Shown one piece after another: positions 1 through 64,000 of a stretch of DNA of 64,000 bases. The stretch is from NCBI GenBank assembly GCA_025057975.1, contig JANWUV010000003.1, positions 186,001 to 250,000 on the forward strand, given 5' to 3'. The notes beneath the pieces were generated by a model. That model searched no databases. It was given only the letters and a program-made list of their open reading frames with translations, and was not told the origin of the DNA. The translations under genes and the position numbers were made by a program. The DNA comes from Chloracidobacterium sp. GTDB lineage: Bacteria; Acidobacteriota; Blastocatellia; Chloracidobacteriales; Chloracidobacteriaceae. The stretch's first letter is position 1. Every line of letters starts with the position of its first letter.

Positions 1-143
1 CCCGCCGCATCGCTGCGCTGCTGCTTTTGTCGGAAGCGCTCGATGCAAACTATCGGAAAAATGCCTAATCGAGCCAGTGCGCTTCTCGGAATCGGTGCGC
101 CACTCGAAAAACGATGTGGCTGCGGCGTGGCGTCACTCTTGGT

Positions 144-559
144 TCAAGCCGGACGCAACGCCGCCCATCCGTAAATGACCGTAAAGAAGACAAACAAAAC
201 GGTCAGTCCGTGATACCCCAGCCGCAACCACCACGCCGTCAGATACGCCTCAACATCGAACACTGCCTGAAGGCCTACCCGCACGCCCCAAAACACCGCT
301 ACGTAGCCCAAAAGGCGCGCGCCAAACCGCCGCCGGCGGCCAAGTCGCGGGCGTAAAACACAGTGATCAGCCCGAAGGCGATAATCGAAAGCACGATGTA
401 GCCGCCGTACACCCAGTACATTTGTCGGTGCAGCCGTGACAGGCACGCCAACTCCTTGCGCCAGTCCAACTGGAACGGTACCAACGCCGACGCCGCCAAC
501 ACCCCAAAGTGACCAAGACCACCCGCCGTCAGTAGGTGGGTCAGCAGCTCTTCCGACAT
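144..559 (-). pseudogene. small integral membrane protein, frameshifted
   Basis: The coding sequence opens at an ATG at 559 that overlaps the TGA of the MBOAT gene upstream (ATGA). It runs to about position 320 and ends early after the residues LARAFWAT. A second frame continues without pause as LLGYVAVFWGVR and runs to a stop at 144, ending in WAALRPA. Joining the frames gives one protein of about 140 residues with four hydrophobic segments and a motif like LSRLHRQMYWVYGGYI. The break falls in a GCGCGCGC run at 311-320, where losing one GC dinucleotide restores the frame. The protein resembles small membrane proteins found next to wax-synthase-like acyltransferases. Function is unknown. Either a true pseudogene or a sequencing slip. 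Confidence 0.6.
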
Positions 560-1156
560 CAAACCGCTCCCAGCGCTTCAAGGAAGGGGACAATCACCCC
601 TACGACAAACGGACGGTGGAACAACCACCCCACCGGCGCAAGCAGCGTCGCCATCGTAAACAACCATCCGCGCCGACCGCCGCCAAGACCAAACGACCGC
701 CCGACGCGGCTTCGCTCCACGAGAATCCCGATGCTTTGGAGCAGGAAGAACACCCTTGGGCCGCCGTACCCACCGCCCGCCGGCCACGAAATCACCACAT
801 CGTGGACAATCCCGCTAAACGCAAAACCGATGAGCAACGCCCACTGCGCCCCGACACGCGGCGTCAACGGACGGAACAAAAATCGGTGCGTCAGGTCGCG
901 GAACGCGGCGTTCCAGCGCCGTCCCCAAAACTCCGCCAGACTGGTCGCCGTCAGCGGACGATCCATCAACGACTTTACCGCAACGCCCGCCGACCACCGG
1001 CGTTCGCCGCCAAGTCAGCCACTTACAGCCGCAGAAGATCACAAAGGCAAGCAACCACATGACAGCCCACCGGGGCCAGTCGCCGGGCGTCAGCAGCAGA
1101 ACAAGCCCCGGAGCGAGGAGAAGCGGCCCCCCAACCATGCCGCCGCTTAACCACAT
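559..1156 (-). pseudogene. MBOAT / wax-synthase-like membrane acyltransferase, frameshifted
   Basis: Two frames together look like a membrane-bound O-acyltransferase of the wax-synthase type. The downstream frame (about 969 to 559) carries the family signature SLAEFWGRRWN and the catalytic-histidine stretch FAFSGIVHDVVIS. The upstream frame (from an ATG at 1156) carries a hydrophobic region, PGDWPRWAVMWLL, ending FCGCKWLTWRR. They meet near 985-1005, where a one-base gain or two-base loss joins TWRRTP to WSAGVAVKSLMDRP. The expected N-terminal membrane region upstream of 1156 is not recognisable before the asparaginase stop at 1281, so the gene also looks short at its 5' end. It overlaps the next gene by four bases. 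Family membership is well supported; the intact state is not. Confidence 0.6.
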
Positions 1157-1280
1157 GATGGGCGCACCGCGCGCCTGAAGCGGCCGACTTGTGCGCGACA
1201 GGTCCAACCTGAGCCGTCCCCGGCATCTTGTGCCTCGCAGTGTCGCTAATATGGAGCGGCCGATCGTGCCGCGCTTATTC

Positions 1281-1790
1281 TCACAAATGGAGCGGTTCAA
1301 AGCGTCCCCGTTCGCGGTTCTTGCGGACATTGCGCCAATCAAAAACCGTGCCGTTCATGGCGATATACACGCCCGGCGGCAACAGTCGGGCGGACGCCAA
1401 CGCAAACCCTAGATTGAACAGCGCGTCTGAGCCGCCGAACGAGTAGGGGATCATTGCGCCGACGAAAACCACCGTCTTGTCGGTGATGTGTTCGGCCAGA
1501 CAACGCGCCGTCTCCGTCATCGTGTCCGTGCCGTGCGTCACAATGAGACGCGCTTCCGGCGCGCGTTGCGCCGCCGCGCAGATCAGCATCCGGTCAGCCT
1601 CCGTCATGTCGAGGCTGTCTTTGAGCATGACCGGCTCAATGGCGATGTCGGCCAAGTAGCACCGCGCCTGATCAAGCATGTCGAACAGGTGCGTTCGGGA
1701 AAAAACCAGCGTGCCGGTACGTTCGTCGTACACTTTGTCAAGCGTACCGCCGGTCAACAAAATGCGCAGCGGGAGCGAAGTTGGGGACAT
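1281..1790 (-). CDS. short asparaginase-family protein (N-terminal domain only)
   Basis: A 169-residue protein with the two asparaginase signatures: ILLTGGTLDK near the N-terminus, containing the nucleophile threonine of the TGGT motif, and VTHGTDTM in the middle. It also has an FGGSDALFNLG stretch. Classical L-asparaginases are about 330 residues and have a second C-terminal domain that is absent here. The end (VFDWRNVRKN, then RGRFEPL) matches how a recognised short single-domain subgroup of this family ends, so this looks like a complete short member rather than a truncation. Substrate unproven. The gene precedes the broken MBOAT gene on the same strand and may share a transcript with coaX upstream. 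Confidence 0.85.
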   Translation of the reverse strand: MSPTSLPLRILLTGGTLDKVYDERTGTLVFSRTHLFDMLDQARCYLADIAIEPVMLKDSLDMTEADRMLICAAAQRAPEARLIVTHGTDTMTETARCLAEHITDKTVVFVGAMIPYSFGGSDALFNLGFALASARLLPPGVYIAMNGTVFDWRNVRKNRERGRFEPLHL

Positions 1791-1848
1791 ACCACATTCG
1801 TGAAGCCGTCCGGCGGACGGCGCAACAGTTCACGCGACAGTTCAAGCC

Positions 1849-2619
1849 TCACGCCCGCGTCGCCCGCTCGTAAATCAACCGCAACCCTTCGAGGGTGAGG
1901 TTTTCATCAATTTCCGTGATGAGCTGCGACCCCTTGCCGATTAAGCGCGCCAAACCGCCGGTCGCAATCACCGCCCGCAACCCGCCCATCTCCGCCTGCA
2001 TGCGCTGAAGAATACCTTCCACCAAACCGATGTAGCCGAAGTAAAGCCCGGATTGAATGCTGCCGGTCGTCGAAGTTCCAATGACTTGCGCCGGGTGATT
2101 GATGCTTACTCTTGGCAACCGCGCCGCCCGCTGGAACAACGCTTCGGCGGAAATCGTGACGCCCGGCGCAATGACCCCGCCCAAATACGTTCCATCTTCC
2201 GAAATGGCGTCAAACGTCGTCGCCGTACCGAAATCCACCACCACGCAGGGGCCGCCGTAGCGCGCATAAGCCGCGACGGCGTTAACAATCCGATCCGCGC
2301 CGACATCCTGCGGCGCGTCGTACCGAATCGGCATGCCAACGTTCTCGGTCGGACGCACAAACAACGGCTCACGTCCAAAGTACGTCTGCGCCATGCGAAA
2401 GAAGGTGAAGTTAAGCGGCGGGACGACCGAGGCGATGGCGATGCCGGTGATGGCCTGTGGGTCAAGCTGTGAAAATGTGAACAGATTGCGGCACAAAATG
2501 CCGTACTCGTCCACCGTTCTTTCCTGTTCCGTCGTCAACCGCCAGTGCGCAATCAGGTTCTCGCCAGCGTACACACCCAGCGTCGTATTCGTATTGCCAA
2601 CGTCAATTACGAGCAGCAT
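1849..2619 (-). CDS. coaX: type III pantothenate kinase
   Basis: Phosphorylates pantothenate in the first step of coenzyme A synthesis. The 256-residue protein begins MLLVIDVGNTNT, with the phosphate-binding DVGNT motif at residues 6-10. It also has GADR at 107-110, the catalytic aspartate at 129 followed by GTATTFD at 131-137, and a C-terminal ATGGLA segment. These are the hallmarks of the CoaX (type III) form, which is insensitive to CoA feedback. The reading frame extends 61 codons further upstream, but the family always starts just before DVGNT, so the ATG at 2619 was chosen. No strong ribosome-binding site is visible there. The length is typical. Confidence 0.95.
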   Translation of the reverse strand: MLLVIDVGNTNTTLGVYAGENLIAHWRLTTEQERTVDEYGILCRNLFTFSQLDPQAITGIAIASVVPPLNFTFFRMAQTYFGREPLFVRPTENVGMPIRYDAPQDVGADRIVNAVAAYARYGGPCVVVDFGTATTFDAISEDGTYLGGVIAPGVTISAEALFQRAARLPRVSINHPAQVIGTSTTGSIQSGLYFGYIGLVEGILQRMQAEMGGLRAVIATGGLARLIGKGSQLITEIDENLTLEGLRLIYERATRA

Positions 2620-3115
2620 GCCGTCGTACTTTGGTGGGGAATCGTATTGCCAGCGCTCCTCTGCCGTTTGCCCCAGCATCGCGCAGGCTATCCGTCGCAT
2701 CGGCACGCGACGAGAGAGGTCGTCGCCAACCACCACCGCCGTTGTAGCGCGTCGTTTGAACCTGCATGGACAGGTGGGTAGCCTAGCGTCGCATTCTTGC
2801 ACGGCGCACGTAGCGCCCGGCGCAAACGCGAACTTGCCGCAGCTTCCCGTTCAAACGGCATCGGCCCAAACACTGGCGCCCGGCACGCACGGCGTAGAAC
2901 GGACGACGACCACGCACGACGATAGGCGAAGGCGGCGGTTCGGGCAAGCGCGTTCCACCCCCTCAAACGAACCACTTCCAGTGGGCGATTCGGTCGCAGG
3001 GGGAGAAAGTCCAATGACGGCTGCCGCATGGCGCGCCTGCGCCCACGAAAGATGGCATCCGACAAGGCGACTGCGATATGGTTGCCGACCTTGTTGCTCG
3101 GACGGGGGTTCGGCT
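2620..3115. other. intergenic region between divergent coaX and the lysC operon
   Basis: About 500 bases with no reading frame that resembles a known protein. The open frames present are arginine/alanine-rich out-of-frame readings. It separates coaX (leftward) from the secreted-protein/lysC pair (rightward) and so should hold both promoters. No convincing -35/-10 pair was found by eye. Confidence 0.5.
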
Positions 3116-3517
3116 ATGCGATGGAACATTGGGATTGGACTTGGGTTATGGCTTGCCGTGACGGCGTCGCTGCTCTTCGGGCAGTCGTCGCGCCCAGTGC
3201 GGCTGCGCTTCACGCCGGGGGCTTTCTCAACCACGGTCAGCGGCACGCTAACGGGCTATGCGTACCGTGACTATGTTGTGCGCGCCCGCGCCGGACAAGT
3301 CCTCTCTTTCGCACTGAGTCGCAGTACGCCGCAGCCCGTTGGCGTGGTGTTGCCGGCCGGCGGCGGCGATCCGTTGCCGGGCGGCGAAGACCGCACCGGA
3401 CACGTCACCCTACCGGCGGACGGCGACTACATCGTGCGGGTGCTGTTGATGCGCAATGACGCACGGCGTACGAAACGCGCTATACGATTTTCGCTCACAG
3501 TTGAGATTCTTCCATGA
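3116..3517 (+). CDS. small secreted protein, possible lysozyme-inhibitor-like beta domain
   Basis: A 133-residue protein with an N-terminal signal peptide (MRWNIGIGLGLWLAVTASLLFG). A compact all-beta domain follows: RLRFTPGAFSTTVSGTL, YRDYVVRARAGQ, then LPADGDYIVRVLLMRNDARR. This pattern of a 'GQ' turn, a 'DGDY-VRV-LMRN-ARR' block and a final strand is seen in periplasmic proteins annotated as g-type lysozyme inhibitors or as uncharacterised proteins. It also recalls pre-peptidase C-terminal domains. The periplasm or outer surface is the likely location. Its stop overlaps the lysC start by four bases (ATGA), so the two are translationally coupled; no functional link to lysine synthesis is evident. 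Confidence 0.75.
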   Translation: MRWNIGIGLGLWLAVTASLLFGQSSRPVRLRFTPGAFSTTVSGTLTGYAYRDYVVRARAGQVLSFALSRSTPQPVGVVLPAGGGDPLPGGEDRTGHVTLPADGDYIVRVLLMRNDARRTKRAIRFSLTVEILP

Positions 3518-4920
3518 GAGTCTTGAAGTTCGGCGGTACGTCGGTTGGCGACGCCGACCGCATTCGCCAGCTAGTTTCCATCGTCAACGCCGAACGCGAA
3601 CAGGATGCACGAATAGTCGTTGTAGTCTCGGCTATGGCTGGCGTGACGAATCGGCTGCTTGACGCCGCCCGGTCGGCTGCTTGCGGCAACGTCGCCGCTG
3701 TTGCCGACGCGCATGCGGAACTCCGTCGCCGCCACCTTGACGCTTTGACGCAACTGGTGGCAAACGACGCCGAACGTCGAACGCTAACGGTGGAGTTAGA
3801 CGCTTGGCTTGACCGCTTCGCCCGTATCGGCGAAGGCATCGCCTTGGTCGGCGAGTTGCCGCCACGTGCACAGGATTTTGTCGCCGGGTTAGGCGAACGG
3901 CTGTCGGCGCGGCTAGTTGCAGCCGCCTTGCGCGCGTCCGGCGTTGCGGCGACCGCCTATGACGCCGACCAATTGATTGTCACTGACGACACGTTCGGCG
4001 GAGCCGTACCGGAGATGGCGGCGACAGCAGCGGCGACACGCGCCCGGTTGCTTCCGGCGCTCGCCGCCGGTCACACGCCTGTTGTAACCGGATTCATCGG
4101 CGCGACGCCGGAGGGTATTCCGACCACGCTCGGACGCGGCGGCTCAGATTATTCCGCCGGTATCTTAGGGGCGGCGCTGGAAGCTGAAGCTGTCGTTATC
4201 TGGACGGACGCTGACGGCTTTATGACCGCCGACCCACGTCTCATCCCAACGGCCCAGGTCTTGGCGGAAATCAGCTACGCCGAAGCGAGCGAACTAGCCT
4301 ACTACGGCGCAAAAGTCTTACACCCAAAGACGCTGCTGCCGCTTATCCCCAAAGGCATCCCGCTATACGTCAAGAACAGTTTTCGTCCACAAGCGCCAGG
4401 AACGCGCGTTTCAGCGACGACCGGCGACTGGCGGGCCGATATCAAATCGGTGACGTCTATCAAGGGACTTGCGCTCATCACCGTCGCCGGACGGGGTATG
4501 CTGGGCGTACCGGGCATCGCCGCTAAAACATTCGCCGCCGTCGCCGCCGCTGGCGTCAATGTCTTACTGATTTCGCAATCGTCGTCGGAAAACAACCTAT
4601 GCCTGATGGTTGAAGCAACCGACGCGGAAAAAACACGGACAGCTTTGGTCAAGGCGCTGGCGATGGAGTTTCACCATGGTTGCGTCGAGCGCGTGGACGT
4701 GCTGCAACCAGTCGCCATCGTCGCCGTGGTCGGAGCCGGTATGCGTGGACGGCCGGGCATTGCGGCGCGAATCTTTTCAGCCGTTGCCGCCGCCAACGTC
4801 AATGTCATCGCCATCGCCCAAGGTTCTTCAGAAATCAACATTTCGTTTGTCGTGACGGAGGAGGCGGCCGTCGCTGCCGTCGCCGCCATTCACGAGCAAT
4901 TTGCGTTAGGCGTTGCCTGA
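3514..4920 (+). CDS. lysC: aspartate kinase
   Basis: Phosphorylates aspartate, the entry step to lysine, threonine, methionine and diaminopimelate. The 468-residue protein starts MRVLKFGGTSVGDADR, with the nucleotide/aspartate-binding KFGGTS at residues 5-10. It has GRGGSDYSAG near residue 206 and an FMTADPR segment. The C-terminal part carries two ACT-type regulatory repeats: VAGRGMLGVPGIAAKTF, then VGAGMRGRPGIAARIF with IAQGSSEINIS. These bind the feedback amino acid. This is the monofunctional class with no homoserine dehydrogenase domain. Its start overlaps the preceding stop, and its 3' end overlaps the convergent Uma2-like gene by 15 bases. Confidence 0.95.
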   Translation: MRVLKFGGTSVGDADRIRQLVSIVNAEREQDARIVVVVSAMAGVTNRLLDAARSAACGNVAAVADAHAELRRRHLDALTQLVANDAERRTLTVELDAWLDRFARIGEGIALVGELPPRAQDFVAGLGERLSARLVAAALRASGVAATAYDADQLIVTDDTFGGAVPEMAATAAATRARLLPALAAGHTPVVTGFIGATPEGIPTTLGRGGSDYSAGILGAALEAEAVVIWTDADGFMTADPRLIPTAQVLAEISYAEASELAYYGAKVLHPKTLLPLIPKGIPLYVKNSFRPQAPGTRVSATTGDWRADIKSVTSIKGLALITVAGRGMLGVPGIAAKTFAAVAAAGVNVLLISQSSSENNLCLMVEATDAEKTRTALVKALAMEFHHGCVERVDVLQPVAIVAVVGAGMRGRPGIAARIFSAVAAANVNVIAIAQGSSEINISFVVTEEAAVAAVAAIHEQFALGVA

Positions 4921-5595
4921 CGGCGCTTGGCAGGCGGCTGCCGCCGCTGTCGCCTGCCGCCGCCAGAAATCGGCCAACTCATCGCCCGTAAGGAGCGGCT
5001 TGCCGTCGGCGTCAATCCAGCGCAACCAAGTGTCGTCCCGCCCTTCAAAGACGCCGCGCTGGAGCGCCAGACCCAATCCCAACTGCGGTAGTTTCGCGTC
5101 CGTTCGAGCCGTCAGGCGGTCGCCTTGCCGCTCGAACACCGTCACTGCCTGGTCAGAGCACAGGCGGCACGGGTCATAGACGACGCGGTACGTGACACCG
5201 AGTTGCTCATACGTTTGGTGACGGGCGGCCTGCGCCTCCGGCTGGCCAAGGCGCGTCACAAGATCCAACACCAACTCCGGCGGCTTGCCAAAGTAGGACA
5301 GATCGTAAAGGCGGCGAGTGGGCTTCCACCATTCGTCGGCTGGGATGATTGCTTGGGCCAGGAAAAGGTCAGGAGTCACCGTTGTTGGCCGGTGTCTACT
5401 GTCCACAATGGCTACCCGTACGGCAGCCAAAAACGTCGCCCCCTGCGCTGGCCGCCAACTAGTGTAGAGCGTTGAAACCAGCAGGCGGAGCGTCTTGTCG
5501 GCCGCAAAGCCACCCGTTTCGTCCTCGACTTGGATGTCGCTAAAATCCGGGTCGTCAAGCTCTTGAAGAATGTATGACAACGACATCGCCTGCAC
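4906..5595 (-). CDS. Uma2-like (DUF820, PD-(D/E)XK fold) protein, diverged
   Basis: A 229-residue protein (226 if it starts at the second ATG, 5586) with the layout of the Uma2/DUF820 family. It has a variable N-terminal region, then TVTPDLFLAQAIIP, PPELVLDLVTR, and a helix plus strand RHQTYEQLGVTYRVVYDP. The usual core is PD...P-(V/E)-EVLSPS...K..xY...GV.EYW.VD. Here the catalytic glutamate of the E-V strand reads as aspartate (LDLV) and the basic helix is altered, so nuclease activity is uncertain. The family is abundant in filamentous and phototrophic bacteria, and function is unproven. It overlaps the lysC 3' end tail to tail. Confidence 0.7.
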   Translation of the reverse strand: MQAMSLSYILQELDDPDFSDIQVEDETGGFAADKTLRLLVSTLYTSWRPAQGATFLAAVRVAIVDSRHRPTTVTPDLFLAQAIIPADEWWKPTRRLYDLSYFGKPPELVLDLVTRLGQPEAQAARHQTYEQLGVTYRVVYDPCRLCSDQAVTVFERQGDRLTARTDAKLPQLGLGLALQRGVFEGRDDTWLRWIDADGKPLLTGDELADFWRRQATAAAAACQAPSGNA

Positions 5596-5654
5596 TCCCT
5601 GTTGGCTTTGGGTTGTCGGCGAAGCCTAGCGAAGCCGGATGCTTGCGCCAAGCG

Positions 5655-5691
5655 CCAACCGACCGCCGGCTGTACGCCGGTGGTCGGTTGG
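5655..5691. repeat. long hairpin, 16-bp stem
   Basis: CCAACCGACCGCCGGC at 5655-5670, a TGTAC loop, then GCCGGTGGTCGGTTGG at 5676-5691. The arms pair over 16 bases with one G-U wobble. It lies in the 150-base gap between two leftward genes, upstream of the Uma2-like gene. No T-run follows on either strand. It may stabilise or process the transcript, or be a dispersed palindromic repeat. Confidence 0.6.
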
Positions 5692-5716
5692 AAGCGGCGC
5701 TCTCAAGCTTGACGTA

Positions 5717-5738
5717 AGAGCCTGCGGCTGGAGGCTCT
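5717..5738 (-). terminator. possible hairpin terminator behind the zinc-ribbon gene
   Basis: AGAGCCT at 5717-5723 pairs with AGGCTCT at 5732-5738 around an 8-base loop, just past the stop of the leftward gene ending at 5742. The T content after it is weak (TTACG), so terminator function is tentative. Confidence 0.35.
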
Positions 5739-5741
5739 AAC

Positions 5742-6191
5742 CTACTCGAAAAGCGAGCGCCCAACTTCCTCTAGGACAATCGTGGTGTGGTGTTCGTCCT
5801 CCATCCACCCACGGTTGAAGAGGAAAATCAGATCGCTGCGCGACCGCCCATCGGCGATCTCTAAAGTCACGTGTGGCTTGCGTCCGTACGCCATCCGCAT
5901 GCTGAGGTCGTGACACATCTCAGCGCCTTCATCCTGGGAGATTTCAATCGTCAGTTGATGATACAGAACATGCCCGATGTAGATGGGTTTTGTCTTACCG
6001 ACCAGCCAGCCTTTGTGCAACCGATTTGTTTTCGAGTTGCGCAACGTGATGGCGGCGTAGTTGGACTTACGCCGGTGACAGGCGGGACACGCATAATCGA
6101 AGCGGCGCGGCCCGACTTGAGCCGTCACTTCCATCGTCGCCCCGCACGAACACACTTCGACTGGAGCTTCTATCGCAAGCATGGTCGTCAT
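5742..6191 (-). CDS. zinc-ribbon-containing protein of unknown function
   Basis: A 149-residue protein starting MTTMLAIEAPVEV. A zinc-ribbon-like cluster sits near the N-terminus: VCSCGATMEV, a beta hairpin, then YACPACHRRK. This gives two cysteine pairs about 20 residues apart. The rest is a mixed alpha/beta region (YIGHVLYHQLTIEIS, SRSDLIFLFNRGW) with no catalytic motif I recognise. The frame is open 26 codons further upstream, but those residues look non-coding. It lies 34 bases downstream of the small membrane protein gene and is probably cotranscribed with it. Confidence 0.6.
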   Translation of the reverse strand: MTTMLAIEAPVEVCSCGATMEVTAQVGPRRFDYACPACHRRKSNYAAITLRNSKTNRLHKGWLVGKTKPIYIGHVLYHQLTIEISQDEGAEMCHDLSMRMAYGRKPHVTLEIADGRSRSDLIFLFNRGWMEDEHHTTIVLEEVGRSLFE

Positions 6192-6225
6192 AGTGTCCGC
6201 CAAACTTTCTCGGCAACCGTGCGCC

Positions 6226-6603
6226 TTAGTTGCCGCGACCCAAGGCGCTGCCCGCCGTCGTTCGAACAACGCCTGTAATCTTGCTCAAGAGGTTTTCCAC
6301 GCCCTTGTCAATGCCGTGCTTGGCTACGTTGTCGGAGACAAACGTCAACCCCTGAGACAGACCAAGCGGTACCATTAGCGGGATCATGACTAGGGGCGTG
6401 ATAACCGCTGTTGCCGTAATGTGCGTCGTGGTGGTTTTGCCGAGTGGGGTGTCCTTGAGCTGTTCAAAGACCAGCTTACCGGCTTTGTAAATCCCTGTCA
6501 GGGGCATGAAAGGCAAGCAAGTCATTGGGTAGAGAATCGCCGTCATCAGCAGGTTGGAGAAGCTGCGCTCAAACAGCGGCACGGATGGATTCGATTCGCT
6601 CAT
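6226..6603 (-). CDS. small membrane protein of unknown function
   Basis: A 125-residue protein starting MSESNPSVPLFERSF. It has two hydrophobic segments, LMTAILYPMTCLPFMPLTGIY (about residues 19-39) and a second rich in I/V/P near residues 66-88. A charged stretch (KLVFEQLKDTPLGKTTTTH) lies between them. The C-terminal third is soluble and ends LGRGN. I do not recognise the family. It precedes the zinc-ribbon gene on the same strand. Confidence 0.55.
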   Translation of the reverse strand: MSESNPSVPLFERSFSNLLMTAILYPMTCLPFMPLTGIYKAGKLVFEQLKDTPLGKTTTTHITATAVITPLVMIPLMVPLGLSQGLTFVSDNVAKHGIDKGVENLLSKITGVVRTTAGSALGRGN

Positions 6604-6874
6604 GGCATCGTGCCTCGCAGGAACCGAGAGGATTACGCTCCGGGGACACGAGCATCGCCGATGAAGAGACAAACGGAAGAAGCCGGCGTAGTTCCACTAT
6701 CGCTAAAATCGGACATAAGTTCAAACTTTTCTCAACACGGCTCTCAATCGATATGGGACATGCGCATTTGCGCGCCGCAGCCGCCGCATTTTTTGTAGGA
6801 TTCATGCCTGCCGGAAGGCCTGCCGGCGTTGCGGCTTTATCCCCACAACTAGTTCGGCTCACCGATTGGACGCC

Positions 6875-7348
6875 ATGCTTCACCCCACCGCTTCCCCATC
6901 GCCTGTGAAAGCGTCGCCATGCCCGCCGCGTCGTTCCTTCTGGCCGGTCTTCGTCGGCTATGTCGTCTGGGTGTTGTCCTGCACCGCCTTTTTCGCGCTG
7001 GGGATCAGCATCGGCAAGCTTTCGCCGTTTGCACCATCCGCGCACCGCTCGATGCCGCTGGCAGTGATCCCCCCGGAACGCCCGCCGGAACGCGCCATCA
7101 CACTGCCGGACGCGCGTTACGCAGTACAAGTCGCCGCCGTCGCCACCGCCGACGAAGCCAATCGGCTCGTCGCCGAACTCAACCGCAAAGGCTTCACCAG
7201 CGCCTTTGTGACACGCCCAACGCCGGATACTGGAAATGAGTTGTACCTTGTCAAAGTCGGCTTGTATAACTTGGAAACGGCCAATCAGGTGAGCGAAGAG
7301 CTGCGTCGTGATTTCGGCTTCCGGGCGGCGCGCGTCGTTCAAAACTAA
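6875..7348 (+). CDS. SPOR-domain membrane protein
   Basis: A 157-residue protein with a Pro-rich cytoplasmic N-terminus and one transmembrane helix (FWPVFVGYVVWVLSCTAFFALG). A periplasmic linker leads to a C-terminal SPOR domain of about 70 residues: ARYAVQVAAVATADEANRL, then ELYLVKVGLYNLETANQV. SPOR domains bind denuded glycan strands of septal peptidoglycan and target proteins to the division site; that is known of the family, not shown here. The ATG at 6875 is preferred over an in-frame TTG three codons upstream. The outer-membrane protein gene follows after about 60 bases. Confidence 0.85.
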   Translation: MLHPTASPSPVKASPCPPRRSFWPVFVGYVVWVLSCTAFFALGISIGKLSPFAPSAHRSMPLAVIPPERPPERAITLPDARYAVQVAAVATADEANRLVAELNRKGFTSAFVTRPTPDTGNELYLVKVGLYNLETANQVSEELRRDFGFRAARVVQN

Positions 7349-7407
7349 TGGGCTAATGGCGAAACCCCTTGTTCTGAATAACCACATCGAGCAGCCTTCC
7401 GTACCTT

Positions 7408-8313
7408 ATGACCGCCCACGACGCACCCCGCTATCGGCGACACGGACAACTTCGGCTGCGGCCGGCCGCGCTGCGCCTCTTGTGCTGCGGTTGGCTAGCT
7501 TGGGTGGTGCCGGCCTACGTTGGCGCCCAACAGCGCCCGCTTCTCACCGAAGATGTGGACATTGTGGAAACCGGGTGGATTCGTCTCCAAGCGGGAGCTG
7601 GCTTTTTTCAAAACCAACGCTTCGGCTTGTCAGGTTTACGCGGCGATCTCTACCGGCCGGTGATGTTGGGCGCTCACTTCGGACTGAACACCAACGTCGG
7701 TTTTTCCATCGAGGGCAGTTTGCGTGATTACCTAAGCATCCGGGAGCGCGGCCCAAGCGCCATTCCGCTTGCCGTCGCGCCCGGCGCCGTCTCAACGGCC
7801 GGCGCTGGCGACTTCACGCTCTGGACAAAAATCAAACTGCGTAAGGAAACCTCCCGTGCGCCAAGTTTCGGCGTACGCATCGGCGTGCAACTTCCCAGCA
7901 GCGATCAGTCGCGCGGGATCGGCGCAAATACAACCAACGTGTTTGCTATGGCGCTCGTTGGTAAACGGCTTGCGCAGGCGCGCGTCAATGTCTTCGGCAA
8001 CATTGGCGTCGGGATTCTGAGCAGTACAGTAACACCGAGTGCGCAACAAGACGTATTGACCTACGGCGCGGCGGCTATTTACCGTGTGACGGAACAAGTG
8101 GACGTACTCGGTGAAATTGCCGGACGCTATAACCCCCGCACGCCGGCGCCGGGTTTAGAAAGCCAAGCGCAGGTTCGTCTTGGCGCACGTCTACGGGCGG
8201 CGGGCTTTCAGTGGGACCTCGCCGGCGTCGCTGGGCTGACGAAATTCAGTCCGCGTAGCGGCGTAACGTTTGGAGTGACGTATGAATTCAAGGGCTTTGA
8301 ACCCGTCAAGTAG
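7408..8313 (+). CDS. outer-membrane beta-barrel protein
   Basis: A 301-residue exported protein with a long basic N-terminus and a hydrophobic signal ending VGAQQRP. Alternating amphipathic strands follow, rich in aromatic/glycine pairs (IRLQAGAGFFQNQRF, GVRIGVQLPSSDQSRG, VNVFGNIGVGILSS, AQVRLGARLRAAGF). It ends with an aromatic-terminated last strand, FGVTYEFKG. This is the pattern of transporter-type barrels of the MetA-pathway/DUF3187 sort. It likely sits in the outer membrane, and what passes through it is unknown. Cysteines occur only in the signal peptide. Confidence 0.7.
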   Translation: MTAHDAPRYRRHGQLRLRPAALRLLCCGWLAWVVPAYVGAQQRPLLTEDVDIVETGWIRLQAGAGFFQNQRFGLSGLRGDLYRPVMLGAHFGLNTNVGFSIEGSLRDYLSIRERGPSAIPLAVAPGAVSTAGAGDFTLWTKIKLRKETSRAPSFGVRIGVQLPSSDQSRGIGANTTNVFAMALVGKRLAQARVNVFGNIGVGILSSTVTPSAQQDVLTYGAAAIYRVTEQVDVLGEIAGRYNPRTPAPGLESQAQVRLGARLRAAGFQWDLAGVAGLTKFSPRSGVTFGVTYEFKGFEPVK

Positions 8314-8418
8314 CCGCCGCCTAACGCGCTCGGAGCGTGGCTTGCCGCCGCTTGCCCAAGGGAGGCTTTCGGCGTCGGCGACCGCCTCCCTGATTCCTGC
8401 CGCCGTGGTGAGTCCTCG

Positions 8419-8832
8419 ATGAGTGCAAACACTCTCAAGCGCATTGAGCTTGAAATTCCAATTGCGCATGACCAGGAGCTTGAAGCCGCCAAGGTCGCAG
8501 AGCAACTGGCGGAGGAGATGCAGCTTGGCCCTGACTGCGTAGCTGAAGTCAAACTGGCGGTAGTCGAGGGGATCATCAATGCTTTTGAACATAGCGGCAG
8601 CCAGATTCCGAAGGTGCGCGTGGAATTCGCCGTCCATGATGAAGAGCTTGAGGTTGTCGTGCAGGACTTCGGACAAGGTTTTGACCCATCTGCTCGGCCC
8701 GCCGTGCGGCCGCTCCAAAAACGCGGCTATGGACGCCTGCTGATGGAAAGTCTGATGGATGAGGTGACGTACTTTACAGGTCCCCAAGGAACGCGACTCG
8801 TGATGAAGAAACGGCGTCCGAAGTGCGCCTGA
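8419..8832 (+). CDS. anti-sigma factor serine kinase (RsbW/SpoIIAB-type HATPase)
   Basis: A 137-residue GHKL ATPase. The N-box is E50-G-I-I-N54 followed by AFEHS. The G1 box is D83-F-G-Q-G-F, and the G2 region is KRGYGRLLM. This is the small stand-alone kinase class that binds a sigma factor or output partner and phosphorylates a STAS antagonist. The antagonist and phosphatase genes follow immediately, completing a partner-switching module. No sigma factor gene is next to it, so the output target cannot be read from this window. Confidence 0.9.
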   Translation: MSANTLKRIELEIPIAHDQELEAAKVAEQLAEEMQLGPDCVAEVKLAVVEGIINAFEHSGSQIPKVRVEFAVHDEELEVVVQDFGQGFDPSARPAVRPLQKRGYGRLLMESLMDEVTYFTGPQGTRLVMKKRRPKCA

Positions 8833-8846
8833 GTTGACTGAAGGTC

Positions 8847-8869
8847 GTAAGCAGCCGGCGTCGGCTTAC
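8847..8869. repeat. small dyad between kinase and STAS genes
   Basis: GTAAGC at 8847-8852 pairs with GCTTAC at 8864-8869, and the GC-rich interior is itself partly symmetrical. It may moderate transcript levels between the two genes. No T-run follows. Confidence 0.35.
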
Positions 8870-8941
8870 AGGCGGCGGACAACAGAGGCGTGATTACAAA
8901 ACAAGGGCTGGAGGGTGACCGGCGCGTTCACCGGCGATGCC

Positions 8942-9286
8942 ATGAGTAACGAAGTCTTCAAAGTGACCAGTCGTCAGGCTGGCAACGCGATTGTGATTGC
9001 TGTCGAAGGCTACATCAACAACTTGGCCGGCGAGAAAATTCTAGACGAGTTCAATCGCCGAACCGCCGAGGGCCATCGGCGGTTTGTGCTCAATCTCGAA
9101 AAGACTCAACTGGTCAACAGCATCGGCGTCTCGATTCTGATTGAAATGATTGAGAAGGCGCAGGAACTCAATGGCTCTATCGCTTTTTGCTGCCTGTTGC
9201 CGATCATCGCCAAGACTTTCAAAATCATGGGTCTGACGCAGTACGCCCAAGTTTACGAAACGGAAGCTGAAGCGCTCGCCGGTTAG
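8942..9286 (+). CDS. STAS-domain anti-sigma factor antagonist (RsbV/SpoIIAA-like)
   Basis: A 114-residue single STAS domain that should bind the upstream kinase when unphosphorylated. The conserved D-S-[S/T]-G turn reads N59-S60-I61-G62 here, so one of the two usual hydroxyl residues is replaced by isoleucine while one serine stays. Start chosen at the ATG at 8942 (MSNEVFKV) rather than nine codons upstream. It lies about 110 bases after the kinase gene and 60 bases before the phosphatase start. Confidence 0.9.
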   Translation: MSNEVFKVTSRQAGNAIVIAVEGYINNLAGEKILDEFNRRTAEGHRRFVLNLEKTQLVNSIGVSILIEMIEKAQELNGSIAFCCLLPIIAKTFKIMGLTQYAQVYETEAEALAG

Positions 9287-9345
9287 TGGTTGGATCCGCC
9301 GGAGACTTGCAATGGCGTGACTCTTGTTTGTCAGGGAAGTTCACC

Positions 9346-11148
9346 ATGTCGCCGCCCTCCACTGCTACGCCCGTTTCATCGGCCGCCATTAGCGAAGAAC
9401 GTATTGAACGCCTGCTCTACAGTCTGTCGGCGTTGGCCGACATCGGCGAAGCGACGACGGCCGGCGGCAGCTTTGAAACGACGGCGCGTGAGTTGCTCCA
9501 CTTGATTCTGGGAACGCTGGCGACCTCGAAAGGCGCTATTTTGCTGTATGACGCCGCCTCAGAGCAGCTTCGGCCGATTGTCACGCGCGGCATGGAGCCG
9601 CCCGCGGTTGTTCCCCTGCCGTCCGCTGCCGCCGAGCGGTTGCGGGTGTACCCTAAGCCGCTTGACCTACTCACCAAAGATCATCCCCTAGCTGACCAGA
9701 CTGCCACCGATCTCGCCGCTTTGGCGGCCTTGCCATCTCGCCTGTGGATGCCCCTTGTAGTAGGAGGCCGGTTGGTTGGCGTCCTTTGCCTCGGCGACAA
9801 ATTTGGGCGGGGAGATTACACGTCGGACGACCTACAGTTGTTGGCCACAATGGCCCAGCATGCCTCACTGGCGCTTTACAACTTTCAAATCATCGGTGAA
9901 CTGCGTGAAGCCAACTTCCGGCTCAAACGGAAGGTCTTGGAAATGCAATCGCTCTACGATGTCGGCTTGGCGATCGGGGCGTTGCACGAACTTGATCCGA
10001 TGGCGAGTGAAATCATCAAGCGGGCGGTGATGCTGCTCGACGCCAGTGAAGGCGCGTTGTTTTCCCTTGAAAAGGGCGGACTGCGGGTGGCGGCCTCGTT
10101 TGGCATGGACGCCGAGTATCCGCCTAAAACGCTGCTTGCTCTAGAACAGGTGCAGCCGCGCGAAATCCACGAAGTTGTGATTGCGACCCAGCGTGGATGT
10201 CGGCTGAATCGGCGGGAACATGGGGGCGACAAAAACTACGCCATCCTGCCGCTCATCGTCAGCGAGCAGGTTGTCGGCGCGCTGATGGTTTGTGACAAAC
10301 AGACCAGAGACGGCTACGCGCCCTTTACTGAAGAGGACGAACAGTTTTTGCTGGCGCTGGCGACGCAGGCGGCGATTGCAATCGAAAACGCCCGGCTGCA
10401 CCAGGAAGCTATCGAAAAGGAACGCATCGAGAAGGAACTTGAGGTGGCGGCGGCTATCCAGCGCCGCATTCTCCCGGACAGTTCTCCCGTCCTTGACGCC
10501 GTTGAAACCATCGGTGTGAACCTCTCCTGCCGTCAGGTCGGCGGCGACTACTACGACTACATTCGGTTTGATGAGCCAAAACTGGGACTGGTGATCGCCG
10601 ATGTCTCGGGCAAAGGCACGCCCGCCGCGCTGCTGGTCTCCACGTTGCAGGCCAGTTTCCGCGCGCTGGTTGAAAGCTACGACCTGGCGGAAACGGTGAC
10701 GCGCCTCAACAAGGTCATCTACAAGGCGTCCCCGTCGTACAACTACATCACGTTTTTCTACGGCGTTCTCGATCTGGAGACCCGGCTCTTTCGTTCCATC
10801 AACGCCGGCCACAACGACCCGCTTCTGTATCGGCCGCGCACTGGCGAATGGGTGCGGTTCGCCGGCGGCGGCTTCTGCTTGGGGATGTTCGATTGGGGCG
10901 CTTACGAAGTGCAGGAAACCCAGCTTGAGCCGGGTGATGTGTTGTTCCTCTACACGGACGGGGTGACGGAATCCATCAATGCGCAGGGTGAAGAGTTCGG
11001 CGAACACCGCGTGCGGGAGTTGTTAGCGCAGTACGCCCACTTGCCGGTCTCCGAGCTTTCAGCTCAACTGTCGGCCGCCATTCGGGATTTTGTCGGCGAC
11101 GCCCCACAACACGACGACCTGACGTATGTGATCGCGCGGGTGAAGTGA
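9346..11148 (+). CDS. GAF-domain PP2C-type phosphatase (RsbU/SpoIIE family)
   Basis: A 600-residue phosphatase expected to dephosphorylate the neighbouring STAS protein. Two GAF sensor domains (about residues 15-190 and 205-365) are linked by coiled-coil helices. A SpoIIE/PP2C domain follows, with AAIQRRILPD, GGDYYDYI, IADVSGKGTPAALL, INAGHNDPLLY and LFLYTDGVTES; the last two hold metal-binding acidic residues. The ATG at 9346 follows a GGAAG motif and was preferred to the in-frame ATG 20 codons upstream. The GAF domains suggest that a small molecule or redox signal controls the switch. No transmembrane segment is seen. Confidence 0.92.
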   Translation: MSPPSTATPVSSAAISEERIERLLYSLSALADIGEATTAGGSFETTARELLHLILGTLATSKGAILLYDAASEQLRPIVTRGMEPPAVVPLPSAAAERLRVYPKPLDLLTKDHPLADQTATDLAALAALPSRLWMPLVVGGRLVGVLCLGDKFGRGDYTSDDLQLLATMAQHASLALYNFQIIGELREANFRLKRKVLEMQSLYDVGLAIGALHELDPMASEIIKRAVMLLDASEGALFSLEKGGLRVAASFGMDAEYPPKTLLALEQVQPREIHEVVIATQRGCRLNRREHGGDKNYAILPLIVSEQVVGALMVCDKQTRDGYAPFTEEDEQFLLALATQAAIAIENARLHQEAIEKERIEKELEVAAAIQRRILPDSSPVLDAVETIGVNLSCRQVGGDYYDYIRFDEPKLGLVIADVSGKGTPAALLVSTLQASFRALVESYDLAETVTRLNKVIYKASPSYNYITFFYGVLDLETRLFRSINAGHNDPLLYRPRTGEWVRFAGGGFCLGMFDWGAYEVQETQLEPGDVLFLYTDGVTESINAQGEEFGEHRVRELLAQYAHLPVSELSAQLSAAIRDFVGDAPQHDDLTYVIARVK

Positions 11149-11182
11149 ACCGTTCCGGCGGTTGGGAAGGGAAGAGGTTCGT

Positions 11183-13036
11183 ATGCATAGCCTGTTTCAG
11201 ATGAGGCATCGGCTGTTTTACGCCGGTGTGGTGTTGCTTGTCATCGCCGGCGCACTCGTCGTCGCCGCCAACCGCCGCGCGAACGCTGATGATGGTTTGG
11301 CGCTTGCACGCATCATGCCGAAAGGCGCGCTGGCCTACGTCCAAGCGCGCGACTTCAGCGATCTGTTTGCGCGTTGGCGGAAATCGCAGGTTCACGACCG
11401 CTACTATGCAAGCGACAGCTACCGCGCCTTTCGCCGGTCGCGGCTGTGGGCCAAGCTTAACGAGCGCCTCAACGAGTTTGAGACGGGCGTCGGCCTCACG
11501 CTGACCGAGGACGTGATTGCACAAATGGCCGGCAAGGCGACGGCCGTCGCTCTGTACGATATGGGCAAGCTGGAGTTGGCGTTCATCACCGAACTGTCGG
11601 CGGCGCAGGCGGCGGCGACGCCGCTTCTAGCCCGCAAGGCGACATTTGAGGTTCGAACCACGCCGGGCGGGCAGGCTTATCTCGTCCGGGAGTTGGCGAC
11701 GGACGGCGGCCGGCTGCGGCAGGGGCTTTGTGTGGCGACGCCGCCCGGTAAGCTGATCGTGACCACGACGGAAGCCTTGATGCAGCGCGCACTGGACAAC
11801 TTAGGCGGCCGGAGCGGCGACGACCTTCTGACGACGATGGCCCCCACGCTGGCCATTGCCGACGGTTTCACGCCCCACGATTTGACGCTCTGGACGGACC
11901 TCCCCCGCCTCCGCAAGCAAGTGTATTTTAGCTACTACTGGATTCACGGCGCGGCGGCGACCGACCTAGACGGGATCGAAGCCACCCTAGCGGATGTTGA
12001 GTTTACAGGCGACGGTGTACAGGAACGCCGCTGGTCGTTGACAGCCGGACGGCCTGTGCCGGCGGCCTTCACCGCGCAGTCGCAACCAATGGTGGAGCGC
12101 CTGCTGGACGCAGCTCCTTTCGCCGTGGTTGAAACCCTTCAGAACGACGCGCCGGAACGCGCGGCGCGGTTGGCGGCGCAGGCAGTACTCCCGCCGCTGC
12201 GCCTGATGATAGCCACCAAACAGCTACGCCTGCGAGACATCGAGGACATCGCCGGTGACGCCGCCAAGCGGGGACGTTATCAGCGTCTCGACGCGCGTTT
12301 TGACCGCGATCTGGACGACCCAAACGCGCCGGTGACGACTGCCGGGAAGCGTCCGGTCTCTTCTTCGCCGCTGACCGACCCGTTGGAGACGGAACTGGCC
12401 AATCTGTTTCGCGCCGCACAGCCGACATATCTGGCGCGACTTGGCGAGACCGTGGCCGAAGGCGGTTCGCCGTTTGTCGCTTTTGAGCGGGCGGTCGCCA
12501 TTCGGTGCGCGCGTCCGTTCGACGCTAAAGCGTACGAGGCAGCAATAGCGCGCGCCGTTGGGCGGCGTTTCTTCATCGCTGGGACGATGCCGTCTTTTGA
12601 GTGGCAAACTCTGTCGAGTGGCGTGACGACGCTGCGCGTCGGAGCGTCGCTTGAACGCTGCGGCGCGTACTTTGTCAGCGATGATCTTGTTGTGATCGCC
12701 CGTTCCGCCGCCTATGCGGAGCAACTCAAGGCGCGGTTGACGGCGGCGGGACAGCCAGATAGACCGGCGTACAACCCTTCCGCCTACCGGCAGGCTGTCG
12801 TTCGCCTGCGCGCTCTCGCGCCGGGTTATCGGCAGGTTGTCCGCATGATCGGCTCCGCCGGCGTTTCAGGTCTGACGCCGCTTGAGGAAGACGCGGTGGA
12901 TGAGCCAGTCGCCTTCTTGGAACAGAACATCCTCTCACTGCTGACCGTTGTGGAGCAGTTCGACACCGTTACCATCGAGTCGGCGGCTGGCGAAGGGCGT
13001 TTGTTTGAGCGTGTGCGCTACGAGTTTATCCGCTGA
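11183..13036 (+). CDS. exported DUF3352-like protein
   Basis: A 617-residue protein with an N-terminal membrane anchor or signal (LFYAGVVLLVIAGALVVAANRR). It has the DUF3352 layout: LARIMPKGALAYVQARDFSDL near the start, repeated units on 'the fraction of a total held by one object', and a domain duplication. VGLTLTEDVIAQMAGKATAVAL corresponds to the family's 'G-L-...D-I...L-G-...A-V-A' block. Function of the family is unknown. The ATG at 11183 sits 6 bases after GGGAAGAGG, a good ribosome-binding site. It follows the phosphatase gene closely and may be in the same unit. Confidence 0.75.
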   Translation: MHSLFQMRHRLFYAGVVLLVIAGALVVAANRRANADDGLALARIMPKGALAYVQARDFSDLFARWRKSQVHDRYYASDSYRAFRRSRLWAKLNERLNEFETGVGLTLTEDVIAQMAGKATAVALYDMGKLELAFITELSAAQAAATPLLARKATFEVRTTPGGQAYLVRELATDGGRLRQGLCVATPPGKLIVTTTEALMQRALDNLGGRSGDDLLTTMAPTLAIADGFTPHDLTLWTDLPRLRKQVYFSYYWIHGAAATDLDGIEATLADVEFTGDGVQERRWSLTAGRPVPAAFTAQSQPMVERLLDAAPFAVVETLQNDAPERAARLAAQAVLPPLRLMIATKQLRLRDIEDIAGDAAKRGRYQRLDARFDRDLDDPNAPVTTAGKRPVSSSPLTDPLETELANLFRAAQPTYLARLGETVAEGGSPFVAFERAVAIRCARPFDAKAYEAAIARAVGRRFFIAGTMPSFEWQTLSSGVTTLRVGASLERCGAYFVSDDLVVIARSAAYAEQLKARLTAAGQPDRPAYNPSAYRQAVVRLRALAPGYRQVVRMIGSAGVSGLTPLEEDAVDEPVAFLEQNILSLLTVVEQFDTVTIESAAGEGRLFERVRYEFIR

Positions 13037-13191
13037 CAACCTCTGGCGGAGGAGAGATACGCTGTCGGAAGCCAGTTGTGTCGAGCGATGGGCAAGCCAA
13101 TGACCAAAGCCTTGCGTCGGCGGGCGGCGTCCGAACTTCCGCTTATGGTTTAGGGATGGGGTTAGGCGGGTTTTGGCGCAGGCTTCCACAT

Positions 13192-13809
13192 ATGAACACT
13201 TGCCGTCCTTTGGGGCGTTTTGGGAGCTTGGGTATGCCCTGTCTAGCTCACGCCGGTTTCACTACTGTCGCACGTTGCGCCGTCTATATCGCCTTCCTAT
13301 TGGGCAGCCTTGGTTGGCCGCTTACTTTGACCGCCGGGCAGCGCGTCAAGCCAGGCGGCGCGTCACGCTCCGTCGTAGACTACTTCCTCGCCATTCCAGA
13401 CCAATACCTGCCGGAACCATCCCGTACGCGCCGCCGCGAACTCCTCCGCCCTGAACATGTCACCGTCCGCGACGAGCGCAATGGCTACCTGCAAGTCGCA
13501 GGCGACGGCGCGCGTCCCACCGTCACCATCGCCAAGTTTCGGAAAACCGATGGGACGTTTCTTGTCGTGATGACGGCGGATTATGAACTGGGATCAGTCT
13601 GCCACGCCTTCGACGACCGGAACGGACAACTCGTGGACGTATCACGCGCCGTTATTCCCGACTACGCCGAATGCCGGGACTTTGAGGCGGACGACTGCCG
13701 CATCTACGACTTGCCGCGCTACGGCACAACCATCATCGTCAAGGATGGCCAGAATCGCCGGCGTTATGCGCTCCGCTGGCGCGGCGACCGCTTTGAACGC
13801 GCGCCGTAA
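13192..13809 (+). CDS. secreted protein of unknown function
   Basis: A 205-residue protein with a hydrophobic export signal (VARCAVYIAFLLGSLGWPLTL) ending near TAGQR. The mature part has VVDYFLAIPDQYLP, an ARPTVTIAKFRKTDGTFLVVM strand pair and a late cysteine-containing segment (YAECRDFEADDCRIYDL). It ends in two beta strands, GTTIIVKDGQ and RRYALRW. I recognise no catalytic motif. Start is uncertain: ATG 13192 is listed, and ATG 13234 (MPCLAHAG) would also leave the signal intact. Confidence 0.6.
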   Translation: MNTCRPLGRFGSLGMPCLAHAGFTTVARCAVYIAFLLGSLGWPLTLTAGQRVKPGGASRSVVDYFLAIPDQYLPEPSRTRRRELLRPEHVTVRDERNGYLQVAGDGARPTVTIAKFRKTDGTFLVVMTADYELGSVCHAFDDRNGQLVDVSRAVIPDYAECRDFEADDCRIYDLPRYGTTIIVKDGQNRRRYALRWRGDRFERAP

Positions 13810-13969
13810 CCTTATTTCATGTCCCGCACTCCCCCCTCCGTTCCGGGAGGTCGCCGGCGTGCGTGGCAGCGCCGGTATGCGCCAAGCTCACCGGCTCGCA
13901 GGCGGCTCTAGGGTTAAATCATAGGGATAAGACGGTTGTACGCCTGAAGCGTCATCCGTCTTCGGCGAC

Positions 13970-14278
13970 CTACGTCTTCGGCGGTCGGTGAAGGTCTCCG
14001 AAACGGCGCAGCCACGCCAGCCAATCGCGCCGCCGGCGCCGCCAGCGCGTCAACCGACTCTGTCGACGCTGATACTCAGCCTTGTAGTCAAGTTTCCTAG
14101 CGAAGATGCGCGCCGCCAGTTCCAATCCCGTCAGGTCAAGCGTTGCCAACGCCGCGCGTTCTTCCGGAGTGAGGCCGAACGTCGCAGCGACGGCTTCCGG
14201 CGCGGCCAAGAATCGCTCCCGAAAAGCTTCATCGGCGTAAAGCCGCGCCAGAAAGGCTTCAAACTGTGGGGACGACAT
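13970..14278 (-). CDS. small helical partner protein of the MNIO enzyme
   Basis: A 102-residue protein whose ATG at 14278 lies inside the last codons of the MNIO gene, a 20-base overlap, so the two are translationally coupled. The N-terminal half is helical and acidic/aromatic (FEAFLARLYADEAFRERFL, then FGLTPEERAALATLDLTG). That pattern recalls the short helical domains of Nif11/LigA-like and NHLP-type leader families. The C-terminal half is strongly basic (RRQSRLTRWRRRRRDW). MNIO enzymes usually need a small partner protein that binds the substrate leader, and this gene is positioned for that job. No cysteine is present, so it is unlikely to be the modified substrate. Role inferred from position only. 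Confidence 0.7.
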   Translation of the reverse strand: MSSPQFEAFLARLYADEAFRERFLAAPEAVAATFGLTPEERAALATLDLTGLELAARIFARKLDYKAEYQRRQSRLTRWRRRRRDWLAWLRRFGDLHRPPKT

Positions 14279-15161
14279 CGGTTTCCACCCAACGCGCTGC
14301 ACGTCCCCGCGCCAGCGCCGCCCGCGCGGCGTCAAGCTCGGCGAGCAACTCATCAAAAACCGGGTAGTCGCCGTCGCGTTCCAAAATGACGACCAACGGC
14401 TGCGGCGCACGACGGGCGACTTCCTCCAACAAATCAAACACCGGCGGCGGTGTGGCGTGGCGGTGGTCGTCAAGCAGGCGGCGGCCCGGGAAGCGCGTCG
14501 CCTGCACCCATTTGCCGCCGGCGAGGTGGATGCAGCCGACGCGCTCAATCGGCAGTTCAGCGATCACCTCACGCGGGTCAAAATCGAAGTTGCAACCGTT
14601 GGCGTAGAGATTGTGCAGGTCAAGCAGCAGATCATTTTCCGTCGCCGCCAGAACGCCTCGCAGCCAAGCGGCTTCGTCCATCCGACTGCCGGGCGGCTCG
14701 ATGATGGTTGAAATGTTCTCCACGAGCGGCGCACAGCCGACAATCGTCCGCGCCTTCGCCAGATTGCGTGCTGCGCCCTCAATTGTCGCCTCCGTACGGG
14801 GCGGCGCCGCCAGATGACCAATTTCCACGCCGCCGCCGCGTACAAAGGCCAGGTGTTCTGACCAAAACCACGGCTCCACGTCTTCGATGAGGCGCGCCAT
14901 GTGGTCAAGGCGAACGACATCCACCGGTGCAGTCGAGGCCATCCCCAACGACACGCCGTGCAGGGCAAGCGGAACCTGCCGCCCAAGCCAGCGGAGCGCC
15001 CGCCGGTCACGCGCCGGCGCGTCGAAATAGTCATCGGCGATGACTTCGACAACCTCAATGCGGTCAAGGTGGGCCAAGATGTCGGCGGCCAGCGGCGCAC
15101 GCCATCCCAGACCCACGCGGTCGGTCCTTAGTCGCTTCATTGCCGGTATCGGTGGATTCAT
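14259..15161 (-). CDS. MNIO-family (DUF692) multinuclear iron oxidative enzyme
   Basis: A 300-residue TIM-barrel enzyme of the DUF692 family, whose characterised members (MbnB, TglH, ChrH) oxidatively rearrange cysteines in peptides. All the family blocks are present. Numbering from ATG 15161, they are VGLGWR (16-21), EVIADDYF (39-46), H68 in LHGVS, SEHLAF (101-106), VENIST (147-152) and LDLHNLYANGCNFDFD (180-195). The last two are CIHLAGG with H212 and ILERDGDYP (259-267). The conserved His, Glu, Asp and Asn residues needed for iron binding all appear intact. A start at 15140 (MKRLRTDR) is equally possible. The gene begins 19 bases after the Cys-tailed membrane protein and overlaps the small partner gene. 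Confidence 0.93.
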   Translation of the reverse strand: MNPPIPAMKRLRTDRVGLGWRAPLAADILAHLDRIEVVEVIADDYFDAPARDRRALRWLGRQVPLALHGVSLGMASTAPVDVVRLDHMARLIEDVEPWFWSEHLAFVRGGGVEIGHLAAPPRTEATIEGAARNLAKARTIVGCAPLVENISTIIEPPGSRMDEAAWLRGVLAATENDLLLDLHNLYANGCNFDFDPREVIAELPIERVGCIHLAGGKWVQATRFPGRRLLDDHRHATPPPVFDLLEEVARRAPQPLVVILERDGDYPVFDELLAELDAARAALARGRAARWVETDVVPTV

Positions 15162-15180
15162 CGCCACAGCGAGGGCGTCA

Positions 15181-16224
15181 TTAGCTGCAACCGCCGCCGC
15201 AGCCGCCGCCGTCACCGCCGCCGTCGCCACCGCTGCTGCAACTGCTGCCACAGGCGCTGCCGCACGAAGAACCGATGGACACCCCGGCGCGGAAGGTTTC
15301 CCGCACTTCCGGGAAAACGTCCGACGGCAGCGCCGCGACGCCGTAAACGCCGGCCACCAACGCAATCTGACTGGTCGCGCCTCTGGCTTTGAGGTCGGCG
15401 GCGTTGGCGCGCAAGCCGTCAAAGAGCGACGCCAGCGATTCTACGACGCGGTCGCCCAAGCGGGTGCGGTACTCTCCGCCGAACGTCACCGCCCAGCCGG
15501 CGGCCGCCAGCATAATGATGAGCGTAAAGCCGATGTTGTAGTGTCCGCCCAAGACGGCGACGGTGATTCTGGTAACGCCGACGACAAGAATGAACAGCAG
15601 GGCAAGGGTGGCGCGCACTCTGCGTCGCTTTTGCTGCGCGGTCGAAGGGAAGAAACCAAGCGCCGTCAGCTCGTTTTTGTAAATGTCGTCCACCCGCATC
15701 TTGAGACCGCCGGTTTTGAACATCTCCTCCGCCTTGTGCGGTACCATGAAGAAGTCCAAGACCGCTCGTTCAATCGGGAACTTGGCGGTACTCGGATCAC
15801 CTTCGGGCAGCGCCGTCGCTAGCTTCGGCTCCGCCCTACCTGAATTTTCATCTCGAATCAGCAACAGTCGCCCCTGCTCCATCAGCACCGCCGCCGCAAC
15901 GCGCAGGGCTTCGTTGGCGCGCCCCCGGAGGTACGCCAGACGGTAGGGGTCTGAAGTGTCAAGCTTCGGCAGTTCGCCAACCGGCTCGGAAATGACCCGC
16001 AACAGGTAAAGCGTCCCAATGACGCCCGCGCAAGACAGGAGATACGCCCAGAGGAAGTCGTACTTAGGCAGGGCAATCACGACGTACGTGAAACAGACCA
16101 GCAGCGTCGTCCATACGACGCCAAACAGCAGCGGAACCCAAGCGTGGCTCTCAGGGTGCGGTGACGGGGTTGAAAACTTCGGTGTGTACTGTCCTGTTGG
16201 TGCGCTGACCGGATACGAACTCAT
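15181..16224 (-). CDS. TIGR04222-type membrane protein with Cys/Gly-rich C-terminal tail
   Basis: A 347-residue protein with transmembrane helices near residues 31-52 and 57-77. It then has the TIGR04222 signature (SDPYRLAYLRGRANEALR, about residues 91-108) and a second hydrophobic pair near 207-245. The last 30 residues form a low-complexity tail: SSCGSACGSSC, then aspartate/glycine repeats, then CGGGCS. It holds five cysteines. The ATG at 16224 is fixed by GGGAGG seven bases upstream. It is the first gene of a three-gene leftward operon with the MNIO enzyme and its small partner. I infer that the tail is what the MNIO enzyme modifies. A plain structural or metal-binding tail is the alternative. 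Confidence 0.85.
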   Translation of the reverse strand: MSSYPVSAPTGQYTPKFSTPSPHPESHAWVPLLFGVVWTTLLVCFTYVVIALPKYDFLWAYLLSCAGVIGTLYLLRVISEPVGELPKLDTSDPYRLAYLRGRANEALRVAAAVLMEQGRLLLIRDENSGRAEPKLATALPEGDPSTAKFPIERAVLDFFMVPHKAEEMFKTGGLKMRVDDIYKNELTALGFFPSTAQQKRRRVRATLALLFILVVGVTRITVAVLGGHYNIGFTLIIMLAAAGWAVTFGGEYRTRLGDRVVESLASLFDGLRANAADLKARGATSQIALVAGVYGVAALPSDVFPEVRETFRAGVSIGSSCGSACGSSCSSGGDGGGDGGGCGGGCS

Positions 16225-16580
16225 AGGCGGACCTCCCGGCACTAAGCCTAGCGGTGAGAAATGGGTTGGATTGACTGATTGCTAGTTCCGTGACCTCGTT
16301 TCGATACGTAAGGCTTGGTCAAATTTGTGCGCCGTTGAATCCGAGCGTGTTACTCCCTCTGTACGCAGATGGTGTAAAGGGGTTGTTTAATGTCCCCGAA
16401 CTGTCAAAAATTTCCGGTTTCCATTCCAAGGTCGGCGACGCGCGCCCGGATGTGGGAACACGGACCTAGGGTTCTTCTGCAGGGGCGGCGGATGGTCGTC
16501 TCAGGTAAGTCTGACCACTTTTCATCTCGTGGACAAACACGATACCCTACAAGGACCGTCGCCGTTGCGGATGGCGTCCT
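16225..16580. other. divergent intergenic region between the MNIO operon and lon
   Basis: About 350 bases without a recognisable gene, separating leftward and rightward operons, so it should carry both promoters. A weak rightward candidate is TTTTCA at 16519-16524 with GATACC at 16541-16546 (16-base spacer). No clear leftward element was found. Confidence 0.4.
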
Positions 16581-19019
16581 ATGGTGTCAAAAATCCTGAG
16601 CGTCAGCGGCATGGCGTTGCCGCTGACGCATGAAAACTCCGATGACCTTCCCACGACCGGCGAAGGGGCGATGGACATTCCCGACCGGCTGCCGCTTCTG
16701 CCGCTGCGCGACATTGTGATTTTTCCGTTTCTCATCGTACCGCTCTTTGTGCAGCGCGAGAAATCACAGCGGGCGATTGAAAGCGTGTTGCCTCATCGGC
16801 GGCTGATTGTCCTTGCAACACAGCGCGACCCAGAGGAGGAAAATCCAACTGAGGCTGATCTGCATCGCGTCGGGACGGTCGCCATGGTGATGCGGCTTCT
16901 CAAGTTGGGTGATGGGCGGGTGCGCGTCCTTGTACAGGGCTTGACGCGGGCGGCATTGTTGGGCGTAACCGATGAAGGCGGCTACTTGCAGGCGCAAATC
17001 CAACCTATCGCTGAAGCGCCCGTCGAACTCAGTCTGGAAGTTGAGGCGCTCTTGCGCGCAGTCAAAAGCCTGCTGGAGCGCATCGTAACGCTTGGCAAGC
17101 CGATCTCGGCGGAAGTGCTTGCCATCGCCGCCTCACTGGACGATCCGGGTCGGCTAGCTGATCTGTGCGCCTCGAACCTTGACGCCAAAATCAGCGACGC
17201 GCAGGCCATCCTCGAAGAAACCGACCCGGTCGCCCGTCTGCGGCGGGTTCATGACCTGATGGCGCGGGAAGTGGGTATTCTGACCGTTCAGCAGGAAATC
17301 ATCAGTCAGGCCAAAGGCGAGATTGACCGCTCCCAGCGCGAGTTCTACCTGCGGCAGCAACTCAAAGCCATTCAGCAGGAACTGGGCGAAGTCTCCGATT
17401 TAGGTGACGACATCGCCGCTTATCAGGAGAAAATCGCCGAAGCCGACTTGCCAGAGCGGGCGCGCGAAGAGGCGATTCGTCAGCTCAAACGCCTTGAACG
17501 GCTGCACCCGGACGCCGCCGAAGCTGGTTTGCTGCGAACGTACCTCGACACGTTGCTAGCGTTGCCGTGGCGTACCAGTTCGGAGGACCATATTGATCTC
17601 CAACACGTCAAAGCGGTGCTTGACGCCGACCACTATGGGCTGGAGCCGGTCAAGGAGCGCATCTTGGAAGCCCTTGCCGTCCGGCGGCTCAAACCCGACG
17701 CCAAAGGCATTCTGCTGTGCCTGGTCGGGCCGCCCGGCGTCGGTAAGACTTCCCTGGGGCGGTCGGTCGCCAAGGCGATTGGGCGCAAGTTTGTCCACAT
17801 TTCGCTGGGCGGCGTACATGACGAAGCCGAGATTCGCGGCCATCGGCGCACCTACGTCGGCGCGATGCCCGGACGCATCATCTTGGGGCTTCAGCAGGCC
17901 GGGACAAACAATCCGCTGATGCTGCTGGATGAAGTGGACAAGTTGGGCCACGACTTTCGCGGTGATCCGGCGGCGGCGTTGCTAGAAGTGCTTGACCCGG
18001 AACAAAACCACGCGTTCCGCGACAACTACCTTGGCGTTCCATTTGACCTCTCCAAGGTGATGTTCATGTTGACGGCGAACGTCACAGATACGATTCAGCC
18101 TGCTCTACGCGACCGGCTCGAAATCGTTCGCTTGCCCGGCTATACCCCGGAAGAAAAGCTGGTTATTGCGCGGCGCCACCTAGCGCCGAAGCAAATGGCT
18201 GAAAACGGGCTGACCAGTCGGCACATCAAGATTACGGAAAGCGCGTTGCGTAGCATCATTGCGCGCTACACCCGCGAGGCGGGCGTCCGGCAGCTTGAGC
18301 GGGAAATCGGCAAGGTGTGTCGTAAAGTTGCACGCCGCGTCGCAGAAGGCGCGACGCAGAAAACAGTTATTACTGCGGCCACACTGGTGGAGTATCTAGG
18401 CGTGCCCAAGTTCAAAGCCGACGCGATTCTGGCTCAGGATCGCATCGGGGTAGCGGCCGGGCTGGCGTGGACGAGCGTCGGCGGCGATGTCATGCACGTT
18501 GAAGCCCTGCTGCTGCGCGGGAAGGGGAGTTTGCTGCTGACGGGGAAACTCGGTGAAGTCATGAAGGAGTCAGCCCATGCAGCGCTTTCTTACGCCAAGT
18601 CGCGCGCCCGTGAACTCGGTATTGACCCGGACGTCTTCGCGCAGCATGACCTGCACATTCACGTCCCAGAAGGCGCGATTCCCAAAGACGGCCCATCGGC
18701 CGGCGTCACGATGGTGACGGCCATGGTTTCAGCGCTCGCCCGCCGTCCGGTCAAGCGTTCTGTGGCGATGACAGGAGAAATCACGCTGCGCGGTGACGTA
18801 CTGCCCGTTGGGGGCGTCCGCGAAAAGGTGCTGGCCGCGCGTCGCGCCGGCGTCAAAGTGGTCATTCTGCCGGCCAAAAACCAGCCGGATGTCGCCGATA
18901 TTCCAGCTGAACTTATCAAGGGTCTGAAGTTTGTTTACGTCAACGAGGTTGGTGAGGTCTTCGCCGCCGCCCTTGGCAAGGCCGTCAAGAACCAACCCGC
19001 CAAAGGATCAGCGAAATGA
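16581..19019 (+). CDS. lon: ATP-dependent protease Lon
   Basis: Cytoplasmic AAA+ serine protease that degrades misfolded and regulatory proteins. The 812-residue frame has the N-terminal substrate domain ([13 protein letters not shown]), a coiled coil and Walker [10 protein letters not shown] near residue 383. The P domain holds catalytic serine in DGPSAGVTM (about 706) and lysine in [12 protein letters not shown] (about 749). The start is uncertain. ATGs at 16581, 16611 and 16671 are all in frame. The last ([11 protein letters not shown]) gives 782 residues, closest to the usual length, and has GAAGG-like sequence before it. A perfect 12-bp hairpin lies across the region between the candidate starts. 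The thioredoxin-like gene overlaps its stop by four bases. Confidence 0.95.
16600..16629 (+). promoter_or_regulatory. perfect 12-bp hairpin at the lon 5' end
   Basis: GCGTCAGCGGCA at 16600-16611 is the exact reverse complement of TGCCGCTGACGC at 16618-16629, with the 6-base loop TGGCGT. The candidate ATG at 16611 lies at the stem/loop border. No T-run follows. It does not match CIRCE or HAIR heat-shock operators. It could gate translation or be an operator. Confidence 0.5.
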
Positions 19020-19678
19020 AACGCCACCGATTGTTCTTTGCCGCTTGGCTTTTCTGCTTGGCGGCTCTTGGCGCGACGCAGCGGGTTGCTGCAAGCAGGC
19101 CGCATCAGGACAGCCATGAGTACGCTCCGCTGCAAACAGTCAAGCTCAACTACCGCGACTGGACTTACCCGGCGCTGACCGGCGACGCCGTCAACCTGCG
19201 CACGTGGGCGAAGAACAAGAAACTTGTGCTGGTCGTGTACTTCGCGCCGTGGTGCGGCAACTGGCGCTATGAGTCGGAAGTGGTGGCACGGCTTTACGCC
19301 AAGTATCGGGAGCACGGGTTCGGCGTCATCGCCGTCAACGAGTACGGCGCGGCGGCCGAAGCCAAGGCTTTCTTCGGCGCGAACGGCCCACCCTATCCGG
19401 TGGTGATTGAATCGGAAGATCGGGCCAAAGTCGGCGAAACGCCGCATGCACTGTACCGTCGGCTGACCGGTGACTTTCGCACGTACGGCTCGCCCTACAA
19501 CGTTTTCATTGAACCGGCGGCAATGAACGCTACGGGGGAGGTTCTGGCGGAGCACGTCACGGTCGCCAATGGTGAACTCATCGAAGCCGAAGCGGAAGCG
19601 TTCATTCGGGAAAAACTCGGACTCCCAGCGTCCGACCCGGCGAGCAAGGCACCCGACTTGGCGGCGCGGCGGTCGTAA
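19016..19678 (+). CDS. exported thioredoxin-like (TlpA/AhpC-type) protein with incomplete active site
   Basis: A 220-residue protein with an N-terminal signal (LFFAAWLFCLAALGATQRVAA) and a thioredoxin fold: VLVVYFAPWCGNWRYES at residues 71-87. The usual CxxC reads C80-G-N-W83, so the resolving cysteine is missing and a disulfide exchange cycle of the ordinary kind is not possible. A cis-Pro-like YGSPYNVFIEP segment follows. It may be a thiol peroxidase-like, single-cysteine or binding protein in the periplasm. The start overlaps the lon stop (ATGA), implying cotranslation with Lon. Confidence 0.8.
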   Translation: MKRHRLFFAAWLFCLAALGATQRVAASRPHQDSHEYAPLQTVKLNYRDWTYPALTGDAVNLRTWAKNKKLVLVVYFAPWCGNWRYESEVVARLYAKYREHGFGVIAVNEYGAAAEAKAFFGANGPPYPVVIESEDRAKVGETPHALYRRLTGDFRTYGSPYNVFIEPAAMNATGEVLAEHVTVANGELIEAEAEAFIREKLGLPASDPASKAPDLAARRS

Positions 19679-19709
19679 AACCTCCGGCGTTCCACCCCGG
19701 ATGTGCGCC

Positions 19710-21758
19710 TCAAACGCAGGCGTCCGCCTGTGTAAACCACGCCTCCACTTCACGGCGGCTCTCGGTGATGGGCAACTCCGCCGGTAAACTGCCTAGCACC
19801 ACCCGCCCGTAGGATTTCCGAATGCGCACGTCCAGCAGGCACATCACACCCCGGTCCGTCCCACTCCGGATCAACCGCCCCAAACCCTGCTTGAGCGCCA
19901 AAACCGCCTGCGGCAGGCTGTAGGCGCGGAAGGCGTCCCCGCCCTCCGCTTCAATCCGGCGACACCGCGCCGCCACAAGCGGGTCGGACGGCACGGGAAA
20001 CGGCAGCCGATCCACAATGACGCACGACAGCGCCTCCCCGACGACATCCACGCCCTGCCAAAAACTCGCCGCCCCAAACAACACGGCGCCAGGCGTCCGG
20101 CGAAACACCTCGAGCAAACGCGATTTCGGCGCTTCCCCCTGCACAAGGCACGGAAACGCCGTCTGCCGCCGGACGCCCTCGTACAGCCGCCGCATCTGAC
20201 TCAGGCTCGTACACAGCACAAACGCCCGCCCCTGCGTGATGGTCAGCAGCGCGATGATTTCGGCAATCGCCGCGTCCGTAAAGTCCGGCGCGTTGGGGTC
20301 GGGCAGCCCCGGCGGCAAATAAAGCAGCGCCTGCCGGCGGTAGTCAAAGGGCGAGTCAATGAGGAGTTCATCGCTTTCCTCCAGCCCCAGCCGCGACCGG
20401 ATGAAGTCAAACGACCCGTGGCTGGTCAGCGTCGCGGAAGTTAGGATGACGGTCTCCAGTCGCCGAAACAACTGCTCCCGCAACAGACCGGCTACGTCAA
20501 TCGGCGTGGCTTGCAAAAACAACCCCCGTCCACGCTTTTCCCACCAGTACACGTAGTTGTCGTCCGCGCCGCCGACAATGTGCAGTAAGTCGCTGCGGAG
20601 GCTGCGCGCGCGTTCCGCGAGGCGCTGGACAGCGGGTTCGGCGGCCGAACACTGCGCCGCCGACTGCAACGCCGCGGCCAGCCGCTCAAGCGCTCCCGCC
20701 AGCGCCGTCACACCGTCCGCAACAACCGGTTCGGCGGCGTCGACCGCTGCTGTCGCTTTGTCCGCCAACACCCCTTCCGCCGTCAGCGCGTGAAAGTCCT
20801 CCGGCAACAAGCGCCCACGCCCGTCCGTTGCACCGCACGCCGTTTGGCAGATGCCACCGACAAACCGCCAGAAGTGGTCGGCCGCACGGCGCGCCGCCGT
20901 GTTGGCCCGCCGAACCTCGCCCGCCGCCGACTCGTCGGGAATGAAGGCTTGCTCCACATCGCGCACCAACTCGGCGAAACGGTAGTTGCTGATTTGCAGA
21001 CTGAAGTAGCTGGCGGCGGTGTCTTCGATTTCGTGCGCTTCGTCAAAAATGACGCGGGTATGGTCGGGCAAAAACGCGCCGTACGCACTGTGCCGCGCCG
21101 CCAGATCGGCAAAAAACAAATGGTGGTTGACGATGATCAGGTCGGCTGCGCGGGCGCGCTGGCGCGCGCGGGTGACGAAGCAATCGTCGTACTTTGGGCA
21201 TTGTTGCCCAAGGCAGATTTCGCTGCGCGCGTCAAGCTGACTCCACAGTGGCCAGTCCTCCGGCAGTTCCGTCAACTCGGCGCGGTCGCCGGTTTCTGTG
21301 GTGCAAGCCCAGCGGCGGATGGCGTCCAGGTGGGGCAGGTCGTCGAGGCCCGGCAGGCGACCCTGTTCGTCAAAGCGCCCCAGCCGGTACAGACACAGGT
21401 AGTTGTTGCGCCCCTTGAGCAGCGCCACGCGCAGCTGACGTCCCAGCGCCCGCTCCAGACGTGGAATGTCCTGCTCCAGGATTTGCTCCTGAAGATGTTT
21501 GGTCGCCGTGGAAACGACAACGACTTCGTCCTGCAAAACGGCTGGGACGAGATAGGCGAGCGTTTTGCCGGTGCCCGTGCCGGCCTCGACGCACAGATGC
21601 CCGCCCCGCTGCAGGGCGTCGGCGACGGCGCGCGCCATCTCCAACTGCCCCGGACGAAACTCAAAGCCGGGCTGGGTTCGGGCCAGTCGCCCGTCTGGAC
21701 CCAGGACAGCTTCCAGCGCCCAATCGTCGGGTAACGCGGGATGTTCGGCGTCGGTCAT
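19710..21758 (-). CDS. DinG/XPD-type ATP-dependent DNA helicase
   Basis: A 682-residue superfamily 2 helicase. Walker A reads EAGTGTGKTLAYL near residue 60, and the DEAH box VIFDEAHEIED is near residue 240. An iron-sulfur-type cysteine set includes CLYRLG and CLGQQCPKYDDC ahead of VNHHLFFADLAA. The C-terminal motifs include FWQGVDVVGEAL and GLGRLIRSG. Such enzymes unwind DNA with 5'-3' polarity during repair. The ATG at 21758 (MTDAEHPAL) has AGGA nine bases upstream, and the ATG seven codons earlier has none. It is transcribed away from recG. Confidence 0.88.
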   Translation of the reverse strand: MTDAEHPALPDDWALEAVLGPDGRLARTQPGFEFRPGQLEMARAVADALQRGGHLCVEAGTGTGKTLAYLVPAVLQDEVVVVSTATKHLQEQILEQDIPRLERALGRQLRVALLKGRNNYLCLYRLGRFDEQGRLPGLDDLPHLDAIRRWACTTETGDRAELTELPEDWPLWSQLDARSEICLGQQCPKYDDCFVTRARQRARAADLIIVNHHLFFADLAARHSAYGAFLPDHTRVIFDEAHEIEDTAASYFSLQISNYRFAELVRDVEQAFIPDESAAGEVRRANTAARRAADHFWRFVGGICQTACGATDGRGRLLPEDFHALTAEGVLADKATAAVDAAEPVVADGVTALAGALERLAAALQSAAQCSAAEPAVQRLAERARSLRSDLLHIVGGADDNYVYWWEKRGRGLFLQATPIDVAGLLREQLFRRLETVILTSATLTSHGSFDFIRSRLGLEESDELLIDSPFDYRRQALLYLPPGLPDPNAPDFTDAAIAEIIALLTITQGRAFVLCTSLSQMRRLYEGVRRQTAFPCLVQGEAPKSRLLEVFRRTPGAVLFGAASFWQGVDVVGEALSCVIVDRLPFPVPSDPLVAARCRRIEAEGGDAFRAYSLPQAVLALKQGLGRLIRSGTDRGVMCLLDVRIRKSYGRVVLGSLPAELPITESRREVEAWFTQADACV

Positions 21759-22159
21759 GGCGTCCTGCCTTTCGTCCATTTTGTGTCACTGCCGACCGTT
21801 TTCCTTGCAGGGCGCGCAGAGCATATGTCAACACAGCTCAGCGAATCAGGCTTCTCAATGTGCTTCTAAGCGATGTTTTATGAGCGAGAATGGAGGGCGT
21901 CGCCGGATGTCCGCGTCTTGCCATAACGATGTGACTGCCCCGCTACCTCGCAGCCGTCCAGCCGGCCGTTCGCCAACTATCAACTGACTGGGCGAAAACT
22001 TCGGTCGAGATCGCCGTCAACGTGCCCGGTCCTCATCCGACGCAGGCAAGCCGTCGCCCGGCGACCTATCGCCAACCGCCGACCGAACAAAGTAAGCTTC
22101 ACCGGCTGCCGATTGGCAAGTCAACCCCACCTCCGACAACCACCGGTAAGGTTTTTCGT
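21759..22159. other. divergent intergenic region between dinG-like gene and recG
   Basis: About 400 bases with no recognisable coding sequence. The open frames here are extensions of shadows from the helicase genes. Both promoters are expected here, but none was assigned. Confidence 0.4.
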
Positions 22160-24337
22160 ATGTCGGCCTGCCTGTCGCTGACGACGCCATTGATGGAGCT
22201 TCCGACCTACCTACGGCAGATGGGTACAGCTACGGCCGGCAAGTTGGCCGCCGCGCTGGCCGAAGTGGTCGGCAAACCGACAGCGGCCGCCGTCACGGTG
22301 GAGGACTTGCTGTTTTACCTCCCGTTTCGCTACGAGGATCGCTCTCACTTGCCGCGCATCCGGGACTTAACGGACGGGATGACGGCGTCCGTCGTGGTCG
22401 AAGTTTACGCGCCGTCAACCGTTCCTATTCGGACGAAAAACGGCAAACATCTCACCCTGTTTGAGTTTGTCGGGCGCGACGACACTGGCCGCATTCGCGC
22501 CTACTGGTGGAATCAACCCTATTTGCGGCAGACCTTTCCAGCCGAGCGACGGGTGATTCTCTACGGTGAGTGGCAGTTCTCGAATCGTCACCAATGTTAT
22601 CAAGTGGAGAACCCGGAATACGAACTGCTCAACGACGAAGCCGACAACGATGTGCCGGAGACCATCCACGTTGGACGTTGTGTGCCGGTGTATCGCAAGC
22701 TCGGCGACTTTCGCGCGCGGGCGTTGCGGACGCTGATGTTCCGCATCCTCGAAGCGTTAGGTGAGGTTTCTGACGACGGACTGCCGGACGAGTTACGCGC
22801 TGGCGTTGGCGCATGCCGGCCGCTTCCGACCAAGGCCGCCGCCTTCCGCGCAGTGCATTTCCCAAGCGTCGGTGCGAACCTCAGCGATCTGCAGGTGCGC
22901 CGCTCGCCCGCGCATGCACGCTTGGCGCTAGAGGAGTTTTTTCTACTGACGTTGGCGTTAGGCGATCGTCGCCGCCAGCGCGAGCAAGCTGGCGGCAAGG
23001 CGACGATGGTCGTGACAGACGCCATTCGTGCGCGCGTCCGTGAGGCGTTGCCGTTTCCGATGACGCAGGCGCAGAAGCGCGTCATCCGTGAAATTGTCGC
23101 TGACATGACCGGCGACCGACCGATGTCGCGGCTGTTGCAGGGGGATGTCGGTTCGGGAAAGACCATCATCGCCTTGCAGGCGTTGATCGTTGCCGTCGAA
23201 AACGGTTGGCAGGCGGCGCTAATGGCGCCGACGGAAATTTTGGTTGAGCAGCATTACCGATCCTTGACGCGGTGGTTGGCCGGAACACCCTACCGCGTGG
23301 CGGCGCTGACCGGTCGTCTCTCGGCGGCGGAGAAAAAAGCCGTCCGCAAGGCGCTGGCGGCGCACGAACTGGATATTGTCGTCGGCACGCAGGCGCTCAT
23401 TCAGGACGACACCACTTTCGCCCGCCTCGGCTTGGTCATTATTGATGAACAGCACCGCTTCGGCGTCCTGCAACGGGAAAAGCTAGTGGCGCGGGGCGTC
23501 GCGCCGGATGTCCTCGTGATGACGGCGACGCCGATTCCGCGCAGTTTGGCGATGGCGATGTACGGCGACCTCGATGTTTCCGTCATTGACGAGTTGCCGC
23601 CGGGCCGGAAGCCGGTCGTGACGGCCGTTCGCGGTAATGACCGCCGAGAGCGCGTTTACGACTTTATTCGGCAGGAGTGCGCCGCTGGCCGCCAAGCATA
23701 CATTGTTTATCCGCTGGTGGAGGAATCCGAAAAGCTGGATGTCGCTGCTGCAACGGCGGCCGCCGAACACTTGCAACGCGCCGTGTTTCCGATGTTCACC
23801 GTCGGACTGCTGCACGGCAAGCTGAAAGCCGAGGAAAAAGACGCCGTGATGCAAAAGTTCGCGGCGGGCGAGATTCAGATTCTGGTGACGACGACCGTGG
23901 TGGAAGTCGGTATTGACGTACCAAACGCTTCTGTGATGCTCATTGAGCATCCCGAACGGTTTGGGCTGGCGCAACTGCATCAACTGCGTGGGCGGGTTGG
24001 ACGCGGCGCGGCCAAATCGTACTGCGTACTGATGACGCCGGATAGCGTATCGCCGGAAGCCCTTGAACGCTTGATGTTTTTTGCGCAAACGCCGGACGGC
24101 TTCGCCATTGCGGAGAAAGACCTGCTGTGGCGTGGTCCCGGTGAAATATTGGGCGTCCGGCAGTCGGGCGTACCGGTTTTTCGCGTCGGCGACATTGTGC
24201 GCGACGCCGACTGGTTGGCGGCGGCGCGGCAAGCGGCTTGGCGCATCCTGCGGGAGCATCCCAACGATCCACAAACGCAGGTGTGGCTGGCGCAGGCCCG
24301 GCGCATGTTTCCGCTGACGACGGGGGGCGTTCACTAA
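22160..24337 (+). CDS. recG: ATP-dependent DNA helicase RecG
   Basis: Remodels stalled replication forks and branched recombination intermediates. The 725-residue protein has the N-terminal wedge/OB domain (DLLFYLPFRYEDRS, then LTLFEFVGRDDTGRIRAYWWNQPYL). The helicase core has QGDVGSGKT (Walker A), IIDEQHRFGVLQR (DEQH box), MTATPIPRSLA and the RecG-specific QLHQLRGRVGRG. It ends in the TRG/C-terminal region. The ATG at 22160 (MSACLSLTTP) is preceded by AAGG and chosen over an upstream in-frame ATG at 22022, whose extension looks non-coding. dapF begins 24 bases after the stop. Confidence 0.95.
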   Translation: MSACLSLTTPLMELPTYLRQMGTATAGKLAAALAEVVGKPTAAAVTVEDLLFYLPFRYEDRSHLPRIRDLTDGMTASVVVEVYAPSTVPIRTKNGKHLTLFEFVGRDDTGRIRAYWWNQPYLRQTFPAERRVILYGEWQFSNRHQCYQVENPEYELLNDEADNDVPETIHVGRCVPVYRKLGDFRARALRTLMFRILEALGEVSDDGLPDELRAGVGACRPLPTKAAAFRAVHFPSVGANLSDLQVRRSPAHARLALEEFFLLTLALGDRRRQREQAGGKATMVVTDAIRARVREALPFPMTQAQKRVIREIVADMTGDRPMSRLLQGDVGSGKTIIALQALIVAVENGWQAALMAPTEILVEQHYRSLTRWLAGTPYRVAALTGRLSAAEKKAVRKALAAHELDIVVGTQALIQDDTTFARLGLVIIDEQHRFGVLQREKLVARGVAPDVLVMTATPIPRSLAMAMYGDLDVSVIDELPPGRKPVVTAVRGNDRRERVYDFIRQECAAGRQAYIVYPLVEESEKLDVAAATAAAEHLQRAVFPMFTVGLLHGKLKAEEKDAVMQKFAAGEIQILVTTTVVEVGIDVPNASVMLIEHPERFGLAQLHQLRGRVGRGAAKSYCVLMTPDSVSPEALERLMFFAQTPDGFAIAEKDLLWRGPGEILGVRQSGVPVFRVGDIVRDADWLAAARQAAWRILREHPNDPQTQVWLAQARRMFPLTTGGVH

Positions 24338-24361
24338 ACATCCGTTCAAGGGAGATTCGTC

Positions 24362-25234
24362 TTGCTCGTCCTGCACAAACTTCACGGTCTAGGCAATGAC
24401 TTTCTAGTTTTCGACGCGCGGCAGGCAGGCGCGGTAGCATTCTTGGCCGACGCCGAACATCAGGCGCGCGCTGTTTGCGAGCGGCACTGCGGCGTTGGTG
24501 CGGATGGCGTCATCGCCGTCGAACCAAGCAACACCGACGAGGCCGACTATCAGATGACGCTCTGGAACGCCGACGGCTCGCGCGCTGAAATGTCGGGCAA
24601 CGGCCTGCGCTGCGTCGCAGCGTATATCCGTCGCATCCTCGGCTGGGAAAAAGACTCGTTGCGCGTGATGACGGATGTCGGTGTGCGCACAGTTGCCTTT
24701 CTTAACTCGTCCGGCTTGGAGACGCGCTGTGCGATTCAGATGGGTTCGCCGGTCTTGACGGCTGAAGCGATACCTTTCCAGATGGCGGCCGGGCTTCCGT
24801 CGCCGCTCGTGGATGTCGCCTTGCAGGTTGACGCGGAGACGGTCAGGGCGACGGTTGTATCCATCGGCAACCCGCACTGTACAGTGTTTGTAGACGACGC
24901 GCGCACTGCGCCGGCGGCGCGCCTTGGGCCGCAACTCGAACGCCATCCTGCATTTCCCAATCGAACGAATGTGGAGTTTGCGGCTGTCCGCGACCGACGC
25001 AACCTTGATGTCGCTTTCTGGGAGCGCGGCGTTGGCCACACCACCGCTTCCGGGACAGGCGCGTGCGCAGCGGCCGTGGCGGCGATGCTCAAGGGGTTGG
25101 TTGACCGTGCGGTGACGGTGCACACCGCGCAGGGCGCGCTGGAGGTGGCGTGGGACGCCGTAACGGATGAAGTGACGTTGACGGGGAACGCTTGCTACAT
25201 TGCCCGTGTCGAATGGGCTGGAGTGGGCATGTGA
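24362..25234 (+). CDS. dapF: diaminopimelate epimerase
   Basis: Interconverts LL- and meso-diaminopimelate for lysine and peptidoglycan synthesis. The 290-residue protein starts with TTG eight bases after GGGAGA, giving MLVLHKLHGLGNDF. Both catalytic cysteines are present: C84 in MSGNGLRC and C235 in SGTGAC. The two-fold pseudo-symmetric layout is clear, with IGNPHCTVFVD in the second half. It follows recG closely and is likely cotranscribed. It belongs to the same pathway as lysC 20 kb away. Confidence 0.94.
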   Translation: MLVLHKLHGLGNDFLVFDARQAGAVAFLADAEHQARAVCERHCGVGADGVIAVEPSNTDEADYQMTLWNADGSRAEMSGNGLRCVAAYIRRILGWEKDSLRVMTDVGVRTVAFLNSSGLETRCAIQMGSPVLTAEAIPFQMAAGLPSPLVDVALQVDAETVRATVVSIGNPHCTVFVDDARTAPAARLGPQLERHPAFPNRTNVEFAAVRDRRNLDVAFWERGVGHTTASGTGACAAAVAAMLKGLVDRAVTVHTAQGALEVAWDAVTDEVTLTGNACYIARVEWAGVGM

Positions 25235-25318
25235 TGCCTCGAGCGTTCCCCTTCGAGCGCGGAGAAGGCAGGATTGAGTCTGATGGCAGCCGATAGACGA
25301 TACTAGGGATGAGCGGAT

Positions 25319-26320
25319 ATGCGTGAGTCTGACGAAGGAACGGTTGTTTCCTCACCACCGCAAACACCTGAAGCCGTCACAACCGAGGCCATTGAGTCCC
25401 CAACGCTTCCTCGCCGGTTTTATGTCGGCTGGGCGCTGGCGGCGCTACTGGGCGTGGTTTGGCTTTCCGCCGGCGTCATCAAGGCGCTGGAGCCGTTTGA
25501 TTTCGTTCGGCAGGTGGCGAGTTTTCAAATCATACCGGGAGGTATGCCGGCCACGGTCGTTGCTTGGGGGCTACTCGCGGCGGAGTGCGCGCTGGGCGGC
25601 GCGCTCATCGTCGGCTATCGTCTGCGCTGGGCGCTGGGCGGCGCCGGGCTGCTGACGCTCGTCTTCATGGGTGCATTAGGCTGGGTGCTGGCGGCCGGGA
25701 TTCCGGTTGAAGACTGCGGTTGCTTCGGGTCGCAGCTCAAGCGCAGCCCAAAAGAAGCTTTGCTGGAGGATGGTGTGATGCTAATGGTGACGCTGATCGC
25801 CGGTTGGCTGGTTCGGGGAACGGGCGTCCCACACCCCGCCGTACCGCGAAGTGGTCCTGCCGCGCAGTGGCGCGTCGGCGTTGTGACGCTGTGCGCCGCC
25901 TTCGGACTCATGACGCCGCTTGCCTTCGGATTCCCTCTGGGCGGGAGCGATTGGTCAAAGGTCAAAGTGTCGGGCGTGACGACCAATATCGCAACCGGCG
26001 AACGCCTTGTGGCGCTGATTGATACGGAATGCAGCCACTGTCAGGAGAGTGTTCCCAAACTCAACGCCTACGTCGGCGTGAAGGATTTTCCCCTTTTTGT
26101 CGCGCTCTGCCCCAACGAAGCGTGGCGACGCAAGTTCTTCGTTCAACGCTTTGGGGCGAAGTTTGAACTCGGCGAAATCAGCAAAGACGATTTCAAGCGC
26201 CTGCTGGCGGACGGCGATACGCCGCGTGTTGTTTTACTCAGGAACGGGAAGGTCATCGCCGTCTGGAACGTCAACCCGCCGACCGTGGACGATGTGCGCC
26301 GCGCACGGACGAAAAGGTAG
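25319..26320 (+). CDS. MauE/DoxX-type membrane protein fused to a thioredoxin-fold domain
   Basis: A 333-residue protein. The N-terminal four-helix MauE-like domain (about residues 35-165) has LSAGVIKALEPFDFVRQVASF and the family cysteine motif D132-C-G-C-F-G. A fifth helix (about 187-205) leads to a C-terminal thioredoxin-like domain with C238-S-H-C241. MauE-type proteins pass electrons to periplasmic disulfide systems, and fusion to a thioredoxin domain suggests one protein that does both steps in periplasmic thiol redox. No methylamine genes lie nearby, so a general redox role is more likely than methylamine use. Confidence 0.82.
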   Translation: MRESDEGTVVSSPPQTPEAVTTEAIESPTLPRRFYVGWALAALLGVVWLSAGVIKALEPFDFVRQVASFQIIPGGMPATVVAWGLLAAECALGGALIVGYRLRWALGGAGLLTLVFMGALGWVLAAGIPVEDCGCFGSQLKRSPKEALLEDGVMLMVTLIAGWLVRGTGVPHPAVPRSGPAAQWRVGVVTLCAAFGLMTPLAFGFPLGGSDWSKVKVSGVTTNIATGERLVALIDTECSHCQESVPKLNAYVGVKDFPLFVALCPNEAWRRKFFVQRFGAKFELGEISKDDFKRLLADGDTPRVVLLRNGKVIAVWNVNPPTVDDVRRARTKR

Positions 26321-26331
26321 CCAGACGCCCT

Positions 26332-26360
26332 GCGGACGCGGCTATTCGCAAGGCGTCCGC
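26332..26360. terminator. bidirectional hairpin between convergent genes
   Basis: GCGGACGC at 26332-26339 pairs perfectly with GCGTCCGC at 26353-26360 around a 13-base loop. It fills the 40-base gap between two convergent genes. T-runs are lacking, so a GC-rich bidirectional terminator is inferred mainly from position. Confidence 0.5.
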
Positions 26361-26741
26361 TTACGGAACGGCCTTCAAGCTCAACAACTCAACATCCATC
26401 CGCTGGACGGACGCGCGCATATCCAACACGTCTTGGCCTGAAACGTTGACGCGGTTTTCAATCCGGTGTGTCCGTGCATCTATGGTTTCAAGCATCGCTT
26501 TGAGAGCGGCGAGTTCGCCCTTGACGCTGGCAATCTCGCCCTTGATACCGGTAATCTCGCTCTTGATACCAGCAACCTCACCTTTGATGTTGGTTATCTC
26601 TGCGTTGACGCCGGCAATCTCGCCTTTGATGCCGGTGACTTCGCCCTTGACGCCGGTGATTTCCTCGCCAAGCCGCTGAATCAGCGCCGTCTGCTCCGCA
26701 AGGCGCTCTAGAACCGTTTCGATGGTAGGCTTGGTTTCCAT
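26361..26741 (-). CDS. heptad-repeat coiled-coil protein
   Basis: A 126-residue protein whose middle (residues 23-86) is an almost perfect run of seven-residue units of the form G-[IV]-K-G-E-[IV]-[TA]. Hydrophobic residues fall at a and d, as in a parallel coiled coil. The DNA shows matching 21-base repeats. The C-terminal part (HRIENRVNVSGQDVLDMRASV) is a different helix. The ATG at 26741 follows GGAGGT, fixing the start. There are no membrane segments or catalytic motifs. It probably acts as an oligomerisation or spacer protein. Confidence 0.75.
   Translation of the reverse strand: METKPTIETVLERLAEQTALIQRLGEEITGVKGEVTGIKGEIAGVNAEITNIKGEVAGIKSEITGIKGEIASVKGELAALKAMLETIDARTHRIENRVNVSGQDVLDMRASVQRMDVELLSLKAVP
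26496..26663 (-). repeat. 21-base tandem repeat coding for heptads
   Basis: Eight imperfect 21-base units encode successive heptads. On the plus strand they show as recurring 'ttgatgccggtgacttcgcc'-like blocks with variation mainly in third positions and the a/d codons. Such arrays change copy number by slippage without breaking the frame. Confidence 0.7.
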
Positions 26742-26884
26742 TGGCGTTACCTCCGACTCGATATAGTTTCGAAAACGTAGCGGTTCGGCAACGTTTAGGG
26801 CAAGCGGCTTGCGGTGAATCCAAGCCAACTCAACCTGAATGCCTTGACAGGCGTGCTATCATCCCCGTCTGCGAGTCGAAATGA

Positions 26885-26961
<77 letters not shown>

Positions 26962-27035
26962 TGCAGAGCCGGCCAACGCTCTACAACAATCTTCACTTGC
27001 CGCCCGGTGAAGTCTGCGTCTGGCTAGTGGCTCAG

Positions 27036-27749
27036 TCAGCGCGACTCGTAGCTCAGCATGATGCGCGTGTCCTCCTGATCGCCGGGTTCTTCTGGGAAGG
27101 CCGTAACGGTAATCGTTTCGCCGGAATTGCGTGTGGCGGAAAGCGCTCGGACGCCGCCGACCGTAGTGCGCGTCACCGTGAAACCAACACCGTCCAGCTT
27201 GCTTTCATAAAACCTAAAGACCGCTTCCACGGTGTCGTCCGTTTCAAGCATCAGCGTACCAGAAACCTTGTCGCCGCCGCTGGAAGTCGTCTTAGCGATT
27301 ACCTTCGCCCCTGGATACAGCACCACCCAGTTTGGAAGGTCGGCCGTGTCGCCGCCGCCCGGCGTGGTGGAACCGGGCGGCGGCCCGCCTTTAGCTACAT
27401 CGTCAGCCGGTTTCCCGCCTGATTGCCCTTGTTTTTGTTGCTTCTGTAGCTCTTCGAGAGAGACAGTTGTGACCGTGCCGGTTTTCTTGTCGCGGAAGGT
27501 GACCAACTGTTTTTCCTCGTCCACCGAGATCACCTCGATGTCAGGGTTCACCAGTTCGACAACCTTCGCCGCTGTCCGCACCGGATTCTTGGCCGCTTGG
27601 TTAAACGCATAGTAGGCAAAGTACGCCACAACGGCAGCGATAATGACGCCGAGGACGGTAAGGCTGCCGCAGCCGACCAGTACCCATAACCAGATATTGC
27701 TTTTCTTGGCCGCCGGTTGGGACGGCGGCGAGTAAGGTGTCGGCTGCAT
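27036..27749 (-). CDS. single-pass membrane protein with periplasmic domain, unknown function
   Basis: A 237-residue protein. A Pro/Ser-rich cytoplasmic N-terminus leads to one transmembrane helix (IWLWVLVGCGSLTVLGVII), an extracytoplasmic region with EEKQLVTFRDKKTGTV and a Gly/Pro-rich linker. A C-terminal domain (LPNWVVLYPGAKV, VEAVFRFYESKLDGVGF) resembles the small exported domains found in acidobacterial membrane proteins with a YxxxLxxxGF turn. AGGAGGT just upstream fixes the ATG at 27749. The aminotransferase gene lies 26 bases upstream on the same strand, so cotranscription is likely. Function unknown. Confidence 0.7.
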   Translation of the reverse strand: MQPTPYSPPSQPAAKKSNIWLWVLVGCGSLTVLGVIIAAVVAYFAYYAFNQAAKNPVRTAAKVVELVNPDIEVISVDEEKQLVTFRDKKTGTVTTVSLEELQKQQKQGQSGGKPADDVAKGGPPPGSTTPGGGDTADLPNWVVLYPGAKVIAKTTSSGGDKVSGTLMLETDDTVEAVFRFYESKLDGVGFTVTRTTVGGVRALSATRNSGETITVTAFPEEPGDQEDTRIMLSYESR

Positions 27750-27775
27750 GGCATACCTCCTCTCTGGGGAAAGCG

Positions 27776-29131
27776 TCAGCTTCTGATGGCTGCGCCAACC
27801 GCTTCGGAGAAAATCTCCACGGCGCAGTCCACTTGGTCGGCGTCTATAACAAGCGGCGGCGAGAAGCGAATCGTTGAGTCGCCTGCGCCCAAGACAATCA
27901 GCCCGCGCCGGAAGCATTCCTGCTCAACGCGGTTGCGCAACGCGGCGTCCGGCGTCAGGGTTGCGCGGTCGGTCACAAACTCTACGCCGAGCATCAGCCC
28001 CAAACCGCGTACGTCGGCGATCCGGTCGGCGTACTTCGCTTGTACCATCCGCAAGCCGCCCAGCATTCGCTCGCCCATCTCGGCGGCGTTCTTGAGCAAC
28101 CCTTGGCGCAGCAGATCGAAGGTCTTGAGCGAGGCGGCGATGGCGACTGGGTTGCCGCCGAAGGTTGAGGCATGCGCGCCGACATGCCAGTTCATCAGAT
28201 CGGCGCGGGCGACCGTCGCGCTCAACGGCAGCCCCGACGCAATACCCTTCGCTATGCACAGCACATCCGGCGTCACACCGAAATGCTCAATGGCGAACAT
28301 CTTGCCGGTACGCCCCATCCCGGACTGCACTTCGTCCACAATCAGAATGATGTCGTGTTCGTCACAGATGCGGCGCAACTCGTGATGAAACTTCGCCGGC
28401 GGAACGATGTAGCCTCCCTCACCCTGAACGGCCTCCACAACAATGGCGGCGACCTCCTCTTTGGGACAGGTGGTTTTGAAAAGCCGTTCCTCAATGACCT
28501 TCACGCACTCAACGTGGCACGTATCGGGCGTTTTGCCGTAGGCGCAGCGCAGACAATTGGCGTACGGAATGTGTGTCACATCCAAGGCGGCGCGGCCGAA
28601 GCCAAGCCGCTGCGCTGAACGCGACGAGGTTAGCGACAGCGCCCCTAACGTCCGCCCGTGAAAGCTGTTGAAGAAGGCAATGAACTTCGCCCGGCGCGTC
28701 GCATACATCGCTACTTTCAGCGCGCACTCGACGGCTTCCGCGCCAGAGTTGCCGAAATGAACGCGCTTGGGAAAGTCCCCCGGCGTTTCGTACTGAAGAC
28801 GCTCGGCAATGTTCGCAAGCTGTGGGTAGTAGTAATCCGCACCGGCGATATGGACAAACTCGGACGCCTGTTTGGTGATGGCGGCGACAATTTCAGGATG
28901 GGCGTGCCCGGTGGCTAAGACAGCGACGCCAGCATTCAGGTCCAAAAACACGTTGCCGTCCACATCCTGAATCATTGCTCCCCATCCGCGCTCAATGACC
29001 AGCGGATAGGGACGAGTGTAGCTCGGCGAAACATAGCGATGGTCTTTTTCAACGATGGCTCTGGCGCGAGGGCCGGGTAGTTCCGTAACAATCTGAGGAA
29101 ACTTGGTAAGCGTAGGAATGGCGGCTGACAT
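27776..29131 (-). CDS. class III PLP-dependent aminotransferase (GABA/ornithine type)
   Basis: A 451-residue fold-type I aminotransferase that moves an omega-amino group to a keto acid. Family blocks include LDLNAGVAVLATGHAHP, FGNSGAEAVECALK, FHGRTLGALSLTSS, a VDEVQSGMGRTG segment with the PLP-binding aspartate, and CIAKGIASGLPLSA with the Schiff-base lysine (about residue 300). The extended N-terminal region and the CLRCAYG insertion near residue 197 point to the 4-aminobutyrate/acetylornithine-like group rather than ArgD; substrate not settled. The ATG at 29131 follows GGAGGT. Confidence 0.88.
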   Translation of the reverse strand: MSAAIPTLTKFPQIVTELPGPRARAIVEKDHRYVSPSYTRPYPLVIERGWGAMIQDVDGNVFLDLNAGVAVLATGHAHPEIVAAITKQASEFVHIAGADYYYPQLANIAERLQYETPGDFPKRVHFGNSGAEAVECALKVAMYATRRAKFIAFFNSFHGRTLGALSLTSSRSAQRLGFGRAALDVTHIPYANCLRCAYGKTPDTCHVECVKVIEERLFKTTCPKEEVAAIVVEAVQGEGGYIVPPAKFHHELRRICDEHDIILIVDEVQSGMGRTGKMFAIEHFGVTPDVLCIAKGIASGLPLSATVARADLMNWHVGAHASTFGGNPVAIAASLKTFDLLRQGLLKNAAEMGERMLGGLRMVQAKYADRIADVRGLGLMLGVEFVTDRATLTPDAALRNRVEQECFRRGLIVLGAGDSTIRFSPPLVIDADQVDCAVEIFSEAVGAAIRS

Positions 29132-29728
29132 AACGACCTCCATGAAAACAAACCCAGTCGGCGCACAGGATGCGCGGCTTTGTCGGCGCTCTCTGGAAGG
29201 GAGGTCTAGTCAGCAAACAGGCCGGCGCGTCGCCGCAACGGCAGGCAGGTCAACGCTACACGCAGGCGGAGCGAGGGAGCATAGCAGCGGAAGAATTGCA
29301 TAGCGCAGACCAGCCGAACGCCAAATTTAGGGAAGGTGGCAGCACGGACGAAACGCCGTGCTGAAACACGATTATGCCGAATTCAACCGCGTCTGTGCAA
29401 CTTGCCTTCCGCTGCAAGGAAAACCCTGGGGAGTTGCGGCGTGGGGTCGGCGCGTCATTTGCGCGCGGTCGCCGTCCGGCGGCAAGACGGCAAAACCGAC
29501 CGGCAAAACGTATGTTCACGCACGAAAGTCCGTTGCATTCAATAGGGCTTGGCCTATAATCCCTTCGGTTTCCTCCGTCGGCGGTTAGCGTCTTGGTTTT
29601 GGACTGACCGGCCCTCAACGATGCGCCGCCGAGATTCGTCGCCGTTCGACGCCCCAAGTCGTCCCCAAAACCTTGGTGTGTGTTCCCATTAAGGTTGAAA
29701 CGCGCGTCGCCCGGTTTGCTGAAGTTCC
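29132..29728. other. intergenic region upstream of the sdh operon
   Basis: About 600 bases with only implausible short frames. It carries the sdh promoter described separately, and no small RNA or gene is evident in the rest. It divides leftward and rightward units. Confidence 0.5.
29533..29560 (+). promoter_or_regulatory. sigma70-type promoter for the sdh operon
   Basis: TTGCAT at 29533-29538, a 16-base spacer and TATAAT at 29555-29560: a full -10 match and a good -35, standing out in GC-rich sequence. It gives a start near 29567 and a leader of about 160 bases to sdhC. Confidence 0.65.
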
Positions 29729-30376
29729 ATGAGCATCACACTGAGTAACCATTTTCTCGCTCGTCGGCTTCACTCGCTCAGCGGCGTCATCCCGATTGGC
29801 GCTTTCCTGTTGGAGCACCTGTACACAAACTTTCACGCCGTCGCCGGCCCGGAAGCCTTCAACGAAGCCGTCAAAGGCATTCAGGACATGCTACCCGGCG
29901 CTCTGCTGCCGCTCGCCGAGCTGTTTCTGATTGGGCTTCCTATTGCCTTTCACGCGATTTACGGCATGTACATCGCCTACACCGCGAAGAGCAACGTGCT
30001 GAGCTATAGCTACTTGCGCAATTGGAACTATTTGCTTCAGCGCGTGACGGGCGTCATTTTGCTCGTTTTCATCACGGCGCACGTCCTGACGATGCGCTTC
30101 GGCGTCGGCGGCCTAGGGCTTGCTGTAGCCCACCACCCTGATCAGGCGTTCACCATTGTGCAGTACTGGCTGGCCCAGCCCCTGATTATGGCGTTCTACG
30201 TGCTGGGGATTTTCTCGGCCGCCTTCCACCTCGCCAATGGCCTGTGGACGTTCGCCATTGTCTGGGGCATTACGGTTAGTACGCGATCGCAGCAGGCGTT
30301 CTCCTACGCCTGCGCCGTCTTTGGCTTTGCGGTGTTCGCCGTCGGCGTTCGAGCGGCGTTCGCCTTTCTGCCATAG
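29729..30376 (+). CDS. sdhC: succinate dehydrogenase cytochrome b subunit (type B)
   Basis: A 215-residue five-helix membrane subunit anchoring SdhAB and passing electrons to quinone. It is the single-polypeptide, two-heme cytochrome b558 type. Histidines sit in the expected helices: RRLHSLSG, FLLEHLYTNFH, IAFHAIYGMYIAY, FITAHVLTMRFG and FSAAFHLANGLW. This marks a type-B quinone oxidoreductase like that of Bacillus and Bacteroidota, not the two-subunit E. coli form. It is first in the operon, 30 bases before sdhA, below a good sigma70-type promoter. Confidence 0.93.
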   Translation: MSITLSNHFLARRLHSLSGVIPIGAFLLEHLYTNFHAVAGPEAFNEAVKGIQDMLPGALLPLAELFLIGLPIAFHAIYGMYIAYTAKSNVLSYSYLRNWNYLLQRVTGVILLVFITAHVLTMRFGVGGLGLAVAHHPDQAFTIVQYWLAQPLIMAFYVLGIFSAAFHLANGLWTFAIVWGITVSTRSQQAFSYACAVFGFAVFAVGVRAAFAFLP

Positions 30377-30406
30377 ACCTTCCTGACATTACGAAGCAAG
30401 GTACGC

Positions 30407-32185
30407 ATGAACAAAAAGCCTAGCATTATCGTCGTCGGCGGCGGATTGGCCGGCCTAATGACCACCATTAAGGTCTGCGAACTCGGCTATACCGTTGACC
30501 TCTTTTCACTCGTCCCCGTCAAGCGGTCGCATTCCGTCTGCGCGCAGGGCGGCATCAACGGCGCCGTCAACACCAAAGGGGAAGGAGATTCAACCTACGA
30601 ACACTTTGACGACACGATCTACGGCGGCGACTTTCTAGCCGATCAGCCGCCGGTCAAGGCCATGTGCGACATGGCTCCTGACATCATCTATATGTTTGAC
30701 CGGATGGGCGTTCCCTTCTCACGGACGCCTGAAGGGCTGATTGATTTTCGTCGGTTTGGCGGAACCAAATACCACCGGACGGCGTTCGCCGGCGCGACGA
30801 CGGGGCAGCAACTCCTCTACGCGCTCGATGAGCAGGTGCGTCGTTACGAAGCCGAAGGCAAGGTGCGCAAGTACGAAGGCTGGGAATTCCTGTCCGGCGT
30901 CATTGACAACGGCCGCTGCTACGGCATCACGGCGATGAACCTGCAGTCGCTTGAGGTCAAAGCCTTCGCTGGCGCAGCCGTCGTTATGGCAACCGGCGGT
31001 ATCGGGGCGATTTTTGGCAAGTCCACCAACTCCGTCATCTGCACCGGCAGCGCGCAGGGAGCGCTTTATCGGCAGGGCGTCAAGTACGCCAACGGGGAGT
31101 TTATTCAGGTTCACCCGACGGCGATTCCCGGCGAGGACAAACTCCGTCTGATGTCGGAAAGCGCGCGCGGCGAAGGGGGGCGCATCTGGGTACCGCGCAT
31201 CCCAAACGACCGACGCGCGCCAAAGGACATTCCCGTTTCGGAGCGGTGGTACTTCCTTGAAGAAAAGTATCCCGAATACGGCAACCTGGTGCCGCGCGAC
31301 ATCGCCACGCGCGAAATCTTCCAAGTGTGTCTGGACGGCTATGGGGTCGGCGGCAAGTTCCAAGTCTACCTTGACCTAACCCACATTCCGCGCGAGCAAC
31401 TCGACCGCCGGCTGGGCGGGATTCTTGAAATCTACGAAATGTTTGTCGGCGAAGACCCGCGTGAAACGCCGATGCGTGTCTTTCCCGCCGTACACTACAC
31501 CATGGGCGGACTGTGGGTGGACTACGAACAGCAGACAAACATTGCCGGCCTCTTCGCCGTCGGCGAGTGTGACTACTCTATTCACGGCGCAAATCGGTTG
31601 GGCGCGAATAGTCTGCTGTCATGCATCTATGCAGGCATCATCGCCGGGCCGGCCGCCGTCAACTTCGCCAAGAACAACTCGGTCAAAGACTTGCAAGACC
31701 CGATTTTCGAGCGTGAGCGGGCGCGGCAGGCGGCAATCAACGAAGCTCTCAAAAACAAGCGCGGGACGGAAAACCCGCGCATCCTGCACGAAGAACTGGG
31801 GCGCGTGATGACCGAAAACGTGACGGTCATTCGGTACAACGACCGGCTGCGCCAGACAGATGAAAAACTCCAAGAACTGCTGGAACGCTACGAGCGCATC
31901 AACCTCAACGAGCAGAATTACTGGGCGACGCAGGCGATTCCGCATGCACGCCAACTGGAGAACATGCTCCATCTGGCGCGGGTCATCACGTTGGGCGCGC
32001 TAAACCGGGACGAGTCGCGCGGCGCGCACTACAAACCGGAATTTCCGGAACGCGACGACGAGCGTTTCTTGAAGACCACCATCGCCACGTGGACGCCGGA
32101 AGGGCCGCAGTTGACCTACGAAGATGTCAACGTGAGCCTCATCAAGCCGCGCAAGCGGGATTACTCCAAGAAGAAAGCCGCTTGA
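30407..32185 (+). CDS. sdhA: succinate dehydrogenase flavoprotein subunit
   Basis: A 592-residue subunit oxidising succinate to fumarate with covalently bound FAD. It has the dinucleotide motif VVGGGLAGLMT at residues 9-19. RSHSVCAQGG carries H42, the predicted FAD-linking histidine. The active-site block VHPTAIPG and GANSLLSCIYAG follow. The C-terminal domain ends in the basic tail RKRDYSKKKAA. Length and features fit the type-B group. It follows sdhC at 30 bases. An extra gene of unknown function sits between it and sdhB. Confidence 0.96.
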   Translation: MNKKPSIIVVGGGLAGLMTTIKVCELGYTVDLFSLVPVKRSHSVCAQGGINGAVNTKGEGDSTYEHFDDTIYGGDFLADQPPVKAMCDMAPDIIYMFDRMGVPFSRTPEGLIDFRRFGGTKYHRTAFAGATTGQQLLYALDEQVRRYEAEGKVRKYEGWEFLSGVIDNGRCYGITAMNLQSLEVKAFAGAAVVMATGGIGAIFGKSTNSVICTGSAQGALYRQGVKYANGEFIQVHPTAIPGEDKLRLMSESARGEGGRIWVPRIPNDRRAPKDIPVSERWYFLEEKYPEYGNLVPRDIATREIFQVCLDGYGVGGKFQVYLDLTHIPREQLDRRLGGILEIYEMFVGEDPRETPMRVFPAVHYTMGGLWVDYEQQTNIAGLFAVGECDYSIHGANRLGANSLLSCIYAGIIAGPAAVNFAKNNSVKDLQDPIFERERARQAAINEALKNKRGTENPRILHEELGRVMTENVTVIRYNDRLRQTDEKLQELLERYERINLNEQNYWATQAIPHARQLENMLHLARVITLGALNRDESRGAHYKPEFPERDDERFLKTTIATWTPEGPQLTYEDVNVSLIKPRKRDYSKKKAA

Positions 32186-32199
32186 CGCTAGGGGTTGTT

Positions 32200-32871
32200 A
32201 TGTACCGTGCCGCCGTCGGTTTCCTGCTTGTCGTCGGGTTTGGACTCGGTTGTTGTCCGATTCCGTCCGCCAATGCGGCGTGTCGCCTGAGGGTCGGGCA
32301 GGCGATGCCTGTCGAAACAGCGCCGGTGGCAATGCACGGCTTGTACAGGGGAGGCTTCAAGCAGGGTTTCCGCTGGAACGACCTCAACGGCGAAAACTGG
32401 CTGATTCTGACGGAGACCGGCGAGTTTACGCCGCCCGGCCGGAAGCGGAGAACGGACGGATCGGATGAGTTTCGCCAAGCCGAACTGTACGCCTACCGGT
32501 TCGTCAACGTGAACGGCGTGTTTTCTAAGGCGTGGCAAATCAAGGACTTTGTCCGCGAGTGTCCGCTGGACATCACGGCGGAGTTCATTCTCCCCGCTAC
32601 GGAAATCACCGACTTGGATGGCAATGGGATTGCCGAGGCGTGGGTGATGTACAAAACGGCCTGTCGCGGCGATGTCAGCCCGGCGACGCTCAAAATCATC
32701 ATGTACGAGAACACCCGGAAGTACGCCATGCGTGGCCGCGCCCGCATCGAGTTACCGGATTTTGCCGAAGGCGGCGATATGACGCCCGACGCTGCTTTCA
32801 ACGGAAAACCAGTGTTTCTTCGGCATGCCGAACAGAAATGGAAGCAGTTTGGCACGGAAAAGTTTGAATGA
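32200..32871 (+). CDS. exported protein inserted between sdhA and sdhB
   Basis: A 223-residue protein with a signal (YRAAVGFLLVVGFGLGCCP) that could be cleaved after ANA or lipidated at the cysteine. The mature part resembles exported M949_RS01915-like proteins: LNGENWLILTETGEF, LDGNGIAEAWVMYKTACRGDVSP with an EF-hand-like DLDGNG stretch, and TLKIIMYENTRKYAMRG. Function unknown. AGGGG precedes the ATG at 32200. It lies 14 bases after sdhA and about 100 before sdhB, on the same strand, so it should be cotranscribed with the complex. Confidence 0.7.
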   Translation: MYRAAVGFLLVVGFGLGCCPIPSANAACRLRVGQAMPVETAPVAMHGLYRGGFKQGFRWNDLNGENWLILTETGEFTPPGRKRRTDGSDEFRQAELYAYRFVNVNGVFSKAWQIKDFVRECPLDITAEFILPATEITDLDGNGIAEAWVMYKTACRGDVSPATLKIIMYENTRKYAMRGRARIELPDFAEGGDMTPDAAFNGKPVFLRHAEQKWKQFGTEKFE

Positions 32872-32970
32872 CGAAGCCTACGGCCGCCAATGATGGCGGC
32901 TGCTCAACGCCTCCCTTTGGAAGAAGATGCAATTTCAATATCAACGCTGCCCCCGGATGGAGATGGCGCT

Positions 32971-33723
32971 ATGACCCGTGAAAAGATTGTTCTCAAAATC
33001 AAACGCAAGGACGCTCCCGACAAGCCGGCGCGCTGGGAGGAGTTCGCCCTGCCGTACCGGCCCAACATGAACATCATCAGTTGTTTGATGGAGATTCAAA
33101 AAAATCCGGTTACAGCGTCCGGTCAGGCGACAACGCCGGTGGTGTGGGAGTGCTGCTGTTTGGAGCATGTGTGCGGCGCGTGTTCAATGGTCATCAACGG
33201 CAAAGCCCGACAGGCATGCAGTACGTTGGTGGATAAACTCGAAGCCGGTCCCATTACGCTAGAGCCGCTGACGAAATTTCCGGTCGTCCGCGACCTACAG
33301 GTTGACCGCTCCCGGCTGTTCAACGACCTCAAGAAAGTCAAGGCGTGGATTCCAATTGATGGTACATACGCTATGGGGCCGGGGCCGCGGCTGGATCAGA
33401 AAACCACGGAGATTCGTTACAAACTCTCCACCTGCATGTCCTGCGCCGTGTGTATGGAGGTGTGTCCGCAGTATAACGAGCGGTCAGCGTTCATTGGCCC
33501 GGCGGTGCTCAATCAAGTACGGTTGATGAACCTGCATCCGACCGGCAAGCTCAACCGCGACGAACGGTTGGAAGCCATCATGGGCGAAGGTGGCATTACG
33601 GATTGCGGCAACGCGCAAAACTGCGTCAAAGCCTGTCCGAAAAATATTCCACTGACCGAGTCCATCGCCGATCTGGGGCGTCAGACGACGCTCTATGGCT
33701 TGTTTGGGTGGCTCAATCCCTGA
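32971..33723 (+). CDS. sdhB: succinate dehydrogenase iron-sulfur subunit
   Basis: A 250-residue subunit relaying electrons from FAD to the membrane anchor. The [2Fe-2S] cluster cysteines are in CCCLEHVCGACSM (about 61-71) plus RQAC83. The second half has CMSCAVCMEVCP and DCGNAQNCVKACPKN for the [4Fe-4S] and [3Fe-4S] clusters. The ATG at 32971 follows GGAGA at eight bases. An upstream in-frame ATG at 32890 would add 27 unlikely residues. A rhodanese gene starts 8 bases after the stop. Confidence 0.95.
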   Translation: MTREKIVLKIKRKDAPDKPARWEEFALPYRPNMNIISCLMEIQKNPVTASGQATTPVVWECCCLEHVCGACSMVINGKARQACSTLVDKLEAGPITLEPLTKFPVVRDLQVDRSRLFNDLKKVKAWIPIDGTYAMGPGPRLDQKTTEIRYKLSTCMSCAVCMEVCPQYNERSAFIGPAVLNQVRLMNLHPTGKLNRDERLEAIMGEGGITDCGNAQNCVKACPKNIPLTESIADLGRQTTLYGLFGWLNP

Positions 33724-33730
33724 GGCGGCT

Positions 33731-34057
33731 ATGACGGACATTCAGCAGATTACGGCGACCGAGTTGGCGCAACGTCTTGCCGCCGGCGAATCCGTCAACC
33801 TGCTCGACGTACGGGAAGCGTGGGAGTATGAGTTCAACCGGATTCCCGGCAGCCGGCTGCATCCAATGAGTGAACTGCCGGATTGGGCGCAGAAACTTGA
33901 TCCGACGCAGGAGTACGTCGTCTATTGCCACCATGGGATTCGGAGCATGCACGCCTGCGCTTACCTTCGCAGCAAGGGCTTCACGCGGCTGGTCAACCTT
34001 GTCGGCGGGATTGACGCTTGGTCGCGCGAAGTTGACCCAACGGTCCCACTTTACTGA
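33731..34057 (+). CDS. single-domain rhodanese
   Basis: A 108-residue sulfurtransferase domain: LLDVREAWEYEFNRIPGS, then the active-site loop VVYCHHGIRS with C66. The GGIDAWSREVDPTVPLY end is typical of stand-alone cytosolic rhodaneses. It is the last gene of the sdh unit, starting 8 bases after sdhB. Sulfur supply or redox repair for the iron-sulfur subunit is a tempting but unproven link. Confidence 0.9.
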   Translation: MTDIQQITATELAQRLAAGESVNLLDVREAWEYEFNRIPGSRLHPMSELPDWAQKLDPTQEYVVYCHHGIRSMHACAYLRSKGFTRLVNLVGGIDAWSREVDPTVPLY

Positions 34058-34064
34058 ACAGGCC

Positions 34065-34931
34065 CTATGCGCCCGGCGCGGCGGTTTTCGTTTGCTCTAG
34101 CGCCGCCCGGACGCCTTGCGTAAGGAACTCACGCAAACGTTGATATTCCGTCCATGATCGCCCGGCGATGAGGCCGCCGTCCACCACCAGCGCGTGGCCT
34201 GTGACGAAGCGCGCATCGTCGCTTGCCAGCCAGAGGACAGCCTGGGCAATGTCTATGGGTTGACCGGCATGGCGCAGAGGTTGGGCGTTCACTTGCATCG
34301 GGGCCATCAACGGCGCCAGGGCGCGTGAGGTCTCCGGTGGCAGCCCGAAAGCGTTGCCGAAGATACCGGTGGCGATGAAGCCCGGACAGACGCAGTTGAC
34401 GCGAATGCCCTGTTCAGCGAGCTCCATCGCCACGGAACGGGTTAGATGAATGACGGCTGCTTTGCATGCGCTGTAGATGTGCGGCGCGTGACCGGTGCGC
34501 AGTCCAGCGACGCTGGCTGTACTGATGATGCCGCCCGTGCGACGCGGTGCCATCACGCGCGCAGCGTGCTTCATCCCCAAAAAGACGCTGCGCAGCAGCA
34601 GCGCCACCGTCTGATCAAACCCGGCGACGGGCGTTTCGGCGATGGGTGCGGAAACGCCCTGTGCGCCGGCGTTGTTGAACATGACATCGAGTGCGCCAAA
34701 GTGCGATACGGCGAAATCCACCAGCGCCGCAATCTCTTCTTCCCGCGTAACGTCGGCATGGCAATAGGCGGCGCGGTCGCCGAGTTCGGCGGCAATGTCT
34801 GCTCCCCGCTCATCCTGAATGTCACTCAAAACGACCTTGGCACCTTCAGCATGAAACAGCCGCGCCGTCGCTTCGCCGATGCCGCTCGCTGCTCCAGTGA
34901 CGACGGCGACTTTTCCGTCAAGTTTGCCCAT
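34065..34931 (-). CDS. short-chain dehydrogenase/reductase
   Basis: A 288-residue classical SDR. The nucleotide-binding motif TGAASGIGE is at residues 12-20, with aspartate in VVLSDIQD suggesting NAD(H) preference. It also has NNAGAQG, the serine in STASVAG, YSACK for the catalytic Tyr and Lys, and PGFIATGIFG. The late VDGG end is followed by an extended tail of about 35 residues ending TKTAAPGA. Substrate cannot be read. GGAG precedes the ATG. It runs convergent to the rhodanese gene. Confidence 0.88.
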   Translation of the reverse strand: MGKLDGKVAVVTGAASGIGEATARLFHAEGAKVVLSDIQDERGADIAAELGDRAAYCHADVTREEEIAALVDFAVSHFGALDVMFNNAGAQGVSAPIAETPVAGFDQTVALLLRSVFLGMKHAARVMAPRRTGGIISTASVAGLRTGHAPHIYSACKAAVIHLTRSVAMELAEQGIRVNCVCPGFIATGIFGNAFGLPPETSRALAPLMAPMQVNAQPLRHAGQPIDIAQAVLWLASDDARFVTGHALVVDGGLIAGRSWTEYQRLREFLTQGVRAALEQTKTAAPGA

Positions 34932-34979
34932 TGGGATGACTCCATTGCGCTTGAAAAAAAAATACGCTCAGAAAGGGGG

Positions 34980-35270
34980 TTATCCGCCGAAGAAACGCTT
35001 GATGCGTTCCCACAGCGACGGTGTGGGGATGTTGAAAGGCTGGTTGAATTCGGGAATAGCGGCTGGCTCCTGGAACGATTCCGGCGGGCGCGACTCCCGT
35101 AGGCTGCGCAGGCGACTGGCCATCGGCGTCGCCAAATCGGGCGGCGGCAGGGCGTCGTCTTCAACGGGCGCAGCCGGTGTGATGTTGGGACGGTTGGAGC
35201 GCGGTACTTCCCCGGACGCCGGACGCCGCGCATTACCACTCCGCAGACGCGATGGGCTTTCCTCTTCCAC
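34980..35270 (-). CDS. small protein with acidic/proline N-terminus and amphipathic C-terminus
   Basis: A 96-residue protein starting with GTG at 35270, fixed by AGGAGG ten bases upstream. It is mostly disordered by composition (VEDDALPPPDLATP). It ends in SLWERIKRFFGG, an amphipathic, possibly membrane-touching helix that recurs at the C-termini of small proteins. No domain recognised. It precedes the SDR gene on the same strand, with a run of nine A bases (T on the coding strand) at 34954-34962 between them. Confidence 0.6.
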   Translation of the reverse strand: MEEESPSRLRSGNARRPASGEVPRSNRPNITPAAPVEDDALPPPDLATPMASRLRSLRESRPPESFQEPAAIPEFNQPFNIPTPSLWERIKRFFGG

Positions 35271-35326
35271 GGTGTGATTCCTCCTGCAAGAACAAGACGA
35301 CCGGCGGGACAAAAAGCCGAACCGGA

Positions 35327-36304
35327 CTAACGATCCGTTGCAATGCGTGGGTCAAGCAGACGGTAGAGCAAGTCCGTCAGCGTATTGACGGTGACATATG
35401 TCAGCGCGATGGCCAAGATGTTTGCCTGTACTTGGTTGTACTCACGCTCATTGATGGCGCGCACCGTCAGGTCGCCGACGCCCGGCAAAGAAAAAATGGT
35501 TTCCGTCACGATTGCGCCAGTGAGCACAATCCCAAACTGCAAGCCGATGATGGTAACGACCGGGATGAGGCTGTTTTTGAGAACGTGTTTGAACAGCACG
35601 ACGCGCTCCGGTAGTCCCTTGGCGCGCGCCGTACGGACGTAATCCTCACCCAACTCTTCAAGGAAACTGGAGCGGACAAGGCGGGTCAGGATGGCGGCCA
35701 TGGCAAGGCCAAGCGTGGTCGCCGGTAGGATAAAGTGTTCCACGCCGTCGCTGCCGGAGACCGGCAGCCAGTCAAGGTACACGGCGAAGAGCAAGATCGC
35801 CAACGGCCCGATGACGAAGTTGGGCAGCGCGACGCCGCCTAGCGACGCAACGGAAATCACCGTATCAAGCCATCGCCCACGGAAAACCGCCGCTGCAACA
35901 CCGAGCGGGATGGCGACGACGACCGCCACGAGGATGGCGGCGATGGCGAGCTTAAGCGTCGTTGGGTAACGCTTGAGCAGTTCCTGCATGACGTTCTTAC
36001 CGCTGAAGGTTTCGCCTAAGTCGCCGCGCAAGATACCGCGATGTTTGTCAGCGCCGTCCGGCGTGGACGCCCCGATCCACAGACGAACGTACTGTCGCCA
36101 CAGCGGTAAATCGAGGCCGTGTTTATGGCGGAGGGCCTGGATGTCCTCCGGGCGCGCACTGTCGCCAAGGTACATCACGACCGGGTCACCGGGTACAAGG
36201 TGAATCAACAAAAACACCAGCGTGACGACGGCCCACATCACGGGAATGACGACCGCCATCCGTTTGAGAAATGTCAGGACAAGCGACACCGGCACAGACG
36301 GCAC
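35327..36304 (-). CDS. ABC transporter permease, DppB/OppB type
   Basis: A 325-residue inner-membrane permease of peptide/nickel-type importers. It has an N-terminal helix after LKRMAVVIPVMWAVVTLVFLL, the periplasmic PGDPVVMYLGDSARPED segment and the cytoplasmic EAA-type loop (TRLVRSSFLEELGEDYVRTARAKGLPERVVLFKHVLKNSLIP split over that region). The C-terminal block FSLPGVGDLTVRAINERE follows. The start is a GTG without a clear Shine-Dalgarno. No binding protein, ATPase or second permease lies nearby. Confidence 0.85.
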   Translation of the reverse strand: MPSVPVSLVLTFLKRMAVVIPVMWAVVTLVFLLIHLVPGDPVVMYLGDSARPEDIQALRHKHGLDLPLWRQYVRLWIGASTPDGADKHRGILRGDLGETFSGKNVMQELLKRYPTTLKLAIAAILVAVVVAIPLGVAAAVFRGRWLDTVISVASLGGVALPNFVIGPLAILLFAVYLDWLPVSGSDGVEHFILPATTLGLAMAAILTRLVRSSFLEELGEDYVRTARAKGLPERVVLFKHVLKNSLIPVVTIIGLQFGIVLTGAIVTETIFSLPGVGDLTVRAINEREYNQVQANILAIALTYVTVNTLTDLLYRLLDPRIATDR

Positions 36305-36348
36305 AGCGGCGACCAGAGTCGCCGCCAGAAGGGTATGGGTTCAGTCTG

Positions 36349-36870
36349 TTAGTTGAGCCGGCACTGAAGCCGACGGATGGCCTTTTTGGCGGCGGTGTAC
36401 TCCGGGTAGTACGCCAGCGCAATACTGTACTCCCGCATTGCGTCCATCCAGCGCCCCTGAAACTCAAGCACCCGGCCGTAGTTGAAGTGCGGGTAGAAAT
36501 AACACTCGTACCGTTTAGCCTTCATCGCGCGCTTGAGCCACAACGTCGCCGACAGCGGATCGCCCCGCTCGATCAAATATGCGCCAATGTCGTTGTAGGG
36601 ATTGCCAAACTCCGGGTCGAGTTCAATTGCGCGCAGACACTCCGCAATCGCACGGTCCAGGTCGCCCAAAAAGCTGTACGTCCAACCGAGAAAGGTGTGG
36701 GCTTCCGCCGTCGGGTAAAGCGCAATCGAGCGTTCGTACAGTTGAATGGCCTCTTCAAGCTTGCCTTCCATCTGCCGCCGATACGCCGCCTGAAAGTAAT
36801 AGGCAGCTTCTCGCTCAGCCACATCGTCGGTCGTCTCAGGGCGCTCAAAGTCATCCCGCGCGTCGTTCAT
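36349..36870 (-). CDS. TPR protein
   Basis: A 173-residue protein with about four tetratricopeptide repeats (LEEAIQLYERSIALYP, LDRAIAECLRAIELDPEFGNPYND, then two more). It is soluble, with no signal peptide, so probably a cytoplasmic protein-protein adaptor. Its start lies about 20 bases before the stop of the exonuclease gene, so the two overlap. In-frame ATGs at 36885 and 36879 are alternatives. Confidence 0.75.
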   Translation of the reverse strand: MNDARDDFERPETTDDVAEREAAYYFQAAYRRQMEGKLEEAIQLYERSIALYPTAEAHTFLGWTYSFLGDLDRAIAECLRAIELDPEFGNPYNDIGAYLIERGDPLSATLWLKRAMKAKRYECYFYPHFNYGRVLEFQGRWMDAMREYSIALAYYPEYTAAKKAIRRLQCRLN

Positions 36871-37717
36871 GGTGTTCATCCTCACCGGTAAGCTGAAGTC
36901 GTCGCCGATGTGTACGCCGCCCTTTTGTCATAAGCGCGGCCGCAGCTTCAACGGTTAAGATGTCCTGCTCAATCAGCCGTTCCAACAATCGCAGGAAAAC
37001 CTTAGCGGTCGCAAGGGCGTCTCCCGATGCGCGGTGGCGGGCCACATTCGGAATCCGAAAGTAATCCGTGACGGCGTCCAATCGGTAGCTGTCTAGACCG
37101 GGCGCAAGGCGGCGCGCAAGTTGCACCGTACACAGCGTCGGCGCTGTCCAGACAAAGGTCTCATCGGCGCGCGTCAACTCAGCGGTGAGAAAACGGCGGT
37201 CAAAGGCTGCGTTGTGGGCGACCACCACTGCTGCGCTGAGACGCTCCCGTATGTCGAACGCCACCGCCGCAAAAGGCGGGGCGGCGGCGACCATGGCGTC
37301 CGTAATGCCGGTCAAGGCGCTGATAGCCGGCGGAATCGGTTCACCGGGATTAATCAGGCTCGTGAAGGTCTCGGTAATCCGTCCGCGCTCAATCGTGACA
37401 CAGGCGACTTCAGTAACCCGCCCCCGCTGCGCGCTGCGCCCCGTCGTTTCCACATCAACCACGGCGAAGCGGGCTTCGGTCAGCAGCGCAGACGCGAAGT
37501 TCTCCGCCGGCGACGACGGACGCCAACGCAGACAGTTGTCGTCGCCGAGAACGGCTTCGGGGATTTGCGCAAGCAAAGGTTGCAAAATCCGGCGGATTTG
37601 CTCCGGCGACGCCCACGGCGCTTTGAGGAGATCGCGCCCCAGCGTTGTGAGTGAAACTGGACCGCACGCTGTCGCCAACCGCATGCGAAGTTGGTGGAGA
37701 ATCGTAGAAGCGCCCAT
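36851..37717 (-). CDS. DEDDh 3'-5' exonuclease (DNA polymerase III epsilon-like)
   Basis: A 288-residue protein. The N-terminal ~90 residues are helical and possibly DNA-binding (PWASPEQIRRILQPLLAQ). The exonuclease domain follows with the DEDDh residues: VVDVETTG, AHNAAFDRRFL and HRASGDALAT. This domain proofreads or degrades single-stranded DNA. The DnaQ-like class is often fused to other domains, and here it carries a N-terminal extension instead. ATG 37795 is in frame but its residues look non-coding, and ATG 37717 was preferred. The 3' end overlaps the TPR gene. Confidence 0.87.
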   Translation of the reverse strand: MGASTILHQLRMRLATACGPVSLTTLGRDLLKAPWASPEQIRRILQPLLAQIPEAVLGDDNCLRWRPSSPAENFASALLTEARFAVVDVETTGRSAQRGRVTEVACVTIERGRITETFTSLINPGEPIPPAISALTGITDAMVAAAPPFAAVAFDIRERLSAAVVVAHNAAFDRRFLTAELTRADETFVWTAPTLCTVQLARRLAPGLDSYRLDAVTDYFRIPNVARHRASGDALATAKVFLRLLERLIEQDILTVEAAAALMTKGRRTHRRRLQLTGEDEHHERRAG

Positions 37718-37936
37718 CGTCGCTCTGCTTTGCGCGCCGTTTCCGGCGGCGGCGTGGGGAACCAAAAGCTTTTCAAAAGCGCCAACAGCGTCCACCGGGC
37801 CTCAGCGCCTGCACCGCGCCAACCGCTTCCCCGGCGAGTTGCATCGCAGCCCGTATTCCTCGACAATCAGCCCTTTCCGGCCCGAACCGAAAGTTTGCGT
37901 CCAGAAGTTTGCGTCCAGCCCAAGCAACCACCGTCC

Positions 37937-39784
37937 ATGAAGGCTCTCAAACCTTTCCGTGAACTCCTTGCCGCCGGCGGCATCCATGTCTTCGACGGCG
38001 CCATGGGGACGATGCTCTACGCCAGAGGCGTGTACGTCAACCGCTGCTACGACGAAATTTCGCTTTCCAACCCCTCGCTCGTGCAGGAAATCCACCGCGA
38101 GTACGTCAAGGCCGGCGCGGAAATCGTCCAGACCAACACCTTTGGCGCGAATCGGCCGAAGCTTGAGGCTTACGGGTTTCAAGACCGCGTTCAGGAAATC
38201 AACTACAAGGCGGCGAAGCTGGCGCGGGAAGCGGTGGGGCCGCAGGTGTATGTCGCCGGCTCTATCGGGCCGCTTGGCATCCGCATTGAGCCGTGGGGTC
38301 CAACCTCGTTTGATGAAGCTAAGGCGTTTTTCCGCGAGCAAGCTGAAGCCTTGCTGGACGGCGGCGTAGACCTCATCGTACTCGAAACCTTCACCGACCT
38401 AACCGAGATTCGGCAGGCGCTGGCGGCCGTCCGGGAACTGTCGCCCGACCTTCCCGTGGTCGCCCAGATGACCGTAGGCGAAGATGGAACGACCGGTTAC
38501 GGAACGGCGCCGGAAGTTTTTACCCGGCGGCTCGACGAATGGGGCGCGGACGCCATCGGCCTCAACTGCAGTGTCGGTCCCAAACCAATGCTCGAAGCTA
38601 TTGAGCGCATGGCGGCGCTCACCGACAAGCCCCTCTCCGCACAACCCAACGCCGGCCTGCCCCAGGACCTCCACGGACGCAAGATTTACCTGTGTTCACC
38701 AGAGTACATGGCAAAATATGCGCGGCGGCTCATTCAGACAGGCGTCCGACTCATCGGCGGTTGCTGCGGGACGACGCCCGAACACATCAAAACCCTCAAG
38801 GCCGCCGTCCGAGCGCTGTCGCCAGCCAAACGCCTGGAGCCGGTTATCCAAGTCGCCGAAACCAAACTCCCCGACGTCCGCATCACGCCGACCGAAGAAA
38901 AATCGCGCTTTGCGCGCAAGATTGCTCGCGGAGAGTTCGTCACCAGCGTCGAAATCGTTCCACCACGCGGCTGTGACCCAACCAAAATGTTGGAAGGCGT
39001 CCGGCTGCTCAAAGAAGCGGGTGTGGACGCCGTCAATGTGCCTGACGGCCCGCGCGCGCAATCCCGCATGAGCGCCATCGCCACTTCGGTCATCATCGAG
39101 CAGCGGGTCGGCATTGAAACTGTGACGCACTACTGTTGCCGCGACCGCAATCTACTGGGGATGACCTCCGATCTGCTGGGCGCGGCCGGGCTGGGTTTGC
39201 GCAACATTCTCCTCATCACCGGGGACCCGCCTAAAATGGGTCCTTACCCAGACGCCACCGCCGTCTTTGACATTGACTCCATCGGTCTGACCAACATGGT
39301 CAAACGGCTCAACATGGGCCTTGACTTGGGTGGAAACGCCATCGGGCAGCCAACGTCCTACTTCATCGGCGTCGGCGTCAATCCCTGCGCTGTGGATTTG
39401 GATTACGAAATCCGCCGGTTTGAATACAAAGTTGAAGCCGGGGCGGAGTTTGCCATCACGCAGCCGATCTTCGACGTAGCGATGTTTCGCGCGTTTCTCA
39501 AACGGATTGAGCACTGTCGCATTCCCATCATCGCCGGCATCTGGCCGCTGACGAGCTACCGGAACGCGGAATTTCTCAGCAACGAAGTGCCGGGCGTCGT
39601 TGTGTCGCCGGACATTCTCGAACGGATGCGCCGCGCCAATGCTTCGCCGGAGGCGGGGCAACGCGAAGGCTTGGCTATCGCCCGCGAAATGCTGGCCGAA
39701 GTGCGCGACCTTGTGCAGGGCGTTCAGGTCAGCGCGCCATTCGGGCGCGTCGCCTATGCGCTGGAAGTGTTCTCCGTCCTGTAA
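37937..39784 (+). CDS. bifunctional homocysteine S-methyltransferase / methylenetetrahydrofolate reductase
   Basis: A 615-residue fusion like Bacillus YitJ. The N-terminal methyltransferase domain (1-290) has DGAMGTML and the three zinc-binding cysteines, C211 (GLNCSVGP) and C276-C277 (GGCCGTTP). The C-terminal MTHFR domain (about 315-615) has VPPRGCDPTKM, LLITGDPP and FAITQPIFD. It lacks the cobalamin-binding module of MetH, so the methyl acceptor chemistry is that of the B12-independent type. It runs alone, convergent to the DASS gene. Confidence 0.92.
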   Translation: MKALKPFRELLAAGGIHVFDGAMGTMLYARGVYVNRCYDEISLSNPSLVQEIHREYVKAGAEIVQTNTFGANRPKLEAYGFQDRVQEINYKAAKLAREAVGPQVYVAGSIGPLGIRIEPWGPTSFDEAKAFFREQAEALLDGGVDLIVLETFTDLTEIRQALAAVRELSPDLPVVAQMTVGEDGTTGYGTAPEVFTRRLDEWGADAIGLNCSVGPKPMLEAIERMAALTDKPLSAQPNAGLPQDLHGRKIYLCSPEYMAKYARRLIQTGVRLIGGCCGTTPEHIKTLKAAVRALSPAKRLEPVIQVAETKLPDVRITPTEEKSRFARKIARGEFVTSVEIVPPRGCDPTKMLEGVRLLKEAGVDAVNVPDGPRAQSRMSAIATSVIIEQRVGIETVTHYCCRDRNLLGMTSDLLGAAGLGLRNILLITGDPPKMGPYPDATAVFDIDSIGLTNMVKRLNMGLDLGGNAIGQPTSYFIGVGVNPCAVDLDYEIRRFEYKVEAGAEFAITQPIFDVAMFRAFLKRIEHCRIPIIAGIWPLTSYRNAEFLSNEVPGVVVSPDILERMRRANASPEAGQREGLAIAREMLAEVRDLVQGVQVSAPFGRVAYALEVFSVL

Positions 39785-39817
39785 GTTGTCTGCTACGGCG
39801 CGCAGCCGCAGGCTTAC
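39781..39817. terminator. dyad between convergent metabolic genes
   Basis: GTAAG at 39781-39785 pairs with CTTAC at 39813-39817, with an inner CTGC/GCAG pairing. It spans the 29-base gap and both stop codons, so both transcripts would end here. There is no T-run, so the call is tentative. Confidence 0.35.
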
Positions 39818-41268
39818 CAGTACCGCAGCAGTCGCAGCCAGAAAACGCCAATCGTCAGCCAGACGGCTAAATTCGCCAGCGACGTCACCAATCCCAGCCG
39901 CCACCATGTCCGCTGACCGACGTAACCGGCGGCGAAGTAAATCGGTGCAGGGGTCGTCCCGTAGTGGGTTAGGCCGGCGCATAGGTTTGAGGCGTAAGCC
40001 AGCACAAAAGCCGCCAATAACGCCGGCGCTCCGGCGGCGAGCAAGACCACGAGAAACGGTACGTACATTGCCGTTGCATGTGCGGTGATGCTTGCAAAGG
40101 CGTAGTGGGCGTAGAAGTACGCGGCGACCAACACCAAGCCAGCGGCGGGCCACGCCCAGCCAGCCGCTTGACCGGCGACCGCCTGCGCAAACCGCTCGGT
40201 CAACCCTGTTTCACCAAGAGCTTCCGCCAACCGAACCAAGCCGCCATACCACAGGAAAACATCCCACGCAAAGCGTTCGCCTGTTACGTCTTCCCACGTC
40301 AGCACACCGGTCAGCAACAGCACGCCGACGCCCAACAGGGCGACAACGGCGTAGTTGAGCAGTCCTTCCAAGCCAAGACTGCGCAGCCACACGTCCGCGT
40401 TGGGAATGCCGGATGTTAGCCACAGCACGATGACGAAAACAAACACGCCGGCTAACAGCCGCTCGTCCCAACTCGTCGGCCCCAGCCGCTCAAGTTCCGC
40501 CTGCGCCAGACGCGGCGCATCCGGCGTCTGGGTAATCTCCGGTGGAAACAGCCGGTAAAGCAGCAGCGGGACGATAACCAGTGACGTCAACGCTGGGACA
40601 ACGCCGCCGGCAAACCAGCTGCCGTAGGTTAACTCCACATTAACGGTCGTTTTGGCGAGCTTGGCGATGAGGACGTTCGACGCCTGTCCGGTCAGGAAGA
40701 GGGCGCAGGCAATAACTTCGCACTGGTAGACCATGACGACCAGAAACGCGCCTAAGCGTCGGGCCGTCGCGCCGGGACGGGACTCATACGCTTCGGCGAC
40801 GCTCTTCACAATCGGAAACAGCACGCCGCCCGCCCGCGCGCCGTTGGAGGGGATGGCGGCGGCCAAAACCACGTCGGCGGCGACCAGCGCGTAGCCCAAC
40901 CCCAGCGTCCGCCGACCCATTAGGCGGATGAACTGAAAGGCCAGTCGGCGTCCGAAGCCGGTGCGCGTCATAGCGCGCGCCATCAGACAGGCGGCTAAAA
41001 CCAACCATACCGTTGGGTCACCGTAGCCGGCCAGCGCCGACTTGGGCGGCAGCGCGCCGGTCGCCGTCGCCGCGATGACGCCCAACAAGACCACCAGCCC
41101 GCCCGCCGCCGGTTGCAGAATGAGACCGGCGATGACGGCAGCGAAAATCCCCGTAAGCGGACGCGCATTGGCGGCAAGATCGGTTGGACATAAGGCCCAA
41201 GCGGCAATTCCGACGCCGAGCGGCGCAAGCCCGCGCAGGAGTTTGGAACCTGTGAAATGTTGCGTCAT
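39814..41268 (-). CDS. DASS (SLC13/CitT)-type anion:sodium symporter
   Basis: A 484-residue inner-membrane protein with about 12 hydrophobic segments. The two family tip motifs are recognisable: IPSNGARAGGVLFPIV near the middle (usually S-N-T) and LTHYGTTPAPIYFAAGYV near the C-terminus. It imports di- or tricarboxylates such as succinate, malate or citrate with sodium or by exchange. The ATG at 41268 follows AGGAAG. The S-N-G variant is worth noting because the third position normally helps to bind sodium. Confidence 0.88.
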   Translation of the reverse strand: MTQHFTGSKLLRGLAPLGVGIAAWALCPTDLAANARPLTGIFAAVIAGLILQPAAGGLVVLLGVIAATATGALPPKSALAGYGDPTVWLVLAACLMARAMTRTGFGRRLAFQFIRLMGRRTLGLGYALVAADVVLAAAIPSNGARAGGVLFPIVKSVAEAYESRPGATARRLGAFLVVMVYQCEVIACALFLTGQASNVLIAKLAKTTVNVELTYGSWFAGGVVPALTSLVIVPLLLYRLFPPEITQTPDAPRLAQAELERLGPTSWDERLLAGVFVFVIVLWLTSGIPNADVWLRSLGLEGLLNYAVVALLGVGVLLLTGVLTWEDVTGERFAWDVFLWYGGLVRLAEALGETGLTERFAQAVAGQAAGWAWPAAGLVLVAAYFYAHYAFASITAHATAMYVPFLVVLLAAGAPALLAAFVLAYASNLCAGLTHYGTTPAPIYFAAGYVGQRTWWRLGLVTSLANLAVWLTIGVFWLRLLRYW

Positions 41269-41421
41269 GGAGAGCTTCCTGCGGATTGTCGGCGTTGGCC
41301 GTAGTGATATTTTTAGCTTATCGTTGAATAAGGTTCTTTTATAGCGCCGAGCCTGTGCGAGGCGGTTCGGCCGGGCGTCCAAATTGTTCTCGCCGTCTTT
41401 CGGCGGTCAGGAGCAGCGTCT

Positions 41422-42567
41422 ATGCAGATTGACCTCACTGAAGAACAGATCCGCATTAAGTTCTCAGTTCGTGAGTTTGCCGAAGCTGAAATCGCGCCCC
41501 GTGTCATGACATGGGACGAACCCCAGCAATTTCCACTCGAACTGCAACCCAAGCTGGCCGAAATGGGGCTGATGGGCGTCATCATTCCTGAAGCCTATGG
41601 CGGAGCCGGGCTAGGGTATGTCGAATACGTGACCATCATCGAAGAGTTGGCGCGCGTAGACCCCTCGGTAGCGCTGGGCGTCGCCGCCCACAACTCCCTT
41701 GGCACAAACCACATTTTCATGGCTGGGACGGAAGCCCAACGGCAGACCTATGTAGCGCCGCTGGCGCGCGGCGAGAAGCTGAGCGCATGGGCACTGACCG
41801 AACCCGGCTCCGGCAGCGACGCAGCCGGCTTGGCCACAACGGCTGTACGGCGCAACGGCTACTTTGTCCTCAACGGCAGCAAGAACTTCATTACGCATGC
41901 CAGCTACGCGGACACCTGCGTCGTACTAGCCAGCACCGACCGCTCAAAGGGAACGCATGGCATCTCGGCGTTCATTGTGCCAACCGATACGCCGGGTTTC
42001 ATACGCGGCAAGAAGGAAAACAAGCTGGGGATGCGCGCTTCCGATACGGCCAGCTTGGCGTTTGTGGACATGCAGGTTCCGGCTGAAAATCTGCTCGGAC
42101 AAGAAAACGAGGGTTTTGTGGACGCCCTAAAGATTCTCGACGGTGGACGCATCTCGATTGCGGCGCTCTCGGTCGGGATTGCGCAGGGGGCGTACGAGGC
42201 GGCGCTGCGCTATGCCAAGGAACGGCACGCTTTTGGGCGTCCAATCGCCGAGTTTCAGGCGACACAGTGGAAGCTAGCCGATATGGCGACCCAGATCGAA
42301 GCTGCGCGGCTACTGACCTGGCGCGCGGCGGTGCTCAAGGACGCCGGTAAACGGACGACACGCGAATCAGCGATGGCGAAGCTTTACGCTTCAGAGGTTG
42401 CCGTCAAAGTCGCTGAAGAAGCCATCCAGATTCATGGCGGCTACGGGTATACGAAAGACTACCCAGTGGAGAAGTTCTGGCGCGACGCCAAGCTCTGTAC
42501 GATTGGCGAAGGCACGTCGGAGATTCAGCGGCTTGTCATCGCGCGCGAGATTCTGCGGCATCATTAG
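41422..42567 (+). CDS. acyl-CoA dehydrogenase
   Basis: A 381-residue FAD enzyme starting fatty acyl-CoA beta-oxidation. It has the N-terminal helical domain, [17 protein letters not shown] and [12 protein letters not shown]. The catalytic-glutamate block is [19 protein letters not shown], followed by [15 protein letters not shown]. Length and blocks match short-chain or butyryl-type dehydrogenases. No ETF gene is in the window. An AT-rich stretch at 41305-41345 upstream may hold promoters for it and for the divergent DASS gene. Confidence 0.93.
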
Positions 42568-43055
42568 GGCGCTCTCCGCTTGGGCGCAGTGGTAGTCGCG
42601 GTGAAACGCCTTGCCGTTTGGGATGCAGTGGAATGCCGCCGTGCCTCAAACGGCGGTCTGTTGACTTCTCGTTCTAGGAAAGCACGAGGGTAAGTTTCCA
42701 AAGGAGAGGAGGTAGGGCCATACTCTGGCGTAGGCGTCGGGCAGCGGCGGCGACCCGCCAACCCCTTGGTGGGAGCGAACTGGTCGCCAGTTGGCTCCCG
42801 CCACATACGGGGATGGCCACCTTGTCATCCGCTTCGCGGGGTCGGAAGGCGTCTGGCCGCTGGCCGCCACCATGCTGGGTATGGCGCTATACCTGCTCGA
42901 AAACCGCTCCAAACCTTTGTCCGCAACCGCGTTGGCCGGAAAGTGAACCTCTCGCGCCCATTTGTACTGTCCGTCAGAGGGAAGCATAGCTCACTTCGAT
43001 TTCGTGGCAGGCTGGGTCAAAATGACACCCCGAATATGCCGGCGGAGCGATTAGT
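42568..43055. other. gene-free region with a possible decayed coding remnant
   Basis: About 490 bases between the acyl-CoA dehydrogenase and a leftward membrane gene. On the plus strand, the frame ending in the TGA at about 42945 reads plausibly as protein for some 45 residues (QLAPATYGDGHLVIRF, then VWPLAATMLGMALYLLENRS) without a start or a known domain. It may be the tail of a lost gene. Nothing else recognised. Confidence 0.4.
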
Positions 43056-44669
43056 TCACAGGGCGTCCCTGCATCGCCGCAAGCCGTAAGCCAGTAATCC
43101 TCCGCCGACGGCTCCGGCCGTAAGCGTTCCAAACAACCACCAGCGGATAGGAATCGGCTGCCGCTCGCGCGGCTGGCGCGGCATCCAGATGACCCACGGC
43201 CGCCCAACGTAAAACACTTCGAAGTTGAGCGCCCATAGCGGCGAATCATCCGCCCGTTCCGGGGCGAGGCCAAACAGGCAGTACGTGTTGGCGTCGTCGT
43301 AGGGACCGGGTCGAAACCAGCACGCCAAGTCACGGGCCGACGGGTTTACCGGGTCAAGCAGCTCAAAGGGACGCGCCAGCAGCGCGCTTTCCCGAAAGTT
43401 GAACCCCGGATCGGTCGCCCAGAAGTGCGGCGGCAGACACCGCTCTAGAAAGAACCGCTGGTGGTCAAGGCTCAGGCCTAGCGCCTGTACACCGACGCCA
43501 GCTGCGACAATGACGGCGGCCGTCCAGTTCAGTAGCGTCCGTTGTGGTAGGAAGGCGAACGTCAGCGCCCACAACGGCAGAACTGGCAACAAGTAGCGCG
43601 GCCCCCAGCACCAATCGCCGCCGTAAAACGAAATGCACCCCAGAAAGGCGACCAATGTGACCGACGCCGCCAGCATCATGCGCGCCGTCATCGGCGCTTT
43701 GGCGCGCAATCCAGCGTAGCCAAAGAGCGCCAGCAGAATTGGTGGGCTGTACCACATAACGCCCTTGCCGGGGCTAATGAGCAGTCCCGGTATGCCGTAG
43801 AGCGGATTCCCCAAAAACGATGGATGTCCTGGAATGTTGAACTTGCCGGTGTCGAGCGGGTGGCCAAAGCGCAGCACGTTGTAAAAACCAAACAGGAGGA
43901 GGCCGGCGCTACAGCCGACACTGAACGCCGCAATCCGTTGCAGCGACGCTCGCCCAGTGGTTGTTTTCCAAAACGCCGTCCAGAGCTGCGCCAACCAGGG
44001 GCGCAGGTCTCCAACCAGCGGCGGCGGGGTTACGCTCACCCGTGAGCACATCAGCGCCAGAAACGGCCAGAGCAAAACTAGGTGTTCGACGAAGTTCACG
44101 AGCCAACCGGCGCAAAGACCGCCCACAACGGCGTAGCCGACCGACCGCCGCCGGGCACTGCGATAGGCGCACCAAGCGGCGCACAGGACAAAAAACGCCT
44201 GCTGTACGTTGTCAAACGTCGTCGTCGCCCCGATGAAGGTCAGCGTGGCGAAGGCGTTGACGAGCGTCCAAAGCACCGCCCTTCCCGGCGTGACGCCCAA
44301 ATCCAGCAAAAAGTAAAGCAGGACAACGGCCAACCCGGCGGCGACCAGCGCTGACGTGAGCGAAAACAAAAACCGCTGCCGTTCCCCTTTCCAATCGTCG
44401 CCCAACTTGCCCAGCGCTACCAACGGCGCGCCCAAGGCTGACGCCGCGACGCCGTAGTGACTGTAGAGCCTTCCATCGCGCCCGCGTACCCCGATCCAGA
44501 CAAGCATTGGGTCGCGGAGGGTGGGCTTTCCAACTTCGACGAGGCTGCGCGCCACTTCAAAGCGGCACTGCCCGTCAATGATGTCTATGCGACCGGGACT
44601 CGTCAGCACATACACCGCGCCGACCAGCAAAAACAGTCCCGTCGCGAGCCATAGCGAAAGAGCCTTCAC
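43056..44669 (-). CDS. polytopic membrane protein, glycosyltransferase-like layout
   Basis: A 537-residue protein with about 11 hydrophobic segments. It has an early periplasmic acidic/charged loop (DIIDGQCRFEVARSL, GRLYSHYGVAASALGAPLVALG) and several aromatic lumenal loops (YGGDWCWGPRYLLPVLPLW). That arrangement is seen in polyprenyl-phosphate-dependent (GT-C-like) membrane transferases, but I recognise no family signature firmly. GTG 44669 gives a tidy membrane start (MKALSLWLATGLFLLVG), and no Shine-Dalgarno is seen. The gene to the right is divergent and also polytopic. Confidence 0.6.
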   Translation of the reverse strand: MKALSLWLATGLFLLVGAVYVLTSPGRIDIIDGQCRFEVARSLVEVGKPTLRDPMLVWIGVRGRDGRLYSHYGVAASALGAPLVALGKLGDDWKGERQRFLFSLTSALVAAGLAVVLLYFLLDLGVTPGRAVLWTLVNAFATLTFIGATTTFDNVQQAFFVLCAAWCAYRSARRRSVGYAVVGGLCAGWLVNFVEHLVLLWPFLALMCSRVSVTPPPLVGDLRPWLAQLWTAFWKTTTGRASLQRIAAFSVGCSAGLLLFGFYNVLRFGHPLDTGKFNIPGHPSFLGNPLYGIPGLLISPGKGVMWYSPPILLALFGYAGLRAKAPMTARMMLAASVTLVAFLGCISFYGGDWCWGPRYLLPVLPLWALTFAFLPQRTLLNWTAAVIVAAGVGVQALGLSLDHQRFFLERCLPPHFWATDPGFNFRESALLARPFELLDPVNPSARDLACWFRPGPYDDANTYCLFGLAPERADDSPLWALNFEVFYVGRPWVIWMPRQPRERQPIPIRWWLFGTLTAGAVGGGLLAYGLRRCRDAL

Positions 44670-44747
44670 AAGAAAAACGTTGACAACATGAGGAGACGAC
44701 GAAATCGGCGTTGCGTCGGCATGCCGGGCGCAAGTATATGCACGCCC

Positions 44748-46289
44748 ATGAGGTTTGCCCATGCTTGCTTGCGTACGCTTCAGCCGCCGGGTGGTCGTCC
44801 GGTCATCGCCGCCGTCTGTGCGTTGGCCGTAACCCTACCGCTGCTGACCACGCCCTTCCCGCCGGTGACCGACCTGCCGCAGCACGTAGCGCAAACACGG
44901 TTGTGGCTGGAAACCTTGCGCGGGACGCCGCAGCCCAACGGCGTCACTTACATTGTGCAGTGGTGGACGCCCTACAGTTTGGCGTACTTGGTGATGGGCG
45001 GGCTGTGGCAGACGCTGCCGCCGGAACGGGTCGGGCAGGCGATGCTGTTGGCGCTGGCGCTGGCCTGGACGCTGACGACGCACTGGATCGCCACCCGGCG
45101 CGGGCGTTCCGCCGCCGCCGCCGCGCTGGCGACGACGCTGTTTTTCAACCACACGCTCTACTGGGGCTTCGTAAGCTTCACGACCGGCTTTCCGTTGTTC
45201 TTGCTGTGGGTGCAGGTGACGACGACCGACGCGCCCGCGACGCTCCGGCGGCGGGCGCTGCTGGTCGGGCTGGCGGCTGCGCTTTACGCCGCGCATGCGC
45301 TGTGGTTCGCGCTGGCGCTGCTCTGGTTCGGCGTGGCGGGTGCAGCGCTGCGGCGACCCTGGCGAACATTACTCGGTGAAAGCCTCTGGCTGCTGCCGCC
45401 AGCGACATTAGCGGCTGCGACGTACGCCGGCATTGGCAACGCCACCGCGCTCGTATCGCACAAAACTGTCTGGACGGCGCCCATCGGGCTGCGACTGTTC
45501 ACCGGCTGGTTGCCGCAAGCGGTTTACGGCGGCTTGCGCGGGCCGCTTGAGCCGGTGATGCTGGCTGTTCTGGGCGGCTGGCTGGCCGCCGGCTTGGCAA
45601 GACACCGACGACGGATGTGGTCGGCGGCTGACCCGGTGCTGCTGTTGGCGGGCGGGATGTGTTTGGCGGCGGGGCTGCTGCTGCCTTATCAGTATCAGTA
45701 CACGATCGCCTTCGCCGAACGCTGGATGCCCGCCGCCGCCGTTTTGCTGTTGCTTGGCGCGCCTGCGCCCGATGCGCCGCCGATGGATGACGTTGACACT
45801 GCGCGTTCCGGCGCGCCGCTGCGCGTGAGCGCGGCGCTGCTGTGCGTCGGCTTTTGCCTGTGGACGGCCGGCGTCTGGCGCGCGTTTACGCGGGACTATC
45901 TGACCGGCTTGGATGAGGCGCTGGCGGCGCTGCCTTCGCGTCCGCGCGTGGTCGGCTTGGATTTTGTCAAGGAAGTCTCCGGCTTTCGTGGGCGACCGCT
46001 GATGCAAACCGCCGCCTACGCACAGGTCGTACGGGGCGGCGGCTACAGTTTATCGTTTGCGAAATTTCCCCAGAGTTTTGTCCGGTATGAAACCGATGCG
46101 GTTGTCCGGTGGACAGATGGCCTTGAATGGTCGCCGGAGTATTTGACGGAAACTGACCTCAACTATTTTGACTTTGTGTTGGCGGTCGGCGACCGCTGGG
46201 CGCACGAGCGGCTAGCAGTGAAGTTTCCGCAGTTGCGTTGTCTGACTGACGCCGACTGCCCGTGGCGGCTTTACTGCGTTGTCCGATGA
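44748..46289 (+). CDS. polytopic membrane protein of unknown function
   Basis: A 513-residue protein with about 11 hydrophobic segments. An early loop, FPPVTDLPQHVAQTRLWLETLRG, follows the first helix. In GT-C-type enzymes this loop carries a catalytic acidic residue, and D-L-P-Q-H fits that only loosely. The rest is Ala/Leu/Trp-rich membrane sequence and a soluble C-terminal domain (YLTETDLNYFDFVLAVGDR). The start is unclear: in-frame ATGs lie at 44688, 44721 and 44748, none with a clear ribosome-binding site. It is divergent from the previous gene. Confidence 0.55.
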   Translation: MRFAHACLRTLQPPGGRPVIAAVCALAVTLPLLTTPFPPVTDLPQHVAQTRLWLETLRGTPQPNGVTYIVQWWTPYSLAYLVMGGLWQTLPPERVGQAMLLALALAWTLTTHWIATRRGRSAAAAALATTLFFNHTLYWGFVSFTTGFPLFLLWVQVTTTDAPATLRRRALLVGLAAALYAAHALWFALALLWFGVAGAALRRPWRTLLGESLWLLPPATLAAATYAGIGNATALVSHKTVWTAPIGLRLFTGWLPQAVYGGLRGPLEPVMLAVLGGWLAAGLARHRRRMWSAADPVLLLAGGMCLAAGLLLPYQYQYTIAFAERWMPAAAVLLLLGAPAPDAPPMDDVDTARSGAPLRVSAALLCVGFCLWTAGVWRAFTRDYLTGLDEALAALPSRPRVVGLDFVKEVSGFRGRPLMQTAAYAQVVRGGGYSLSFAKFPQSFVRYETDAVVRWTDGLEWSPEYLTETDLNYFDFVLAVGDRWAHERLAVKFPQLRCLTDADCPWRLYCVVR

Positions 46290-46406
46290 GGACAGGCGTT
46301 TGAGGCTAGCTCCTCGACGGAGGCTTGCCGGGTAGAGGCTTGTCAAGGCAAGGTAGTTGTGAAACAAACGTAAGCGCCATCCAAAATCACTCACTGGCGA
46401 GGTGAC

Positions 46407-47129
46407 ATGCGAAGCGGCGGGCGAGCAGCCAACGCACTGCGGGCGGTGCAGTTGACGCCCAACGTCAACAAGTACGCCGAAGGGTCGGTACAAGTCGAAT
46501 TTGGCGACACGCGCGTAATCTGTACAGCAAGCGTCGAAGACAAAGTGCCGCTCTTCCTCAAGGGCAAAGGTACGGGTTGGGTCACGGCCGAATACGCCAT
46601 GCTCCCCCGCGCAACCGACCAGCGCACCCAACGCGAAGTGACGCGCGGAACGCCTTCCGGCCGGACGCACGAAATCCAACGCCTCATTGGACGCAGCCTG
46701 CGCGCCGTGGTGGACTTCGCCAAGCTCGGCGAGCGGACGATTTACCTCGATTGCGATGTCATTCAAGCCGACGGCGGGACGCGCACCGCCGCCATCACCG
46801 GCGCGTTCGTCGCGTTGGTGCTCGCAGCACGTAAGCTACAGGCGTCCGGCGTCATCTCCGCCATGCCCGTTACCGATTACTTGGCGGCGGTCAGCGTCGG
46901 CGTCATTGACGGGACGCCGATGCTCGACCTCGACTATCAAGAAGACGCCAAAGCGGAAGTGGATATGAACGTCGTCGGAACGGGCGACGGCCGGCTCGTC
47001 GAGGTCCAAGGGACGGCCGAGCAACGTCCCTTTACACGCGAGCAAATGAACCAGCTTGTTGATCTCGCCGCGCAAGGCATCCGCGAGCTGATTACGCGCC
47101 AGCGCCAAATTTTGGGTCCTCTAGAATAA
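46407..47129 (+). CDS. rph: ribonuclease PH
   Basis: Phosphorolytic 3'-5' exoribonuclease trimming tRNA 3' ends. The 240-residue protein has the full family pattern: [78 protein letters not shown] and [24 protein letters not shown] precedes the ATG. The length is normal. Confidence 0.96.
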
Positions 47130-47440
47130 AGCTCCCACCACCAGTTGCGTTCCGCCGGGCGGACATTTAGCTTACGGCTAGGTTGTTAGGGCTGTGGGCG
47201 TCAGGTCACCTATTTTTTGTGAATCTTTTCTTGGACGGTTTTCGCTCTGCCGACCTTGGACGCGTCCCCTCAAGGAACAGATTCGGTTGTTCCACAGCGT
47301 TGCCGGTGAGCGGCTGGCTGTCACGTTTCGGGACAGCGGCCCATGCGATACCGTCTCGAACAGGGACGAAACTGCACCGCTTGGCCGGCAGGAATCGGGC
47401 CGGTCACTTTCCGCACGGCTGTAAGGAGCTTGCCTTCGCT
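47130..47440. other. intergenic region before the binding-protein gene
   Basis: About 310 bases with an AT-richer stretch around 47208-47240 (CTATTTTTTGTGAATCTTTTC) that may hold the promoter. The frame of the binding protein is open through it, but the residues look non-coding. Nothing else seen. Confidence 0.4.
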
Positions 47441-48613
47441 ATGACACTGTCCTTCATTCGGGGTTGGCTTTGGCGGCCTTTCTTGATGAGTTTGGCGGTG
47501 CTGGTCGCCGCCTGTGAACGCAAGGGACAAGCGACCGGCGGCGAAGGCCTTCCCCCGGTTATCAAAATCGGCGTTTACATGCCGATGACTGGGGATACGG
47601 CGACGTTCGGTACATCCTCAATGGGCGGCATTCGGTTGGCGACAGAAGAGCGCAACGCCGCCGGCGGCATTCGCGGTTCACGTATTGAGCTGATCCTTGA
47701 AGACGACCGCGGCCAGCCAGAAGAAGCCAAAACCGTTGTGACGCGCCTAGTGACGCGCGACAAAGTCGTCGCCGTGCTGGGCGAAGTCGGCTCGGCGCGC
47801 AGCATCGTCGCGGCGGCCGTCTGCCAGCAGAAAGGCGTCCCCATGCTGACGCCTTCCTCAACGAATGAAAAAGTGACGCGCAAAGGCGACTACATTTTCC
47901 GCGTCTGCTTCATTGACCCATTCCAAGGAGAAGCAGCCGCCAAGTTCGCCGCGACTGTCCTCAAGTTCACCCGCGCCGCGATCATCACCGACGTGAAAAA
48001 CGACTACAGCGTTGGGCTAACCAAATCGTTCCGGGAAAGTTTCACACGCTTGGGCGGAATGATTGTGATTGAAAAGAACTACCAAGCCGGCGACGCCAGC
48101 TTCAACGCGCAACTAACGAGCATCCGGGAAGCCGGGGTGGATTTTGTGTATGCGCCGGGCTACTACGGCGACGTGGGGCAAATCATCAAGCAGGCGCGTG
48201 AGTTGGGCTTGCGCGTCCCGTTCATCGGCGGCGACGGGTGGGATTCACCCGACCTGTGGCGCGGCGGCAAAGAGGCGCTCAACGGTTGCTTCATCACGAA
48301 TCACTATTCGGTGGACAACCCCGATCCGCGCGTTCAGGCGTTCATCGCCGCCTACCGGCGCCGGTACGGCGACACGCCCGACGCACTGGCGGCGCTGGCC
48401 TACGACGGGGCGCGCGTCCTCTACGACGCCATCGAACGCGCCAACAGCACCGACGGCGCACGCATCCGCGACGCGCTCGCCGCTACCCGCGACTTTCCCG
48501 GCGTTACCGGAACGATTACTTTGGACGCCAACCGCAACGCCGTCAAACCAGCGGTCATTCTCGAACTGCGGGACGGCGCGTATCACTACCGGACAACCAT
48601 TGCGCCGTCCTGA
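47441..48613 (+). CDS. Liv-type periplasmic binding lipoprotein
   Basis: A 390-residue lipoprotein with signal and lipobox LAVLVAAC (cysteine about residue 25) followed by ERKGQATG. The mature part is a type I periplasmic binding protein: VIKIGVYMPMTGDTATFG, RIELILEDDRGQPEEAKT, VLGEVGSARSIVAAAVCQQ, MLTPSSTNEKVT. This matches LivJ/LivK-like ligand domains. Ligand unknown. AAGGAG lies 11 bases before the ATG. No matching ABC permeases or ATPases are in the window, so it may serve a distant transporter or act as a sensor. Confidence 0.88.
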   Translation: MTLSFIRGWLWRPFLMSLAVLVAACERKGQATGGEGLPPVIKIGVYMPMTGDTATFGTSSMGGIRLATEERNAAGGIRGSRIELILEDDRGQPEEAKTVVTRLVTRDKVVAVLGEVGSARSIVAAAVCQQKGVPMLTPSSTNEKVTRKGDYIFRVCFIDPFQGEAAAKFAATVLKFTRAAIITDVKNDYSVGLTKSFRESFTRLGGMIVIEKNYQAGDASFNAQLTSIREAGVDFVYAPGYYGDVGQIIKQARELGLRVPFIGGDGWDSPDLWRGGKEALNGCFITNHYSVDNPDPRVQAFIAAYRRRYGDTPDALAALAYDGARVLYDAIERANSTDGARIRDALAATRDFPGVTGTITLDANRNAVKPAVILELRDGAYHYRTTIAPS

Positions 48614-48672
48614 CGCGCTTCGCCGCCGAATGATTTTATTCCGTGAGCTGAACCAAGGACGCTCAGAGTCAA

Positions 48673-50223
48673 ATGGAGCCACGTGACTTTTCACGCCGCG
48701 CCTTCCTCACCACCGCCACGGCGACGCTGGCGGCGGGCGCGGCTGTCGCTCAAACCACGTCCCAGTCGTCCGACACACCCAAACGCCGGCGCGCTCAGTC
48801 GCCGTCTAAGCCACCCAAGCCGCCGACCGGCAAACCCTTTCCAGAAGGCTTCTACTGGGGCGCGGCGACCGCCGCCTACCAGATCGAAGGGGCTATTGCC
48901 GCCGACGGCAAGGGTCCGTCCATCTGGGATATGTTTGTACGCAAGCCTAACGCCATCTGGCGCGGACATACAGGCGAAGTCGCCTGTGACCATTACCGGC
49001 GCTACCGGGAAGACGTGGCGCTGATGAAAACATTGGGGCTGAAAGCCTACCGCTTCAGCATCGCCTGGGCGCGTGTTTTGCCGGAGGGCGTTGGGGCGGT
49101 CAACACCAAGGGACTTGATTTTTATGACCGGCTGACGGACGAGTTGCTTGCCGCCGGAATTACCCCATTTTGTACGCTCTACCACTGGGACCTGCCGCTG
49201 GCGCTCCACCAGCGCGGCGGCTGGACGCAGCGCGACTGTGCCGACTGGTTCGCCGAATACGCCACGGTCGCGGCGCGCAAACTCGGCGACCGCATCAAGT
49301 ACTGGATGACGCTTAATGAACCACAGGTGTTTATCACACTCGGCTACCAAGCCGGACGGCATGCGCCGGGACTGACGCTTCCACTCAAAGACGTTCTGCA
49401 GGCCGGTCACCATGCCCTACTCGCCCACGGCAAGGGCGTACAGGCGGTGCGCGCCGCCGTCAAAAACGCTCAAATTGGTTTCGCCCCTGCAACGCCCATC
49501 GCCTATCCCGCAACCGAACAGCCGGAGGATGTCGCCGCCGCGCGTGCCTTCAACTTTGGCGTCCAAGGCTACGGCTTTCTGTTCAACGCCTCGGCCGGGC
49601 TGCCACTCAAAAATCCGTTCAACAACGCTTGGTGGATGGATCCGGTGTTCCTGGGTGAGTATCCGGCGGAAGGTCTCGCGGTGTACAAAAAAGATGCGCC
49701 GCAGATCGCCGCCGACGACATGCGGATCATCTCAACGCCGGTGGACTTCTGCGGCGTCAACATTTACTTCGGGTTCAAGATTCAGTCGGACGGTCGCGGC
49801 GGGCCGAAGATCATCCTTCCGACGCCGGCTACGCCCCTGACGGCTTTTGACTGGCCTGTGACGCCAGAAGCCCTGCGCTGGGGACCGAAATTTTTCCACG
49901 AACGTTACAAGCAACCGATATACATCACGGAGAACGGTCTCGCATTGCGCGATTGGGTGGCGCTTGACGGCAGGGTGCATGACCCGCAGCGGATTGACTT
50001 CACAACTCGCTACCTGCGCGAGTTACGTCGCGCTATTGAGGACGGCGTACCAGTGCGGGGCTACTTTCACTGGTCGGTGATGGACAACTTTGAGTGGGCG
50101 GAAGGGTACAAGCAGCGGTTTGGATTGGTATACGTGGACTACGACACACAGGTGCGGACGCCCAAAATGTCGGCCGAATGGTATGCGCAGGTCATCGCGA
50201 CTAACGGAGCCGCTCTGGGGTGA
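48673..50223 (+). CDS. Tat-exported GH1 beta-glycosidase
   Basis: A 516-residue retaining glycosidase. The N-terminus is a twin-arginine signal (FSRRAFLTTATATLAAGAAVA), then a Pro/Lys linker, then a GH1 TIM barrel starting FPEGFYWGAATAAYQIEG. The acid/base glutamate is in TLNEP (about residue 216) and the nucleophile in ITENG (about residue 420). GH1 enzymes are mostly cytoplasmic, so export by Tat implies use on extracellular or periplasmic glucosides, and a folded or cofactor-related reason for Tat. It follows the binding-protein gene by 60 bases. Confidence 0.92.
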   Translation: MEPRDFSRRAFLTTATATLAAGAAVAQTTSQSSDTPKRRRAQSPSKPPKPPTGKPFPEGFYWGAATAAYQIEGAIAADGKGPSIWDMFVRKPNAIWRGHTGEVACDHYRRYREDVALMKTLGLKAYRFSIAWARVLPEGVGAVNTKGLDFYDRLTDELLAAGITPFCTLYHWDLPLALHQRGGWTQRDCADWFAEYATVAARKLGDRIKYWMTLNEPQVFITLGYQAGRHAPGLTLPLKDVLQAGHHALLAHGKGVQAVRAAVKNAQIGFAPATPIAYPATEQPEDVAAARAFNFGVQGYGFLFNASAGLPLKNPFNNAWWMDPVFLGEYPAEGLAVYKKDAPQIAADDMRIISTPVDFCGVNIYFGFKIQSDGRGGPKIILPTPATPLTAFDWPVTPEALRWGPKFFHERYKQPIYITENGLALRDWVALDGRVHDPQRIDFTTRYLRELRRAIEDGVPVRGYFHWSVMDNFEWAEGYKQRFGLVYVDYDTQVRTPKMSAEWYAQVIATNGAALG

Positions 50224-50256
50224 GGTCAGCAGCAGGGAGACGCCGCTAGCTTCTGT

Positions 50257-50286
50257 TTGCCGCCAGCCGGGGCTTGACCTTATACT
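50257..50286 (+). promoter_or_regulatory. candidate promoter of the kinase gene
   Basis: TTGCCG at 50257-50262, an 18-base spacer and TATACT at 50281-50286. This gives a start near 50293 and a leader of about 145 bases. Moderate match only. Confidence 0.35.
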
Positions 50287-50436
50287 CTGCGTTTTCTCAG
50301 GATTAGCTTCTAGACGTGCGCCGGCCGCCGGTGCTCCGAACGGAGCGGCGCGAAGTATGACGGTTTCGTTTTTTAGGCCTGTCCGGCAACGCCGGCCGGC
50401 GAAGGCTGTAAGGGCCGCGCCGATCAAACCACGCCC

Positions 50437-53400
50437 ATGAAATCCTGTCCGAAGTGTGGTGCGACATATCCTGATGAATATAACGTCTGTCCCCAGGACG
50501 GCGCGCCGCTGGCTTCCGATAAGTCCTCTGGGGTGGCGCGCGTCGTGGACGGCAAGTACCAGATTGTTCGCCTCGTCGGGCGTGGTGGGATGGGCGCAGT
50601 CTATGAGGCCATCCACACGACTATGCAGCGGCGGGTGGCGCTCAAGATTCTCAACGCCGATTTGGTCTCCAACCCGGCGGCGCTTGAACGCTTCCGGCGC
50701 GAAGCGTTGTTGTCGGGGCGGCTCAAGCATCCGAACGCCATCACGATTTACGACTACGGCATGAGCGCCATCGGCGAGGCGTACATCGTGATGGAGTTTC
50801 TCGAGGGCCACAGCCTCGGACAGGAACTCCAGCAGGCGAAAACTCTGTCGCCGTTGCGCGTGGTGTCGGTGCTGGCGCCGGTGTGCGACGCGGTACACGC
50901 TGCGCACGTCGAGGGCATCATTCACCGTGATTTGAAGCCCGCCAACATCATGCTGGAAAAGCTGCGCACCGGCGAAACCGTTAAGGTGCTTGACTTCGGC
51001 ATCGCCAAGTTGGCGATGAACAACCCCAACCTGATGAACCTCACTGGGACGGGGATTATCGGTACGCCACAGTACATGTCGCCAGAACAGTGCCAAGCGC
51101 ACCGGATTGACGGCCGATCGGATATCTACAGCATCGGCGTCATCGCGTACGAGATGCTGACCGGCAAACTGCCCTTCGACGAGCCAACACCGCTGGCGAC
51201 GGTTATCGCGCAAGTCAAGCAAAAACCCAAGCCGCTGCGCGAACTGCGACCCGATATTCCACCGGCGCTGGAAGCGGTGGTGATGCGGGCGTTGGAAAAA
51301 TCGCCGGCGAACCGCTACCAGACGGCTGAAGAGCTGGCTGAAGCTTTTCGCGCCATCCAGCGTCAACTGGCGCCAAGCAGCGCCGTCATTCCAACGCCGC
51401 AGGGTTTGGTGGCGCTGCCCGATCCGGGGCCAGCGGCGCAGGGGCCGTTTACCCGCGTGGTACCAAGCGACGCGCCAGCGGCCGTGGTCAGTACGCCTGT
51501 CCCCGATTCCGTGCGCCTGCCGACCAACATGAGCGGCGGGGAGTTTGTCGGACGCACGCCGGAACTGGGCGTCCTCATCGCCGCGTGGCAGTCAGTGACA
51601 ACGCGCCGTGGGCGGCCGGTCGTCATTTTTGGAGAAGCTGGCATCGGCAAGACGCGGTTGATTGAGCAGTTTCTAATTCGCCTTGAAGATGTCGGCGAAA
51701 GCCAGCCCCTGCTGTTGCGGATGCGCTGCCCCGATCCAGCGCGCGCCGTTCCGGGACAGTTTCCATTGTCCGATCTGCGGACGGCGGCGATGGCCTACTT
51801 CAACCCAGAACTGCGCGCTGTGCGATCCCTATCGCCGGCCGACGAGCAGTTTCTGGATGGCTCCTTCTTCGCCAACCTGTGCGACGAATCCTATTCGACC
51901 AAGTTGGCGGCGCGTCTGGCGGCCGACCGGAATGGCTTTTTCACCGATCTCACGTACTTATGCCGCTTGCTGGCGCGTGAGCGTGGCGCGGTGCTGTTTC
52001 TCGACGACGCCCACAACGCCGATCCGCTCCTGTTAGACTTCATCAGTCACTTGCTGCGCCACACCCGTAATGACCGGCTGTTGGCCATTGTGGCCAGCCG
52101 TCCGTTTGCCAGTCTGCTTGACAGCGCGCCACCGCTCCGCAGTTGGTTGCAGTCGCTGGATGACACGGGCGGCTATGACCAGATCAAACTGCCGCCGCTT
52201 TCCAACAGCGAAATCCGGCTCATGGTGGAGGGATTGCTTGGCGCTCAGGTTCAGCTGCCGGTTAGCGTGGCGCTGATGTTGGCTGAAGAAACTAAGGGAA
52301 ACCCCTACTACGTCTGCGAAGTCGTCAACCTCATGATTGCCAACGGGCAGATCGCCCACGGCGAGGCAACCGGTTGGGTCTGTCAGGAAGTGGACGAGTT
52401 TGACCTACCGGATACCATCGTTGCGCTGGTCAAGCCATTGCTGGCGCGGCTGGAAGACGACACCGCCGATGTGCTGGCCCACGCCGCCGTCATTGGTGAA
52501 GAGTTTACCTTTGACCTGCTGCAGTTTTTGACTGAGGCGACGGAAGAAGGGTTGCTAGGCAAAATCGAGAACGCCCTCAAGCTGGGTTTCATCCGTGAGA
52601 TGGCCGGCTGGCGGGAGGACCGCTACAGCTTCGTCAACCCGATGGTACACCGCGTGCTCTACCGGCGGATTACGCGCCGGCGGCGAAAACGTCTCCATGC
52701 GCGGATCGCCGAACGACTGGAGCAGCAGTTGGCGTCGCCGCGCGCTTCAGCAGCCGGGACAAGTCGGCAAGACTTCACAGCGGGCGATTTGGCGTATCAC
52801 TACTTTCGCGCGGAAGAGTGGCGGAAAGCGATCGAATACGCGCTCGAAGCTGGCTATGCCCGGTGGAGTACCTACGCCTTTGCAGACGCCGGTAAGTTTT
52901 TCGCTTGGGTGGCGCAGGCGCTTAATCGTCTTCAGGGAGAGGACGCTGCACCACCGCTCAGTCCAGACGACGAGGCGCGTTATCGTCTGACCTATGGCAC
53001 GCTGCTGATCGAATGCGCCCAGCCTGACGAGGCCCGTCAGGCGTTGGAACGGGCGCTGGCGCTGTGCCGGGAACATAACTTGACTTGGCTGGGACGGACC
53101 CAAGTTGGGATGGCGCGGCTGTGCAATCTCACCGGCGACGCCGAAGGCGCGCTTGAACTGGCGACGGCTGCACTGCCGCTGCTGCGTGCGCGCGAAGACG
53201 CAGCGGGATCGTGCTTGGCGCTGTTGGCGGCGGCCACGGCGCATGTCGAGCGTGGTCGTCTGACGGCGGCGCTCCAAGCGGTGGATGAGGCGCTCTACAT
53301 TGCCGAGCGGGCTGGCGATCGCAGTGGGCAAGCGGCAGCTCGCCTTGGTAACGCCATGGTCAACGTGCGGCGTGGGAAGTACGCTGAAGCCCTGTCGGAC

Positions 53401-55356
53401 GCCCGCCAAGCGCTGGCGATGGCGCGCAACTTGGGCAATGTCTTTGAGGAGCGGCGGGCGCTGGCGCTGCTCGGCGAAGTCCATCTGCGTCTGGCGCACT
53501 TGGATGAAGCGCAGGAATGCTATGCGGGCGCGCTGCGCATCGCCTATGCGCTGGGGCATCGCTACGGTGAATCAGTGGCGCTCAACGGTCTCGGTGAAGT
53601 TTTCATGCGGCGGGGCAACTACACCGAGGCGATGGAGTATGTCCAGCAGGCGGTGGACATTGCCCGCGACATTGGCAACAGCGCCGCCGAAGCGCGTTAT
53701 CAACTCAATGTCGGTCGAATTCGGCGACGACGCAGCGACGCAAAATCGGCCCTAAGCACGTTGCAGGCGGCTCTGCTGCTGGCTGAAACGGCGGAGGTGC
53801 CGCTCATTGAAGCTGAAGTGTTGACCGAACTGGGGGATACCCACCGGGCGGAAGGCGATTTTGCGGCGGCTGAGCCGTGTTATGCGCGGGCGCGCGAGTT
53901 GGCGCGTGAGGTGGAGTCGCCACAAGTCCGCTGGGCGGCGGCTTACGGTCTTGCGGAGTGCCTTGTTCAGCGGCAGAACCTCGCCCAAGCCCAAACGGTG
54001 TTGGAAGAGGCGCTCGCTGTAATTACGGAGCTTCAAGCGGACCTGCCGGGTGACACAGCGGCGGCAGCGTTTCTTGAAGACAAACGTCCGGTTTTTGAGC
54101 TCAAGGTGCGGCTTGACCGCGCCCTTGCCGCCTCGGCGGCCAACGCCAAGCCGACGGTTGTCGCGTCCGTCAGCGATTCGGCGACCGCTGGAAACCTCAG
54201 AGATGATTCTGCAGCGAGGCCGGTGAAGTCAGAGTCCCCGCCGCTGGGTCCAACGGGTGAAGCGAAAGACATTCCGCCGCCTGCGTTGAAGGAAACCAAG
54301 GTGCTTCACTCTGAGTCGCCGCCGGCTGCTGAAATGCCAAGCGACATTGATGCGCTGCACGCGGACTATGGGCAACAGGCGGAGCAGACTGGTGACATTA
54401 GTGAGTTCTCGTTGGAAGAACTGCTCAATGATGTCGCTGCGTTCGCCGAAAACCTGGGCATGGGGGAACTGTTCACCGGTGGACGCCTCTCGGAAGCTAT
54501 CCTGCCCGACGAAGAGCGAAGCCGTCCGCCGCAAGTCCCTCAGCCTGTGACGCGGCCGACACAACCCGGCTCGCTTCAGAACGTCCTGCACAGCGTCGTG
54601 TCGTTGGAGTCCACTTGGCGTGAGATGCTTCAGACGGCGCGCGCGGCCGGTGACCGCGACATCGAGCGCAAAGTCTTGATGCTGATGGCTTCGGCCTTCC
54701 ACAGTCAGGGCCAAGTCGCGCGTGCGCGCGATTGCTACCAGCGGGCCGTTCAGATTATGCGTGAGGTGAATGACCGGGCGAGTGAAGGTGCAATGCTCAA
54801 CAACATTGGCGACACTTTCCGGCAGGAAGGGCGTTACGCCGATGCTCTCGCTTACTACCGGTTGGCAATGCGAAGCGCGCGTGAAAGCAAAAATCAGCGG
54901 GTGTTAGAGATGGCGCTGGTCAACGCGGCGCAAATGTACACTCGCACCGGCAATCTCCGCGAAGCTATGAACTTGCTGGAGGAGGCCAAGCTCCACAATC
55001 AAAAGACCGGCGACGCTCAGGTACGGGCGGAAATGCTTCAGACGCTGGGTGAAGTCCACCTGATCCGTAAAGAGCTAGCTCTAGCCCTTGAGCATAGCTC
55101 AGCGGCGGCGGCGGCGGCGCGCAAACTGGGTGATACGGATATCGAATGGCGTGCACAGTGGGTCATTGCGCGCTGCCACTGGGCGCGCGGCGACCGCGCC
55201 GAGGCGCTCGTCGCCGCCGACTTGACGCTTCGGGCTCTAGATCGCCTACTTGGAGAGGCCAATCCCCACGACCAGAAACGGCTCGCTCGCGAACGGAGCG
55301 ACATTAGCGCCGTCACCGAGGAGTGGCGACGGATTACCGATGATTTTCTGGCCTGA
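50437..55356 (+). CDS. large Ser/Thr protein kinase with AAA-type ATPase and TPR regions
   Basis: A 1639-residue multidomain protein. Residues 1-25 hold a zinc-finger-like CPKCGATYPDEYNVCPQD. The kinase domain (about 41-305) has GRGGMGAVYE, K70, HRDLKP at 163-168 and DFG at 186-188. A Pro-rich linker leads to an ATPase domain (about 370-800) with Walker A GEAGIGKTR near 399 and AVLFLDDAH near 518. About 15 TPR units follow (from about 850), with a low-complexity gap near 1230-1330. This is the layout of large signalling kinases with a NB-ARC/STAND-like ATPase, and it probably switches state on ligand binding. No transmembrane helix. The STT3-like gene starts 24 bases after its stop. Confidence 0.9.
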   Translation: MKSCPKCGATYPDEYNVCPQDGAPLASDKSSGVARVVDGKYQIVRLVGRGGMGAVYEAIHTTMQRRVALKILNADLVSNPAALERFRREALLSGRLKHPNAITIYDYGMSAIGEAYIVMEFLEGHSLGQELQQAKTLSPLRVVSVLAPVCDAVHAAHVEGIIHRDLKPANIMLEKLRTGETVKVLDFGIAKLAMNNPNLMNLTGTGIIGTPQYMSPEQCQAHRIDGRSDIYSIGVIAYEMLTGKLPFDEPTPLATVIAQVKQKPKPLRELRPDIPPALEAVVMRALEKSPANRYQTAEELAEAFRAIQRQLAPSSAVIPTPQGLVALPDPGPAAQGPFTRVVPSDAPAAVVSTPVPDSVRLPTNMSGGEFVGRTPELGVLIAAWQSVTTRRGRPVVIFGEAGIGKTRLIEQFLIRLEDVGESQPLLLRMRCPDPARAVPGQFPLSDLRTAAMAYFNPELRAVRSLSPADEQFLDGSFFANLCDESYSTKLAARLAADRNGFFTDLTYLCRLLARERGAVLFLDDAHNADPLLLDFISHLLRHTRNDRLLAIVASRPFASLLDSAPPLRSWLQSLDDTGGYDQIKLPPLSNSEIRLMVEGLLGAQVQLPVSVALMLAEETKGNPYYVCEVVNLMIANGQIAHGEATGWVCQEVDEFDLPDTIVALVKPLLARLEDDTADVLAHAAVIGEEFTFDLLQFLTEATEEGLLGKIENALKLGFIREMAGWREDRYSFVNPMVHRVLYRRITRRRRKRLHARIAERLEQQLASPRASAAGTSRQDFTAGDLAYHYFRAEEWRKAIEYALEAGYARWSTYAFADAGKFFAWVAQALNRLQGEDAAPPLSPDDEARYRLTYGTLLIECAQPDEARQALERALALCREHNLTWLGRTQVGMARLCNLTGDAEGALELATAALPLLRAREDAAGSCLALLAAATAHVERGRLTAALQAVDEALYIAERAGDRSGQAAARLGNAMVNVRRGKYAEALSDARQALAMARNLGNVFEERRALALLGEVHLRLAHLDEAQECYAGALRIAYALGHRYGESVALNGLGEVFMRRGNYTEAMEYVQQAVDIARDIGNSAAEARYQLNVGRIRRRRSDAKSALSTLQAALLLAETAEVPLIEAEVLTELGDTHRAEGDFAAAEPCYARARELAREVESPQVRWAAAYGLAECLVQRQNLAQAQTVLEEALAVITELQADLPGDTAAAAFLEDKRPVFELKVRLDRALAASAANAKPTVVASVSDSATAGNLRDDSAARPVKSESPPLGPTGEAKDIPPPALKETKVLHSESPPAAEMPSDIDALHADYGQQAEQTGDISEFSLEELLNDVAAFAENLGMGELFTGGRLSEAILPDEERSRPPQVPQPVTRPTQPGSLQNVLHSVVSLESTWREMLQTARAAGDRDIERKVLMLMASAFHSQGQVARARDCYQRAVQIMREVNDRASEGAMLNNIGDTFRQEGRYADALAYYRLAMRSARESKNQRVLEMALVNAAQMYTRTGNLREAMNLLEEAKLHNQKTGDAQVRAEMLQTLGEVHLIRKELALALEHSSAAAAAARKLGDTDIEWRAQWVIARCHWARGDRAEALVAADLTLRALDRLLGEANPHDQKRLARERSDISAVTEEWRRITDDFLA

Positions 55357-55380
55357 CCGGCGCTGTGCAAGACGCGCCTC

Positions 55381-57624
55381 ATGACCGCTTCGCTTCCGAC
55401 CCGGCGTCCTATGCGGCTGCTCAGTCGCCCCGTGGTGACGGTTGCCATTTTGTACCTACTCGCCTTTGTAATCCGGCTTTCCAATCTGGGCGGCGTTGTC
55501 ACCAACTTCGGCGTCTTTCCCATCTCGACGGATTCGTTTTATCACCTCCGCCGGATTCATGCGGCGGTCGCCGAGGGGCTGCGCGTCCCGGATTTCGACC
55601 GCTATGTGAATTTCCCCGATGGAGCAAACATCAACTGGCCGTTCGGTTTTGACTGGCTCTACGCCGCGACGGCGCGGGCGCTATACACGCTGACCCAAGG
55701 GACAGGTTTGCCGGACGACGGTTGGACAACCGCCGTCGCCTGCTTTCTGACGCCGCTCATCGGTGCAGCGACGCCCTGCCTCACCCACTTGGTTGCAGCG
55801 CGGCTTGCCGGTGTGTGGGCAGGGATTACAGCCGGCCTGGTTGCAGCGTGGATGCCAGCGGTATGGGTGATGTGCGCCGTTGGCTATGTTGACCATCACG
55901 TTTTTGAATCGCTCTGCGTCGCGTTTTATCTGTGGGCGGTGGTGCGGGAGCGTCCTTCGCCGTGGCACGGCGTGGTCGCCGGCTTGACGATGAGCGTTGG
56001 TTTGCTGTGCGCAACGGTGCTGCCGTTGCTGGTAGTTTTCCACGCGCTAACGACGGCTGGATGGTGCATTATGCATTGGCGGCAGCCAGACGTCTTGAGC
56101 GCCCACTTGCATCTCGCTCTATGGGCCTGGTTCGGCTTGGCGGTGACGTTGGCGCCATTTGCGGCGACCAACTTCGCTGAACCGCACGGTATTAATCCGG
56201 CGCTCACCACTGCTTGGGCGGCGGCGTTTGCAGCGGCTGGCGCAACGCTGGGCGTCTACGTGCGGCGTGTCGGCGCGCAACGACACGCCTTGGCGTGGGG
56301 CGCCATCTGGCTTGCGCTGGGCGTCGCCGTTGCGCCGCGTCTGAACTTGGACGCCGCGTGGCGATTCATCCGGTACGGCGTGGCGCACATCGGCGCCGCC
56401 GACCCGTGGCTGGCGACAATTTTTGAAAGCCAACCGCTGTTGAGCCAGTCCTTTCGTGACATCACTAACAACTACACGGCGTTTTTGTGGCTGCTGCCGG
56501 GAGCCTGGGGGCTGGTCTGGCTGCGCGCTCGGCGTGGCGAAGCGCCGGACTGGACACTGTTGCTCCTGTCGGTTCCGACCGCCGGACTGGCTTTGTTGCA
56601 GCTTAAGTTCAGCGGCTTGTTTGCGCCGCTGTTCGCCGTTGTGACGGGGCTGGCGCTGCGCGAACTGGCGACGCAACTTGCCGGGTTGGTCGGTTGGCCG
56701 GCCAAGTTACAGAAGGCGCTGCCAATGGGACTCACCGCCGGCGCACTGACGCCGACGGTCATCTTCACTTTGAGCGCACCGACTTACATTGTGTCGCCGA
56801 CAGGGGCGTTTGTGGACGCCGAACCGACGCTGCGGTGGTTGGCGACGCATACGCCGGCGACCAGCCGCCGGGGCGATCAACCGGAGGATTACGCCGTTCT
56901 GTGTGATTGGACGCCGGGCCACTGGGTCATCGGCGTCGCCGGACGCCCGACCGTCGCTTCTCCTCTCGGTCATACGGAGGCGCTGCGGCAAGGGATTCGT
57001 GATGGGGCGGCGATGTTCGCCCTACCTCCGACGGCGTCGCTGCCTCTGATGGAAGCCCGGCGTGTCCGCTACATTTTGGTTACGCCGTTGTCGCCCAAGG
57101 CGGTTGCGTGCAACGCGGCGTGGGATCCGAAGACTAGAACATTCAGCCCCTGGGCGGATTGGAACGAGCGGATGAAAGCCTCGCTCTACGCGCGCCTCGT
57201 CGCCGGAGAGGGAGTTCCACAGGGTGATGCGGCGTTGACGCAAATACGGCTGGTATACGAAGGCGATTTGGACGCCGACTATCCGCTCTTTACGCAGCCG
57301 CATGCGGCAGCCAAGGTTTTTGAACGGGTGGCGGGCGCAGTCATCGCTGGGTGGACGACGCCGGGCGCGCGGGTTCAGATTTCAACCCGCATTCGCACGT
57401 ATTTTCGGCGTGAGTTTGATTATGTGGACGAAACAACGGCGGACGCGCAAGGACGGTTTGAACGACGTGTGCCGTACGCCCAACACATCTCGCCGTTGAC
57501 GACACTAGCCGCCGTGACGCCTTACCGCGTGGTTACGCCGGAAGGAGTATGGTCGGCCACAGCGACGGAAGCCGATGTCACAAACGGTCATACGCTCCAG
57601 CTCAGGCGTACGCTGGCGAACTAG
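55381..57624 (+). CDS. STT3-like membrane oligosaccharyltransferase
   Basis: A 747-residue protein with about 12 membrane segments followed by a soluble periplasmic domain. The STT3/PglB/AglB catalytic points can be placed. D51 is in STDSFYHLRR of the first loop. YVDHHVFE near residue 168 corresponds to the DxH/H loop. CDWTPGHWVIGVAGRPTVASPLG near 507-529 (broken here: CDWTPGHWV and ASPLG) corresponds to the WWDYG region, in which only the D, G and HW survive. So it is a distant member that may transfer a lipid-linked glycan to protein or to another acceptor. No glycan-assembly genes are beside it. Confidence 0.75.
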   Translation: MTASLPTRRPMRLLSRPVVTVAILYLLAFVIRLSNLGGVVTNFGVFPISTDSFYHLRRIHAAVAEGLRVPDFDRYVNFPDGANINWPFGFDWLYAATARALYTLTQGTGLPDDGWTTAVACFLTPLIGAATPCLTHLVAARLAGVWAGITAGLVAAWMPAVWVMCAVGYVDHHVFESLCVAFYLWAVVRERPSPWHGVVAGLTMSVGLLCATVLPLLVVFHALTTAGWCIMHWRQPDVLSAHLHLALWAWFGLAVTLAPFAATNFAEPHGINPALTTAWAAAFAAAGATLGVYVRRVGAQRHALAWGAIWLALGVAVAPRLNLDAAWRFIRYGVAHIGAADPWLATIFESQPLLSQSFRDITNNYTAFLWLLPGAWGLVWLRARRGEAPDWTLLLLSVPTAGLALLQLKFSGLFAPLFAVVTGLALRELATQLAGLVGWPAKLQKALPMGLTAGALTPTVIFTLSAPTYIVSPTGAFVDAEPTLRWLATHTPATSRRGDQPEDYAVLCDWTPGHWVIGVAGRPTVASPLGHTEALRQGIRDGAAMFALPPTASLPLMEARRVRYILVTPLSPKAVACNAAWDPKTRTFSPWADWNERMKASLYARLVAGEGVPQGDAALTQIRLVYEGDLDADYPLFTQPHAAAKVFERVAGAVIAGWTTPGARVQISTRIRTYFRREFDYVDETTADAQGRFERRVPYAQHISPLTTLAAVTPYRVVTPEGVWSATATEADVTNGHTLQLRRTLAN

Positions 57625-57667
57625 GGCGTATTGTCGGTTAGTCGGAGCATCGCACTGTCGGCGAAAC

Positions 57668-57696
57668 GACAGCGCCGTGCAGTGGTCGGCGCTGTC
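57668..57696. terminator. 10-bp inverted repeat between convergent genes
   Basis: GACAGCGCCG at 57668-57677 and CGGCGCTGTC at 57687-57696 pair perfectly around a 9-base loop. It lies in the 170-base gap between the rightward STT3-like gene and the leftward small membrane gene. No T-run follows, so a bidirectional terminator is only likely. Confidence 0.45.
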
Positions 57697-57792
57697 CACC
57701 AACCGTACGCGCTAAATCACCCAACACCCGTAGCAGCCTGCGAAATGGTGGCCGACTGTGAGCAGGTCTTCTCTCGCGCTTGCGTCAGCGAG

Positions 57793-58059
57793 TCATTGCA
57801 CCGTCTGGGGTTGCGTCCGGCTAAGAGCAGTGATTTCGAGCAAGCCAAGCGCCAGATTGACTATCCCAAGCCCCGTAACAGTCCCACGAACGTAGCCACT
57901 CTGGACAAATGTTGTGAGTTGAAGACTGGGAAAGCGCGCCGTGAGCCAGAACAGGAAAAAATTGTTTTCCCAGTAGCTCGTCCACGGAATAACGGTAAGC
58001 AGCAAACCGACTTCAAAACAAAGCGCGATAAAGAGAATCGCCGTAAGTTTGGCGGACAT
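57793..58059 (-). CDS. small membrane protein following the TPR scaffold
   Basis: An 88-residue protein with two hydrophobic helices: AKLTAILFIALCFEVGLLLTV and a second near residues 60-80 ending ALGLLEITAL. A loop with WTSYWENNFFLFWLTARFP lies between them. I recognise no family. It lies 90 bases downstream of the TPR gene on the same strand. The chosen ATG lacks a clear ribosome-binding site. Confidence 0.55.
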   Translation of the reverse strand: MSAKLTAILFIALCFEVGLLLTVIPWTSYWENNFFLFWLTARFPSLQLTTFVQSGYVRGTVTGLGIVNLALGLLEITALSRTQPQTVQ

Positions 58060-58149
58060 AGCCACGTGCTGGAGACAGCATACGCCGGTAAGACTTGTCT
58101 CGACACTCAAAGCAGAAAAACCCACTTGTACCGCGACGGCTCTCAAGCG

Positions 58150-61100
58150 CTACTGACGCTTCACACGCTGGCGTAGCTCGGCGACTTTTTCCGCCACTTC
58201 GCGGTAGTTGACGTCCACGGCGTACACTGTCTCGAAGACCTCAAGCGCCAAGTCATAACGCCCCATTTGTTCGTACGCCATCCCAAGGTCGTACCGCATC
58301 GCTTGATACTCATCCTCCGTTCGTCCCGGCGCTTCGACGCCGCGCTTGAACCACACCGTCGCTAGTTGGGGTTCGTTCTTCGCCATAAAGCACAACCCCA
58401 GCATGTTGCATACTTGGAAGTAGTGCGGGTCGGACGAGTGTGGGTCTGTACCGCGAAAAGCCGTCTGGAACTCTTCGATCGCTTCGTCGAAGAGGTCCAT
58501 ATCCTTGTAGGCCAGACCTAGATTGTAGTGCGTTTCAAAATCGGGCGTCGCTTCAGCATCAGCCTCAACACTCTGCTTGAATTCGTCAAAAACATCCTGC
58601 AAACCTGATTCGCCAAGCAAGATCGAGCCTGACGACGCCGGCGCCGGCTCAGGCTTGGCCGCCAGGTTGGTGACGGCCGGAGCGTCAAAGTTCCCCATCT
58701 CAAGCTCTTCGAGCGCCTTCTCAAGCTCACTCACCAAGCCGTTCATGAGCGACCCAATGGATTCTGGCTTGGAAACGGGGACTTCCGCCGCCGCGTCGGT
58801 CGGAAGCGCCAGGCTGGTCAGGTCCGGCTCCGGCGCACTCGGCGGCGACTGCACCTTGGCCAGCAGCGCCAGCACCTCCGGATGATTTGGAAACTCAAGG
58901 CTTAGGCGAGCCAGATTATCGCGTGCCACGTCGAAGAAGCCTTGCTCTATGTAGAATTTTATCCCCTCCAACTGCTCTTGGAGCTTGGCTTCCGCCACCG
59001 CTTGGAGTGTGTCGCTGGACGGCGCCGGGCTGATCTCAAAAACGGGTTGCTGGGCGTCAAACGTGGGCACGCTTTCCGGCGGCGTGGTTGGGAAATGAGG
59101 CGGGCCGACGTAAATCGCCTCCGTATGTAACGTGAAGCCTTCGCCGCTGGTGTAACCAAAATCAAAAGCGCCAACCGCCGGACTGGACGGCGTCGGCGTC
59201 GGCGTTTGTACCGAGCCGCTGATGTCTATTTCCACTTCGTCGCTGACCTGCGCAGGCGGTACGCTTGGCATGCTCGGCGTACTGACGGAGCCTGCCAGCT
59301 CAAAACCGCCGCCCTGGTGGGAAGCCGCCAATTGTCGTGCCTCCGCTTGGAAGCGCTGACTTTGGGCATGGTCACCGCGCTGGGCATATAGCGTCGCCAA
59401 TGCCGCCGCCTGCCGTCCAGCCTCATCATCTCGCCCAACGTCGGTGCAAATCTGCTTGAGCAGGAGACGGAGTTCAATGCTACCAGGGACGTGGTTGACA
59501 GCTTCCTGAAGAAGCTCAATCGCCTTATCAGGCATACCCAAGTTGGCGAAGCGCTCGGCATCGGCTTTGAGCCGGGCGACCTCAGGCGGGAGTGCTTCGC
59601 TGCCTAAGCTGGGCGGTGGATAGCTGACCGACGACGGTGACGTAAAATCCGTAAAGCCGCCAGTTTGTAGGTTATTGAAACCACCAATGCCGGTCTCAAA
59701 TCCGAATGGGGCGGGAGCGCCAAAACCACTGGCGACAGAGTCGCCGCCAGCCGGGGCAAAGCTGGGGGTGCCAAAAACCGCTGTTTCGGGAGCAGACGGC
59801 GACAAGGGAGCAAAACCCGATCCGGACGTATAACCAAACCCGACGCCCGAATCCGGTGGCGGGGAAAACGGAGGCTGTCCGGCAAGAATCTCGGGCGTAA
59901 ACTCAACCCGCTGCCCGACGCCACCGGTGTAAACGGGACCTGGGACCACCCGATCCCGCTCCGCAATTGTGGGACTGACGGGACTGGTAAAGCCGTAGGC
60001 GCGCATCATTTCCAGATGCGCCGGCTCGTTCGGCTCCAATTCGACCAGCTCCCGAAGCGCTTTTTCGGCGATGCCGCGCTCCTCGTGGTGCAGCGCTACT
60101 ACGGCCAGTTGTTTCAACGCTCCCGGCAACTCGTTGCCCTCACCCAGACGCCTGTAAATCGTCACCAAACACTGGTGCGCCTTGAGATGGTAGGGATTTG
60201 CTTCGATGACTTTTTGGAGCAGTTCGACGCCACGTGTTTCTTGGCGTCGCGTAATCATGGGCTCGATGCACTTCTCAATGAGGTCTGTTCCACGGTCGTA
60301 AAGGCCCTGATCAATGAACTTTTGCGCCAGCGTCAAGACGTACTCGAAGCGGGTTTTGTCTACTTCCAGCAACTTGAGCAACGCCGTTTCCGCTTCGTTG
60401 AGAAGGTCGGCCTGAAGGTAAATGCGACCGCTAAGAATCAGGATATCCGTGTCATCAGGACGCTGCTGCGCGACGTTGCTCAACAGCGCCACTGCCCGCT
60501 GCGGCTCGCCCTGCTTGATGTAGATGGTCGCCAGCGAGTTTAGCGCCGGCGTGCTGGCCGGATTCAACTCCAACACCCGTTGAAAAACCTGCTGCGCTTC
60601 AGCCAGGCTCGACTTGCGAATCAGTTGCGCCCCGGCCGCAATGTAGGCTTCAATCGCTTGCTCCTTCATCCCTTCCCGTTGGTAGTTTTCGGCTAAACGC
60701 AACCGGGCCGGGACGTTTTCTGGGTCTAAATCGGCGACGCGCTGCAAAAGCTCCAGCGCCTGCCGACTGCGACCGTTTTTGGTGTAGTAGTCAGCAATTT
60801 CAAGGTATTGCTTGCGCGCTTCAACCATCAGGTTCTGGCGGATATAGAGTTCCGCCAGCTTGAGCGCCACATCGGTGTTGCCTGGCGCAAGCTTGTAGAT
60901 TTTTTTGTACACCGCGATGGCGCGCGGCGTATGACCGTCGCGGAGCGTGGCCTCCGCCAGCTTGACAAATGTCACAATGGCGTCGTCGGTGCGTCCATCC
61001 CGTACGTACAAGTCGCCGAGAATGTTGAGCAAGTTGGTGTCGCCCGGATTCGACATGACCAAGTTTTCATATTCCTTGATCGCCGGCTTGATTTTGCCTT

Positions 61101-61152
61101 GCTGAACAAGTTTCTCGGCTTTACGTAAATCGTTGGCTTTCGTATAGGACAT
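58150..61152 (-). CDS. large TPR scaffold protein
   Basis: A 1000-residue soluble protein. The N-terminal ~380 residues are consecutive tetratricopeptide repeats. The middle (about 395-690) is low-complexity Pro/Ser/Phe/Gly with two near copies of F-G-Y-T-S-G-x-G-F near residues 437 and 664. More TPR-like helices follow to the C-terminus (LFDEAIEEFQTAFRG, YDLALEVFETVYA). It probably serves as a protein-binding scaffold, in the cytoplasm since no signal or membrane segment is seen. GGGAG precedes the ATG. It lies near other TPR proteins. Confidence 0.85.
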   Translation of the reverse strand: MSYTKANDLRKAEKLVQQGKIKPAIKEYENLVMSNPGDTNLLNILGDLYVRDGRTDDAIVTFVKLAEATLRDGHTPRAIAVYKKIYKLAPGNTDVALKLAELYIRQNLMVEARKQYLEIADYYTKNGRSRQALELLQRVADLDPENVPARLRLAENYQREGMKEQAIEAYIAAGAQLIRKSSLAEAQQVFQRVLELNPASTPALNSLATIYIKQGEPQRAVALLSNVAQQRPDDTDILILSGRIYLQADLLNEAETALLKLLEVDKTRFEYVLTLAQKFIDQGLYDRGTDLIEKCIEPMITRRQETRGVELLQKVIEANPYHLKAHQCLVTIYRRLGEGNELPGALKQLAVVALHHEERGIAEKALRELVELEPNEPAHLEMMRAYGFTSPVSPTIAERDRVVPGPVYTGGVGQRVEFTPEILAGQPPFSPPPDSGVGFGYTSGSGFAPLSPSAPETAVFGTPSFAPAGGDSVASGFGAPAPFGFETGIGGFNNLQTGGFTDFTSPSSVSYPPPSLGSEALPPEVARLKADAERFANLGMPDKAIELLQEAVNHVPGSIELRLLLKQICTDVGRDDEAGRQAAALATLYAQRGDHAQSQRFQAEARQLAASHQGGGFELAGSVSTPSMPSVPPAQVSDEVEIDISGSVQTPTPTPSSPAVGAFDFGYTSGEGFTLHTEAIYVGPPHFPTTPPESVPTFDAQQPVFEISPAPSSDTLQAVAEAKLQEQLEGIKFYIEQGFFDVARDNLARLSLEFPNHPEVLALLAKVQSPPSAPEPDLTSLALPTDAAAEVPVSKPESIGSLMNGLVSELEKALEELEMGNFDAPAVTNLAAKPEPAPASSGSILLGESGLQDVFDEFKQSVEADAEATPDFETHYNLGLAYKDMDLFDEAIEEFQTAFRGTDPHSSDPHYFQVCNMLGLCFMAKNEPQLATVWFKRGVEAPGRTEDEYQAMRYDLGMAYEQMGRYDLALEVFETVYAVDVNYREVAEKVAELRQRVKRQ

Positions 61153-61297
61153 GGCGCTGCTCCCGTCGCGGTAAACGCCGCCGAAGATTGTGCGACGACG
61201 GAGACCCTGACTGTGATAAAGGTAGAAAACCTACCACAAGGGGACTGAGGTGTCAAACTTCGACCAATATCGCTAGACGCCTAAAAGTCGTTTGAAA

Positions 61298-61951
61298 TCA
61301 GTAGTTTAGTTTGACTTTCAAAGGCTTGAGCAATGGTGCTGGGGCGACGCCCCGAAAGGTTAGGCGATGCGCTGGACACGGGCCATAGCGTTCAAGCGCC
61401 CGTTGATGGTAGGCCGTCCCATACCCCTTGTGACGTGCGAATCCGTACGCTGGATATTCGGCGTCCAGTGCGTCCATCAGCCGGTCACGATAGACCTTAG
61501 CAATGATGGAAGCCGCAGCAATCGAGATTGAACGCGCGTCGCCATGGACTAGGGCGCGCTGCGGGATGGCGACGGCCGGCAGATGAAGGGCGTCTAGCAG
61601 TAAAAAGTCCGGCCGCTGGGGCAAGGCGGCGACGGCCTGCGCCATTGCCCGCCGCGTGGCTTCGACGATGTTAATCTGGTCAATAACATCGGCGTTTACG
61701 ACGCCGACGCCGACGCCGTACGCCGTCGCTTCAATCTCGATGTACAGCCGGTTGCGTTGCGCCGGCGTCAGTCGCTTGGAGTCGTCCAGGCCGGCGGGCA
61801 GCGCTGCCGGGTTGAGGATAACCGCCGCCGCCGTCACCGGCCCTGCCCAAGCGCCGCGCCCGGCTTCGTCCAAACCGGCGACGTACGTTGCCCCCTGCAC
61901 CCAGAGCGGCGTTTCAAACTCAGTTGTTGGACGTAAACGGCGAGTCGCCAT
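61298..61951 (-). CDS. rnhB: ribonuclease HII
   Basis: Removes RNA from RNA-DNA hybrids, including misincorporated ribonucleotides. The 217-residue protein has the type II motifs: VAGLDEAGRGAWAGPV with the first acidic pair, LLLDAL, and SISIAAASIIAKVYRD. Start at ATG 61951 (MATRRLRP) is preferred over 61987 (MGRRKKDQ). Either overlaps the end of the upstream zinc-motif gene, by 32 or 68 bases, suggesting translational coupling. Confidence 0.93.
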   Translation of the reverse strand: MATRRLRPTTEFETPLWVQGATYVAGLDEAGRGAWAGPVTAAAVILNPAALPAGLDDSKRLTPAQRNRLYIEIEATAYGVGVGVVNADVIDQINIVEATRRAMAQAVAALPQRPDFLLLDALHLPAVAIPQRALVHGDARSISIAAASIIAKVYRDRLMDALDAEYPAYGFARHKGYGTAYHQRALERYGPCPAHRLTFRGVAPAPLLKPLKVKLNY

Positions 61952-62375
61952 GTTGGAGGCGTCCTGGTCTTTCTTCCGCCGGCCCACCAGTTTGACGATG
62001 TTGCCAACAGTAGCCGGTTACCCCGCTGACCCACCGTTGGCAGGGCGTCCCTTTTTTCGTTTTCGCGCCACAACGATGGCGCTCCCGTGAGATTGTTGCC
62101 GTAGGCGATGCGGCGGCCGGTGTCTTGAGCGTCGCAGCAGTGGTCAGCGCAGGAAGCGGCGGCGGTTGCGTGTCATACCACACTGTGTTGCCGACCCCCA
62201 ACGCCAGCCCAAGCGCCAACCCGCCGCCAAAGGTTTTCCACCGCAAACCCGGCAGTCGCCAACCACAAGCCTGACACCGGCGGCCGAAGATCAGAGCCGC
62301 GCTGCGCGTCCGCCACGTTGCAGGCGGTGGTGGAAGCTGCTCGCCACAGGCTGGGCAGAAATTGGCGTCCGGCAT
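61920..62375 (-). CDS. membrane protein with two zinc-type motifs
   Basis: A 151-residue protein. The N-terminal double zinc ribbon has C7-P-A-C10 and C34-Q-A-C37. One hydrophobic helix (GGGLALGLALGVGNTV) follows, then a Pro/Ala linker. The C-terminal motif is C102-GAKTKKGTPC112 then C123-W-Q-H126. That last motif recurs at the ends of many small uncharacterised proteins and likely binds zinc. It lies upstream of rnhB and overlaps it. A role for both zinc sites across the membrane is unclear. Confidence 0.7.
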   Translation of the reverse strand: MPDANFCPACGEQLPPPPATWRTRSAALIFGRRCQACGWRLPGLRWKTFGGGLALGLALGVGNTVWYDTQPPPLPALTTAATLKTPAAASPTATISRERHRCGAKTKKGTPCQRWVSGVTGYCWQHRQTGGPAEERPGRLQHGDSPFTSNN

Positions 62376-62544
62376 TCGACTGCACTCCTAGGCTGTTTGC
62401 CCCCAGTGTGCCGAAAACGCCAGCGACGAGGAAGTCTTTTGTGTCGCTGGAGGGCGGTGGTAGGGTAGACCACTGTACGATGGCACTTCATGCGGCGTTG
62501 GATTCCGCACGTGGTTGGACCCCGCACTTGTGTAGGTAAACGGC

Positions 62545-63567
62545 ATGCCGTCCTTTGAACTGCTGCTGGAATGGAGCGTAAAAATCGCCGTCGGTTTCAT
62601 CATCCTGATGACTACGGTGGCGTATCTTTCTCTGATTGAACGTCGCTTACTGGCCTTTATTCAAATGCGCTATGGCCCAAACCGAGTCGGCCCGTTTGGG
62701 CTGTTTCAGCCCATCGCCGATGGGCTGAAGTTTGTCTTCAAGGAAGACCTCATCCCGCTGGATGCAGATAAGTTTCTGTATGTGATGGCGCCGGCGCTGT
62801 CGTTCGTGCCGGCATTAATGATCTTTGTGCTGATTCCAGTTGGCGGCGAAGTAACCCTTCCATTTCTCGACCGCCCTATTGCCCTGTATGTTACGAGCGT
62901 CAATGTTGGCGTCCTAGCCGTCTTGGCTATGACCGGCATGGGTGTCTATGGCATCGTGATGGCCGGCTACGCCTCGAACAACAAATACAGCTTGCTCGGT
63001 GGGCTGCGGTCTTCGGCGCAACTCGTAAGCTACGAGTTGGCGATGTCGCTTTCCATCATCGGTGTTCTGATTCAGGCTGGTTCGCTTGATTTGGTGACCA
63101 TCGTCGAACGGCAGGGCGGCGCTTGGGGATTCGGCTGGCATGTGTTCTGGTTTCAGCCGATTGGGTTCTTCGTCTTTCTCATCAGTATGATCGCCGAGAC
63201 GAACCGTGCGCCGTTTGATTTGCCGGAGGCCGAGAGCGAGCTGGTAGCCGGTTTTCACACAGAATACAGCTCGATGAAGTTTGCCATGTTTTTCATCGCG
63301 GAATACGCCAACATGGTTACGGCGGCGGCGATGGCGACGACGTTGTTTCTTGGCGGTTGGCAGGGGCCGGGCGTTGCTCGGTGGCCATGGCTCGGCCCGG
63401 TGTACTTCGTCTTGAAGGTGGCGTTCTTTCTGTTCCTCTATGTGTGGCTGCGGGCTTCCTCACCGCGTCTCCGCTACGATCAGTTGATGGACTTCGGCTG
63501 GAAATTTCTGCTGCCCTTGGCGCTCGCCAACGTCGTCCTTTCGGCGACGCTGGCGCTGTGGTTCTGA
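62545..63567 (+). CDS. nuoH: NADH-quinone oxidoreductase subunit H
   Basis: A 340-residue membrane subunit of complex I lying beside the quinone-binding site. It has the conserved blocks SLIERRLLAFIQMRYGPNRVGPFG, QPIADGLKFVFKEDLIP (split within the second block), EYSSMKFAMFFIAEYANM and RLRYDQLMDFGWKFLLP. No other nuo gene is next to it; a sensor-type gene follows instead of nuoI. The length is normal. Confidence 0.95.
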   Translation: MPSFELLLEWSVKIAVGFIILMTTVAYLSLIERRLLAFIQMRYGPNRVGPFGLFQPIADGLKFVFKEDLIPLDADKFLYVMAPALSFVPALMIFVLIPVGGEVTLPFLDRPIALYVTSVNVGVLAVLAMTGMGVYGIVMAGYASNNKYSLLGGLRSSAQLVSYELAMSLSIIGVLIQAGSLDLVTIVERQGGAWGFGWHVFWFQPIGFFVFLISMIAETNRAPFDLPEAESELVAGFHTEYSSMKFAMFFIAEYANMVTAAAMATTLFLGGWQGPGVARWPWLGPVYFVLKVAFFLFLYVWLRASSPRLRYDQLMDFGWKFLLPLALANVVLSATLALWF

Positions 63568-63632
63568 CCGGCGGGCGTTTTCGCTCGCGCTTTCGCGGGC
63601 AGGTTTGCGCTCGTCCCACCAAAAGCTTGTGG

Positions 63633-64000
63633 ATGCCCCGCTACCTGAATTTTCGCTTTCGCTTGGCCGGACTGCTGGCCGTCGTGCTGGTCGGGATGGT
63701 GGTTGTTCTGTATGAACTCAACCGCCGCGCCGAGCGCCAAATTCTGGCGCAGGTCGAGGCGCAGACGGCGCAACTGACCACCGCGTTGGAACTTGGCCTG
63801 CAAAGCATCAGTACGAGCGACTACCTTGACGACTTCATTCGGTCACGCCGGCTGACGCCGCAGCAACTTCAGCGCATCCGACGCATCGCCATTGTGGACG
63901 CCAACGGCTTGGTGACAGATAGCACGGCGCGCGCTGAACGCGGTCGCTATATCACGCCGCCGACCGACGCCGCCCTCGTCACGGAAGGCGATCCATTAGC
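63633..64000 (+). CDS. sensor-type membrane protein, probably histidine kinase (partial)
   Basis: The reading frame opens at ATG 63633 and is still open at the window end after 122 codons. It starts MPRYLNFRFRLAGLLAVVL with a single N-terminal transmembrane helix, and then has an extracytoplasmic region of coiled-coil character (AERQILAQVEAQTAQLTTAL). A PDC/CHASE-like fold may begin at RRIAIVDANGLVTDSTA. This is the usual N-terminus of a sensor histidine kinase or diguanylate cyclase; the output domain lies beyond the window. It starts 65 bases after nuoH. Confidence 0.65.
   Translation, partial: MPRYLNFRFRLAGLLAVVLVGMVVVLYELNRRAERQILAQVEAQTAQLTTALELGLQSISTSDYLDDFIRSRRLTPQQLQRIRRIAIVDANGLVTDSTARAERGRYITPPTDAALVTEGDPL

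Follow-up and report, generated by a model that had tools for sequence, protein, structure and literature searches.

Bufferin and captophorin systems (BufABC, HvfABC and FonABC) combine an MNIO enzyme with precursors that carry Sec signal peptides and with DUF2063 partner proteins, and the available sections of PMC12668002 report 5-thiooxazoles in MNIO products, bufferins among them. The same sections describe FonB, an MNIO making 5-thiooxazole, as preferring a small residue after the cysteine, with the exception of one Cys-Tyr variant that was also modified, and group the peptide modified by SbtM, a radical SAM enzyme, with the 5-thiooxazoles by its absorbance at ~305 nm; an excerpt of PMC12538549 likewise counts the SbtM peptide among the reported thiooxazoles. 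Closest to the locus described here, Antoine et al. 2025 (PMC12452194) already proposed that the tails of TIGR04222 proteins are MNIO substrates, with partners of PME-type 2. According to the available text of that paper, most of the TIGR04222-MNIO family is found in Actinomycetota, over a quarter of the TIGR04222 proteins have no C-proximal cysteine, the MNIO is missing from a third of the TIGR04222 genomes, and the nature of the tail modification is left open.

The operon analyzed here lies in a stretch of DNA of 64,000 nucleotides (the window), and the genome around it is Chloracidobacterium-like. The initial annotation had described a TIGR04222-type membrane protein followed by an MNIO and by a 102-residue partner overlapping the MNIO by 20 bases, and its order, lengths, coordinates and overlap are all correct:

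16224-15181, minus strand: TIGR04222 membrane protein, 347 aa, the proposed substrate
15478..16140, minus strand: stretch holding the four predicted membrane helices (residues 29-51, 54-79, 195-226 and 232-249)
15184..15282, minus strand: disordered Gly/Ser/Asp/Cys C-terminal tail, residues 315-347, with five cysteines as the proposed modification sites
15140 (ATG) to 14259, minus strand: MNIO (DUF692, PF05114) oxidase, 293 aa
14278-13970, minus strand: partner, 102 aa, an Os1348/Nif11/LigA-like domain followed by a basic extension at the C-terminus

A profile search of the genome yielded a single TIGR04222 and a single PF05114 gene, adjacent to each other. Among 15 loci, the MNIO is 91% identical in an uncultured Blastocatellia MAG and 89% identical in Chloracidobacterium sp. 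CP2_5A, the nearest genus-named genome. The operon region yielded no sigma-70 promoter-like site, and terminator-like sites there showed no excess over shuffles. In plasmid searches, neither the operon DNA nor the membrane protein gave a match.

The membrane protein belongs to the TIGR04222 family (NCBIfam, 78.2 bits, with the cut-off at 43) and does carry the five-cysteine tail that had been claimed for it, which reads SIGSSCGSACGSSCSSGGDGGGDGGGCGGGCS. In an AlphaFold2 model of the 347-aa protein (pLDDT 83.6, pTM 0.77) the tail, residues 315-347, has a pLDDT below 50, while hydropathy, the modelled helices and charge counts together predict the four membrane helices, with a middle soluble domain between helices 2 and 3. 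Foldseek with this model against the PDB returned nothing significant (best E 0.82), and a profile search of PDB sequences was led by Gly-Ser linkers in fusion proteins, with apparently unrelated matches after them, all of which were discarded. At E up to 5, 35 of 40 TIGR04222 proteins show a match to the C-terminal domain of DUF2207 (PF20990), the best with 2.2e-11, but the window protein stays well under the Pfam cut-off (16.9 vs 33 bits), and by these profile scores the two families are likely distant relatives. The MNIO is complete, as had been stated (PF05114, 227 bits against a cut-off of 25, 3.3e-67, profile positions 2-262 of 263), and its closest NCBIfam model is BufB (NF050167), at 189.6 bits and thus below the cut-off of 310.

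For the comparison across genomes, TIGR04222 was searched in 396 genomes from the phylum of the window, 288 from the phylum of a Verrucomicrobiota MAG (L038), 398 from that of a MAG labelled Alphaproteobacteria (L029) and 240 from that of a Bdellovibrionales MAG (L035). Proteins over the cut-off were present in at least 19, 9, 14 and 3 of these genomes, respectively, which are lower bounds because only part of the first-look candidates was scored. The resulting survey comprises 38 proteins and leaves out the window, three centres (chosen via their MNIO), a partial protein (L020), two proteins cut by contig ends (L048 and L068) and matches below the cut-off; L025 and L018 are one and the same protein. 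Fifteen survey proteins are MNIO-linked, four are radical SAM-linked and 19 are linked to neither (enzyme-less); PF05114 was not found in the genome for 10 of these 19 and occurs elsewhere in the genome for nine, and L070 and L072 have a short downstream flank, yet their genomes are without detected PF05114. Together with 15 named loci, which were found through their MNIO, the 15 survey loci make up 30 tabulated MNIO-linked loci (the actinobacterial L091-L093 are counted apart), and in 30/30 the TIGR04222 gene is followed by the MNIO on the same strand. As the sole TIGR04222 and PF05114 genes found in the window's genome also adjoin, the arrangement is not due to chance. Beyond the window, the MNIO-linked form occurs in 14 of the 395 further genomes sampled from its phylum. 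The recurring neighbour clusters recognised among those listed were TIGR04222, MNIO, a nucleotidyltransferase-like (NT) gene, the Lon protease of loci of Chloracidobacterium type and out-of-frame reads.

A homologue of the partner stands beside the MNIO in 28 of the 30 loci. In one of these, L040, the MNIO and the partner form a single continuous chain, a clear case although the only one and from a metagenome assembly; L006, outside the 28, appears by eye to hold a second, partly degenerate fusion, and at L003 no partner was detected. The confident model of the L040 fusion (pLDDT 93.7, pTM 0.87) was built from an alignment (A2) in which the first helix is wrongly placed in rows holding the partner alone. 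The model has a long helix (255-298) joining the barrel to the partner, and the PDB entries it matches best are TglH, a Haemophilus DUF692 protein and MbnB. Given the co-occurrence, the fusion and the joining helix, the partner most likely acts as a subunit of the MNIO enzyme. It contains no cysteine, barely passes the NHLP-clan Os1348 model (NF038399; 42.1 vs 40 bits) and reaches 27.3 bits for LigA (cut-off 25.3) and 25.2 bits for Nif11 (cut-off 23.8) in Pfam. DUF2063, the PME-type 1 domain, gave no match at E up to 1, LigA, Nif11 and Frankia_peptide matching instead, and the window partner is thus not of the DUF2063 kind found in bufferins and captophorins. PME-type 2 is defined by a structural relation to the DUF2063 protein NGO1945 (3dee) or to TglI without the Pfam signature; the position of the partner, the helical fold in the fusion model and the longer forms in L004, L011, L014 and L018 are compatible with this type.

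Tail cysteines and the MNIO had been expected to occur together, and this holds in one direction: at least five cysteines are present in 15/15 MNIO-linked survey tails, but also in 7/19 enzyme-less ones (Fisher 1.4e-4). Counted over the last 50 residues, the numbers are 5-9 and 0-7 in the two survey groups, and the 15 named loci have 4-8. Five of the seven enzyme-less tails (L042, L043, L045, L049 and L072) come from genomes without detected PF05114, and the terminal GC..GGC cysteine pair is invariant, with or without an enzyme, in A1, a chosen set of 40 proteins from which tailless ones such as L069 and L071 were left out. Since Cys-rich tails exist for which neither an MNIO nor a radical SAM protein was found within the stretches fetched (L041-L043, L045 and L049), some tail cysteines are otherwise used or unmodified.

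What tracks the MNIO in the survey tails is Ser-Cys, not cysteine alone: the dipeptide occurs in 15/15 MNIO-linked and 1/19 enzyme-less proteins (Fisher 8.6e-9), the exception being L061 with one Ser-Cys. The p-values are exploratory, as the tests ignore that the rows are related and the motif was picked from the same data. In MNIO-linked tails, 50 of 101 cysteines come directly after a serine (31% on average in shuffles), and in enzyme-less tails 1 of 69 (15% in shuffles); this is more often than in shuffles in the former and less often in the latter, so that the signal does not merely reflect serine content. Cys-Gly is no marker of the enzyme, being enriched in both groups (78/101 with a shuffled mean of 47%, and 56/69 with 59%). 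Two Ser-Cys are found in the window tail, and the motif is present in 14 of the 15 named loci, being absent from L029 although this locus is MNIO-linked. A CGSSC-type motif, the first candidate discriminator, was weaker (9/15 vs 5/19) and was dropped. The Ser-Cys signature may serve as a simple filter for tails that are likely modified.

Mapped on a tree built from 52 core domains, the MNIO label requires five changes, against a shuffled mean of 17. L003, with MNIO and Ser-Cys, sits among enzyme-less rows, and L069, which has no adjacent MNIO (one lies elsewhere in its genome) and no tail, sits beside the MNIO-linked L018; these placements suggest, with moderate support, a few independent joint changes of MNIO and tail.

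At two loci within a group of the tree that is otherwise MNIO-linked, SbtM (TIGR04082, thio(seleno)oxazole modification maturase), an enzyme of unrelated type, stands in place of the MNIO. At L079 a radical SAM/SPASM protein is encoded directly downstream of a TIGR04222 gene with six tail cysteines, while at L089, a wider stretch around L005, the TIGR04222 protein has seven and SbtM follows further downstream, with another gene intervening by our reading of the frames; both have an NT gene upstream. The two enzymes pass the SbtM cut-off of 350 (509.8 bits in L079, 493.9 in L089), covering profile positions 195-516 only, whereas an SbtM from another genome (L094) covers 1-516, and no PF05114 was found in the genomes of L079 and L089. 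In the order to which L079 belongs, TIGR04222 occurs in 2 of 55 genomes, once with SbtM (L079) and once with MNIO and partner (L080). SbtM matches of any strength occur in 352/396 genomes of the window's phylum and also in 11/14 controls, which is the ordinary radical SAM background; matches over the cut-off occur in 2/396, one of them being a TIGR04222 locus. Beside two more TIGR04222 genes, at L065 and L066, lie radical SAM proteins that score 114.5 and 142.3 bits, below the cut-off; the tails there have two and three cysteines and no Ser-Cys, and the two loci may represent something different. With the L079 protein as query, phmmer found L089, L066, L065 and, weakly, L020 (4e-4). A CxxxCxxC scan of 36 loci gave L065, L066 and L089, apart from a match in the L012 tail that is due to chance; neither search identified a replacement enzyme for the Verrucomicrobiota group. 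For the SbtM of L094, neither L094 nor L124 yielded a precursor, even with TGA read as a residue. Because both MNIOs and SbtM are reported thiooxazole makers in the sections cited above, we infer the same kind of product on the TIGR04222 tails.

The window operon would accordingly consist, as far as its sequences suggest, of one membrane protein and a two-part enzyme acting on the tail of that same protein. The TIGR04222 protein would insert into the inner membrane, with its flexible Gly/Ser/Cys tail most probably facing the cytoplasm, where the MNIO and its small helical partner could bind it. The MNIO would then carry out a four-electron oxidation of tail cysteines, mostly those before glycine, and each oxidised cysteine would close with the preceding backbone carbonyl to a 5-thiooxazole, giving a metal-binding (copper-type) tail that stays anchored in the membrane and is neither cut off nor secreted. 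This chemistry predicts that every modified cysteine loses 4 Da and that the product absorbs near 305 nm. To this reading, that the MNIO and its partner turn tail cysteines into metal-binding 5-thiooxazoles on a membrane-anchored protein, we assign a probability of about 0.55; the modification, its chemistry, the membrane side and the metal binding are all predicted from sequence and models. The proposal of the initial annotation that the tail is the substrate is borne out in part: the conserved gene order and the cysteines of all MNIO-linked survey tails argue for it, but it is not new, cysteines also occur without an MNIO, and one actinobacterial locus runs counter to it. A search for MNIO on plasmids gave 352 records, three of which, all actinobacterial, were examined, and the Actinomycetota are thus hardly sampled here. 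Two Cys-tailed TIGR04222 genes precede the MNIO in Nonomuraea (L091), and Tsukamurella (L093) has TIGR04222, MNIO and a 61-aa protein. In Streptomyces (L092) the order is reversed, and the TIGR04222 protein (5.9e-9 by our own profile) ends before any tail, so that an MNIO kept beside a Cys-less TIGR04222 protein, named earlier as a refuting case, does occur in one of these three loci.

The same data can be read in other ways. The cysteine tail could be ancestral and itself interact with metals, thiols or the membrane, with the MNIO and partner acting elsewhere on the membrane protein or on another small peptide. The invariant terminal cysteine pair of the chosen A1 proteins, the Cys-rich tails in genomes without detected MNIO and the tailless L092 all fit this idea, but the near confinement of Ser-Cys to enzyme-linked tails does not, nor does L069, a tree neighbour of MNIO-linked rows that has neither an MNIO beside it nor a tail; no other candidate substrate stood out among the recurring neighbour clusters listed. 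We therefore regard an ancestral tail as unlikely. About equally improbable is that the MNIO modifies the tail by another reaction (a methanobactin-type oxazolone-thioamide, a thia-amino acid or another cysteine reaction) and that SbtM does something different. The family is reported with several Cys and non-Cys reactions in a table of PMC12452194, as far as that source is available, and the window MNIO falls short of the BufB cut-off with a partner devoid of a DUF2063 match; against this, BufB is far ahead of the other NCBIfam models (ChrH 54.3 bits, MbnB 18.8 bits), and the two SbtM loci point to thiooxazoles.

Closer to the preferred reading is the possibility that modification takes place in the cytoplasm and the tail then comes to lie in the periplasm, like the bufferins, in accordance with the topology that Antoine et al. 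predict for TIGR04222 tails in the available text of PMC12452194, opposite to the placement proposed here. A weakly hydrophobic segment before the tail, reaching a hydropathy of 1.6 over 19 residues in 9/40 A1 proteins, could provide the crossing, but it falls short of this value in the other 31 and is only an 11-residue helix (284-294) in the window model. Among the 30 A1 proteins without an N-terminal extension, Lys/Arg are more numerous on the C-flank than on the N-flank of TM1 in 24, tie in six and are reversed in none, a bias that suggests a cytoplasmic middle domain, and a hairpin of two membrane helices separates this domain from the tail. From the charge bias and one model, the tail is thus most likely cytoplasmic, and a periplasmic end, although a serious contender, appears the less probable outcome. 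If 5-thiooxazole formation on a cytosolic tail is adopted, one may tentatively, and with some doubt, go further and propose a class of inner-membrane proteins with cytosolic 5-thiooxazole metal-binding tails, made without leader, cleavage or secretion, in which MNIO and radical SAM enzymes are swapped for one reaction. If true, thiooxazole chemistries would extend from small peptides to membrane proteins.

Compared with known systems, the operon is real, conserved and partly published. It resembles bufferins and captophorins in its MNIO, nearest to BufB, in its Cys-Gly sites and in the copper-type binding expected, but their small Sec-dependent precursor is replaced by a Cys-rich product of 347 aa with four predicted membrane helices, and their DUF2063 protein by the 102-aa partner. 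With the TIGR04222-MNIO clusters of PMC12452194, as described in its available text, it has in common the membrane family, the adjacent MNIO, the Cys/Ser/Gly tail and a partner without the DUF2063 signature. The main text of that paper, in the form available, makes no mention of acidobacteri, Os1348, Nif11, LigA, nucleotidyltransferase or Sbt, and its displayed occurrences of 'radical SAM' are reference titles; open-licence full texts contain no TIGR04222-radical SAM link, though subscription papers may differ. Relative to that available text, the new elements are the Ser-Cys signature, the replacement of the MNIO by SbtM, the MNIO-partner fusion and the argument for a cytoplasmic topology. 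The MNIO/SbtM replacement is the strongest of these and the Ser-Cys signature the second, and the swap reduces the question of the modification, left open in the available text of PMC12452194, to one mass measurement.

Two actinobacterial loci that combine an MNIO (DUF692/PF05114 oxidase) gene with TIGR04222 were arranged as follows, L-numbers denoting loci from other genomes:

L092:3965-6260, Streptomyces sp. BHT-5-2 plasmid: MNIO first, TIGR04222-like protein downstream
L091:1968-3980, Nonomuraea record: two TIGR04222 proteins in tandem, then one MNIO

The C-terminus of the Streptomyces TIGR04222-like protein has neither a tail nor tail cysteines, and each of the tandem Nonomuraea proteins carries a Cys tail.

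At many loci with MNIO or SbtM (the thio(seleno)oxazole radical SAM maturase), a nucleotidyltransferase-like gene precedes TIGR04222:

L028-L032, L034, L035, L037-L039, L079, L080, L089 and others: nucleotidyltransferase-like protein, upstream of TIGR04222

Its product scored 19.6 bits against NTP_transf_2, under the cut-off of 21, and no such gene was detected in the examined flanks of the Chloracidobacterium-type loci L007, L013, L016, and L027. In a locus from the window's phylum (L109:2496-3350), MNIO adjoins a radical SAM protein. The locus L020:1-2331, which had a weak radical SAM match, contains a reading frame with (HSAC)n repeats at its end, which could encode a His-Xaa-Cys-type precursor.

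Some TIGR04222 proteins without an adjoining MNIO or radical SAM gene have long N-terminal extensions (L015, L061-L063; open frames of 490-576 aa). The L015 extension contains a WHLHLLYTRDYW stretch, which we take to be plant GRDP-like. A Pfam search assigned no family to the extended L063 protein.

Among 40 TIGR04222 relatives, one gave a GPP34 match (E 0.041). For the window's own TIGR04222 protein (15181-16224; AlphaFold2 model m82c7b0a65d6a), four GOLPH3/Vps74 entries aligned with residues 86-318 over 161-173 residues, among the longest alignments in the structure-match list, but with Z scores (7.3-8.2) still in the usual range for helical models.
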